NCBI GenBank assembly: GCA_903905505.1
Contig: CAIVGL010000064.1
Location: 1-40,783, forward strand
Length of the DNA: 40,783 bases
Direction of reading: 5' to 3'
Source: an uncultured Bacteroidia bacterium
GTDB lineage: Bacteria; Bacteroidota; Bacteroidia; Bacteroidales; Prolixibacteraceae
A model generated the notes under the pieces. It was not told the origin of the DNA. It worked only from the letters and a program-made list of their open reading frames with translations, and did not search any database. This document shows positions 1 through 40,783 of this stretch, in pieces (within the stretch, counting starts at the first letter, position 1; the number at the start of each line of letters is the position of its first letter). The translations under genes and the position numbers were made by a program.

Positions 1-815
1 AAGGCATATTTTATGGTCGGATCAGCTTGTAAGGGCCACCCACTTTTAAATCGATTGATATAGACCCCTGCGATGCGTGGTTTTTCACTATTCATATTCG
101 ACTCTTCCTGCACAATTGAGGCTATCGTTACGACTTGAATAGGCGTTAAAGCTAATTTCACAGCCTTGTCTTTTCGAGTATTAGTCCAAAACCGATCATA
201 TTCAATTTTCATCCGAGCAATAAACTCTTTTGGAGAGGTATTCCAATAAAATTCATAGGTATTTGGAATAATAAGCATTGGAAACTCTTCGCAAGACATT
301 CCCAAATCTGCCGCTACCCTATCGTCATTGAGCGTTTCAAAAAAGGCGGTACTGTCAGCCTCTAGATATTTCGACAACCGACCAGCTAAATCCTCTCTAA
401 ACCGAATGTTGTTGAAGGTAACCTTTACTGATTTCTGTTTTCCAGATCGTAAAACATTAATTAACTGATTATTATTCCATCCTTTTTGGATCTGATAGGC
501 ACCAGAAAGAACCTTTTTCGAATACTTCTTTTGTGAGCTGACCCATTTGAATGTTGACAGATCTGCCAGTATATGGTTACGAACTAACGAATCGAGCACT
601 TGTTGAAAGTCTCCCCCAGTGCGTATATAGAGAATCTTAGAAACTAGAACATTCGGCTTATAAACGGCCAGATAGTACTTCCGTGCAAAAGATCCAGCCA
701 AGAGCAAGAGGATCAAACACCCCACGATTATACCTTTCCAAAAGATTGAAAGTGATTTTAAACGTTGGATAAGACGTTGCATCATCGAGGTCAGATTGTC
801 AAATATTATGTTCAT
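1..815 (-). CDS. mltG: Endolytic murein transglycosylase MltG (partial, C-terminus outside window)
   Basis: MltG cleaves nascent glycan strands in the periplasm and is anchored in the inner membrane by one N-terminal helix. The reverse strand is open from an ATG at 813-815 to the window edge, giving about 271 residues. It shows a short cytoplasmic N-terminus, a membrane helix (roughly residues 25-45 of the long form), a LysM-like/YceG region, and near the cut end the family motif ASIVQEESN followed by RIAGVYINR and PLQADPTIKYA. The family's catalytic glutamate lies in that first motif. Two further in-frame ATGs at 783-785 and 780-782 could be the start; I kept the longest form. It is divergent from the flavodiiron gene. 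The gene is cut by the window end, not broken. Confidence 0.9.
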   Translation of the reverse strand, partial: MNIIFDNLTSMMQRLIQRLKSLSIFWKGIIVGCLILLLLAGSFARKYYLAVYKPNVLVSKILYIRTGGDFQQVLDSLVRNHILADLSTFKWVSSQKKYSKKVLSGAYQIQKGWNNNQLINVLRSGKQKSVKVTFNNIRFREDLAGRLSKYLEADSTAFFETLNDDRVAADLGMSCEEFPMLIIPNTYEFYWNTSPKEFIARMKIEYDRFWTNTRKDKAVKLALTPIQVVTIASIVQEESNMNSEKPRIAGVYINRFKSGWPLQADPTIKYA

Positions 816-913
816 GATCTACTTTAAAACAGGGCGAAAATACGAAAAATGTTCGATAGTGAAATCAATGGCTATTTGAAATCATTATAGCTTATCGTTG
901 CATCATTTATTCG

Positions 914-921
914 TAATTTTG
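914..921 (+). promoter_or_regulatory. Bacteroidota-type -7 box upstream of the flavodiiron gene
   Basis: TAATTTTG fits the TAnnTTTG consensus of Bacteroidota primary-sigma promoters and lies 40 bases before the ATG at 962. A TTG occurs at 898-900, but the 13-base spacing is shorter than usual, so only the -7 element is supported. Confidence 0.4.
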
Positions 922-961
922 CATCTTGAAGCTGTTTGCAAATTGATCAAAATACTACACT

Positions 962-2188
962 ATGCATCACATTAAACTGGCTGAAAACATCTATTTTTTG
1001 GGGTTCAATGATCGAAGAACACATCTATTCGAAAATATCTGGCCTATCCCCAATGGAATTTCCTATAACTCCTATTTAATTGATGACGAGAAAATCGCAA
1101 TTGTAGACACGGCCGAGCGCGGGTTTATAGAAGATTATCTCGAAAAGATACAATTAATCATTGGAGACCGAAAGATAGATTATTTGATCATCAATCATAT
1201 GGAACCGGATCATTCTGGAGCTTTAAAAGCGATTAGAAGCAAGTATCCCGATATAACCCTGGTTGGAAACAAGAAAACATTTGGAATTATTGAAAGCTTC
1301 AGTATCGATCCAGGCAAGGTCATGCTGGTACATGATGACGACACGCTTTGTTTAGGAAAAACCACCTTGCAATTTCAAACAATCCCAATGGTTCATTGGC
1401 CCGAAACGATGGTCACCTATGATGTCAACCATAAAATACTCTTCTCTGGCGATGCATTTGGAAGTTATGGAACACTAGATGGTGGGGTCTTCGATGATGA
1501 AATTAATTTAGATTTTTACGAGGTCGATGTGATGCGCTATTTCACCAATATTGTTGGTAAATACTGCGCTCATACTCAACGAGCAATGAAGAAACTCTCG
1601 GTCCTTGACATTCAAATGATCGCCTCAACGCATGGACCTGTTTGGCGAACTGACTTAGACTGGGTCCTTAGTCGTTACTCGAAATGGAGTAATTACGAAA
1701 TGGAACAGGGTGTGGTCATTGTGTATGGCTCGATGTATGGAAACACTCAAAAAATGGCAGAGGTAATTGCCAGACAGCTGAGTGTTCGAGGAATAAAAAA
1801 CATCCGCGTCTACGACTCGTCTAAGACACATTCATCTTATATCATTAATGACATCTTTAAATACAAAGGGTTTATTGTGGGGAGTTGCGCCTATAACAAT
1901 GCCCTATTCCCCAATGTAGAGACCTTATTAGCGACCATAGAACATATGGCTCCCAAAGAACATTACTTAGGCATTTTTGGCAATTTCCTTTGGAATGGTG
2001 GTGGTGTAAACAACTTAAAGAAGTTTGCTGAGATGATTAAATGGGAAATGGTCTATGATCCCATTGAAGAAAAAGGGGCTTTAAAAGAGGATAAATTCAA
2101 GATGTGCATGGAACTAGGCGATGCAATGGCTGATAAATTACTCCAAGAGCAACCCCCTAGAAACTTGGATAAAAACCCTTGTCATTAA
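962..2188 (+). CDS. Flavodiiron protein (FprA-type A flavoprotein; O2 and/or NO reductase)
   Basis: Cytoplasmic flavodiiron proteins reduce O2 to water or NO to N2O using a diiron site and FMN, protecting anaerobes and microaerobes. The 408 aa length is normal. Residues 1 to about 250 form the metallo-beta-lactamase-like domain with the full diiron ligand set: H79, E81, D83 and H84 in NHMEPDHSG, then histidine in MVHWPE, aspartate in FSGDAFG and histidine in STHGPVW. From about residue 255 a flavodoxin domain begins, with the FMN phosphate loop VYGSMYGNTQK. No rubredoxin or flavin reductase domain is fused, so electrons must come from a separate partner. It is monocistronic or the first gene of the rightward run. 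O2 versus NO preference cannot be read from sequence. Confidence 0.92.
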   Translation: MHHIKLAENIYFLGFNDRRTHLFENIWPIPNGISYNSYLIDDEKIAIVDTAERGFIEDYLEKIQLIIGDRKIDYLIINHMEPDHSGALKAIRSKYPDITLVGNKKTFGIIESFSIDPGKVMLVHDDDTLCLGKTTLQFQTIPMVHWPETMVTYDVNHKILFSGDAFGSYGTLDGGVFDDEINLDFYEVDVMRYFTNIVGKYCAHTQRAMKKLSVLDIQMIASTHGPVWRTDLDWVLSRYSKWSNYEMEQGVVIVYGSMYGNTQKMAEVIARQLSVRGIKNIRVYDSSKTHSSYIINDIFKYKGFIVGSCAYNNALFPNVETLLATIEHMAPKEHYLGIFGNFLWNGGGVNNLKKFAEMIKWEMVYDPIEEKGALKEDKFKMCMELGDAMADKLLQEQPPRNLDKNPCH

Positions 2189-2292
2189 CTGATTTCGATT
2201 GACTAATAAAACAAAGGACCCTAATAATATCATTTCGACGAATAGCATAAAAAGTTGATTGCCTAACATACTCAATTCATTAGTCTTTTTCT

Positions 2293-2300
2293 TACTTTTG
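2293..2300 (+). promoter_or_regulatory. Possible -7 box for the DedA-family gene
   Basis: TACTTTTG matches TAnnTTTG and lies 59 bases before the ATG at 2360. No TTG was found at the expected upstream spacing, so this is a weak call. Confidence 0.28.
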
Positions 2301-2359
2301 ACAGAAGTTATAAGGTTACGTTTTATAGAAGTGTCAGGCAAAAAGATAATATTCGTCGA

Positions 2360-3016
2360 ATGAATGAACTGTTAGAATTAGTACTGCATACCGATGAGGT
2401 CCTTTTGAAAATTGTCTCTGCCAATTTGATGGAGGCTTATGTCATTCTATTTTTAATAATATATAGTGAGACCGGATTACTATTCTTTCCCTTTCTGCCA
2501 GGCGATGGCTTACTATTCTCAGCCGGCGTAATTGCAGCCTCAACGCCTTTAAATATCGTTTGGCTTGTTCCTTTACTCATCCTTGCAGCTATTCTAGGAA
2601 ATTTAACGAACTATTTTGTTGGCGCTTACTTTGGACATAAATTAGAAAAAAGCACCAACAAGTTTGTTGTCAAATATCTTATCCCTTATATCCATAGAAC
2701 ACGTAATTTCTACGATAGATATGGGGCGAAGTCAATTATTATCGGTCGATTTTTCCCGGTTATCAGAACCTACATTCCTTTTTTTGCCGGATTATCGGGT
2801 TTTAAATACAGCAAATATCTCAACTATACGGTGATCGGTTCTGTAATCTGGGTCCCATTCTTCACCTTATTAGGCTATTTCACTGGAGAAAATGCCTGGG
2901 TTAAAAATAATTTCCTGCTGATATTTTTAGGACTAATCATTGTGACCTTAATTCCATTCTTTTATAATCTATTAAAAATTATCATCAATAAATTTATTAA
3001 AACTGGAGCTAATTAA
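2360..3016 (+). CDS. DedA/VTT-domain membrane protein
   Basis: A 218 aa inner-membrane protein of the DedA (SNARE-associated/VTT) family, whose members are implicated in flipping or recycling of undecaprenyl phosphate and other lipids and in proton-dependent envelope homeostasis. Visible family marks are the re-entrant-loop segment around residues 32-50 (YSETGLLFFPFLPGDGLLFS, with its acidic residue and PG turn) and the GRFFPVIRTYIPFFAG segment around residues 130-145 with the conserved arginines. Hydrophobic helices follow to the C-terminus. The next gene, rmuC, starts 68 bases downstream on the same strand. The exact lipid substrate is not predictable from sequence. Confidence 0.85.
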   Translation: MNELLELVLHTDEVLLKIVSANLMEAYVILFLIIYSETGLLFFPFLPGDGLLFSAGVIAASTPLNIVWLVPLLILAAILGNLTNYFVGAYFGHKLEKSTNKFVVKYLIPYIHRTRNFYDRYGAKSIIIGRFFPVIRTYIPFFAGLSGFKYSKYLNYTVIGSVIWVPFFTLLGYFTGENAWVKNNFLLIFLGLIIVTLIPFFYNLLKIIINKFIKTGAN

Positions 3017-3084
3017 TTAAACAACTCTCACCAGCAAGCCCTTTCAGATAAACCAAATAACCTCGCTGAAAATTTCCCTAACCC

Positions 3085-4434
3085 ATGAACGAGCAGCAGC
3101 TAATCATTCTTCTTTTAGGACTCAACGTTTTTATTACGCTGATTCTAATTTTCAGAAAAAGAGGTCAAGATACTCCTCAGGTAGAAAAATTTCAGGAACT
3201 AGAGCGAAGCCTTCAAAAAATAGAAGCCAGCTTTCGCGAAGACTTTAGAATCAACAGAGAAGAGAATAGTGCTATTGCCAAGAGTAATAGAGGCGAACTT
3301 AACGAGACCTTAAAAGATTTCAAAAAGGAGCTATCAGAGACCCTAAAAGAGATCACCACACAAGCAAAGATAGATAGCCAGCAACAACGCGATAACCTAG
3401 ATCGATCGTTTAAATCTTTTCAGGAGAGTTTCGAAAAGAGCATTGTTTCATTTAATGAGCTTCAGCGAGAGAAATTCGGACTTCTTGGCGAAGAGCAGAA
3501 GAAAATGGTTGAGACGACAGAGAAAAGACTTGAAGAGATTCGGATAACCGTTGATGAGAAACTTCAAAAAACACTAAATGAGAGACTTGGACAATCATTT
3601 GAATTGGTTGTGCGTCAATTGGAGAATGTACAAAAAGGGCTTGGCGAGATGCAGACACTGGCTCAAGATGTTGGTAGTTTAAAGAATGTCTTAAGCAATG
3701 TCAAACTCCGAGGAAGCATTGGTGAAGTGCAGCTTGCCATGTTATTGGAACAAATACTAGCACCTAGTCAATATGAGGCGAATGTAAAAACAAAAAATGG
3801 GAGCTCTGATTTAGTTGAATTTGCCATTAAACTTCCTGGGAAAGACGATAAAAACACCGCTGTCTGGCTTCCTATCGACGCTAAATTTCCAAAAGATATC
3901 TACGAACAGCTTCAAGCGGCGCATGATACAGGGGATCTTATTAAGATTGATGCTGCTCAAAAAGTACTGGAGACCACCATCAAAAAGATGGCCAAAGATA
4001 TTCACGATAAATATATCGATCCGCCAAACACAACGGATTTTGGAATTATGTTTCTCCCTTTCGAGGGGATCTATGCTGAAGTTGTTCGGAGTGCCTCCCT
4101 ATTGGATGAATTACAGCGTAATTATAAGATCGTAGTCACTGGTCCCACTACCCTAGCAGCTATTTTAAACAGTCTTCAAATGGGATTTAAAACCTTAGCT
4201 ATCCAGCAACGGAGTGGTGAAGTGTGGAAAATTCTCGGAGCCGTAAAAAAAGAGTTTGAACTCTTTAGTGGTTTAGTAGAAAAGGCGCAAGGAAATATTC
4301 AGACTGGTTTAAATCAACTGGATGATGTATTAGGAAAGCGCACTAGAGCCATACAGCGTAAATTGAAAGATGTGGAGCTGCCCGAAATAATTGCAAAAGA
4401 ACTTGATCTGGCTGAAACAAATGATGAGAGTTAA
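3085..4434 (+). CDS. rmuC: DNA recombination protein RmuC
   Basis: RmuC is a membrane-anchored, nuclease-fold protein that limits recombination at inverted repeats. The 449 aa product has an N-terminal membrane helix (about residues 5-22), a long charged coiled coil (about 35-200), and then the RmuC domain with the recognisable stretches LRGSIGEVQLAMLLEQIL, VWLPIDAKFPKDIYEQL and TTLAAILNSLQMGFKTLAIQ. Biochemical activity is poorly established for the family, so the name rests on homology. A 15-bp hairpin follows the stop codon closely, indicating that the transcript ends here. Confidence 0.92.
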   Translation: MNEQQLIILLLGLNVFITLILIFRKRGQDTPQVEKFQELERSLQKIEASFREDFRINREENSAIAKSNRGELNETLKDFKKELSETLKEITTQAKIDSQQQRDNLDRSFKSFQESFEKSIVSFNELQREKFGLLGEEQKKMVETTEKRLEEIRITVDEKLQKTLNERLGQSFELVVRQLENVQKGLGEMQTLAQDVGSLKNVLSNVKLRGSIGEVQLAMLLEQILAPSQYEANVKTKNGSSDLVEFAIKLPGKDDKNTAVWLPIDAKFPKDIYEQLQAAHDTGDLIKIDAAQKVLETTIKKMAKDIHDKYIDPPNTTDFGIMFLPFEGIYAEVVRSASLLDELQRNYKIVVTGPTTLAAILNSLQMGFKTLAIQQRSGEVWKILGAVKKEFELFSGLVEKAQGNIQTGLNQLDDVLGKRTRAIQRKLKDVELPEIIAKELDLAETNDES

Positions 4435-4461
4435 ACAGACTAAGTTATTTTTTTAAAATTA

Positions 4462-4495
4462 AAAATCTGCAAACTAGAGATAGTTTGCAGATTTT
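4462..4495 (+). terminator. Hairpin terminator after rmuC
   Basis: A perfect 15-bp inverted repeat (arms 4462-4476 and 4481-4495) with a GAGA loop lies 28 bases after the rmuC stop. The arms end in A and T runs, typical of an intrinsic terminator. Bases 4496-4662 up to the next start show nothing else recognisable. Confidence 0.75.
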
Positions 4496-4662
4496 CAGCT
4501 CAATGGACCCAAAACAACACTTAAATTCAACTCTGGCCTTACAGGAAACATTATTCTTTACTTTTCAAAAATCGGTTCCCGATCTAATTTATTTGTCAAA
4601 TCATTAAAGAAGAGCAATTTATTCGATACCTTTAAGGATTAAATCTGAATAAATTCTCTGCG

Positions 4663-7560
4663 ATGAATTCTCAAAAGTATTACACTGGTCTGAGTCTTAA
4701 AGAGGTTGATGAGAGCCGGAAAAAATATGGAGCCAACACCCTAACGCCACCCAAGCGGACTCCATGGTATAAGCTTTATTTTGAGAAATATGAAGATCCG
4801 ATCATTCGAATTCTTTTAGTCGCTGCCTTTCTCTCTTTCGGGATTGCATTTATTGAGAATGAGTTTGCAGAAACAATTGGTATATTTTCTGCCATACTAC
4901 TGGCCACAAGTATTAGTTTTTGGTTTGAATATGATGCTTCTAAAAAATTCGATTTACTGAATCAAGTAACCGAAGATATTCTTGTAAAGGTTATTCGCAA
5001 TGGTCATATCAGTGAAATCCCTAAAAAGGAGATTGTAGTACACGACCTTGTGATAATCAGTTCTGGTGAGGAGATTCCTGCAGATTGCGAAATCCTTGAA
5101 TCGTATTCACTTCAACTCGATGAATCGTGCCTCACGGGAGAACCAAGTGTTAACAAATCAGCGAATCCCTCCACGTTAAACTCAGAATCGACCTATCCCT
5201 CAAATTGGGCTATGCGCGGATCAAGAGTCTTGGAAGGGCATGGTACGCTAAGAGTTATAGCCGTTGGTGACCATTCAGAATATGGGAAATTAGCCATACA
5301 GTCAACTGAACTATCTGGAACCATCACCCCATTAAGCCTCCAACTAGAAGAGTTAGCCAAGTTTATAGGTGTCATTGGATTTGCACTTGGAATACTAACC
5401 TTTATCACCTTATTTGCGAAGGACCTCTTCTTTAATCGTTCAGAGAACCAACTAACAATTATCCAGCTTGGATCAATTTGCATAATAGTTGTCAGTGGAT
5501 TACTTGTTCTGACCAAAGTATGGCTCCCCATTTATTATGATGCACTAATGCTATTCAGACCTAACAAAAAAGTTCGCAATAACCTCAAGTCTAAAAGTTG
5601 GGGTTACTGGCTTACAATAGGTCTAGCAACATTTATGGCTTTGCTCCTGATCGGCAAGCTAGTTGGGATCGATTCGTTTAATAGTTCTACGTGGATCAAT
5701 TTTAAAGACGCAGGAAGAGTTCTGCATTATTTCATGGTCGCAGTAACCTTGATTGTCGTTGCCGTGCCTGAAGGACTGCCCATGAGTGTGACATTGAGCC
5801 TAGCCTTGTCGATGCGTCGAATGCTAAAATCGAACACGCTAATTCGCAAGATGCATGCTTGCGAGACGATAGGCGCCATAACCGTTATTTGTACCGATAA
5901 GACGGGTACCCTAACCCAAAATAAAATGAAGGTTAGCAAATCTGTTTTCTTGGGGCTCGAAAACCAGGAGTTCAACCATGATGAATTAAGCTTACTTATT
6001 CAAGAAAATATTGCCACCAATTCTACGGCTCATCTTGACTTTTCGAATCCAAAAAAAATAAAACCAGTAGGAAATCCTACCGAAGCATCGTTGTTACAAT
6101 GGTTATATTCGATGGGGATAAACTACTTGAACATCCGAAATCAATCGATGGTCATTGAGCAATTAACGTTCTCTACAGAACGAAAATTCATGGCAACCTT
6201 AGTAGACTCTGCTTTATTAAGGAAAAAAATAATGTTTGTTAAAGGTGCTCCTGAAGTTATCCTTTCGAAATGCAAACAAGTAAGATATACCGATAAAACA
6301 GTAGCGCTTTCGGGAGTCCAAGAATCAATTGATAAGGTATTACTGCAATTCCAAGAGTTAGGGATGCGAACCATCGGGTTTGCTTATGAGCCAATAGAAG
6401 ACAATATCGCTCGAATAAAAAATGGAGAATTAACACAACCCAACCTTACGTTTTTAGGATTCATTGCTATCTCTGATCCGATTAGAGATGATGTTCCATC
6501 AGCTGTCCTTCAATGCTTGAAAGCGGGCATTGAAGTAAAAATTGTTACTGGAGACACACTTGCAACCACCAAGGAGATTGCTCGACAGATAGGAGTCTGG
6601 AACGATAGTGATCTAGGACATAATATAATTACTGGTGCCGAGTTTGCTTTACTTAGCGACGAAGAGGCCCGTATTAGAATCCAGCACTTAAAAGTTATGT
6701 GCAGGGCACGACCATCCGACAAACAACGTTTTGTTCAGTTACTCCAACAAAATGGAGCCATAGTCGCAGTAACTGGCGATGGAACCAATGATGCTCCGGC
6801 CTTAAATTTCGCACAAGTAGGACTATCTATGGGATCTGGAACCGCAGTCGCCAAGGAGGCTAGTGACATTACTTTATTAGACGATTCCTTTAGCAGTATT
6901 GCGGTCGCGATTATGTGGGGGCGCTCGCTTTATCAAAATATACAACGATTTATTCTTTTCCAATTAACCATTAACCTAACGGCGTTAACCCTTGTCTTGA
7001 TCGGAAGTTTACTTGGTCATAAATTGCCACTAACGATCACTCAAATGCTCTGGGTTAATCTTATCATGGACACATTTGCGGCTGCAGCCTTAGCCTCACT
7101 CCCACCTAACGAGCGAGTTATGGATCATAAACCTCGAAAATCAACTGATTTTATTATCACCAAAAAGATGCGACAACAAATAATTTCTGTCGGAATACTG
7201 TTTATAATCTTTCTTCTAGGATTACTCCTCTACTTTCAGGACAAGTCAGGCGATATAAGTCCCCTTGATCTTTCCCGTTACTTCACCTATTTTGTGATGC
7301 TTCAATTTTGGAATATGCTTAATGCCAAGGCTTTTCTCTCTGGAAAATCGGCATTTCATAATTTAAGTCAGAGTATTGGTTTTGTTGTTGTCTTATTCTT
7401 AATCTTAATCGGACAGATTCTTATTGTTCAGTATGGAGGCTTAATATTCCGAACTATTCCGCTCTCTTTAAAAGATTGGCTTTTCATTATTGGAACAACA
7501 TCTGTCGTGCTTTGGATAGGGGAACTAGGACGGTGGATAAAAAGGGTTCAGATCACCTAA
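4663..7560 (+). CDS. PMCA-type Ca2+-translocating P-type ATPase
   Basis: A 965 aa P2-type ATPase expected to pump Ca2+ out of the cytoplasm. In order: an N-terminal cation-ATPase domain (about 1-45), actuator domain with the LTGEPSVNK loop (TGE dephosphorylation motif, near residue 155), membrane helix 4 with PEGLP at 369-373 (the glutamate is a Ca2+ ligand), phosphorylation motif DKTGTLT with D412, nucleotide-binding domain with KGAPE, and the hinge TGDGTNDAP at about 704-712. C-terminal helices carry the NLIMDTFAA motif that supplies further cation ligands in Ca2+ pumps. An insertion of soluble character separates helices 3 and 4 (about residues 300-325). It stands alone between a terminator and degP. 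Ca2+ specificity is inferred from PMCA-like motifs. Confidence 0.9.
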   Translation: MNSQKYYTGLSLKEVDESRKKYGANTLTPPKRTPWYKLYFEKYEDPIIRILLVAAFLSFGIAFIENEFAETIGIFSAILLATSISFWFEYDASKKFDLLNQVTEDILVKVIRNGHISEIPKKEIVVHDLVIISSGEEIPADCEILESYSLQLDESCLTGEPSVNKSANPSTLNSESTYPSNWAMRGSRVLEGHGTLRVIAVGDHSEYGKLAIQSTELSGTITPLSLQLEELAKFIGVIGFALGILTFITLFAKDLFFNRSENQLTIIQLGSICIIVVSGLLVLTKVWLPIYYDALMLFRPNKKVRNNLKSKSWGYWLTIGLATFMALLLIGKLVGIDSFNSSTWINFKDAGRVLHYFMVAVTLIVVAVPEGLPMSVTLSLALSMRRMLKSNTLIRKMHACETIGAITVICTDKTGTLTQNKMKVSKSVFLGLENQEFNHDELSLLIQENIATNSTAHLDFSNPKKIKPVGNPTEASLLQWLYSMGINYLNIRNQSMVIEQLTFSTERKFMATLVDSALLRKKIMFVKGAPEVILSKCKQVRYTDKTVALSGVQESIDKVLLQFQELGMRTIGFAYEPIEDNIARIKNGELTQPNLTFLGFIAISDPIRDDVPSAVLQCLKAGIEVKIVTGDTLATTKEIARQIGVWNDSDLGHNIITGAEFALLSDEEARIRIQHLKVMCRARPSDKQRFVQLLQQNGAIVAVTGDGTNDAPALNFAQVGLSMGSGTAVAKEASDITLLDDSFSSIAVAIMWGRSLYQNIQRFILFQLTINLTALTLVLIGSLLGHKLPLTITQMLWVNLIMDTFAAAALASLPPNERVMDHKPRKSTDFIITKKMRQQIISVGILFIIFLLGLLLYFQDKSGDISPLDLSRYFTYFVMLQFWNMLNAKAFLSGKSAFHNLSQSIGFVVVLFLILIGQILIVQYGGLIFRTIPLSLKDWLFIIGTTSVVLWIGELGRWIKRVQIT

Positions 7561-7812
7561 ACCTACTTTTCCATAGAGTATATCTCCTATTGCCTTGTGA
7601 TTCTAAGTTTTAAATCTCGACCATTTAGCACTCAGGCAGCATATACCTCCCAAATATTTTCTAGTTGACGTTAAAGATTGTTAATCATGGGGCAAATGAA
7701 GTTTTATATCACTCTATTTTCGTTTGGAAGTGCTTATATTGGCATATAAATTGTTTGGTTATTTAACGTGAGAGATAAAAATTAAGTTTATCATTTAAAA
7801 TTGAAACAAGTT

Positions 7813-9288
7813 ATGGACGACATGAAAAAAATTGCGAAATCATTGGCAATTGCTTTTGCCGGGGCCATCATTGCCATCGTTATTTATTCAACCCTTGAGC
7901 GAAACTCATCCACTTCACCCTTGCAGGGGAATTCCGCAGTTCAGTATACCAACTATAGCGCTCCTCCCCTAGCTCCTCAAGCTCAGCTACCCGACCTAAC
8001 GCAGGCAGCTGAGAAAAGTGTTCATGCCGTTGTGCATATTACCACTAAAATAAAATCTCAGGGTGGTGCAAATGAGAATCAGCTTTTCGACTTCTTTTTT
8101 GGTCCAAAAGGGAACAATATGCCACGTGGAAATAATCAAGAGCCTGAGTATCGTATGGGAGCTGGCTCAGGAGTTATCATCAACGCTGAAGGTTATATTG
8201 TAACCAACAACCATGTTATCGAAGATACAGACAACATTGAAGTTGTCTTAAATGACAACCGAAAATTCACAGCTAAAGTCATTGGCCGAGATCCCAATAC
8301 CGATATCGCCTTAATCAAAATCAATGCTAAAGATCTGACCTACCTCACTTGGGGAAATTCCGAAACCTTAAAGCTGGGTGAATGGGTACTTGCGGTTGGA
8401 AATCCGTTTAATCTGACCTCAACGGTAACAGCCGGTATTGTTAGTGCCAAGTCGAGAAATATTGGAATCATTAGTGGACAATTACCTCTCGAATCGTTTA
8501 TCCAAACTGATGCTGCGGTAAATCCAGGAAATAGCGGTGGTGCCTTAGTCAATGCATCGGGAGAACTTGTCGGGGTAAATTCCGCTATCGCATCGAGAAC
8601 AGGATCTTATTCCGGCTATTCCTTTGCAGTACCCGCCTCAATCGCACGCAAGGTCGTGGAAGACCTTAAACAATACGGCGAAGTTCAACGCGCTCTACTA
8701 GGGGTAGAGATTCGTAATGTAGATGATAACTTAGCACAATCAGAACATTTAGGCAAGATTGAAGGGGTATATGTTAGCAAAACTACTGAAGAAGGAGCCG
8801 CGCGTCAAGCTGGAATTAAGGCCAATGATGTTATTATTGCCGTTAATGGCAATCAGGTGAACACGGTAGCCCAACTTCAAGAACAGATCGCGAAATACCG
8901 CCCTGGGGATAAGGTTAACCTAAGTGTAAAACGGGATGGTGCAATGAAGCAATTTACAGTCGCACTGCGCAATACCAAAGGCGATACAACCATTGTAAAA
9001 GAGAGCTTGGCAATCTTAGGTGGTGATTTCGAACCAATCTCACAAAAAGATAAAGAGAGGTTGAAAATCGATGAAGGAGTTCAAGTTCTTAACCTTAAAA
9101 AAGGGAAATTAAAAGATGCCGGTGTGAAAATTGGATTTATCATAACCGACATGAACAAAATACCAATTTCAAGTGTTGAAGATATTAAACGAGTACTATC
9201 ACAAGCAAGCAATAAAAAGCCTATCTTAGTGGAGGGAATTTACCCCTCTGGAGAATGGACCTATTATGTTTTCAAACTTGAAGAATAA
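7813..9288 (+). CDS. DegP/HtrA (Do-type) periplasmic serine protease
   Basis: A periplasmic protease/chaperone that removes misfolded envelope proteins. The N-terminus is a hydrophobic signal or anchor (KSLAIAFAGAIIAIVIYS). The trypsin-like domain carries the triad H134 (TNNHVI), D164 (NTDIALI) and S241 (PGNSGGAL), numbered from the ATG at 7813. Two PDZ domains follow (about 275-365 and 385-480), the second more divergent, as is usual in Bacteroidota. A longer frame opens at a TTG at 7801 and another ATG lies at 7822. I chose 7813 because TTG starts are rare here and no ribosome-binding site favours any of the three. It precedes rpoD on the same strand, but rpoD has its own promoter. Which DegP/DegQ paralogue this is cannot be settled. 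Confidence 0.9.
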   Translation: MDDMKKIAKSLAIAFAGAIIAIVIYSTLERNSSTSPLQGNSAVQYTNYSAPPLAPQAQLPDLTQAAEKSVHAVVHITTKIKSQGGANENQLFDFFFGPKGNNMPRGNNQEPEYRMGAGSGVIINAEGYIVTNNHVIEDTDNIEVVLNDNRKFTAKVIGRDPNTDIALIKINAKDLTYLTWGNSETLKLGEWVLAVGNPFNLTSTVTAGIVSAKSRNIGIISGQLPLESFIQTDAAVNPGNSGGALVNASGELVGVNSAIASRTGSYSGYSFAVPASIARKVVEDLKQYGEVQRALLGVEIRNVDDNLAQSEHLGKIEGVYVSKTTEEGAARQAGIKANDVIIAVNGNQVNTVAQLQEQIAKYRPGDKVNLSVKRDGAMKQFTVALRNTKGDTTIVKESLAILGGDFEPISQKDKERLKIDEGVQVLNLKKGKLKDAGVKIGFIITDMNKIPISSVEDIKRVLSQASNKKPILVEGIYPSGEWTYYVFKLEE

Positions 9289-9326
9289 CATTTTGGGTTA
9301 AATAGAGAAATAGCAGCTTAATGGTA

Positions 9327-9357
9327 TTGTACAATACCGCAAATATTTGTAACTTTG
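9327..9357 (+). promoter_or_regulatory. rpoD promoter
   Basis: TTG at 9327-9329 and TAACTTTG at 9350-9357 are separated by 20 bases, a good match to the Bacteroidota -33/-7 promoter architecture. The -7 box ends 20 bases before the rpoD ATG, predicting a very short leader. Confidence 0.6.
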
Positions 9358-9377
9358 CAGACTTTTAATCAGAAAGA

Positions 9378-10238
9378 ATGAGACAACTAAAGATTACAAA
9401 ATCGATAACCAACCGCGAGAGTGCCTCGCTTGACAAATATCTTCAAGAAATCGGTAAGGAGGAGTTAATTACCGTTGAAGAAGAAGTTGAGTTAGCACAG
9501 CGTATTAAAAAAGGTGATCAAGCAGCTCTAGAGAAACTCACAAGAGCGAACTTGAGATTTGTGGTTTCTGTTGCTAAACAATATCAAAACCAAGGGTTAA
9601 GTCTACCCGACTTAATCAATGAAGGTAATCTTGGTCTAATCAAGGCTGCTGAAAAATTTGACGAAACAAGAGGATTTAAATTTATCTCTTACGCCGTTTG
9701 GTGGATTCGTCAGTCTATTCTTCAAGCATTGGCTGAGCAATCACGTATCGTAAGACTTCCTCTTAACCAAGTTGGGTCGTTGAATAAAATCAACAAGGCT
9801 TATTCTAAATTTGAGCAAGAGCACGAAAGAAGACCTTCACCTGAAGAGCTTGCCGAACAACTTGAACTGCCAGCAGATAAAGTTGCCGACACACTGCGCG
9901 TCTCAGGAAGACACGTATCTGTTGATGCTCCTTTTGTGGACGGAGAAGATAACAGCCTGTTAGATGTTTTAATCAACAACGATTCACCTAGCGCAGATAG
10001 AGCACTTATCGATGAATCACTTTCACGTGAGATCGATCGCTCCTTAACTACGCTAACCGAACGCGAAGCTGATATCATCAGGATGTTCTTTGGTATTGCT
10101 TGTCAAGAGATGACTCTTGAAGAGATCGGTGAACGATTTGGACTAACACGTGAAAGAGTTAGACAAATAAAGGAAAAAGCGATTCGTCGTCTACGCCATA
10201 CCTCTAGAAGCAAACTGCTTAAGACTTATTTAGGATAG
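9378..10238 (+). CDS. rpoD: Primary sigma-70 factor RpoD
   Basis: The housekeeping sigma factor, which directs RNA polymerase to the TAnnTTTG promoters seen in this window. At 286 aa it lacks region 1.1 and the long non-conserved insertion of the Escherichia protein, which is normal for Bacteroidota. Region 1.2 is at about 15-45, region 2 contains [36 protein letters not shown] and the promoter-melting [13 protein letters not shown], region 3 is around 135-180, and region 4 ends with [28 protein letters not shown], the -35/-33 recognition helix-turn-helix. A 50-base hairpin follows immediately. Confidence 0.96.
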
Positions 10239-10250
10239 TCCCTATTCAAC

Positions 10251-10300
10251 TATATAAAAAAGGAAGAGACGCTATTTAGCGTCTCTTCCTTTTTTATATA
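10251..10300. terminator. Bidirectional hairpin terminator between rpoD and uvrB
   Basis: Bases 10251-10300 form an almost perfect self-complementary stem of about 24 bp centred at 10275/10276. It has a GC-rich core (GGAAGAGACGC and its complement) and flanking A and T tracts on both sides. The symmetry and the convergent neighbours (rpoD on +, uvrB on -) indicate that it stops transcription from both directions. Confidence 0.85.
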
Positions 10301-10342
10301 ACCTAAGCAAAGCAAAGCAATAGTCCAATACAAAAGGTCCTG

Positions 10343-12370
10343 TTACCCTTTAAGCTTTGTATTCAAAAATTCTTTTAATCGATACATCTCATCCCGTAAT
10401 CTAGCAGCCTCTATAAAATCTAGGTCTTTGGATGCTCTAGTCATCTCCTTCTGAGTTTTAAGAATGGTCTTCTCTAGGGCCTCAACAGTCATATATTTCA
10501 CCACTGGATCTGCAGCTACATCACCAATTTCTGAAGCCACATAACCATTCCCTATTAGAGATTTATCTGGTCGATACTCCAACCCTATAATTTCGCGAGT
10601 CGGTTTTATAATCTGAGTCGGCACCAGTCCATTTTCCTCATTGTAAGCGTGCTGTTTGATTCGACGATAATTGGCCGCATCTATGGTTCGTTGCATCGAA
10701 TCGGTGATCTTATCAGCATACATGATCACACGACCATTTAAATTTCGCGCCGCGCGTCCAGCAGTCTGCGTTAGGGAGCGCTCTGATCGAAGGAAACCCT
10801 CTTTGTCTGCATCCAATATGGCCACTAACGAAACCTCTGGCAAATCAAGTCCTTCACGCAAAAGATTGATTCCGATCAAAACATCAAAAACACCTTTACG
10901 CAGTTGTTCCATAATTTCAACTCGTTCCATCGTTTCCACATCTGAATGGATATAACGACATTTGATGTGCATCCGATCAAAATATTTTTGCAACTCTTCA
11001 GCCATTCTCTTGGTAAGGGTAGTCACTAAAACACGCTCATTCACAGCCACTCGCAAATGGATCTGTTCCATTAAATCATCGATCTGATTGATACGTGGAC
11101 GAATCTCGATCTGCGGATCTAGAAGCCCAGTTGGCCTAATAATTTGCTCCACCACAACACCTTGACTCTTTTCAAGTTCATAATTCGCAGGAGTGGCACT
11201 AACAAAAACCACTTGACGCGCAATCGATTCAAACTCTTCAAATTTCAATGGTCGGTTGTCAATGGCAGCTGGTAATCGAAACCCATAATCGACTAAATTA
11301 ACTTTCCGTGATCGATCGCCTCCATACATGGCATGGATCTGTGGCATGGTCACATGACTCTCATCAATCACCATCAAATAATCTTCCGGGAAATAATCCA
11401 GTAAACAAAATGGACGTGAACCCGGCTCTCGATTATCAAAATAACGTGAATAATTCTCTATTCCAGGGCAGTAACCTAATTCCCGAATCATCTCAAGATC
11501 ATAGGTGACTCGGTCTTCTATTCTCTTGGCCTCCAAGAACTTCCCAGACTGCTTAAAGAAATCAACATGTGCAACTAAATCGTTTTGTATCTTTTTAATT
11601 GCTAGCTGAATACTATCCTTCGTGGTCACGAATATCGTTGCTGGATAAATCACACAATGGTCCATCTCCTTAAGCGAAGCACCATTTTCAGCATTAAACA
11701 AGACAATCTCTTCAATCTCATCCCCATAGAAAACAATTCGAATGGCGTCGTCAGCATAGGCTGGAAAAATATCCACGGTATCCCCTTTTACTCTAAAGTT
11801 ACCCCGCTGAAAAATGATCTCACTTCGCGAATACATCGCATCCACTAATTGACGAAGAAAGACATTGCGACTAATCACTTCGCCAACTTTAACCTTAATC
11901 ACATTTGCATGAAAATCTTGCGGATTACCAATGCCGTAAAGGCACGACACCGAAGATACAACAATCACATCTCTTCTTCCCGAAAGCAAAGCGGAAGTCG
12001 TGCTTAGACGCAATTTCTCAATCTCTTTATTGATTGATAAGTCTTTCTCAATAAACGTGTCCGTTATCGGCAAATAGGCTTCTGGCTGATAATAATCATA
12101 GTAGGAGACAAAATATTCCACGGCATTCTCTGGAAAAAACTGCTTCATCTCCCCATATAACTGGGCTGCAAGGGTTTTATTATGACTTAAAATTAGCGTT
12201 GGCTTCTGCACTTGTGTAATCACATTAGCCATTGTAAACGTTTTACCAGACCCCGTTACCCCAAGTAACGTTTGATAGGGATGATCCGCGCGAACGCCAT
12301 CAACAAGTTGAATAATGGCTTGTGGCTGATCCCCAGTAGGCTTATAGTCTGATATTAGTTTGAAATCCAT
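10343..12370 (-). CDS. uvrB: UvrABC excinuclease subunit B
   Basis: UvrB is the damage-verifying helicase-like subunit of nucleotide excision repair and works with UvrA and UvrC, neither of which is in this window. Seen: Walker A GVTGSGKT at about 37-44, the beta-hairpin YYDYYQPEAY that inserts into DNA, Walker B DESHV, helicase motifs LREGLDLPEVSLVAILDADKEG and QTAGRAARN, and a C-terminal UVR coiled coil (DLDFIEAARLRDEM) that binds UvrC. The frame extends to a GTG at 12379 overlapping the stop of the upstream HAD gene, but the ATG at 12370 gives MDFKLISDYKPTGDQP, the usual UvrB N-terminus (675 aa). It is probably co-transcribed with the HAD gene. Confidence 0.95.
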   Translation of the reverse strand: MDFKLISDYKPTGDQPQAIIQLVDGVRADHPYQTLLGVTGSGKTFTMANVITQVQKPTLILSHNKTLAAQLYGEMKQFFPENAVEYFVSYYDYYQPEAYLPITDTFIEKDLSINKEIEKLRLSTTSALLSGRRDVIVVSSVSCLYGIGNPQDFHANVIKVKVGEVISRNVFLRQLVDAMYSRSEIIFQRGNFRVKGDTVDIFPAYADDAIRIVFYGDEIEEIVLFNAENGASLKEMDHCVIYPATIFVTTKDSIQLAIKKIQNDLVAHVDFFKQSGKFLEAKRIEDRVTYDLEMIRELGYCPGIENYSRYFDNREPGSRPFCLLDYFPEDYLMVIDESHVTMPQIHAMYGGDRSRKVNLVDYGFRLPAAIDNRPLKFEEFESIARQVVFVSATPANYELEKSQGVVVEQIIRPTGLLDPQIEIRPRINQIDDLMEQIHLRVAVNERVLVTTLTKRMAEELQKYFDRMHIKCRYIHSDVETMERVEIMEQLRKGVFDVLIGINLLREGLDLPEVSLVAILDADKEGFLRSERSLTQTAGRAARNLNGRVIMYADKITDSMQRTIDAANYRRIKQHAYNEENGLVPTQIIKPTREIIGLEYRPDKSLIGNGYVASEIGDVAADPVVKYMTVEALEKTILKTQKEMTRASKDLDFIEAARLRDEMYRLKEFLNTKLKG

Positions 12371-12378
12371 AAATTCCA

Positions 12379-13002
12379 CTAAATATTTTCTCCAGTTGTC
12401 ACCTCGTAAAACTGCGTCACATCCACCACAAACATTCCAGCTCGAATAGCGGCTTCAATACCAAGTCTTCCATCTTCATACACTTCGCATTCCGAAGGAG
12501 CGACTCCAATAAGTTCAGCAGCCTTTAAAAAAGTGTCTGGAAAAGGTTTATGATTGATCACATCTTCTGCTGCAACCACATGTTCAAAACAATCCTTAAC
12601 ACCTGCAATTTCAAGAGTTCTCCAGGCTAAATGCTGTGATCCGCCAGTCCCGCAGGCCATCGGAATCTTACCTTTATAGGCTCGAATAAGGTCAACGATT
12701 GGGACAATAGGCTGAGCCAGATGCATTGTTTTCTCAAAACGCTCCTCTTTGCGCAGGGAGAATTCCATTGGATCAAAATCAAGGTCAAACTTATTTTTTA
12801 AATATTCGCAGGTCTGCAACGCAGGAACACCTGTCACCTCTGCAAATAACTCAGTTGTGAAATCTATTCCATATTCGGCAGCCGTGGTTCGCCATGCAAT
12901 AAAATGAACCGGCATGGTATCACAAATGGTCCCATCAATGTCAAAAATCAACCCTTTAGCTAACGGATTTGGTACTATTTTCATCCTCTTCTTTATTATC
13001 AT
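12379..13002 (-). CDS. HAD-superfamily phosphatase, beta-phosphoglucomutase/YqaB-like
   Basis: A cytoplasmic haloacid-dehalogenase-type sugar-phosphate phosphatase or mutase. HAD motif I is FDIDGTICDT (nucleophilic Asp and acid/base Asp two residues on), motif II is MACGTGGS, the lysine motif is HKPFPDTF, and the acidic motif IV is YEDGRLGIEAA. A helical cap lies between motifs I and II. It resembles fructose-1-phosphate/6-phosphogluconate-type phosphatases (YqaB/YcjU group); the substrate is not assigned. The start at 13002 is chosen because GAGGA lies five bases upstream of it. A shorter ATG at 12984 and a longer TTG at 13014 are also in frame. The stop codon touches the alternative uvrB GTG. 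Confidence 0.8.
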   Translation of the reverse strand: MIIKKRMKIVPNPLAKGLIFDIDGTICDTMPVHFIAWRTTAAEYGIDFTTELFAEVTGVPALQTCEYLKNKFDLDFDPMEFSLRKEERFEKTMHLAQPIVPIVDLIRAYKGKIPMACGTGGSQHLAWRTLEIAGVKDCFEHVVAAEDVINHKPFPDTFLKAAELIGVAPSECEVYEDGRLGIEAAIRAGMFVVDVTQFYEVTTGENI

Positions 13003-13100
13003 TTTAATCCTCAAAAATAAGGATATAAAAGTTTACCTGAGTTTTATTTAATAGTTAATTAGAAATAGATTAATTTGCAAGCGTAACAACGGATTAAAAC

Positions 13101-13532
13101 ATGCCCAATTCTGAACTTTATTTGCCAACTGTAGTCCCTCAATGGGGCATATTTTTAGGAATCGTTCTACTCACCATCGGCTTTGTAGATAAGAACAGAC
13201 GCCTAACCCTTATTGGCTGGATCACACTAGTCTGCACCGGACTAGCAGCACTTTATTTTAATTTATTAAGTGGGCTTTCTCAGCTTGAGATCACAAGTGC
13301 TGACACAGCCCTAAAACTCCTTATCTCAACTGGGTGGCAAAGTGCGGCGGGTGGAGTGCTTGCCTTGTCTGCCTTATTATTCTTTTACTTTGAAAAGAAA
13401 CGATATACGTTACTCTCATTTTTAACAATTTCCTACTTTATACTTATATTCTTCCTGTATGTTCAAGTTTCAGACTCTGCAGGAAAGAGGATTAAAAATG
13501 AGTCAAAAACAGAACAAAAACAAGCCAAATAA
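13101..13532 (+). CDS. Small membrane protein of unknown function
   Basis: I do not recognise this 143 aa protein. It has four hydrophobic segments, about residues 11-28 (WGIFLGIVLLTIGF), 33-54, 77-96 and 103-122, and a short charged, lysine-rich C-terminus probably in the cytoplasm. No catalytic motif is visible. It lies nine bases before the next gene on the same strand, so the two are probably one transcript and may act together. It is divergent from the HAD-uvrB pair. Confidence 0.7.
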   Translation: MPNSELYLPTVVPQWGIFLGIVLLTIGFVDKNRRLTLIGWITLVCTGLAALYFNLLSGLSQLEITSADTALKLLISTGWQSAAGGVLALSALLFFYFEKKRYTLLSFLTISYFILIFFLYVQVSDSAGKRIKNESKTEQKQAK

Positions 13533-13541
13533 ATCAATATT

Positions 13542-14078
13542 ATGAATTTAAATGAACCAAATGGTCTTTGGGAAATCTTAAAGATTGGAATACCTGCGTT
13601 ATTAGTATTTCTTACAGCCTATTTTATGTTTCGAGACATGCTCGAAAATAATCAGAAACAACGCGAAATGGAGTTGCAAATTAAGAACTCCAAATTGATC
13701 CTACCGATAAAATTGCAGGCTTATGAAAGACTTACCTTGCTCTTAGAACGAATATCTCCTCAATCCTTATTGATTCGTATTTCACCTCATGAATTAACGG
13801 CGTCAGCTTATCATCAAGAGTTACTAAGTCATGTCAGACAGGAATTTGACCATAATTTATCTCAGCAAATCTATGTGTCTCAGACGCTTTGGGAAACAAT
13901 TCGAGGAGCCAAAGAGAATCTAATTCGGATCATCAACCAGGCAGCCGAAGAGATAGAAAATGATGTACCTGCCTTATTATTAAGCACTAAGATCATTGAA
14001 AACTACCTGAGCTCAAATGATCAGCTAATTTCCAACGCGATCAACACCCTTAAAAAGGAGTTCAGCAAATTAGGGTAA
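13542..14078 (+). CDS. Membrane-anchored helical protein of unknown function
   Basis: A 178 aa protein with one N-terminal membrane helix (about residues 13-28, IGIPALLVFLTAYFMF) and then a charged, helical cytoplasmic domain. The segment KLQAYERLTLLLERISPQSLLIRIS and the later FDHNLSQQIYVSQTLWETIRGAKEN look like a conserved Bacteroidota family of unknown function, but I cannot name it securely. It is probably translated from the same transcript as the four-helix protein directly upstream. No enzymatic motif is visible. Confidence 0.72.
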   Translation: MNLNEPNGLWEILKIGIPALLVFLTAYFMFRDMLENNQKQREMELQIKNSKLILPIKLQAYERLTLLLERISPQSLLIRISPHELTASAYHQELLSHVRQEFDHNLSQQIYVSQTLWETIRGAKENLIRIINQAAEEIENDVPALLLSTKIIENYLSSNDQLISNAINTLKKEFSKLG

Positions 14079-14108
14079 ACAGATTGCTTGATTCGTAATT
14101 CGCAGATC

Positions 14109-14133
14109 AAAAAGATTACAAATCAATCTTTTT
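14109..14133. terminator. AT-rich hairpin at the convergent end of exuT
   Basis: A 9-bp stem (arms 14109-14117 and 14125-14133, loop of 7) overlaps the exuT stop codon at 14116-14118 and sits 31 bases past the rightward gene's stop. It has A and T runs on the outer sides but little GC, so it is only a modest terminator candidate. Confidence 0.4.
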
Positions 14134-15450
14134 AAATTTAGGAACTAACAAATGCATGATTGTCCAGGCTAATATGTAAGCAAAAGCACAAATCATAAAC
14201 ATAATACCATATCCAATCCGGATATCACCAGCAGCTTTATAATGGTCAAAGAGCACGCCTGCTGACTTTGCAATCATAATTCCGCCAATGGCCCCAGCCA
14301 TTCCTCCAATGCCTGTCACAGAAGCAATAGCCCGTTTAGGAAACATATCAGAAACAGTGGTGAAAATATTGGCAGACCAGGCCTGATGAGCTGAGGCTGC
14401 AATACCAATGATCACTACAGCATACCACATATTATACCCTCCAAAATATTGCGCCGAAAGGACTAATAACGGGAATAAGGCATAAATAAACATAGCCCTT
14501 TTTCGAGCTACGTTGGCATCCATACCGTGCTCCATAAAATACTTAGGCAACCAACCACCCAAGACACTTCCAAATGTGGTCATGATATAAACAACAGCAA
14601 TAGGAAAACTCACCTCGGTCCCTTTAAGCCCATACTGTTCTTTCAGAAATGCAGGCAACCAAAAAAGAAAAAACCACCAAACAGGATCTGTTAATAGTTT
14701 GCCTATAAAGAATGCCCACGTTTGTCTGAAAGTTAGAAGTTTAAACCAGCTAATCTTAGCTGCAGCATTAGATTCTGCAACTGAAAGTTCATCTTTATCA
14801 CTTAAGATAAAATCATATTCCGCCTGAGATAACTTACCATTCTGAAGCTTATTCTCCGGAGAATCATAAATATAATACCAGAATATCAGCCAAATAAGAC
14901 CAATAGCACCAGTGACTACGAAGGCCATCTGCCAACCCCAGGTGATGGCTATCCAAGGGACAACCAAGGGAGCTACGATGGCTCCAATATTAGTTCCGGA
15001 GTTATATATTCCTGTGGCAAAAGCTCTCTCCTTTTTAGGAAACCACTCGGCGATAGTTTTATTAGCCGCAGGAAAATTCCCAGCCTCTGGAACCCCTAAG
15101 GCAGCCCTAGCTACTCCAAAACCAAAAGGGCTTTTTGCCAAGGCATGTCCAATTGCGGCAAGACTCCAGCCAAACAAAGAGATGGCATACCCGATCTTTG
15201 TTCCAAATCGATCGATTACCCCACCAATAACAAGCATTCCTGATGCATATGCAATTTGAAAACAGATCACAATATTGGCATAAACCGATTCATAACGCAA
15301 CGGATCAGAACCAAATAACCCAGCCCCTTCTAGAAAAGGCTTTAACAGGCTTATAACCTGACGATCAAGGTAATTAATTGTCGTTGCAAAAAATACCAAG
15401 GCACAAATAGTCCATCGATAACTGCCTAACTGTTTATTTAATTCGCTCAT
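14116..15450 (-). CDS. exuT: Hexuronate MFS transporter (ExuT-like, ACS family)
   Basis: A 444 aa major-facilitator permease of the anion:cation symporter family, expected to import galacturonate and/or glucuronate with H+ across the inner membrane. About twelve hydrophobic helices are visible. Family signatures are NYLDRQVISLLKPFL in helix 1, the loop 2-3 motif GGVIDRFGTKIGYAISLFGWS, GVPEAGNFPAANKTIAEWFPKKERAFATGIYNSGTNIGA between helices 4 and 5, and SDMFPKRAIASVTGIGGMAGAIGG in the second half. It is the last gene of a leftward uxaE-uxaC-exuT operon, which fixes uronate as the likely substrate. Sister ACS transporters for galactonate or glucarate cannot be excluded on sequence alone. Confidence 0.85.
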   Translation of the reverse strand: MSELNKQLGSYRWTICALVFFATTINYLDRQVISLLKPFLEGAGLFGSDPLRYESVYANIVICFQIAYASGMLVIGGVIDRFGTKIGYAISLFGWSLAAIGHALAKSPFGFGVARAALGVPEAGNFPAANKTIAEWFPKKERAFATGIYNSGTNIGAIVAPLVVPWIAITWGWQMAFVVTGAIGLIWLIFWYYIYDSPENKLQNGKLSQAEYDFILSDKDELSVAESNAAAKISWFKLLTFRQTWAFFIGKLLTDPVWWFFLFWLPAFLKEQYGLKGTEVSFPIAVVYIMTTFGSVLGGWLPKYFMEHGMDANVARKRAMFIYALFPLLVLSAQYFGGYNMWYAVVIIGIAASAHQAWSANIFTTVSDMFPKRAIASVTGIGGMAGAIGGIMIAKSAGVLFDHYKAAGDIRIGYGIMFMICAFAYILAWTIMHLLVPKFKKIDL

Positions 15451-15517
15451 TTAGTTTGGTTAATTAGTTGTAAATTTCAATAGGCCAACATAGCCAAAGA
15501 ACTTGATATTATTTTAG

Positions 15518-16924
15518 TTATAGTCCAAAATCAAAATAACGCTGCGCATTGTTGTAGGAGATATCTTCAACCATTGAACCTAAAAACTTCAAATCAGCTG
15601 GTAACTCACCATTCACTACATCCTGACCGATCAGGTTGCACAAAATCCGTCGAAAATACTCATGCCGTGAGTAGGATAGAAAACTCCTAGAATCAGTCAA
15701 CATTCCCACAAATCGACTTAATAATCCCATATTCGACAAGGCATTAATCTGAGCGGTCATCCCCTCTTTTTGATCTAAAAACCACCAGCCTGAGCCCCAT
15801 TGAATTTTACCTGGCGTCACACCATCCTGGAAATTGCCAATCATTGTGGCCATCATCTCATTGTCACTCGGATTTAAATTGTAAAGAATGGTGCGCGTTA
15901 ACTTACCCTCAAAATCTAGCTTACCTAGAAATTTAGCTAATGCAGCAGCCATCGAGAAATCGCCAATCGAATCAAACCCCTTATCAGGTCCAACCGTAGC
16001 GTTCATGCGTAAATTATTGTTGCGCAACGCCCCAAGGTGATATTGCTGCGTCCAATTACGTGAGTGGTCCATCACCGCAAATTCATAGAGCATGGCCGAC
16101 TTAAACAGTAATATTTCTTCAAATGAAGCCGATTTTCCAGCTCGAACATTGCTGAAAATCTTTCGTATTTCAGCAATCGTATAATCCTGCGCATAGATCG
16201 TTTCCAATCCATGGTCTGACAACCGACAGCCATTTTGATGAAAATAGTGATGTCTATTTTCTAATGCACCCATAAGCTCATCAAATGTGCGAATAGTGCT
16301 CGCCGAGACTTGCTCTAATTGATCAATATATGCGTTAAATGCTTTAGAATCCTCAATGGCCATTGCTTTATCAGGCCTCCAAGCCGGTATTACCTTCACC
16401 TCAAAACCATCCTTTTGAATGGATTGATGGTAGTGCAAGTCATCAATTGGATCATCGGTCGTGCAGATAACTTTAACATTTGCCCTCTTAATGATTCCTC
16501 GACAACTAAAATCTGGTTGACTAAGCATCTGGTTACAATCATCCCAGATCTGCTTCGCGGTAACAGGACTTAGCAAGGAGTTGATGCCAAAAGGTTTACG
16601 CAACTCTAGGTGAGTCCAATGATACAAAGGATTACGCATGGTATGAGGTGCTGTCTCAGCCCATTTTTGGAACTTTTCCCAGTCAGAAGCCTCTCCAGTG
16701 CAATAGTGCTCTGCGACCCCATTTGTCCGCATGGCACGCCATTTATAATGATCTCCGTGAAGCCAAATTTCTGACAGATTATTAAATCGACGATCTTCAG
16801 CTATCTCTTGTGGTGAAATATGACAATGGTAATCAAAGAGCGGCATCTTCGCCGCATAGTCATGATAGAGTTGCTTGGCAAAGTCAGATTGCAACAAAAA
16901 ATCATCATCCATAAATGGTTTCAT
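15518..16924 (-). CDS. uxaC: Glucuronate (uronate) isomerase
   Basis: UxaC interconverts D-glucuronate with D-fructuronate and D-galacturonate with D-tagaturonate, the entry step of uronate catabolism in the cytoplasm. The 468 aa length is normal for this amidohydrolase-superfamily member. The metal-binding HxH pair is H33 and H35 in FDYHCHIS. Other family stretches are ICTTDDPIDDLHYH, QYHLGALRNNNLRMNATVGPDKGFDSIGD and GMLTDSRSFLSYSRHEYFRRILCNLIG. The N-terminus (MKPFMDDDFLLQSD) is the usual one for the family. It lies 37 bases downstream of uxaE and 67 upstream of exuT on the same strand. Confidence 0.96.
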   Translation of the reverse strand: MKPFMDDDFLLQSDFAKQLYHDYAAKMPLFDYHCHISPQEIAEDRRFNNLSEIWLHGDHYKWRAMRTNGVAEHYCTGEASDWEKFQKWAETAPHTMRNPLYHWTHLELRKPFGINSLLSPVTAKQIWDDCNQMLSQPDFSCRGIIKRANVKVICTTDDPIDDLHYHQSIQKDGFEVKVIPAWRPDKAMAIEDSKAFNAYIDQLEQVSASTIRTFDELMGALENRHHYFHQNGCRLSDHGLETIYAQDYTIAEIRKIFSNVRAGKSASFEEILLFKSAMLYEFAVMDHSRNWTQQYHLGALRNNNLRMNATVGPDKGFDSIGDFSMAAALAKFLGKLDFEGKLTRTILYNLNPSDNEMMATMIGNFQDGVTPGKIQWGSGWWFLDQKEGMTAQINALSNMGLLSRFVGMLTDSRSFLSYSRHEYFRRILCNLIGQDVVNGELPADLKFLGSMVEDISYNNAQRYFDFGL

Positions 16925-16961
16925 GGTCCTGAGTCTTTAGGTTATGAAGTCGTGAGACTTC

Positions 16962-18209
16962 TTATAATTCAAAAAGTCTTTTCAAATGACGCTCATACAA
17001 ATTCTCCTCTACACACGAACCAATCAAATCACGATGTTTTTTCAACAAATCGGTATAGTGTGTTCCACTCTCCGCGGCAATCTTATATCCAACGTGAATC
17101 AATTGTCTGAAGTTTGGATTGTAATCAGCCTGCCCTGGAATATGGCGAAGGGTATTTGCAAATTTTGCACTATCCCAAAGATTCACCTCTTGAGCCGAAG
17201 GCAATTCAGCCTGTTTAATATCAATGACATCTGCATAAGGAGCACATAACTCCTCCTGACGAGATAACGCTGAAGTGTAAAAATGCTTAGCTAAATCTAA
17301 CGCCTCACCACCAGCAAGAGCTAAACCAATTACCTCTTCAAGCCAAGTCGTACCAGCAGTTTTTATATGTATTCCCTTATCGTATTTCTTAATGATTCTG
17401 GCAATCTCGGGATAGATTGAAAATTTATCTGAACCCGAATGAACACTTAATTTTAGATTAGCAGGTAATCCAAACTCTTTGATGGCATAATCAATAACTA
17501 AAATATCTTCTTCAAATTCACGAGCAAATTGTGCAATGTCACCCACATAATTAACCCCTTTATTGAAACGACCGGTGAACTTAGGAGCAATAGTCTGAAC
17601 TGGAATGCCATTTTCAGCGATCATCTTTAAAATAAAGAATAGTTCGACTGGCGTTTGTGGGACCTCCACCTCATCGATTGAAACTTCAGTAACAAAATTA
17701 GCTGCACCTTTCTGCTCCGCAATGAAACGGTATATACCACCTGCCTCAACCATAGCGGCAAGGAACTTCTGCGCAATCTGCTCAAGCAGTTGATCCGAGA
17801 TGATAAATGGAGCTGCAATACCAGGAATGTTTAAAGAACCAGCATATTTCGCACAAGAAGCTTTAAAACTGGTAATTTCTGACGGAGTCGATAAGGTGCC
17901 AATCTTGCTGGCCACATCCAACGTGAAAAAGTCAGACGAGGAGAGAAATCCCTGAACATTAGAAAGATTAATATGATCAGCATCAACAAAATACTGACCC
18001 TTATACCCTAACGCTAAAACAGCAGCATCAGCCTCAATTCGAGTATCTTCTGGCTTTGAATGAATATACGAATGCTCTCTATTTGACTTATTCCAAACTG
18101 GAATTATCTCTATTCCCTTTTGTGCCGCCTTTGTTACCGCCCTTAATTGAGCTTCGCCTTGATGACCAAAACGATCTCCAATGCCTAAACTGTATTTACC
18201 TATCTGCAT
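16962..18209 (-). CDS. uxaE: Tagaturonate/fructuronate epimerase (UxaE family)
   Basis: UxaE-type enzymes epimerise D-tagaturonate to D-fructuronate, joining the galacturonate branch to the glucuronate branch without UxaB or UxaA. The 415 aa protein begins MQIGKYSLGIGDRFGHQGEAQL, and contains AVLALGYKGQYFVDADHINL, KMIAENGIPVQTIAPKFTGRFNKGVNYVGD and LSVHSGSDKFSIYPEI, stretches I associate with this metal-dependent family. The absence of tagaturonate reductase and altronate dehydratase from the window agrees with this role. It is the first gene of the leftward operon and starts next to the probable LacI operators. The family assignment is good; the exact reaction is inferred from family and neighbours. 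Confidence 0.85.
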   Translation of the reverse strand: MQIGKYSLGIGDRFGHQGEAQLRAVTKAAQKGIEIIPVWNKSNREHSYIHSKPEDTRIEADAAVLALGYKGQYFVDADHINLSNVQGFLSSSDFFTLDVASKIGTLSTPSEITSFKASCAKYAGSLNIPGIAAPFIISDQLLEQIAQKFLAAMVEAGGIYRFIAEQKGAANFVTEVSIDEVEVPQTPVELFFILKMIAENGIPVQTIAPKFTGRFNKGVNYVGDIAQFAREFEEDILVIDYAIKEFGLPANLKLSVHSGSDKFSIYPEIARIIKKYDKGIHIKTAGTTWLEEVIGLALAGGEALDLAKHFYTSALSRQEELCAPYADVIDIKQAELPSAQEVNLWDSAKFANTLRHIPGQADYNPNFRQLIHVGYKIAAESGTHYTDLLKKHRDLIGSCVEENLYERHLKRLFEL

Positions 18210-18279
18210 ATTTCGTTAACTAATTGTATTTATCTTATCTTTGTATTTGCACCAGCTAGAAAAGCTAGATTTATTTATC

Positions 18280-18293
18280 CGTGTTCGTTCACG
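18280..18293. promoter_or_regulatory. Probable LacI-family operator, copy 1
   Basis: CGTGTTCGTTCACG is an imperfect palindrome (CGTG, six central bases, CACG), the form expected for a LacI-family operator. It shares 13 of 14 bases with a second copy 91 bases to the right, and the matching extends a few bases outside (CCGTG on the left, CACGA on the right). It lies in the probable leader of the leftward operon. Binding by the adjacent LacI protein is inferred. Confidence 0.65.
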
Positions 18294-18370
18294 AAGGTAA
18301 TTTCTTTTCTTTTAAATCAAAAATATCGCCCCCCCTTTTCGATCATTTTTCTAAAAGATTATTTTTATTC

Positions 18371-18384
18371 CGTGTTCGTACACG
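18371..18384. promoter_or_regulatory. Probable LacI-family operator, copy 2
   Basis: CGTGTTCGTACACG is the second copy, differing from the first at one central base, and it is the more symmetrical of the two (CGTGT/ACACG arms). It sits just upstream of the TAATTTTG box at 18403, overlapping where the -33 element of that promoter should be. Autoregulation of the lacI operon is therefore plausible. Confidence 0.65.
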
Positions 18385-18407
18385 ATATTAGAAAAATAGG
18401 ATTAATT

Positions 18408-18435
18408 TTGCATTTTAGATAAAGTAATATCTTTG
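18408..18435 (+). promoter_or_regulatory. Candidate promoter of the lacI-gnd operon
   Basis: TTG at 18408-18410 and TATCTTTG at 18428-18435 are 17 bases apart, within the range for Bacteroidota promoters. The overlapping TAATTTTG at 18403-18410 could instead be the -7 box of an alternative promoter. The leader to the ATG at 18530 would be roughly 85-115 bases. Confidence 0.4.
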
Positions 18436-18529
18436 TAGTTCTGAAGACCACTATCAAGGATAAAACAAAGTTTAACAAAGAGTTAGCCTATCAGCTTACG
18501 ACAACTTCTGACTATTTATTGAGTTATAA

Positions 18530-19582
18530 ATGGTGAAAAATATTCGAATTTTAGATATTGCTCTTAAGGCAGGCGTTTCCATTGGCACAGTGGATCGGGT
18601 CATACATCAACGTGGCGAAGTGTCGGAGTCTACGAGAGAGAAGATCTTGAAGATCATTCAAGACTTCGATTACAGGCCTAACATTTTAGCCAGTTCACTG
18701 GCTTCAAAAAAGGTCACCACCTTTGCATCGCTCACACCTATGGCTTTAGATCAAGATTCATTCTGGTCGAAGCCTCAAATCGGGATAAACAAAGCCATCA
18801 ATCAGCTCAAACAATTTGGGGTACAGCTTGACCCCCACTACTTTAAAATGGAAGATCCCCAATCTTTCACCCGAGAGGCTAATAAGATAATAGATTCTTC
18901 ACCTGATGGCATCTTACTCGCACCATGGGGACATCGAGAATCATTGAAGTTTACAGAGCTGCTAGATCAACAATCCATTCCATATGTGTTTATTGATTCA
19001 CATCTAGAAGAGGCTAATCCCATTGGGTTTATTGTGCAAGATTCAGAGCAGAGTGGCTATTTAGCAGCTAAGCTGATCGATTATGGCCTTGCACCTCAGA
19101 GTAATATCATGATCATTCATATTACAAAGAATTTGCAAAATGCCAATCATCTTTTGCAACGGGAGCGCGGCTTTTTAAGCTATTTTGAATCTCAACAATC
19201 AAGAGGTCATTCGATTATCAAACTTGAAGTGGAGGCCGAAAATATCTCTTCTTCCGAGAAATTCAACCTATTACTTGGTCATTCAAAAGGGATTGATGCG
19301 GTCTATGTTTCGAATTCGAAAGTACATCTCATTGCAACTCTTTTCGATCACAATAGCCTTAGACCACGAATCATTGGTTACGATATCATTCCTAAGAACA
19401 TTGAATTACTCCTGAATGGGAAGATCGATTTCTTACTTAATCAAAATCCAGAAATTCAAGGATATAAAGCAATAAACCTGTTGTTTGATCAGGTGATCAG
19501 AAAAGAAAAGGTTACCAAATCAAATTATACAGCTATCGATATTATCACCAAAGAGAACTTGAAATATTACGTATCCATCTAA
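18530..19582 (+). CDS. LacI-family transcriptional regulator of the uronate locus
   Basis: A 350 aa regulator. Residues 5-60 form the LacI helix-turn-helix and hinge (RILDIALKAGVSIGTVDRVIHQRGEVSESTREKI, then YRPNILASSLAS), and residues 65-350 a periplasmic-binding-protein-like effector domain (PDGILLAPWG, YVFIDSHLEEANPIGFIVQDSEQSGYLAAKL). It is the first gene of the rightward operon, 25 bases before the fructuronate reductase, and sits beside two LacI-type palindromes. Derepression by a uronate, or by an aldonate intermediate such as mannonate or gluconate, is likely; the effector is not predictable. A repressor role is the usual mode but is inferred. Confidence 0.88.
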   Translation: MVKNIRILDIALKAGVSIGTVDRVIHQRGEVSESTREKILKIIQDFDYRPNILASSLASKKVTTFASLTPMALDQDSFWSKPQIGINKAINQLKQFGVQLDPHYFKMEDPQSFTREANKIIDSSPDGILLAPWGHRESLKFTELLDQQSIPYVFIDSHLEEANPIGFIVQDSEQSGYLAAKLIDYGLAPQSNIMIIHITKNLQNANHLLQRERGFLSYFESQQSRGHSIIKLEVEAENISSSEKFNLLLGHSKGIDAVYVSNSKVHLIATLFDHNSLRPRIIGYDIIPKNIELLLNGKIDFLLNQNPEIQGYKAINLLFDQVIRKEKVTKSNYTAIDIITKENLKYYVSI

Positions 19583-19607
19583 CCGCTTTTTAGACAAATT
19601 AGAAAAG

Positions 19608-20459
19608 ATGAAAAAGATATCATTTGATGATTTAAATGGAAAAGTTTGCGTAATCACTGGAGGAGCAGGAATAATTGGTCAATCCCTTGTAAACGCCCTT
19701 GCTTCTGTTGGAACGAAAGTTGCCATCATTGGAAGAAATGAGGAGAAAACCAAGGCTGTTGCAGCCGAGTTGTCTAAAGTTCACCAAGCGACCATTATTG
19801 GAATAAAAGCAGATGTGCTAGACAAAAACTCATTGGAGTTAGCGAAAATAGAGATCAATCGCCTACTCGGACCTATTGACCTACTTATCAATTGCGCAGG
19901 TGGTAATTCACCGAAAGCTACAACCCAAGTCGAACAGCTTGAAGAGGCCAATCTATCTGATTTAAGTAAAACATTTTACGGTCTTCAACTTGAAGGTTTT
20001 GATGAAGTATTTGACTTGAATTTCAAAGGCACTATTCTGCCATGCATGGTCTTTACAACTGATATGTTAGATAAAAAGTCTGGCGTGGTATTAAATGTAT
20101 CCTCCATGAATGCCTATCATCCCCTAACGAAGATCCCAGCCTATTCGGCTGCAAAAGCCTCAGTTAACAATTTCACTGAATGGCTAGCTGTTCATCTAGC
20201 TAAAGCTGGCATCCGTGTCAATGCTGTAGCGCCAGGTTTTTTTCTTAGTGATCAGAACCGCTTTTTAGTAATCGATGAAAAGACAGGCGATTATTCAGCA
20301 CGTGGGAAGAAAATCGCACAAAATACACCAATGGGAAAATTTGGAAATCCAGATGATCTGCAAGGTGCCGCACTCTTTCTATTATCAGATATTTCAGCCT
20401 TTGTTACAGGCATTGTCGTTCCTGTCGATGGCGGATTTAATGCTTACAGTGGAGTTTAA
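19608..20459 (+). CDS. uxuB: SDR-family D-mannonate oxidoreductase (fructuronate reductase)
   Basis: A 283 aa short-chain dehydrogenase expected to reduce D-fructuronate to D-mannonate with NAD(P)H. The cofactor motif is TGGAGIIG (17-24), the structural motif NCAGG (95-99), and the catalytic set S165/S166, Y179 and K183 (YSAAK), with the PG turn NAVAPGFF and C-terminal PVDGGF. It belongs to the SDR type of mannonate oxidoreductase, unrelated in fold to the long-chain Escherichia UxuB. A characteristic insertion (NSPKATTQVEQLEE) follows the NCAGG motif. The substrate is inferred from the adjacent uxaC/uxaE genes; closely related SDRs act on gluconate, so this is not certain. Confidence 0.82.
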   Translation: MKKISFDDLNGKVCVITGGAGIIGQSLVNALASVGTKVAIIGRNEEKTKAVAAELSKVHQATIIGIKADVLDKNSLELAKIEINRLLGPIDLLINCAGGNSPKATTQVEQLEEANLSDLSKTFYGLQLEGFDEVFDLNFKGTILPCMVFTTDMLDKKSGVVLNVSSMNAYHPLTKIPAYSAAKASVNNFTEWLAVHLAKAGIRVNAVAPGFFLSDQNRFLVIDEKTGDYSARGKKIAQNTPMGKFGNPDDLQGAALFLLSDISAFVTGIVVPVDGGFNAYSGV

Positions 20460-20501
20460 ATTAACAGCATATAAAATATTATATTCTAAATACTTAATGC
20501 A

Positions 20502-21581
20502 ATGACATTGAAACTTAGAAAAACATTTACTTGGTCGCTATTAGTTCCCACGAGCATGGGTGTTCGACTAACGCCAGCTAATGGCCAGCCGGTTCACTCG
20601 AGTGATCTTTTTCAGATGTACGCCACCAGTGCCGAGACAAACGTGGCAAGTATTTCATCCTATCTGGGACTGCCCGTAAAAGTGCTTACCACCTTTGTTA
20701 AGGAGAGTCCAATTGCTCAGTTTATAAAAAGCAACTTGAAAAGTCGCAATATGGATTTTGAAGGACCTGAAGTCGCGCAAGAGGATCCATGGGGTTATCG
20801 ACATCAATTTAACATTGCAGATAGCGGCTTTGGATCGCGCGGACCACGTGTACAAAACGATAGAGCAGGTGAAGTTGGCAGAACATTGAATGTTAAAGAT
20901 TTCGACTTAGAGCAGATTTTTAAAGTCCAGGGGGTTCAGATCGTTCATCTATCTGGATTAATTGCAGCACTGTCTGCTGAGACGAGCAATTTCTGTCTTC
21001 AGCTAGCGCGAACAGCAAAAAAGGAAGGCTCATTAATCTCTTTTGATCTAAATTACAGGGCCTCTTTTTGGAAAGGACGTGAGAAAGAGCTTAGCGCGAC
21101 CTTTGCCGAAATTGCTTCACTATCCGATATCTTAATTGGAAACGAAGAAGACTTTCAGTTATGCTTAGGTATTGAAGGGCCTAAAACTGGTGGTGAAGGA
21201 ATTGCCAGTGAAATTGAGGGTTTCAAAGGGATGATTGGCCGAGTAAAAGAAGCTTTTCCAAATACTTCGGTCTTTGCAACAACCTTACGACAGGTTATCA
21301 GCTCAAATGAGCATCTATGGGGTGCGATTATGCTTGAGGGTGACAATTGGCAGATCGTTGAGCCACGTACCATAGCAGTTCTTGACCGCATTGGTGGTGG
21401 TGATGGCTTTGTAGGAGGATTATTATATGGAATATTAAAAGGCTGGTCATCTGATAAATGGATTCAGTTTGGCTGGGCCTCAGGTGCTCTTGCCACAACT
21501 TTCCTAACCGACTATGCACAACCAGCCGACGAAGAGATGGTGTGGAGTATCTGGAAAGGGAATGCCCGAGTAAAAAGATAA
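20502..21581 (+). CDS. PfkB-family sugar kinase (aldonate or KDG kinase)
   Basis: A 359 aa ribokinase-fold kinase. The PfkB signature 2 region reads DRIGGGDGFVGGLL at 295-308 with catalytic base D301, and FDLNYRASFW is the KDG-kinase-like segment near residue 185. The N-terminal substrate region is atypical: the usual GE(I/V)M start and the GGAE loop are replaced by SMGVRLTP and ATSAETNVA. Automatic annotation would call it 2-keto-3-deoxygluconate kinase. With no mannonate dehydratase or KDPG aldolase in the window and gnd in the operon, phosphorylation of D-gluconate to 6-phosphogluconate is at least as plausible. Family secure, substrate open. Confidence 0.82.
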   Translation: MTLKLRKTFTWSLLVPTSMGVRLTPANGQPVHSSDLFQMYATSAETNVASISSYLGLPVKVLTTFVKESPIAQFIKSNLKSRNMDFEGPEVAQEDPWGYRHQFNIADSGFGSRGPRVQNDRAGEVGRTLNVKDFDLEQIFKVQGVQIVHLSGLIAALSAETSNFCLQLARTAKKEGSLISFDLNYRASFWKGREKELSATFAEIASLSDILIGNEEDFQLCLGIEGPKTGGEGIASEIEGFKGMIGRVKEAFPNTSVFATTLRQVISSNEHLWGAIMLEGDNWQIVEPRTIAVLDRIGGGDGFVGGLLYGILKGWSSDKWIQFGWASGALATTFLTDYAQPADEEMVWSIWKGNARVKR

Positions 21582-21653
21582 GGGTATTGAATTCATATTT
21601 ATTCGATCAACTTAAAGCAACATAGCTATCAATTACATTTAAGCATCTCAAAA

Positions 21654-22943
21654 ATGATCTACTTTCAAATTGGTTCTGCGGACACTGCCCTATCTTCTGA
21701 AGATTTAAAACAGGGTTTGAATACAGCTCTTGATTTGCTTGGAAAGAAGCATAAAGTCCTAGCAATTCCTCCTGACTTCACACGTCTGGCTTCTAGAACT
21801 GGCGAATTAACTCGCTATGCTTATGATTATTATGGAGAAAAACTCACTGACATACTGCCCGCTTTAGGCACTCACACGCCCATGACGTCGCATCAGATCT
21901 CTGAGATGTTTGGAGAGATCCCACAAACGCTATTCCGGGAACATGACTGGCGCAACGATGTGATCACCCTTGGAGAGGTTCCAGCTGAATATATTCGTGA
22001 AGTCTCGCAAGATGCGGTAGATTTTGCTTGGCCTGCACAAGTTAATAAACTGCTGGTAGAAGGTGGCTTTGATTTGATCTTATCGCTAGGTCAAGTTGTT
22101 CCTCATGAGGTTGTTGGGATGGCCAATCACAATAAAAATATTTTTGTCGGAACAGGCGGTGCAGAAGGGATCAATAAGAGTCATTTCATTGGCGCTGCCT
22201 TCGGAATGGAGAAAATGATGGGACGCAGTCAGACGCCTGTACGCAAAATATTTAATTATGCGAGTCATCATTTCGCCAAACACCTTCCTATACTGTATAT
22301 CCTTACTGTTGTTGGTCGAGATGTTCAAGATGGAAAACTAAAGGTTCGTGGTCTATTTATCGGCGACGACCAGGAAGTATTTAAGGCAGCCGCTAAGCTC
22401 TCACTTGAAGTGAACTTTAATCTGCTCGATAGGCCATTCAAAAAAGTGGTGGTCTACCTTGATCCTGCCGAATTCAAGTCGACTTGGTTGGGAAACAAAT
22501 CTATCTATCGGACGCGGATGGCTATTGCTGATCAGGGAGAACTTATTGTCCTTGCACCTGGTCTAACTGAGTTTGGAGAAGATAAGGAGATTGATCAGAT
22601 GATTCGTAAATATGGCTATTTCGGTACCCCGGAAACCTTAAAAGCGGTTCGCGAAAATGAAGATCTGCGTAATAACTTAAGTGCCGCAGCTCATCTGATC
22701 CATGGCTCCTCAGAGGGTCGTTTTTCGATTACTTATTGCCCAGGGAACGAAAGCAATAATCTAAATCAGCAAGAGATTGAAAGTGTAGGATTTAAATATG
22801 ATAACTTAAAGGAAAGAATTAAACAATACGACCCTCAGAAACTTAAGGATGGTTGGAATATTGACTCAAATGGGGAGGAGTTTTATTACATCTCGAACCC
22901 TGCAATTGGGCTCTGGGCTGTACGCGAAAGATTTAAAGACTAA
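21654..22943 (+). CDS. LarA-superfamily nickel-pincer racemase/epimerase, candidate D-mannonate/D-gluconate 2-epimerase
   Basis: LarA-type enzymes invert the C2 centre of alpha-hydroxy acids using a covalently bound nickel-pincer nucleotide. In this 429 aa protein the substrate/cofactor motif IPPDFTR (D41, R44) and GTH (H74) are followed by PHEVVGMANHNK, placing H151 and K161 ten residues apart, and H177 26 residues after H151. These are the same offsets as H174, K184 and H200 of Lactiplantibacillus LarA, where the lysine carries the cofactor and the histidines ligate or face nickel. The usual SGG before the lysine is changed to ANH, a divergence from lactate racemase. D-mannonate and D-gluconate are C2 epimers, and a gluconate 2-epimerase is, to my recollection, known in this superfamily. 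Cofactor genes larB, larC and larE are not in the window. Confidence 0.8.
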   Translation: MIYFQIGSADTALSSEDLKQGLNTALDLLGKKHKVLAIPPDFTRLASRTGELTRYAYDYYGEKLTDILPALGTHTPMTSHQISEMFGEIPQTLFREHDWRNDVITLGEVPAEYIREVSQDAVDFAWPAQVNKLLVEGGFDLILSLGQVVPHEVVGMANHNKNIFVGTGGAEGINKSHFIGAAFGMEKMMGRSQTPVRKIFNYASHHFAKHLPILYILTVVGRDVQDGKLKVRGLFIGDDQEVFKAAAKLSLEVNFNLLDRPFKKVVVYLDPAEFKSTWLGNKSIYRTRMAIADQGELIVLAPGLTEFGEDKEIDQMIRKYGYFGTPETLKAVRENEDLRNNLSAAAHLIHGSSEGRFSITYCPGNESNNLNQQEIESVGFKYDNLKERIKQYDPQKLKDGWNIDSNGEEFYYISNPAIGLWAVRERFKD

Positions 22944-22946
22944 AGA

Positions 22947-23945
22947 ATGAGATTAGAAAAAATTAAGTGGGGATTGATAGGATGTGGTGATGTTACAGAA
23001 GTTAAAAGTGGACCACCGCTTCAACTAACGGAGCATTCATCTTTAGTTGCCGTTATGCGTCGAAATGGAGCTTTGGCTGAAGATTATGCTAAGCGTCATA
23101 AGGTGCCGAAATGGTACACCGATGCGTCTGAGCTTATCAATGACCCGGAAGTGAATGCAGTCTATATTGCAACGCCACCAGATGCGCATTGTGAATATGC
23201 CATTCAAGCTATGAAAGCGGGAAAACCGGTCTATGTCGAAAAGCCAATGGCCCGAAACTATGCCGAGTGTCTAGAGATGATCAAAGTTTCAGAGATGACA
23301 AATATTCCGCTTTTTACCGCTTATTACCGAAGAACGCTCCCCTTATTTGTCAAAGTTAAGGAACTTGTCGATTCGAATCAGATCGGACAAATAAGATTAG
23401 TAAACGTTCGCTTTTACGCACCACCAGAAAATGATCAAGAGCGATTAGTGGCTCCATGGCGTGTTCAGCCTGCGATTGCAGGAGGCGGATTACTATTCGA
23501 CCTTGCTTCGCACACCCTTGACTTCCTTGATTTTGTATTTGGACCAATAAGTCAAGTTAAGGCGAACGCTATGAATCAAGCAGGCCTCTACCCCGCCGAA
23601 GATCTAGTGATGGCAAATTGGCTCCATCAAACAGGCATTGCTGGCACAGGAACGTGGTGCTTTACTACTTCAGACAAAAGCACACTCGATGAGGTTGAAA
23701 TCATTGGTGAAAAAGGAAGAATAAGCTTTTCCACATTCAAAAATTCTCCGGTAATACTTGAAAACAACATTGGAAAAGAAGAATTTAGCTTTGAACGCCC
23801 AAAACATGTGCAGTCCTATTTAATGGCAGATATTGTTGCCGAATTGCGTGGCGAAGGGGAATCGCCCTCCAACGGCATCTCTGGAGCACGAACCAGTTGG
23901 GTTATGGATGAGATGGTAAAAAGTTATTACAACACGAAAGGTTAA
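22947..23945 (+). CDS. Gfo/Idh/MocA-family NAD(P)-dependent oxidoreductase
   Basis: A 332 aa oxidoreductase with an N-terminal Rossmann domain (GLIGCGDVTEVKSGP at about 8-22, with a shortened GxGxxx loop), the catalytic-lysine motif VEKPMARN near residue 97, and the (beta/alpha) C-terminal domain with a YYRRTLPLF segment and the FDLASHTLDFLDF stretch carrying the conserved histidine. Only three bases separate it from the LarA-like gene and one from pdxB, so it is very probably translationally coupled. Such enzymes oxidise sugars, inositols or aldonates; nothing in the sequence fixes the substrate. A role in uronate or aldonate side-reactions is inferred from position only. Confidence 0.85.
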   Translation: MRLEKIKWGLIGCGDVTEVKSGPPLQLTEHSSLVAVMRRNGALAEDYAKRHKVPKWYTDASELINDPEVNAVYIATPPDAHCEYAIQAMKAGKPVYVEKPMARNYAECLEMIKVSEMTNIPLFTAYYRRTLPLFVKVKELVDSNQIGQIRLVNVRFYAPPENDQERLVAPWRVQPAIAGGGLLFDLASHTLDFLDFVFGPISQVKANAMNQAGLYPAEDLVMANWLHQTGIAGTGTWCFTTSDKSTLDEVEIIGEKGRISFSTFKNSPVILENNIGKEEFSFERPKHVQSYLMADIVAELRGEGESPSNGISGARTSWVMDEMVKSYYNTKG

Positions 23946-23946
23946 G

Positions 23947-25068
23947 ATGAAAATTGTAATTGACGATAAGATCCCCTATATCAAAGGTGTTTTAGAACCC
24001 TTCGCAGATGTTATCTATCTCTCAGGGGATAAAACAAACGGTGAAGTGGTTAAAGATGCAGATGCCTTAATTACGCGAACTCGGACCATTTGCAATGAAG
24101 AAATACTTATCGGTTCTACGGTTAAATTTATCGCTACCGCCACCATTGGATTCGACCATATAGACACAGATTATTGTGAAAAAGCCAATATTGCCTGGAC
24201 TAACGCTCCAGGGTGCAATTCAAAATCGGTGGAGCAATATATTGCTTCTGCCTTGATGGTACTAGCCGAAAAACATCAATTCTCACTAACAGAAAAAACG
24301 ATTGGTATTGTTGGCGTTGGGAATGTAGGATCTAAAGTGGCGCGATTGTGCGAGACCTTGGGAATGAGGGTGCTGTTAAATGATCCTCCCCGCGTTCGGA
24401 GAGAAAAACTAAAGGGTTATGTTGGATTGGATAAGATTCTTGAACAATCAGATATCATTACTCTTCACGTCCCCTTAAATATAGATGGCGAAGACCTGAC
24501 CTTTCACTTAGCCGATTCCAACTTCTTTTCAAAAGCAAAACAAAAACCTATCCTCATTAATTCTTGTCGAGGTGAAATTATAGATACCAACTCACTTAAA
24601 CAAGCCCTTAAAGATGGACAACTATCTGGCGCTGTGATTGATTGCTGGGAAAATGAGCCTGCTATTGACCTTGAACTCCTTTCGTTAGTAGACTTAGCAA
24701 CGCCACATATTGCGGGCTATTCAAGAGATGGGAAAGCCAATGGCACTAGCATGAGCATTCGAGCGCTGAGTAAATTTTTCAAGTTGGGAATAGACAATTG
24801 GAAATGTTCAGATATTGAATTGCCAGATAACCTTGATATCTTTATCGATGGAACAGGGAAAGCAACGCAGCAAATTCTCTCAGACGCAATTCTAGCCACG
24901 TATGACATCCGTTCAGATGATAAAAAACTCAGAAGTTCGGTGAAAACATTTGAAAAACAACGAGGTGACTATCCTGTACGAAGAGAATTTCCAGTGTACC
25001 GGATATTCTGCAAAATCAACAATATCAAAGCAATAACTAAGCTTAAGCAATTAGGTTTTAAACTATAG
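23947..25068 (+). CDS. pdxB: 4-phosphoerythronate dehydrogenase PdxB
   Basis: PdxB oxidises 4-phospho-D-erythronate in the deoxyxylulose-5-phosphate-dependent pathway to pyridoxal phosphate. The 373 aa protein is a D-isomer-specific 2-hydroxyacid dehydrogenase: NAD-binding GIVGVGNVGSKVA, catalytic arginine in NSCRGEIID, glutamate in CWENEP and histidine in ATPHIAGYS. The N-terminal ATATIGFDHIDT and APGCNSKSVEQYIAS and the extra C-terminal dimerisation domain (after about residue 290) distinguish PdxB from 3-phosphoglycerate dehydrogenase. It is embedded in the uronate operon, one base after the Gfo/Idh/MocA gene and 25 before gnd. That is unusual for a vitamin biosynthesis gene. Action on another hydroxy acid cannot be excluded. 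Confidence 0.85.
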   Translation: MKIVIDDKIPYIKGVLEPFADVIYLSGDKTNGEVVKDADALITRTRTICNEEILIGSTVKFIATATIGFDHIDTDYCEKANIAWTNAPGCNSKSVEQYIASALMVLAEKHQFSLTEKTIGIVGVGNVGSKVARLCETLGMRVLLNDPPRVRREKLKGYVGLDKILEQSDIITLHVPLNIDGEDLTFHLADSNFFSKAKQKPILINSCRGEIIDTNSLKQALKDGQLSGAVIDCWENEPAIDLELLSLVDLATPHIAGYSRDGKANGTSMSIRALSKFFKLGIDNWKCSDIELPDNLDIFIDGTGKATQQILSDAILATYDIRSDDKKLRSSVKTFEKQRGDYPVRREFPVYRIFCKINNIKAITKLKQLGFKL

Positions 25069-25093
25069 CATCACAAAGAAAATAACATACAAA

Positions 25094-26542
25094 ATGAAAA
25101 AAGCTGATATTGGCCTAATTGGCCTAGCCGTAATGGGCGAAAACCTTGTGCTAAACATGGAAAGCAAAGGGTTTACCGTAGCTGTTTACAACCGTACAAC
25201 AGATAAAGTTGACAAGTTTGTCAATGGTCGTGGAGCTGGAAAAAATTTCATTGGTTGTCATACCGTTGCCGATCTTTGCGCGAATCTAGAGCGCCCAAGA
25301 AAAGTAATGATGCTGGTTAAGGCAGGTCAACCGGTTGATGATTTCATTGAACAGATCATCCCGCACCTTGAGCCGGGAGATATCATCATTGATGGCGGAA
25401 ACTCCCATTTCCCTGACACCATCAGGCGAACTAGCTATGTTGAAAGCAAAGGATTACTATTCGTAGGGTCAGGTGTCTCTGGCGGCGAAGAGGGAGCCTT
25501 ATTAGGACCATCTATGATGCCAGGGGGATCTCCAGCGGCTTGGCCATCGATCAAGACTATTTTTCAAGCTGTTGCCGCCAAAGTTGGCGACGAGCCTTGT
25601 TGCGAATGGGTTGGCGAGAATGGTGCGGGTCATTTTGTGAAGATGGTACACAATGGCATCGAATATGGTGATATGCAGATTATCTGCGAGGCTTATCAGA
25701 TGATGAAAGAGTTGCTTGGGATGAATGCCGATGAGATGCATCAAGTGTTTTCCGACTGGAACAAAGGCGATCTAGATAGCTACCTGGTTGAGATCACCCG
25801 AGATATTTTAGGCTATCGCGATGAAAATGGGGAAGCCTTAGTTGAAAAAATATTGGATACTGCAGGTCAAAAAGGGACAGGGAAATGGACTGGCGTTTCA
25901 GCTCTTGACCTTGGCATTCCACTAACTCTAATTGGAGAATCGGTCTTTGCGCGCTGCTTATCAGCTCAGAAAGATTTACGTGTAAAAGCCTCCAAGTTTT
26001 TAACCGGACCAGAGAAGCACTTTAGAGGAGATCGGAATCAATTTATCAGCGACTTAAAAGATGCATTACTTGGTGCTAAGATCATCTCATACGCGCAAGG
26101 CTATGATTTAATGGGAGAAGCGGCTAAAGAATACAAATGGACCCTTAACAACGGTGGTATAGCGCTGATGTGGCGTGGAGGATGTATCATCCGTTCGGCT
26201 TTCTTAGGTAAGATCAAAGAGGCGTTCGACAAAAATCCGAAATTAGAACATTTACTTCTGGACGAATATTTTAAAGTAACCATTGAAAAAGCTCAGACAG
26301 GATGGCGTAGAGTTGTGGCCAGTGCCATTATGCATGGCGTTCCAGCTCCTTGCTTAGCAGCAGCATTAACCTACTTTGATGGCTTCCGCAGTGAACGCTT
26401 ACCGGCAAACCTACTTCAAGCGCAACGTGATTATTTCGGTGCCCACACCTACGAGCGAATCGACAAACCGCGAGGAGAGTTCTTCCATACGAATTGGACT
26501 GGAAGAGGGGGCGATACCGCATCATCAACCTATAGCGTATAG
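25094..26542 (+). CDS. gnd: 6-phosphogluconate dehydrogenase, decarboxylating
   Basis: Gnd converts 6-phosphogluconate to ribulose 5-phosphate and CO2, producing NADPH. The 482 aa length is typical. Seen: the nucleotide-binding loop GLAVMGENLVLN with NRTTDKV after the second strand, GGNSHFPDT, SGVSGGEEGALLGPSMMPGG, and the active-site helix GAGHFVKMVHNGIEYGD with K183, H186, N187 and E190 at the canonical positions. The C-terminal tail HTNWTGRGGDTASSTY is the substrate-contacting tail of the long form. It is last in the operon, directly before a strong terminator. No zwf or pgl is nearby, which points to a gluconate-derived rather than glucose-6-phosphate-derived substrate. Confidence 0.95.
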   Translation: MKKADIGLIGLAVMGENLVLNMESKGFTVAVYNRTTDKVDKFVNGRGAGKNFIGCHTVADLCANLERPRKVMMLVKAGQPVDDFIEQIIPHLEPGDIIIDGGNSHFPDTIRRTSYVESKGLLFVGSGVSGGEEGALLGPSMMPGGSPAAWPSIKTIFQAVAAKVGDEPCCEWVGENGAGHFVKMVHNGIEYGDMQIICEAYQMMKELLGMNADEMHQVFSDWNKGDLDSYLVEITRDILGYRDENGEALVEKILDTAGQKGTGKWTGVSALDLGIPLTLIGESVFARCLSAQKDLRVKASKFLTGPEKHFRGDRNQFISDLKDALLGAKIISYAQGYDLMGEAAKEYKWTLNNGGIALMWRGGCIIRSAFLGKIKEAFDKNPKLEHLLLDEYFKVTIEKAQTGWRRVVASAIMHGVPAPCLAAALTYFDGFRSERLPANLLQAQRDYFGAHTYERIDKPRGEFFHTNWTGRGGDTASSTYSV

Positions 26543-26555
26543 ATTTAAATAAAGC

Positions 26556-26596
26556 AAAAAAGAAGCGCTGTAATCTCATTACAGCGCTTCTTTTTT
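26556..26596. terminator. Strong bidirectional hairpin terminator after gnd
   Basis: Arms 26556-26574 and 26578-26596 form a perfect 19-bp stem with a CTC loop, a GC-rich core (GAAGCGCTGT) and A6/T6 outer ends. It starts 14 bases past the gnd stop and ends 20 bases before the stop of the leftward ybjQ-like gene, so it serves both. Confidence 0.88.
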
Positions 26597-26616
26597 GATC
26601 TTATCCTTTAGGTTGA

Positions 26617-26949
26617 TTAGTCGATCGTTTCAACCAAAACGGCAGTCCCGTAAGCCAAAACCTCCGTTAAGCCATTAGCCACCTCATTCGCATCGTAGCG
26701 CATACTGATAATCGCATTTGCACCCAATTGCTCAGCATGCTGTATCATAAACTGAAGCGCCTCCTCTCGAGCATTCTCACATAGCTCAGTGAAAATTGCA
26801 CTACGACCGCCAAATATGGTCATAAATCCACCAGCCACATTCCCAATGATACTTCGAGATCGAACGGTAATACCCCGAACCAACCCTAATTGTTTAACAA
26901 TACGGTATCCTTCAAGATTAATACTAGTTGTAATTAATACGTTAGTCAT
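26617..26949 (-). CDS. YbjQ/UPF0145 family protein
   Basis: A 110 aa protein of the YbjQ (UPF0145, heavy-metal-binding-domain-like) family, a small pentameric cytoplasmic protein of unknown physiological role. Diagnostic stretches are VLITTSINLEGYRIVKQLGLVRGITVRS, EALQFMIQHAEQLGANAIISMRYDAN and the closing AYGTAVLV. The length is typical. It lies 26 bases downstream of the secreted serine hydrolase on the same strand, so co-transcription is likely, but the pairing suggests no function. Confidence 0.9.
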   Translation of the reverse strand: MTNVLITTSINLEGYRIVKQLGLVRGITVRSRSIIGNVAGGFMTIFGGRSAIFTELCENAREEALQFMIQHAEQLGANAIISMRYDANEVANGLTEVLAYGTAVLVETID

Positions 26950-26975
26950 ACTATAAATTTAATAGGTTAAAAATA

Positions 26976-28268
26976 TCAGTCATCGATCGATTGACCAACC
27001 AATTGTGTGAACTTAGAGCTAGTCCTATCACCTGTTGGACCCTGGGTTTGTTTCATCAAGATCCCAATTGTCTGCTCTTTGGGATCAGCAAAATATTGAG
27101 TATTAAAATAGCCACCCCATTCAAAGGTACCTACACTTCCCAATCCGCCAGTCTGCTCTGCCGTTGGGCCATTCACAGAGAAAGCCAATCCGAAGAATTT
27201 ATCTGGGTTATTAAATAGGCTGCCTGTCTGATTACTCATAATCGTTTGAACCGTTGTGCGACTTAATATCCGAATACCATTTAACTCACCACCATTTAAG
27301 TACATCTGTAAGAAAGTGGCGTAATCTTTGGCTGTGCTAGATAGTCCAGCACCTCCAGAGAAGAATTTCTTCGCCCCTGTAATCGGATATTGTGGATCAT
27401 AAAAAGTAGTCGGGTAATTTGACCACTTGCCAGTTGCACTTTTTTGCTGAACCTTAACCAGTCTGCTAGCTTTATTTTCAGGTAAATAGAACCAAGAATC
27501 ATTCATTCCTAATGGATCAAACAGATGTGTTCTTAAATACTGATCGAATGTTACACCCGACACGAGTTCAATTAAATAGCCTAATACATCTAAACCTTCA
27601 CAATAGGTAAATTTCTCGCCTGGATTATGATGCAATGGTAATTTTGCTAACCGTTTTACACTTTCCCCAATGGTGATATTTTCAGTTGTAAACAGATCTG
27701 TCACGCCAGCTTTTTTATACAACATTTTAAACCGATCATCGCCATCAATAACCCCATATCCTAAGCCAGAGGTGTGATTTAGCAATTGCCGAATGGTTAT
27801 CTCACCCTTTGCGGCAGTGCCCGTGAAAGTGGTATCTTTATTCTGAAAAGTTTTTAAAACCTGTGGGCTTTTAAATTCGGGAATATATTTGGAGATTGGA
27901 TCATCGAGCTTAAACCTCCCCTCCTCCCATAGCATCATAACAGCTGTTGCTGTGATTGCTTTGCTTTGTGAAGCGATGCGAAAAATATCATCTCGCTTTA
28001 GATCACGACCAGCTTCTACATCTGATTTACCATAAGCTTTATAAAATACAATCTTTCCGCGGCGGGCTACTAAAGCCACAATCCCAGGCAAATCACCATT
28101 GGATATCGCTTTGGCACAGAGTGAGTCAATACGAGCAAGTCTATCTGGAGATAGACCTACAGAACTAGGCTTATCCTCTATTAAAAGCGATGATTTTCTT
28201 AGCGACTTTGTTTGAGCAGTCCCGGTGATAAGTAGGAGTGAAAATAGAATAAATAATAGGCTTTTCAT
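26976..28268 (-). CDS. Secreted serine hydrolase, beta-lactamase/PBP (class C-like) family
   Basis: A 430 aa periplasmic or exported protein with a Sec signal peptide (about residues 1-20, MKSLLFILFSLLLITGTAQT). The penicillin-recognising fold shows the nucleophile motif S100-Q-S-K103 and a tyrosine motif reading YCEG, in which the usual asparagine of YxN is glutamate. The HTSG stretch precedes it, and FEWGGYFNTQYF supplies the third-motif region near the C-terminus. Members include esterases, D-aminopeptidases and carboxypeptidases; true beta-lactamase activity is not supported. A good promoter lies directly upstream. It is probably co-transcribed with the ybjQ-like gene. Confidence 0.88.
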   Translation of the reverse strand: MKSLLFILFSLLLITGTAQTKSLRKSSLLIEDKPSSVGLSPDRLARIDSLCAKAISNGDLPGIVALVARRGKIVFYKAYGKSDVEAGRDLKRDDIFRIASQSKAITATAVMMLWEEGRFKLDDPISKYIPEFKSPQVLKTFQNKDTTFTGTAAKGEITIRQLLNHTSGLGYGVIDGDDRFKMLYKKAGVTDLFTTENITIGESVKRLAKLPLHHNPGEKFTYCEGLDVLGYLIELVSGVTFDQYLRTHLFDPLGMNDSWFYLPENKASRLVKVQQKSATGKWSNYPTTFYDPQYPITGAKKFFSGGAGLSSTAKDYATFLQMYLNGGELNGIRILSRTTVQTIMSNQTGSLFNNPDKFFGLAFSVNGPTAEQTGGLGSVGTFEWGGYFNTQYFADPKEQTIGILMKQTQGPTGDRTSSKFTQLVGQSIDD

Positions 28269-28310
28269 GATGATTATATTTTGGTTTAGTCCGATTTGAA
28301 ATAGTTAAAG

Positions 28311-28340
28311 CAAACTTAATCATATTTATGGCTCCTCAAA
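28311..28340 (-). promoter_or_regulatory. Promoter of the secreted serine hydrolase gene
   Basis: On the minus strand, TTTG (28337-28340) and TAAGTTTG (28311-28318) are separated by 18 bases, a full -33/-7 match. The -7 box ends 42 bases upstream of the ATG at 28268. Confidence 0.55.
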
Positions 28341-28524
28341 CTAAATTTTAAAATCAAATTAAAACACTAAATTTAATTACAAATTAATGATATACAATAT
28401 CTTAACCAGTAATTAAACCGATAAAAGTGTGGTCTGATTTGTAAATTTATAACAATATTAACAATCGTTGAAATCTTAGCAAAACAACTTGCTATCATTA
28501 CTCGTTCTAGTGATATAGAATCCG

Positions 28525-28532
28525 TAATTTTG
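28525..28532 (+). promoter_or_regulatory. -7 box of the glyA promoter
   Basis: TAATTTTG fits TAnnTTTG and ends 32 bases before the glyA ATG. No clear TTG is found at -33. The rest of the 296-base intergenic region (28269-28564) is AT-rich and shows nothing else except the minus-strand promoter at 28311-28340. Confidence 0.5.
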
Positions 28533-28564
28533 CATTAAGAAATTTATTCCAAAGGAAATATCGT

Positions 28565-29845
28565 ATGAAAAGAGATTCACAGATTTTTGAAATTATTGAA
28601 AAGGAGAGACAGCGTCAGTTACATGGCATTGAATTAATTGCTTCTGAAAACTTTGTTTCAGAGCAGGTAATGGAGGCTATGGGCTCTTGTCTGACCAATA
28701 AATATGCTGAAGGTTATCCAGGTCATCGTTACTATGGAGGCTGTCAGTTTATTGATGAATCAGAACAATTAGCCATCGACAGGTTAAAAAAACTTTTTGG
28801 TGCTGAGTATGCTAATGTTCAGCCACATTCAGGGGCGCAAGCCAACATGGCTGTTTTAATGACAGTCCTTAAACCTGGCGACACCTTTATGGGATTAGAT
28901 CTATCTCACGGTGGTCATTTATCTCATGGATCTCCTGTAAATTCATCTGGATTACTCTATCGTCCAATAGCTTATGGTGTTAAGGAAGACTCTGGACTAG
29001 TGGACTACGATATGATGGAAGAGGTTGCTCTAAAAGAGCTTCCAAAATTAATTATTGCTGGTGCCTCAGCTTATTCCCGCGAATGGGATTATCAGCGGAT
29101 GCGTAATCTAGCAGATAAGATTGGTGCAATATTCATGGTTGACATGGCTCATCCTGCTGGATTAATTGCTGCTGGTCTGTTAGATAACCCTGTTAAATAT
29201 GCACATATTGTCACCTCGACTACACATAAAACGTTGCGTGGTCCTCGTGGTGGAATTATCCTACTCGGTAAAGATTTTGAAAATCCTTGGGGAATCACAA
29301 CCAAGAAAGGTGAGGTACGGATGATGTCATCACTTCTTGATTCAGCAATTTTCCCAGGAATTCAAGGTGGTCCGCTTGAGCATGTCATTGCATCTAAGGC
29401 TGTCGCATTTGGCGAAGCACTAGAGCCAGGCTACAAAGAGTACCAATCGCAGGTTCAAAAAAATGCACGAGTTATGGCTAAAGCATTTATGGACAAAGGG
29501 TACAAGGTAATTTCAGGAGGAACAGACAACCACTCGATGTTAATTGACTTAAGAACTAAGTTCCCGGATCTTACAGGTAAGAAAGCGGAAAATGCCCTTG
29601 TCTTAGCCGATATCACCATCAATAAAAATATGGTTCCATTTGACTCTAGATCGCCATTTTTAACCTCTGGATTACGCGTTGGAACACCTGCAATTACAAC
29701 TCGTGGAATGAAAGAAGAACATATGACGTTGATCGTAGAATTAATTGACGAAGTCCTTCAGAATGCCGACAATGAAGAGGTGATCGCAGCAGTACGTGGC
29801 AAAGTCAATAAAGCCATGGAGGCTTTTCCAATGTTTGCTTGGTAA
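28565..29845 (+). CDS. glyA: Serine hydroxymethyltransferase
   Basis: GlyA interconverts serine and glycine with transfer of the one-carbon unit to tetrahydrofolate, using pyridoxal phosphate, in the cytoplasm. The 426 aa length is normal. Markers are [21 protein letters not shown], the [12 protein letters not shown] segment, [14 protein letters not shown], and the PLP lysine K222 in [12 protein letters not shown], followed by the C-terminal domain with [24 protein letters not shown]. It is a single-gene unit with its own promoter and terminator. Confidence 0.97.
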
Positions 29846-29863
29846 TTAAAAATTAGATTCAAG

Positions 29864-29907
29864 AATTAAAAATGGGAGAAAAGATAACTTTTCTCCCATT
29901 TTTAATT
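29864..29907. terminator. Bidirectional hairpin terminator between glyA and tsaD
   Basis: Arms 29864-29883 and 29888-29907 form a perfect 20-bp stem with an ATAA loop. The core is TGGGAGAAAAG and its complement, flanked by A and T runs on both sides. It separates convergent glyA (+) and tsaD (-). Confidence 0.85.
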
Positions 29908-29936
29908 GGTAATACATCGATATTCAGCTTAGTAAA

Positions 29937-30974
29937 TTATTTCAGGGTCACTCTTGAGTAAGGGGCAAGATCATGGGTCGCAAACTCCCCTTTTAAAAAT
30001 TTATAATATCCTGTAATTGCTATCATAGCGGCATTATCGGTGGTAAATTTAAACGGTGGAATATGCATCTCCCAACCATGCTGCTGAGCCATTTCCAACA
30101 ATGCATTTCTCAAACCAGAATTAGCTGAAACCCCTCCAGCTACTGCCACTGTGCGAATACCTGTCTCATTGGCAGCCTTGACTAGCTTCGTCATCAAAAC
30201 TTGAATAATTGTCTCTTGCAAAGAGGCACAGATATCTGCCTTATTCTCTTCAATAAAATTAGGGTTCACCTTCATTTGATCTCGAATAAAATACAAAAAA
30301 GAGGTCTTAAGACCACTAAAACTATAGTCTAGACCCGGAACCGATGGCTTTGAAAAGACAAAAGCCTTGGGATTTCCTTCTTTAGCTAGCTTATCGATCA
30401 AAGGACCACCAGGATAAGGCAAGCCCATAACCTTGGCACATTTATCAAACGCCTCCCCGGCAGCATCGTCAATCGTCTGACCAATTACATCCATATCCAG
30501 ATGATCGCGCACCACAATAATCTGAGAGTTCCCTCCAGAGACTAGCAAACATAAAAATGGGAATGTTGGATTCTTCTTGTCTATATCTTGCTCCTTTATA
30601 AAATGAGCTAAAACATGACCTTGCAAATGGTTAACCTCAATAAGGGGAATGTTTTGAGATAAGGCAAAACCCTTTGCAAATGAAGTCCCAACGAGTAACG
30701 AGCCTAACAATCCAGGCCCTCTTGTAAAAGCAATAGCTGAGATATCTTCAATTTTCACCCCTGCCTTTTTAATGGCCAAGTCAACAACAGGTATAATATT
30801 TTGTTGATGAGCTCGAGAGGCTAACTCCGGAACGACTCCACCATAGGCCATATGAATGGATTGACCTGAAACTTCATTACTAAGTATTAGGACATTACTA
30901 ATTACAGCTGCTGCTGTATCGTCGCAAGACGATTCAATTCCTAAAATTAGGATAGGTTTATCTTTACTCGTCAT
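29937..30974 (-). CDS. tsaD: tRNA N6-adenosine threonylcarbamoyltransferase TsaD
   Basis: TsaD transfers the threonylcarbamoyl group from TC-AMP to A37 of ANN-decoding tRNAs, with TsaB, TsaE and TsaC, none of which is in the window. The 345 aa length is typical of the ASKHA-fold family. Seen: ESSCDDTAAAV at 14-24, the ELASRAHQQN motif, RGPGLLGSLLVG, the iron-binding H116 and H120 in VNHLQGHVLAH, and the C-terminal VAGGVSANSGLR and TDNAAMIA. It is divergent from tamB, with only 59 bases between starts. Confidence 0.97.
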   Translation of the reverse strand: MTSKDKPILILGIESSCDDTAAAVISNVLILSNEVSGQSIHMAYGGVVPELASRAHQQNIIPVVDLAIKKAGVKIEDISAIAFTRGPGLLGSLLVGTSFAKGFALSQNIPLIEVNHLQGHVLAHFIKEQDIDKKNPTFPFLCLLVSGGNSQIIVVRDHLDMDVIGQTIDDAAGEAFDKCAKVMGLPYPGGPLIDKLAKEGNPKAFVFSKPSVPGLDYSFSGLKTSFLYFIRDQMKVNPNFIEENKADICASLQETIIQVLMTKLVKAANETGIRTVAVAGGVSANSGLRNALLEMAQQHGWEMHIPPFKFTTDNAAMIAITGYYKFLKGEFATHDLAPYSRVTLK

Positions 30975-31033
30975 TATTTATTAATATTCTTTAACCACTT
31001 TATCCCCATTTCTCTTTCGCTTACACTTTAAAA

Positions 31034-34000
31034 GTGCTATTTTTAAAAATTCAAAACAGAAGGGATAACCCATTGGTAGTCTCTTCAAATTTAAGCTACA
31101 AAAATATCAAAAAAAGGGTTAAAATAGCACTTATTCTTATCGCCTGCCTCACATTTTTGCTAGGTGGAGCGTATATGCTTTTTCGCTCAGATAAGGTTCA
31201 AACAACTATTGCACAATGGTTTGCAACTCAGCTTTCCGACACCTACAAGACTAAAATAAGTGTTCAAGGGGTGAATATATCGCTGTTTAAATCAATTGTA
31301 CTTGAAAAAGTAATGGTGGAAGATCAGCATAAAGATACCTTGTGCTACATCGGCACATTAAGCCTAAAAATCGACAGTCTAAACCTTTTTAACAGAAGAG
31401 TTCATTTAGGAGATATCAACCTTGAAGACTCCAAGATTCGCATCTCGAAAACAGCTAAAGAGCTTAACTACAGTTTTCTATCTGATACAACCGCCACAAA
31501 ATCAGATTCTATCAATCCATGGAAAGTAACCTTCCACAGCCTCAACATAACAAATTCACAATTTAGATACAAAGATCTTACAGCTCCAGATACCCTAAGA
31601 AAAGGGATGAATTTTAAAGATCTTGAATTTAACATCCAGCAGTTCAGTATAAAAAACATAACAAAAAAGGATAGTCTGACAGAATTTGAGATAGCCAAAG
31701 CCACCTTAAGTGAAAAATCAGGTCTAACTATACAGGAATTGAACTTCAATGGGAAGATAACATCAACGCAATTAGAGGCTGATCATTTCAGCTTAAAGTT
31801 AAACAACTCGACCATTGAAGCTGTGAATTTAAAATTCAGGAAGAATAAATTAATGGCAACTGATTCTATAAGTCGTCAACAAAATCAATCGTTAGCAAAC
31901 CTTTATGAGATCGAAAGCACCTTTAATAAATCAACCATTTCATTAGCCGATTTAGCTTATATGGTTCCTGATATCTGGGGTATGGATGAACAAATTCAGT
32001 TCTCTGGTGAAGCTAAAGGCACATTAAACAACCTAAGATTCAAGAAAATAAATTTACAATTAGGGAAAGAGACTCAACTAAATGCAGATTTAGAACTCAG
32101 CGGACTACCCGATTGGGAGAACACCTTTATTTATTTTAAAATCTACAACAACACCCTTAACTTCAACGATCTGGCTCAGATCCAAATGCCCGATAATTAC
32201 CCGTTTCAACACCTTAAAATACCCTCAGAATTACAACATGGCGTAAACCTAAAATATCATGGGAATTTCACTGGATTCCCTTCTGATTTTGTGGCATACG
32301 GCACGATAGATGGAAGTTTAGGTCGATTGACTACAGACCTTTCCATTCGACCGAAAAATTCTGGGGCAATTGATTTCCAAGGGATCCTTACAACAAAATC
32401 GTTTAACGCTGGCAAACTTATTGATTATGATCCTCTGGGTGAGGTTTCCTTACAAATCAAAGTTAATGGGTCAAGATCTGCAGACAAGAAATACAATGCC
32501 TTAATATCGGGAAACATCGACAGTCTATATTTCAACCATTACCGAGTTGATTCCATCTACGTCAACGGAAAAGTGCGAAATCGAAGCTTCGAGGGTGATT
32601 TAAATGTAAAAGACAATAATTTAAAGATGACATTTGCAGGCAAGGCCGACCTTGCAGGGGCAATTCCAGAATTTAATTTTACCTCAACTGTAGAAAAAGC
32701 CAATCTTGCCATTCTAGGTATAGATAAAGAACAGAAATTCTCAATGCTCTCTCTAGGGCTAGATGCTAATTTTAGCGGAAATAATTTAGACGATTTAAAT
32801 GGAAAAATAAGTCTTCAACAGTTTAAATTCCATAGAGCTGACAAAAACCTTAATTTTGAGAATCTCACCTTTAACACGACGAACAACAGCAAAAAGAACA
32901 ACATCACCCTACGATCTGATATCGCAGATCTTACAATTGATGGCAAATATCTCTTTGGCGAATTCGATCTTATATTTAGAGATTATTTGGATTATTTTTT
33001 ACCATCTGCGAGACTACCTTTTTCGAAGCGCAATTCAACAGGCAAAAATTCGTTCAAGTATGATCTGAAAATTAAAAAAGCGGAAGAACTTGGTCGTTTT
33101 TTTGTTCCTGGCTTAATCATTAAATCTCCCTTAGTTCTTTCTGGAAATATCGATTCAGAGAAGAAAATATTCAATATGAATGGGGCGATAAACGAGATTC
33201 TACTTAATGATCATCAGCTAAAAGGTCTGACTATAAATTCCCACAATACAGGGAAAAATTGGCTTTTTAGAATTGGCTCAAAAGAAGCCTTAATTGGAGG
33301 ATCAATCGCTGTTGAAAACTTCTCTATCAACAACACCTTGTCACACGACAGCCTGAAAACCACCCTAAGTTGGAACAATACGGCACTTCCTACCTACTCA
33401 GGCAAGATCGATGTACTAGGGATATTTGCAAAAAACAAAGCTGGCAATAACACAGCCGATTTTTACCTTAATCCATCTAAAATTTACCTTGCCGATTCAT
33501 TATGGGTGATCGAAAAAAGTCACCTTCACATGGATACAACCTCCGTTTCAATTGATAATTTTAGCATTCATCACAATCAAGAGAAATTTAGAATCTTTGG
33601 AAAAGTGGCAAATAACTCGGCAGACAAAATAAATGTGGAGTTTAGCAAAGTCAAACTAAGCAACTTAGATTTACTATTGGGCGAAGAGATTGGGATTTTT
33701 GGTGAGCTAAATGGAACAACTTCTATTGCTGACCCTTACAATTCTTTATTTCTAACTAGTAAGATGCAAGTATCGGATTTCACTTACTTAGAAAAAAACT
33801 TTGGCGATATTATCCTAGACAACAGCTGGGACCAAGAGAAAAAGAAACTTAACACCTCATTAAAACTGGTCAAGAACTCCAAGGCAGGTTTTGACCTGAA
33901 AGGCTACTATCAACCCAATGGTGACAGTATAAATTACCATGCCGCATTTAGTGATTATCCACTTGAAACATTACTTCCAATCTTAGGAAGCTTTGCAAAT

Positions 34001-35569
34001 AAGGTTGAAGGGATAGGAAATGGTCAGGTGAATATAGTGGGAAAACTTGCAGAACCTAAATTCAATGGCAAAGTAGCAGTAACCAATACGAAAATTGGGA
34101 TTGACTATACCAAAGTTATTTATTCACTAAACGATACGGTCCGGTTTTCAGGAGACTCTATCTTGTTCAAAAACGTGCTGATTTTAGATCCTGAAAAGAA
34201 CAAAGCTCGATTCAATGGGTATATTACACACAATCTGTTTAACCAAATGCGTTACAACATGTCTGCCACAACAGATAATCTCTTAGTTCTAAACACCTCG
34301 ACCAGTGATAACAACTATTTTTATGGCTTAGGTCATGCTGCAGGTGGAATTAAGATTACTGGTCGTGTGGCCAGCATAAAGCTAGATATTTCCCTTGCGA
34401 CTAAGCCTGGAACACTATTAAATGTCCCTATTGAAAGCCCAGAATCGGTAAACAACTACGATTTTATCCGATTTGTTAGTTCGGATACGTTAATGCAAAA
34501 CAGAAAACCTACCACAATAGTTACACCAGATGGAACATTAGAGGTCGATCTTGATGTTACAGCCACTCCAGACGCAAAGGTTCAGATGATCTTCCGATCA
34601 ACGGTTGGAGATGCCATTAGTGGGTACGGATCTGGAGATTTAAACTTCAAATACGATAAAGATGGGAATTTCTTAATGTATGGGGATTATAAGATCGACA
34701 AAGGGGATTATATGTTTACGCTTCAGAATGTCTTAGTGCGTAAGTTCCGCATTAATCCAGGAGGTGTAATATCCTGGAATGGGGATCCTTATGGAGCCAC
34801 CGTTGATCTTGATGCGTTATATACCCTTAAAGCTCCTATCAACTACCTACTTTTGAATTACAATCAAAACGATAACTCTCGACGAATACCGGTTCAGTGT
34901 AAGATTAATTTATCGAAGAAGCTGCTTAATCCTGCCGTTAAGTTCGACATCAACTTCCCAACTGCCGATGAGCGAACTAAAAATGAACTACAGCAGTTTA
35001 TCAGCACACAAGATGACATTAACAGACAAATGGTGTCGTTAATGGTGATGGGACAATTTTTCACACCTGAATATCTCCGCGGAAGACAAGATTTTCAATC
35101 GAGTACTGCAACTGTAGTTGGATCCACAACATCTGATATTTTATCCAATCAGCTATCAAATTGGCTCTCTCAAATCAGTAATGATTTTGATATCGGATTC
35201 AACTACAGACCTGGCGACCAAGTCAATGCCAATCAAATGGAGTTAGCCTTAAGCACTCAGATATTAAACGACCGGGTAACCATTAATGGAAATATTGGTA
35301 ACAATAGCAATCTTCAATCCAATGTAACTAACCCTGTTGTAGGACAAGTTGAAGTTTTTGTAAAACTTAACAAGTCGGGGAAAATTCAGCTGAAAGCTTA
35401 CAATAGAGCGAATGATGACTTGATCTATGATACCTCACTTTACAAACAAGGTATTGGATTGTCATTTAAAGAGGAGTTTGATACTTTAGGCGATCTTTTT
35501 AATCATTATCGACCAAAGAAAAACAAAGTGAAAATTCCATTAAGAATTGATTCGACATACAAAAAATAA
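31034..35569 (+). CDS. tamB: TamB/DUF490-family translocation and assembly module protein
   Basis: A 1511 aa AsmA/TamB-type envelope protein thought to bridge inner and outer membranes and move lipids (or assist outer-membrane protein assembly). One N-terminal membrane anchor is visible (about residues 30-52, KIALILIACLTFLLGGAYMLF). The rest is a long repetitive beta-strand-rich body, and the C-terminal TamB domain (about 1150-1500) includes ATPDAKVQMIFRSTVGDAISGYGSGDLNF and a YRPGDQVNANQMELALSTQILNDRVTINGNIG stretch. No ATG lies before the anchor, so the start is a GTG at 31034; a TTG at 31073 is the alternative. The tonB-like gene starts 17 bases downstream, indicating an operon. No TamA homologue is next to it. 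Confidence 0.9.
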   Translation: MLFLKIQNRRDNPLVVSSNLSYKNIKKRVKIALILIACLTFLLGGAYMLFRSDKVQTTIAQWFATQLSDTYKTKISVQGVNISLFKSIVLEKVMVEDQHKDTLCYIGTLSLKIDSLNLFNRRVHLGDINLEDSKIRISKTAKELNYSFLSDTTATKSDSINPWKVTFHSLNITNSQFRYKDLTAPDTLRKGMNFKDLEFNIQQFSIKNITKKDSLTEFEIAKATLSEKSGLTIQELNFNGKITSTQLEADHFSLKLNNSTIEAVNLKFRKNKLMATDSISRQQNQSLANLYEIESTFNKSTISLADLAYMVPDIWGMDEQIQFSGEAKGTLNNLRFKKINLQLGKETQLNADLELSGLPDWENTFIYFKIYNNTLNFNDLAQIQMPDNYPFQHLKIPSELQHGVNLKYHGNFTGFPSDFVAYGTIDGSLGRLTTDLSIRPKNSGAIDFQGILTTKSFNAGKLIDYDPLGEVSLQIKVNGSRSADKKYNALISGNIDSLYFNHYRVDSIYVNGKVRNRSFEGDLNVKDNNLKMTFAGKADLAGAIPEFNFTSTVEKANLAILGIDKEQKFSMLSLGLDANFSGNNLDDLNGKISLQQFKFHRADKNLNFENLTFNTTNNSKKNNITLRSDIADLTIDGKYLFGEFDLIFRDYLDYFLPSARLPFSKRNSTGKNSFKYDLKIKKAEELGRFFVPGLIIKSPLVLSGNIDSEKKIFNMNGAINEILLNDHQLKGLTINSHNTGKNWLFRIGSKEALIGGSIAVENFSINNTLSHDSLKTTLSWNNTALPTYSGKIDVLGIFAKNKAGNNTADFYLNPSKIYLADSLWVIEKSHLHMDTTSVSIDNFSIHHNQEKFRIFGKVANNSADKINVEFSKVKLSNLDLLLGEEIGIFGELNGTTSIADPYNSLFLTSKMQVSDFTYLEKNFGDIILDNSWDQEKKKLNTSLKLVKNSKAGFDLKGYYQPNGDSINYHAAFSDYPLETLLPILGSFANKVEGIGNGQVNIVGKLAEPKFNGKVAVTNTKIGIDYTKVIYSLNDTVRFSGDSILFKNVLILDPEKNKARFNGYITHNLFNQMRYNMSATTDNLLVLNTSTSDNNYFYGLGHAAGGIKITGRVASIKLDISLATKPGTLLNVPIESPESVNNYDFIRFVSSDTLMQNRKPTTIVTPDGTLEVDLDVTATPDAKVQMIFRSTVGDAISGYGSGDLNFKYDKDGNFLMYGDYKIDKGDYMFTLQNVLVRKFRINPGGVISWNGDPYGATVDLDALYTLKAPINYLLLNYNQNDNSRRIPVQCKINLSKKLLNPAVKFDINFPTADERTKNELQQFISTQDDINRQMVSLMVMGQFFTPEYLRGRQDFQSSTATVVGSTTSDILSNQLSNWLSQISNDFDIGFNYRPGDQVNANQMELALSTQILNDRVTINGNIGNNSNLQSNVTNPVVGQVEVFVKLNKSGKIQLKAYNRANDDLIYDTSLYKQGIGLSFKEEFDTLGDLFNHYRPKKNKVKIPLRIDSTYKK

Positions 35570-35586
35570 ATATATTTATTAAGAAT

Positions 35587-36495
35587 ATGAATCTTACAAA
35601 AAGTCAGAAAAAAGGAGTAGTAGCCACGGTGATTTTTCATGCGGGGCTATTGTTTTGGCTTTTATATATGTTCTTTAAAATCCCTCATACTCCTCCTCAA
35701 GAAGAAGGATTCCTTGTCGACTTTGGAAATTCAACCACCGGATTAGGTCTAGAAGAGCCCTCAGCAGCTCAGGCACCTGAAGTGGAAACTGCAAAACCAG
35801 CACCAGTAACTAAATCGTCTACTAAACCACGTTCATCTGCCCAAAGCAAAGAAAAAGAAGAGGAAGATATCGTTACTCAAGAATACGAAAAAACAGTAGC
35901 CATAAATAAGAGAAAAGCGATCAAAGAGAAAAATCTAAAACTCCAAGAGATCCAAAGGCAGAAAGCACTTGAGCAGAAGCAGGCCAAGGAGGAAGAGATC
36001 GCAAGAGAACAAAAAGAGGCTGAAGAGAACCGTGTTAAGCAGGAACAAGTTAAAAAAATTGGAGCGATCAACTCAAAAGCAAAAAATGCCTTTGGAGGGG
36101 GGAAAACTGATAATGGATCGAAGAGCACTGGTCAAGGAAATACCTATGGAGCAGGAAACCAAGGAAGCTTAAATGGAACTCCTGGTGCCAATCAATATGG
36201 CTTAGGGGGTGGTGATGGGAAAGGGATCTCCTATAGTCTTTCTGGGCGCAGTGCACGATCATTACCTAAACCATCCTTTCCAGGCAATGAAGCTGGAATT
36301 GTTGTTGTTGAAGTTACAGTAGATAAATACGGTAAGGTTACCAAAGCCTTATCAGGCGTCAGAGGCTCCAATACAGCCGATGCTGACTTACTTGAAGCAG
36401 CTAAAAGAGCAGCTTTAGCTGCCGTATTTAATTCAGACCCCAACGCTCCAGCCTTCCAGAAAGGAACAATCACCTACCATTTTATCTTGCAATAG
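35587..36495 (+). CDS. TonB/TolA-like energy-transducing protein
   Basis: A 302 aa inner-membrane-anchored periplasmic protein. It has one helix at about residues 10-32 (GVVATVIFHAGLLFWLLYMFF), an acidic/proline-containing linker, a strongly charged Glu/Lys coiled coil at about 90-155 reminiscent of TolA, a glycine/asparagine-rich hinge at about 160-210, and a TonB C-terminal domain (SLPKPSFPGNEAGIVVVEVTVDKYGKV, then an alanine-rich helix and GTITYHFILQ). Such proteins couple ExbB/ExbD proton motive force to outer-membrane receptors. No exbB or exbD is in the window. It follows tamB in the same transcript, so a role in outer-membrane assembly rather than nutrient uptake is possible. Confidence 0.82.
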   Translation: MNLTKSQKKGVVATVIFHAGLLFWLLYMFFKIPHTPPQEEGFLVDFGNSTTGLGLEEPSAAQAPEVETAKPAPVTKSSTKPRSSAQSKEKEEEDIVTQEYEKTVAINKRKAIKEKNLKLQEIQRQKALEQKQAKEEEIAREQKEAEENRVKQEQVKKIGAINSKAKNAFGGGKTDNGSKSTGQGNTYGAGNQGSLNGTPGANQYGLGGGDGKGISYSLSGRSARSLPKPSFPGNEAGIVVVEVTVDKYGKVTKALSGVRGSNTADADLLEAAKRAALAAVFNSDPNAPAFQKGTITYHFILQ

Positions 36496-36805
36496 TCTGA
36501 TATTTCGCTTGCGCTCCTTCAGCCCAATTGCACACTTTCCCAAAAAACTATACGGGTATTTAAATCATTGGATTTTAAATATTTATAAAAATATTTAAAA
36601 TTTCATCAACAGCTGAACAATCCACGAAATTTGAGTGTATATTTATATGTCTCACATCAAGCGGTCAACTATGAGAAGATAAAATCTGTCGTTTTGATAT
36701 TACTTAACATACTGTAAATGCAATCTCTAATGGCTTTAAGTAGCGATGAATAAAGGTGATTAAATAAAAATGATTATGATTCAATACTCTTAATTGTAAA
36801 TAGCT
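36496..36805. other. AT-rich intergenic region with no recognisable gene
   Basis: 310 bases between the TonB-like gene and the next ORF. The only structure seen is a 13-bp AT-only inverted repeat (arms 36572-36584 and 36589-36601, loop ATAA), which might slow transcription but has no GC core. No TAnnTTTG box, tRNA or small ORF stands out. Confidence 0.5.
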
Positions 36806-37462
36806 ATGAATATCTCGACCTACCCCGATCAGGAAATTTTAAAAATCGCCTTCGGATTCAAAAAACACTTAAAAGATAAATATCTAAGGACTGCAAATAA
36901 TACCACACCTTTAGATGAGGCATTTATATACCGATTCAAAGCGTTATTTTATGAAGTTCAGTCTCATCATAAAACGCATGAATCAGCAGAAAAAACTCAG
37001 AAATATTTATTGACGTTGGAAGATTTAACAGATCAAGCACGTGCCTATCTAATTATTTTCCGTTTTTATCTTCAGAAAGCATTCCCCTATGACTCTGAAC
37101 TATCTGAGCAATATGGTTATGTTGAAATGGAACGTATTAAGCAGGATCATGCGGAGATGAGAAATCTACTCGAAAAAACGATTTCGATCATCCATGAACG
37201 AAATAAATTTCTAGTCGCTGCCAAATGTCCCGATTGTACTCTTGAGGGAATTCTTAGTCTATCGAATAAGATCAATCAAGTTCACGACGAAATGTTGCAA
37301 GAACTGCAACGAGCTGAAGAGCAAAAAAAGACCTATAAAAATAACATTAAAGAGCTCTTTAGTCTAATGGAGCAAATACATACTTATGCCTCAGACAATC
37401 TCAAAGACGAACCTGAGAAGCTGAAACATTTTGTTTTGCCAGCTACTAATTACATTCACTAA
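36806..37462 (+). CDS. Hypothetical helical protein with a CPDC motif
   Basis: I do not recognise this 218 aa protein. It appears wholly alpha-helical, soluble (no signal peptide or membrane segment) and rich in Lys, Glu and Gln, with coiled-coil-like heptads around residues 110-135 (MERIKQDHAEMRNLLEKTISII) and 155-190. A single CPDC at about residues 139-143 could bind a metal or be redox-active, but there is no second cysteine pair. It stands alone, with 310 empty bases before it and a convergent gene after it. Codon usage is like that of its neighbours. No function is proposed. Confidence 0.68.
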   Translation: MNISTYPDQEILKIAFGFKKHLKDKYLRTANNTTPLDEAFIYRFKALFYEVQSHHKTHESAEKTQKYLLTLEDLTDQARAYLIIFRFYLQKAFPYDSELSEQYGYVEMERIKQDHAEMRNLLEKTISIIHERNKFLVAAKCPDCTLEGILSLSNKINQVHDEMLQELQRAEEQKKTYKNNIKELFSLMEQIHTYASDNLKDEPEKLKHFVLPATNYIH

Positions 37463-37550
37463 CAAAGAAAAGGAGGTTGAACAGAGGCACAACAAATCGT
37501 TCTAAGTCGGTTGACCTGTAACTATGTTCCCAAAATTTAATCTGCTCGAT

Positions 37551-38693
37551 TTAGACGTGTTTTAATTGAATGCCAATCCCAGGCAATTCATTGAGCGTGA
37601 CTCTCCCGTTTACAATGGTCACGCCATTGTAGATATCATTATTTATCAATAAATTCCCATCTAAATCAGCCCAGTCCGCTAAAGGGGCTAATTGTGCAGC
37701 AGCCGAGATGGCACAAGAGGTTTCAGTCATACAACCAACCATAACCTTCATTCCCATTGTCTTTGCCATATTGGCCATCTTATGCGCATTTCGCATCCCT
37801 CCGCACTTCATCAGCTTAATATTAATGCCCGAATAGACCTTATGGGTTGCAAGAACATCATAGATCGTCTGAACCGCTTCATCGGCCATGGTTGGAAGCG
37901 GACTATGTTCGGTAAGCCACGCCATATCATCAATAGCATATTTACTCATGGGTTGTTCCACAAAAACAACTCCTCTTTCAGCCAACCAGTGGATCATATC
38001 AAGAGCCATATTACGATCTTTCCACCCTTGATTGACATCGACACAAATTGGAACATCCGTAATGCTCCGAATAGCTTGAATCATCTCTTTATCCGTCTCC
38101 CGACCTAATTTAACCTTTAAGATTTTAAATTCAGCAGCCTCTCGCACTTTCTCCTTCACAACTTCAGGCGCATCTATCCCAATGGTAAAGCTAGTATTTG
38201 GTGTTTTAGTCACATCGAGCCCCCAGAGCTTATGCCAAGGCTTTTGTAAGATCTTACCGACTAAATCGTGCAAAGCAATATCAACAGAAGCTTTAGCGGC
38301 ATAATTACCCTTATCTATGCCATCGATATAAGCAATAATAGTCTCCAATTCAAAAGGATCGTGAAAAGCCGACAGATCAACCTTATTCAGAAATTCGGTC
38401 ACCGATTTATGACTCTCCCCTAAGTAAGGTGGCATACTTGCCTCACCATAACCAATTAACCCATCGTATTCAATCTCAACCAACATAACTGGCGTTGTCG
38501 TCCTTGAGCTCGTAGCAATAGTAAAGACATGCTTTAATTGCAGTTCATAGGGTTTAAACCGCAATTTCAGATTGGATTTACGCAGGGTATTGCTCTTTTT
38601 TGAACGATTAGCTGCATCTACTGAACCTACCACTGGAAAAGCTAAAGACCCAGCAACCAATCCACTTAGTTTTATAAAATTTCTTCTACTCAT
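37551..38693 (-). CDS. Tat-exported dipeptide epimerase (L-Ala-D/L-Glu epimerase-like)
   Basis: An enolase-superfamily enzyme expected to epimerise the D-Glu residue of the murein dipeptide L-Ala-D-Glu. The 380 aa protein starts with a twin-arginine signal (SRRNFIK, then a hydrophobic stretch to about residue 22). The superfamily active site is complete: K193/K195 (KVK), metal ligands D219, E246 and D271, and K293 (NIKLMKCGG). It lies 47 bases downstream of an NlpC/P60 gene on the same strand, the enzyme that would release its substrate. Muconate-lactonizing-type relatives are less likely given the KxK and NIKLMK motifs. Export outside the cytoplasm is notable, since Escherichia YcjG and Bacillus YkfB are cytoplasmic. 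Confidence 0.85.
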   Translation of the reverse strand: MSRRNFIKLSGLVAGSLAFPVVGSVDAANRSKKSNTLRKSNLKLRFKPYELQLKHVFTIATSSRTTTPVMLVEIEYDGLIGYGEASMPPYLGESHKSVTEFLNKVDLSAFHDPFELETIIAYIDGIDKGNYAAKASVDIALHDLVGKILQKPWHKLWGLDVTKTPNTSFTIGIDAPEVVKEKVREAAEFKILKVKLGRETDKEMIQAIRSITDVPICVDVNQGWKDRNMALDMIHWLAERGVVFVEQPMSKYAIDDMAWLTEHSPLPTMADEAVQTIYDVLATHKVYSGINIKLMKCGGMRNAHKMANMAKTMGMKVMVGCMTETSCAISAAAQLAPLADWADLDGNLLINNDIYNGVTIVNGRVTLNELPGIGIQLKHV

Positions 38694-38740
38694 CGGGATA
38701 TACCTTTGTTCTATTATTTATTTTTCTAGTCTTATAAAAA

Positions 38741-39907
38741 TCAATACCATTTGTGCAATTTCAAGGGTACAACACCTTTTGAAGAGGGGTAACCAATTAT
38801 TCTTCGCGCTGAAAGTAAGTTCTCAAACAACTCATTATTAAAATTAGATCTTTTTTTATCTAAACTATTGATATGTACACTCCCTGACTCATGAAGCACC
38901 TCACTATCACCAATATATAATCCAATATGATTAACCCTTTTGGTCTGCTGGGATCCAAAAAATAACAAATCTCCTTTTTGTAATTTCTCCCAACCGCCAC
39001 TTACATCTATTTCTGTTCCATGGTGAACTTGTTGCGAGGCATCACGCTCCACGATCACACCATTTAGGAAGCATATCGTTTTAATAAATCCACTGCAATC
39101 CATCCCTTTAGAGGATGTGCCTCCCCATAAATAGGGAAATCCCATCAATTGTTTTCCAGTTCTAATCATACGCTCACTGTGCAAGGCCGCTGTATCTTTC
39201 CAACGATTAAAATTAATCCAGTTGGCATCTGCGACATACCCTTTACGGCCGTCAGGAAGTGACACACTAGAACTTCCTTTATTTTCAGAGTGCCGTACCA
39301 CTATAGCACCAGCAACAAGATCACTTAGAACGACTGACCGCTTCACATCAGCGAAGACATTCCCTTCTGAACTAGTGTATATTATTCGATCTGATTTGCG
39401 CCAATTCTCAAGAGCAGCAAAGGTCAACTGGTGAACAGCTGATTTATTAGTCCAGCCCACATAATTATCTGGTGTTTGAATTAATATCCAACCTTCATAA
39501 CTTTTCAATACTCTCACTGGAGTGCCCATAATCGCTTGTGAGGCCATCTCTGATGAATGGGCAGGCTTAACACGCATATTCGCAATACTCAAGGTCACCA
39601 GTCCCCAAACTTTATCCACATGAAGCGTGTCAGGCAATAGCAATACACTATCAATCACAGTGATTCCCTTGTCGTGTATCAATTTTAATACCTCAACTTT
39701 AGCTTCGGGGAAAAGCGATTCTCCTTTTAAAGTCAGGGCTTGACCTTGGTGTTCAACAAGTGTAAAATTGCATATTCCAACACGCTTATCAGGGAGCCAA
39801 TTCTTTACGATACTATCGATTTCATGCTGTAGAGGCTCTATCGATTGAGCCTGACAACCGAATAACGACAAAACATAAATGGCTGAAACGATAAAAACAT
39901 ACCTCAT
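38741..39907 (-). CDS. NlpC/P60 (C40) murein endopeptidase, probable lipoprotein
   Basis: A 388 aa cell-wall peptidase. From the ATG at 39907 the protein has a lipoprotein signal peptide ending in the lipobox LFGC at residue 18. SH3b-type wall-binding domains occupy about residues 100-235, and the C-terminal NlpC/P60 domain has the triad C271 (GMDCSGF), H327 (VNHIGLYIG) and H339 (HESGS). It should cut gamma-D-Glu-diaminopimelate bonds in peptidoglycan fragments, releasing L-Ala-D-Glu. The frame extends to an ATG at 39952, but the shorter start gives a proper signal peptide and lies downstream of a -7 box at 39941-39948. It resembles Bacillus YkfC and, like ykfC, neighbours a dipeptide epimerase. 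Confidence 0.9.
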   Translation of the reverse strand: MRYVFIVSAIYVLSLFGCQAQSIEPLQHEIDSIVKNWLPDKRVGICNFTLVEHQGQALTLKGESLFPEAKVEVLKLIHDKGITVIDSVLLLPDTLHVDKVWGLVTLSIANMRVKPAHSSEMASQAIMGTPVRVLKSYEGWILIQTPDNYVGWTNKSAVHQLTFAALENWRKSDRIIYTSSEGNVFADVKRSVVLSDLVAGAIVVRHSENKGSSSVSLPDGRKGYVADANWINFNRWKDTAALHSERMIRTGKQLMGFPYLWGGTSSKGMDCSGFIKTICFLNGVIVERDASQQVHHGTEIDVSGGWEKLQKGDLLFFGSQQTKRVNHIGLYIGDSEVLHESGSVHINSLDKKRSNFNNELFENLLSARRIIGYPSSKGVVPLKLHKWY

Positions 39908-39940
39908 AACTGAAACCGTATTAGAAACAGAGTATTTAAA

Positions 39941-39948
39941 CAAAAATA
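39941..39948 (-). promoter_or_regulatory. Possible -7 box for the NlpC/P60 gene
   Basis: CAAAAATA on the plus strand reads TATTTTTG on the minus strand, matching TAnnTTTG 33 bases upstream of the ATG at 39907. It supports that start over 39952. No upstream TTG at normal spacing was found. Confidence 0.33.
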
Positions 39949-39993
39949 GCAATTATTCAGTAGCTCACTAAAGCGAAGCTTCATGTATACACT

Positions 39994-40783
39994 TTAATAT
40001 TTTGCACTTGGCACTGCATTCAATTGATCGTATACCGACTGCAGTATTCCGGTTCGAATATTTAACTCACTTAACTTATTATTCTCCCGCGTAGGATTAA
40101 CACGATTCGACAAGAATATATACACTAATCCATTGGATGGGTCAGCCCAAAAGAAGGTACCTGTAAAACCTGAATGACCAAAGCTTTGAGGTGAAGCGGA
40201 AGTGCAAGGATACTTATTTTGCTTATCAACTTTTGGATCCTCTAATGATGGCTTATCAAAGCCCAATCCTCTCCTATTCTGCGGAAACTGAATTTGGTTA
40301 AATTGCCTAAAAGTTGAATTTTTAAAGTATTCCTTACCTCCATAGGTCCCTTCCTGCAAATACATTTGCACAATCTTGGCTAAATCGTTTGCGGAGGAGA
40401 ACAACCCTGCATTTCCTGAGACACCACCTAAGACAGCAGATGCTTCATCGTCAACACTATTTTTCAGTAATACTTTGCGAAATACATCATCATATTCTGT
40501 CGGAACAAGTCTGTCATCAGAAAACTTCTTAAAAGGCAGGTAAGTCGCAGTAGAGGCACCTAGAGGCCTGTAAAAACTCTGATCTAAGTAATCGGGGTAT
40601 TTTACACCTGCAAGCTTGGTTATAACCTCAGGCCATAACACGAAAGAAAGATCACTGTATACGTATTTTCCCCTATTTTTAAGCGGAGATATTCGAATCT
40701 GAGTATACACAACCTCCTTAAACTTATTATTTAAGTAAAGTCCTGGAATGACTTCAAGATTAAAATTTCTATTCATTTTTAAA
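39994..40783 (-). CDS. Beta-lactamase-fold serine hydrolase domain, partial; probably C-terminal part of a GH3/beta-lactamase fusion
   Basis: The frame is open to the window edge with no stop, so the N-terminus lies outside. An internal methionine codon at 40774-40776 is unlikely to be the start. The visible 263 residues are the second half of a penicillin-recognising domain: YSDLSFVLWPEVI (the YxN-type motif as YSD), GGVSGNAGLFSSANDLAKIVQMYLQEG, and FGHSGFTGTFFWADP (HSG third motif) with IFLSNRVNP. This order and wording resemble the C-terminal half of Bacteroidota proteins fusing a GH3 N-acetylglucosaminidase to a beta-lactamase domain. The SxxK nucleophile is not in the window. It lies 41 bases upstream of the NlpC/P60 frame on the same strand. 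Confidence 0.78.
   Translation of the reverse strand, partial: LKMNRNFNLEVIPGLYLNNKFKEVVYTQIRISPLKNRGKYVYSDLSFVLWPEVITKLAGVKYPDYLDQSFYRPLGASTATYLPFKKFSDDRLVPTEYDDVFRKVLLKNSVDDEASAVLGGVSGNAGLFSSANDLAKIVQMYLQEGTYGGKEYFKNSTFRQFNQIQFPQNRRGLGFDKPSLEDPKVDKQNKYPCTSASPQSFGHSGFTGTFFWADPSNGLVYIFLSNRVNPTRENNKLSELNIRTGILQSVYDQLNAVPSAKY

Follow-up and report, generated by a model that had tools for sequence, protein, structure and literature searches.

A group-18 LarA-type nickel-pincer epimerase in a Bacteroidota hexuronate operon, a probable link from D-mannonate to D-gluconate

C2 epimerisation between D-mannonate and D-gluconate by nickel-pincer enzymes of the LarA superfamily was assayed for groups 19 and 20 in Desguin 2020, where group 18 is predicted to be a hexonate epimerase (available text of PMC7583248), and NCBIfam carries group 18 as model NF052594 under the name 'nickel-dependent putative hexonate epimerase', i.e. 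with an activity that the family label keeps putative. As a route, mannonate-gluconate epimerisation feeding 6-phosphogluconate was proposed for Thermotoga (T. maritima) by Rodionova 2012, as quoted in PMC6978723. The original prediction on the gene studied here, which correctly placed a gluconate 2-epimerase in the superfamily, saw its role in a hexuronate locus as a new or little-described pathway link; this was overstated, since proposal, assays and family name all precede it. A second likeness is the galacturonate pathway of Lactobacillus suebicus, in which isomerase, epimerase and reductase steps are joined to 6-phosphogluconate and its dehydrogenase, the difference being that mannonate is phosphorylated first and that the epimerase has no gene assigned (accessible part of PMC6978723). 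What is new here is the absence of matches to UxuA and KDPG aldolase, a conserved cluster with interchangeable kinases, a gluconokinase fusion and an operator-like pair. In the searchable literature, with most subscription journals outside our reach, we found no assay of any group-18 enzyme.

Among described enzymes we compare the protein, here LarA18, with GntE2 (LarAH20) of T. maritima, an assayed D-gluconate 2-epimerase whose gene we take to be TM0442. In the available text of PMC6978723 the T. maritima gene under discussion is TM0042, which encodes an aldose-1-epimerase-like protein; since this differs from the locus tag assumed above, the LarA homologue may have been overlooked in that text. 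LarA18 resembles GntE2 (structure 4NAR, per PMC7583248) in its predicted fold, its cofactor and catalytic residues, loop E and the alpha-11 tryptophan as well as in a hexuronate context with a gluconate kinase (the latter as quoted in PMC6978723), yet it belongs to a separate group with 24% identity in a structural alignment, reads ANHN rather than SGGL before the cofactor lysine and has V153 in place of S156 and, before the catalytic lysine, N281 in place of G286. Both UxuA and KDPG aldolase are present in T. maritima, whereas the LarA18 genome gave a match to neither.

The gene lies in the window, the whole stretch of 40,783 nucleotides analysed here, as an intact ORF with its ATG at 21654 and a stop codon that ends at 22943. 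Its product scores 33.2 bits with Pfam Lar_N (cut-off 23.3) and 656 bits with NF052594 (NPN_18_hexonate; cut-off 500) over model positions 3-410 of 411, and as we found no difference from that family (LarAH group 18), it is a member. The sole solved relative found by sequence or group-18 profile is 4NAR (E 2e-33 with the single sequence, 3.9e-47 with the profile). A model of the protein alone, built on 41 group-18 sequences (mean pLDDT 92.1), is predicted to have the LarA fold: Foldseek ranks 4NAR top, followed by lactate and malate racemases, and its 19 chains at E <= 0.001 comprise 18 that are LarA-type by title plus 4NAR. Because Lar_N, NF052594, the 4NAR sequence match and the predicted fold agree, the family match is not due to chance. 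Phylogenetic placement gave the same answer: in a 68-row tree a single branch (support 100/99) sets all 54 group-18 rows, among them the fused and Catenovulum proteins described below, apart from nine lower-scoring homologues, the GntE2 fragment and four outgroup rows, although the tree program warns of long branches. Judged by sequence, LarA18 is thus a group-18 member of the nickel-pincer LarA superfamily, and the original prediction, which had placed it there and not among lactate racemases, was correct in its family reading. Malate racemase was rejected with 35.5 bits for NF052593 (cut-off 500) and 21 bits for NF052595 (cut-off 462), and no lactate racemase model was among the NCBIfam matches. 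LarA18 is the one Lar_N match of its genome. Viral contigs and phages held no relatives, and a plasmid search returned four records, two of them group-18-like and two Embleya matches at about 29% identity.

Residues point in the same direction. H151, K161 and H177 stand at the positions and spacing that had been claimed, D41, R44 and H74 are conserved as claimed, and K282, a further catalytic residue absent from the earlier list, joins them; each is found in 52 of the 52 aligned group-18 sequences, as are E152, V153 and W278. Placed on LarA via GntE2, R44, K161 and H177 correspond to the cofactor residues R75, K184 and H200, and D41, H74, H151 and K282 to the catalytic residues D72, H108, H174 and K298, from which catalytic roles in LarA18 may be carried over by analogy. 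The ANH that had been read in place of SGG before the lysine is indeed there, A157-N158-H159 occupying the position of the GntE2 SGG. With regard to substrate, E152 and V153 (F175 and F176 in LarA) and W278 are the loop E-V and the alpha-11 tryptophan given for groups 18-20 in the available text of PMC7583248, and the former pair matches the first half of the GntE signature, a 2024 rule which asks for E, V, A and H at LarA F175, F176, W358 and T359 (PMC11770544, seen in part). The A-H half is likely, but not certain, to be A346-H347, which is invariant in 41 group-18 sequences and aligned with A351-H352 of GntE2; the doubt arises because the 2020 paper puts GntE2 N348 at the LarA W358 position (PMC7583248, part available), and N348 aligns with N341 of LarA18, near-invariant in group 18, rather than with A346. 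For this region separate 4NAR alignments (single sequence and profile) were used, as the 52-sequence alignment places the last part of the 4NAR fragment wrongly.

LarA18 is encoded in a divergent locus (Table 1), one arm of which carries the MFS carrier, UxaC and UxaE genes, the other those for LacI, mannonate oxidoreductase, PfkB kinase, LarA18, Gfo/Idh, PdxB and Gnd, with gaps of 3, 1 and 25 bases between genes 3' of LarA18. We consider it probable that LarA18 is a nickel-pincer-nucleotide-dependent C2 epimerase that interconverts D-mannonate and D-gluconate and feeds uronates into the pentose-phosphate pathway. D-Galacturonate or D-glucuronate would be imported by the MFS carrier and converted by UxaC to tagaturonate or fructuronate, which UxaE would merge; the SDR enzyme would reduce fructuronate to mannonate, and LarA18 would epimerise mannonate at C2, passing a hydride to the K161-bound cofactor, whose nickel would be held by H177, while H74 and H151 would serve as acid and base. 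Phosphorylation by the PfkB kinase would then yield 6-phosphogluconate, and Gnd would form ribulose 5-phosphate and CO2, the reducing power from its reaction balancing that spent by the reductase. It is very improbable, to our minds, that LarA18 acts instead on another hexonate or aldarate of uronate catabolism, e.g. altronate/allonate or glucarate/mannarate: other sugar acids are raised for group 19 in Desguin 2020 (available text of PMC7583248) and UxaC with UxaE would permit acids derived from tagaturonate, but the operon reductase is named for mannonate, no altronate gene is found in the operon among Pfam and NCBIfam matches, and both the downstream Gnd and a GntK fusion (see below) point to gluconate.

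Table 1. Features of the LarA18 locus, with positions in the window.
Feature	Position	Strand	Remarks
MFS transporter, probable hexuronate carrier	14116..15450	-	TIGR00893 (D-galactonate transporter) 215.5 bits, below cut-off 395
UxaC uronate isomerase	15518..16924	-	NCBIfam NF002794 654.8 bits, cut-off 387
UxaE tagaturonate epimerase	16962..18209	-	Pfam UxaE 185.4 bits
Operator-like palindrome CGTGTTCGTTCACG	18280..18293	+	one mismatch to CGTGTNCGNACACG; between UxaE and LacI
Operator-like palindrome CGTGTTCGTACACG	18371..18384	+	between UxaE and LacI
LacI-family regulator	18530..19582	+	Pfam LacI, Peripla_BP_4
D-mannonate oxidoreductase / fructuronate reductase, SDR type (UxuB role)	19608..20459	+	NCBIfam NF006132 369.6 bits, cut-off 281
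PfkB-family kinase (PfkB-A clade), probable gluconate (or mannonate) kinase	20502..21581	+	Pfam PfkB 71.7 bits
LarAH group 18 nickel-pincer epimerase	21654..22943	+	429 aa; D41, R44, H74, H151, K161, H177, K282; probable specificity residues E152-V153, W278, N341, A346-H347
Gfo/Idh/MocA oxidoreductase	22947..23945	+	3 bases after LarA18; directly downstream in 28/51 loci
PdxB-like 4-phosphoerythronate dehydrogenase	23947..25068	+	NF001309 457.7 bits, cut-off 434; near LarA18 in 32/51 loci
Gnd, decarboxylating 6-phosphogluconate dehydrogenase	25094..26542	+	TIGR00873 762 bits, cut-off 426.7

The locus had been called a complete hexuronate locus, which is right in that the neighbours are uronate genes and wrong in that the canonical set is incomplete, a gap unnoticed in that reading. 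In the LarA18 genome (G000), a draft that is 97.3% complete, searches with PF03786 for UxuA and PF01081 for KDPG aldolase, the two families covered, gave no match, and both were positive in T. maritima, E. coli and Bacteroides controls. The canonical hexuronate pathway, an adapted Entner-Doudoroff route through UxuA and KDPG aldolase, is therefore not visible here, and mannonate seems to exit via LarA18 and Gnd; glucose-6-phosphate dehydrogenase is encoded on a different contig. Among 61 relatives, G000 included, 37 have LarA18 above the cut-off, 18 of them without a UxuA match and six (G000 and five others) without either UxuA or KDPG aldolase, three of the six being congeners of 2.8-2.9 Mb (G000, G250, G253). 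In a sample of the phylum LarA18 exceeds the cut-off in 14 of 247 genomes, with UxuA in three and KDPG aldolase in 12 of the 14, and the two that lack both are G000 and G124. Since G124, a member of another family whose genome is a single contig (99% complete) and whose LarA18 gene (L073) sits between PfkB-A and Gnd, shows the same absence, the incompleteness of a draft cannot be the whole reason. Overall there is no anticorrelation between LarA18 and UxuA, full-length UxuA occurring in 12 of the 37 LarA18-positive versus five of the 24 other relatives; the LarA18 route is an added route that has turned into the only visible one in some genomes.

Gene context was counted over 51 distinct LarA18 proteins, with loci of identical LarA18 (e.g. 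L087-L090, L092, L101) entering once, the truncated LarA18 of L046 included here though outside the 52-sequence alignment, and both L077 (where a simple ORF caller chose longer overlapping ORFs) and L079 (not group 18) left out. UxuB lies within six genes of LarA18 in 41 of the 51 loci, and for a kinase and Gnd the counts are 39 and 42; the gene order is UxuB-kinase-LarA18-(Gfo/Idh)-(PdxB)-Gnd, and wherever Gnd is present it lies downstream on the same strand and within four genes. Five of the nine loci without Gnd are at a contig edge (L032, L036, L040, L046, L098) and four have room for it (L047-L049 from Treponema, and L075). PdxB places a vitamin B6 gene within a sugar-acid operon in 32 of the 51.

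The kinases are of several types: PfkB-A in 29 loci (directly upstream of LarA18 in 25 of the 51), PfkB-B in five and a relative of PF00365 phosphofructokinase in five, the split between PfkB-B and KdgK being set by us at 31.5% identity, while the tree does not separate PfkB-B from the KdgK-like rows next to it. Two of the PF00365 proteins, from Treponema (L048, L049), score 215 bits and may be ordinary glycolytic enzymes, so that the 39 kinase loci could be 37; the others (L071, L084, L105) score 119 to 132 bits, stand in a row with a HAD_2-family protein before LarA18 (L071:10637-12895, L084:10730-12974, L105:8670-10997), in L071 and L084 after UxuB, and may be sugar-acid kinases. A HAD_2-family protein alone precedes LarA18 in L043 (9099-9983) and L044 (4644-5621); three of the HAD proteins were tested against NCBIfam without a match. 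A KDG route with PfkB as KDG kinase is unlikely: the closest solved relatives of the PfkB kinase in our operon are 4gm6 and 2afb (KDG kinase), but PfkB-A forms a clade of its own (29 rows), to which the KDG-kinase-like neighbours of Eda do not belong, and KDPG aldolase gave no match.

A single ORF of 589 aa in Saccharobesus litoralis joins a GntK-type gluconokinase to LarA18 and has larB, tagaturonate epimerase (uxaE), gnd and uxaC as neighbours, and in Catenovulum adriaticum the gluconokinase and LarA18 genes overlap by one base and are followed by larC and larB. Neither 'racemase' nor 'gluconokinase' appears anywhere in the main text of PMC7953866, which describes S. litoralis and so seems not to discuss the fused gene. 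In a search that covered gluconokinases of the GntK type, the cut-off was exceeded in none of the 61 genomes of the relatives set and in two of 14 control genomes; PfkB or PFK genes therefore take the place that GntK has in the fusion. In our view, nothing else in the gene context argues as strongly that epimerisation and phosphorylation of a sugar acid are consecutive steps as the presence of unrelated kinase families at one site of the cluster.

Which of the two steps comes first is less clear from gene order, as UxuB-kinase-LarA18-Gnd is also collinear with a route in which the kinase phosphorylates mannonate and LarA18 is the missing 6-phosphomannonate 2-epimerase that yields 6-phosphogluconate. 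A kinase-first order was shown in L. suebicus extracts (accessible part of PMC6978723), and group 18 conserves H350-G-S-S-E-x-R356 (H350, G351 and R356 in 52/52, S352 and E354 in 51/52, S353 in 50/52), a stretch of which nine lower-scoring homologues share only G351 and R356. Nevertheless, we regard this order as rather unlikely, for loop E-V and W278 are residues of enzymes assayed on free mannonate, and the fused partner is of the GntK type, whose E. coli representative is reported not to act on mannonate (quoted in PMC6978723). A bolder version, in which group 18 is a 6-phosphomannonate 2-epimerase with HGSSExR holding the phosphate and, in a lineage of small genomes that lack UxuA and KDPG aldolase, is the one way out for carbon from hexuronates, strikes us as quite unlikely. 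Besides gene order, the lack of anticorrelation with UxuA and the four Gnd-less loci, what speaks against free mannonate and gluconate is the high KM for mannonate of the assayed GntEs, 17 mM for group 20 and 120 mM for group 19 (available text of PMC7583248). Clade, loop E-V, operon and kinase fusion lend good support to D-mannonate/D-gluconate, the pair that the original prediction had also judged to fit best, as the likely substrates of LarA18. If so, a whole pectin-sugar catabolic pathway in some Bacteroidota would require a rare nickel cofactor, and carbon from uronates would reach the pentose-phosphate pathway instead of pyruvate via KDPG. Clean systems for testing the group-18 substrate are the GntK-LarA18 fusion and the genomes with neither UxuA nor KDPG aldolase, which may perhaps help to name the missing L. 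suebicus enzyme.

As for cofactor supply, the larB, larC and larE genes that the original prediction had wanted sought in the genome are contiguous as larE-larC-larB on another contig (C11:157095-159815), each above its own cut-off, so the objection that they are missing does not apply and the cofactor would be made from elsewhere in the genome. Next after larB in S. litoralis comes a gene (L107:11723-12406) whose annotation is TauE/SafE sulfite exporter and which may concern sulfur or metal supply for the cofactor.

The two arms of our locus are probably controlled by the LacI-type regulator at two palindromes (Table 1). With up to two mismatches the pattern has two matches in the window versus 0.28 expected, but 4 of 100 shuffles reach two and the pattern was drawn from the same region, so this test is weak by itself. 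No such site, at up to two mismatches, was found in 18 kb scanned around larE-larC-larB. More telling are 24 other loci that have LarA18 and a LacI of more than 35% identity, 21 of which carry a site with no more than one mismatch upstream of LacI; the three others are L096, L040, where the contig is cut close upstream, and L105, where a site is just outside the scanned region.

Further along the window (37551-40776), genes for an enolase-superfamily protein, an NlpC/P60 peptidase and a beta-lactamase-family protein stand in a row that resembles a murein recycling set. With these neighbours the enolase-superfamily protein (37551-38693) is not favoured as a mannonate dehydratase and may be a murein dipeptide epimerase.
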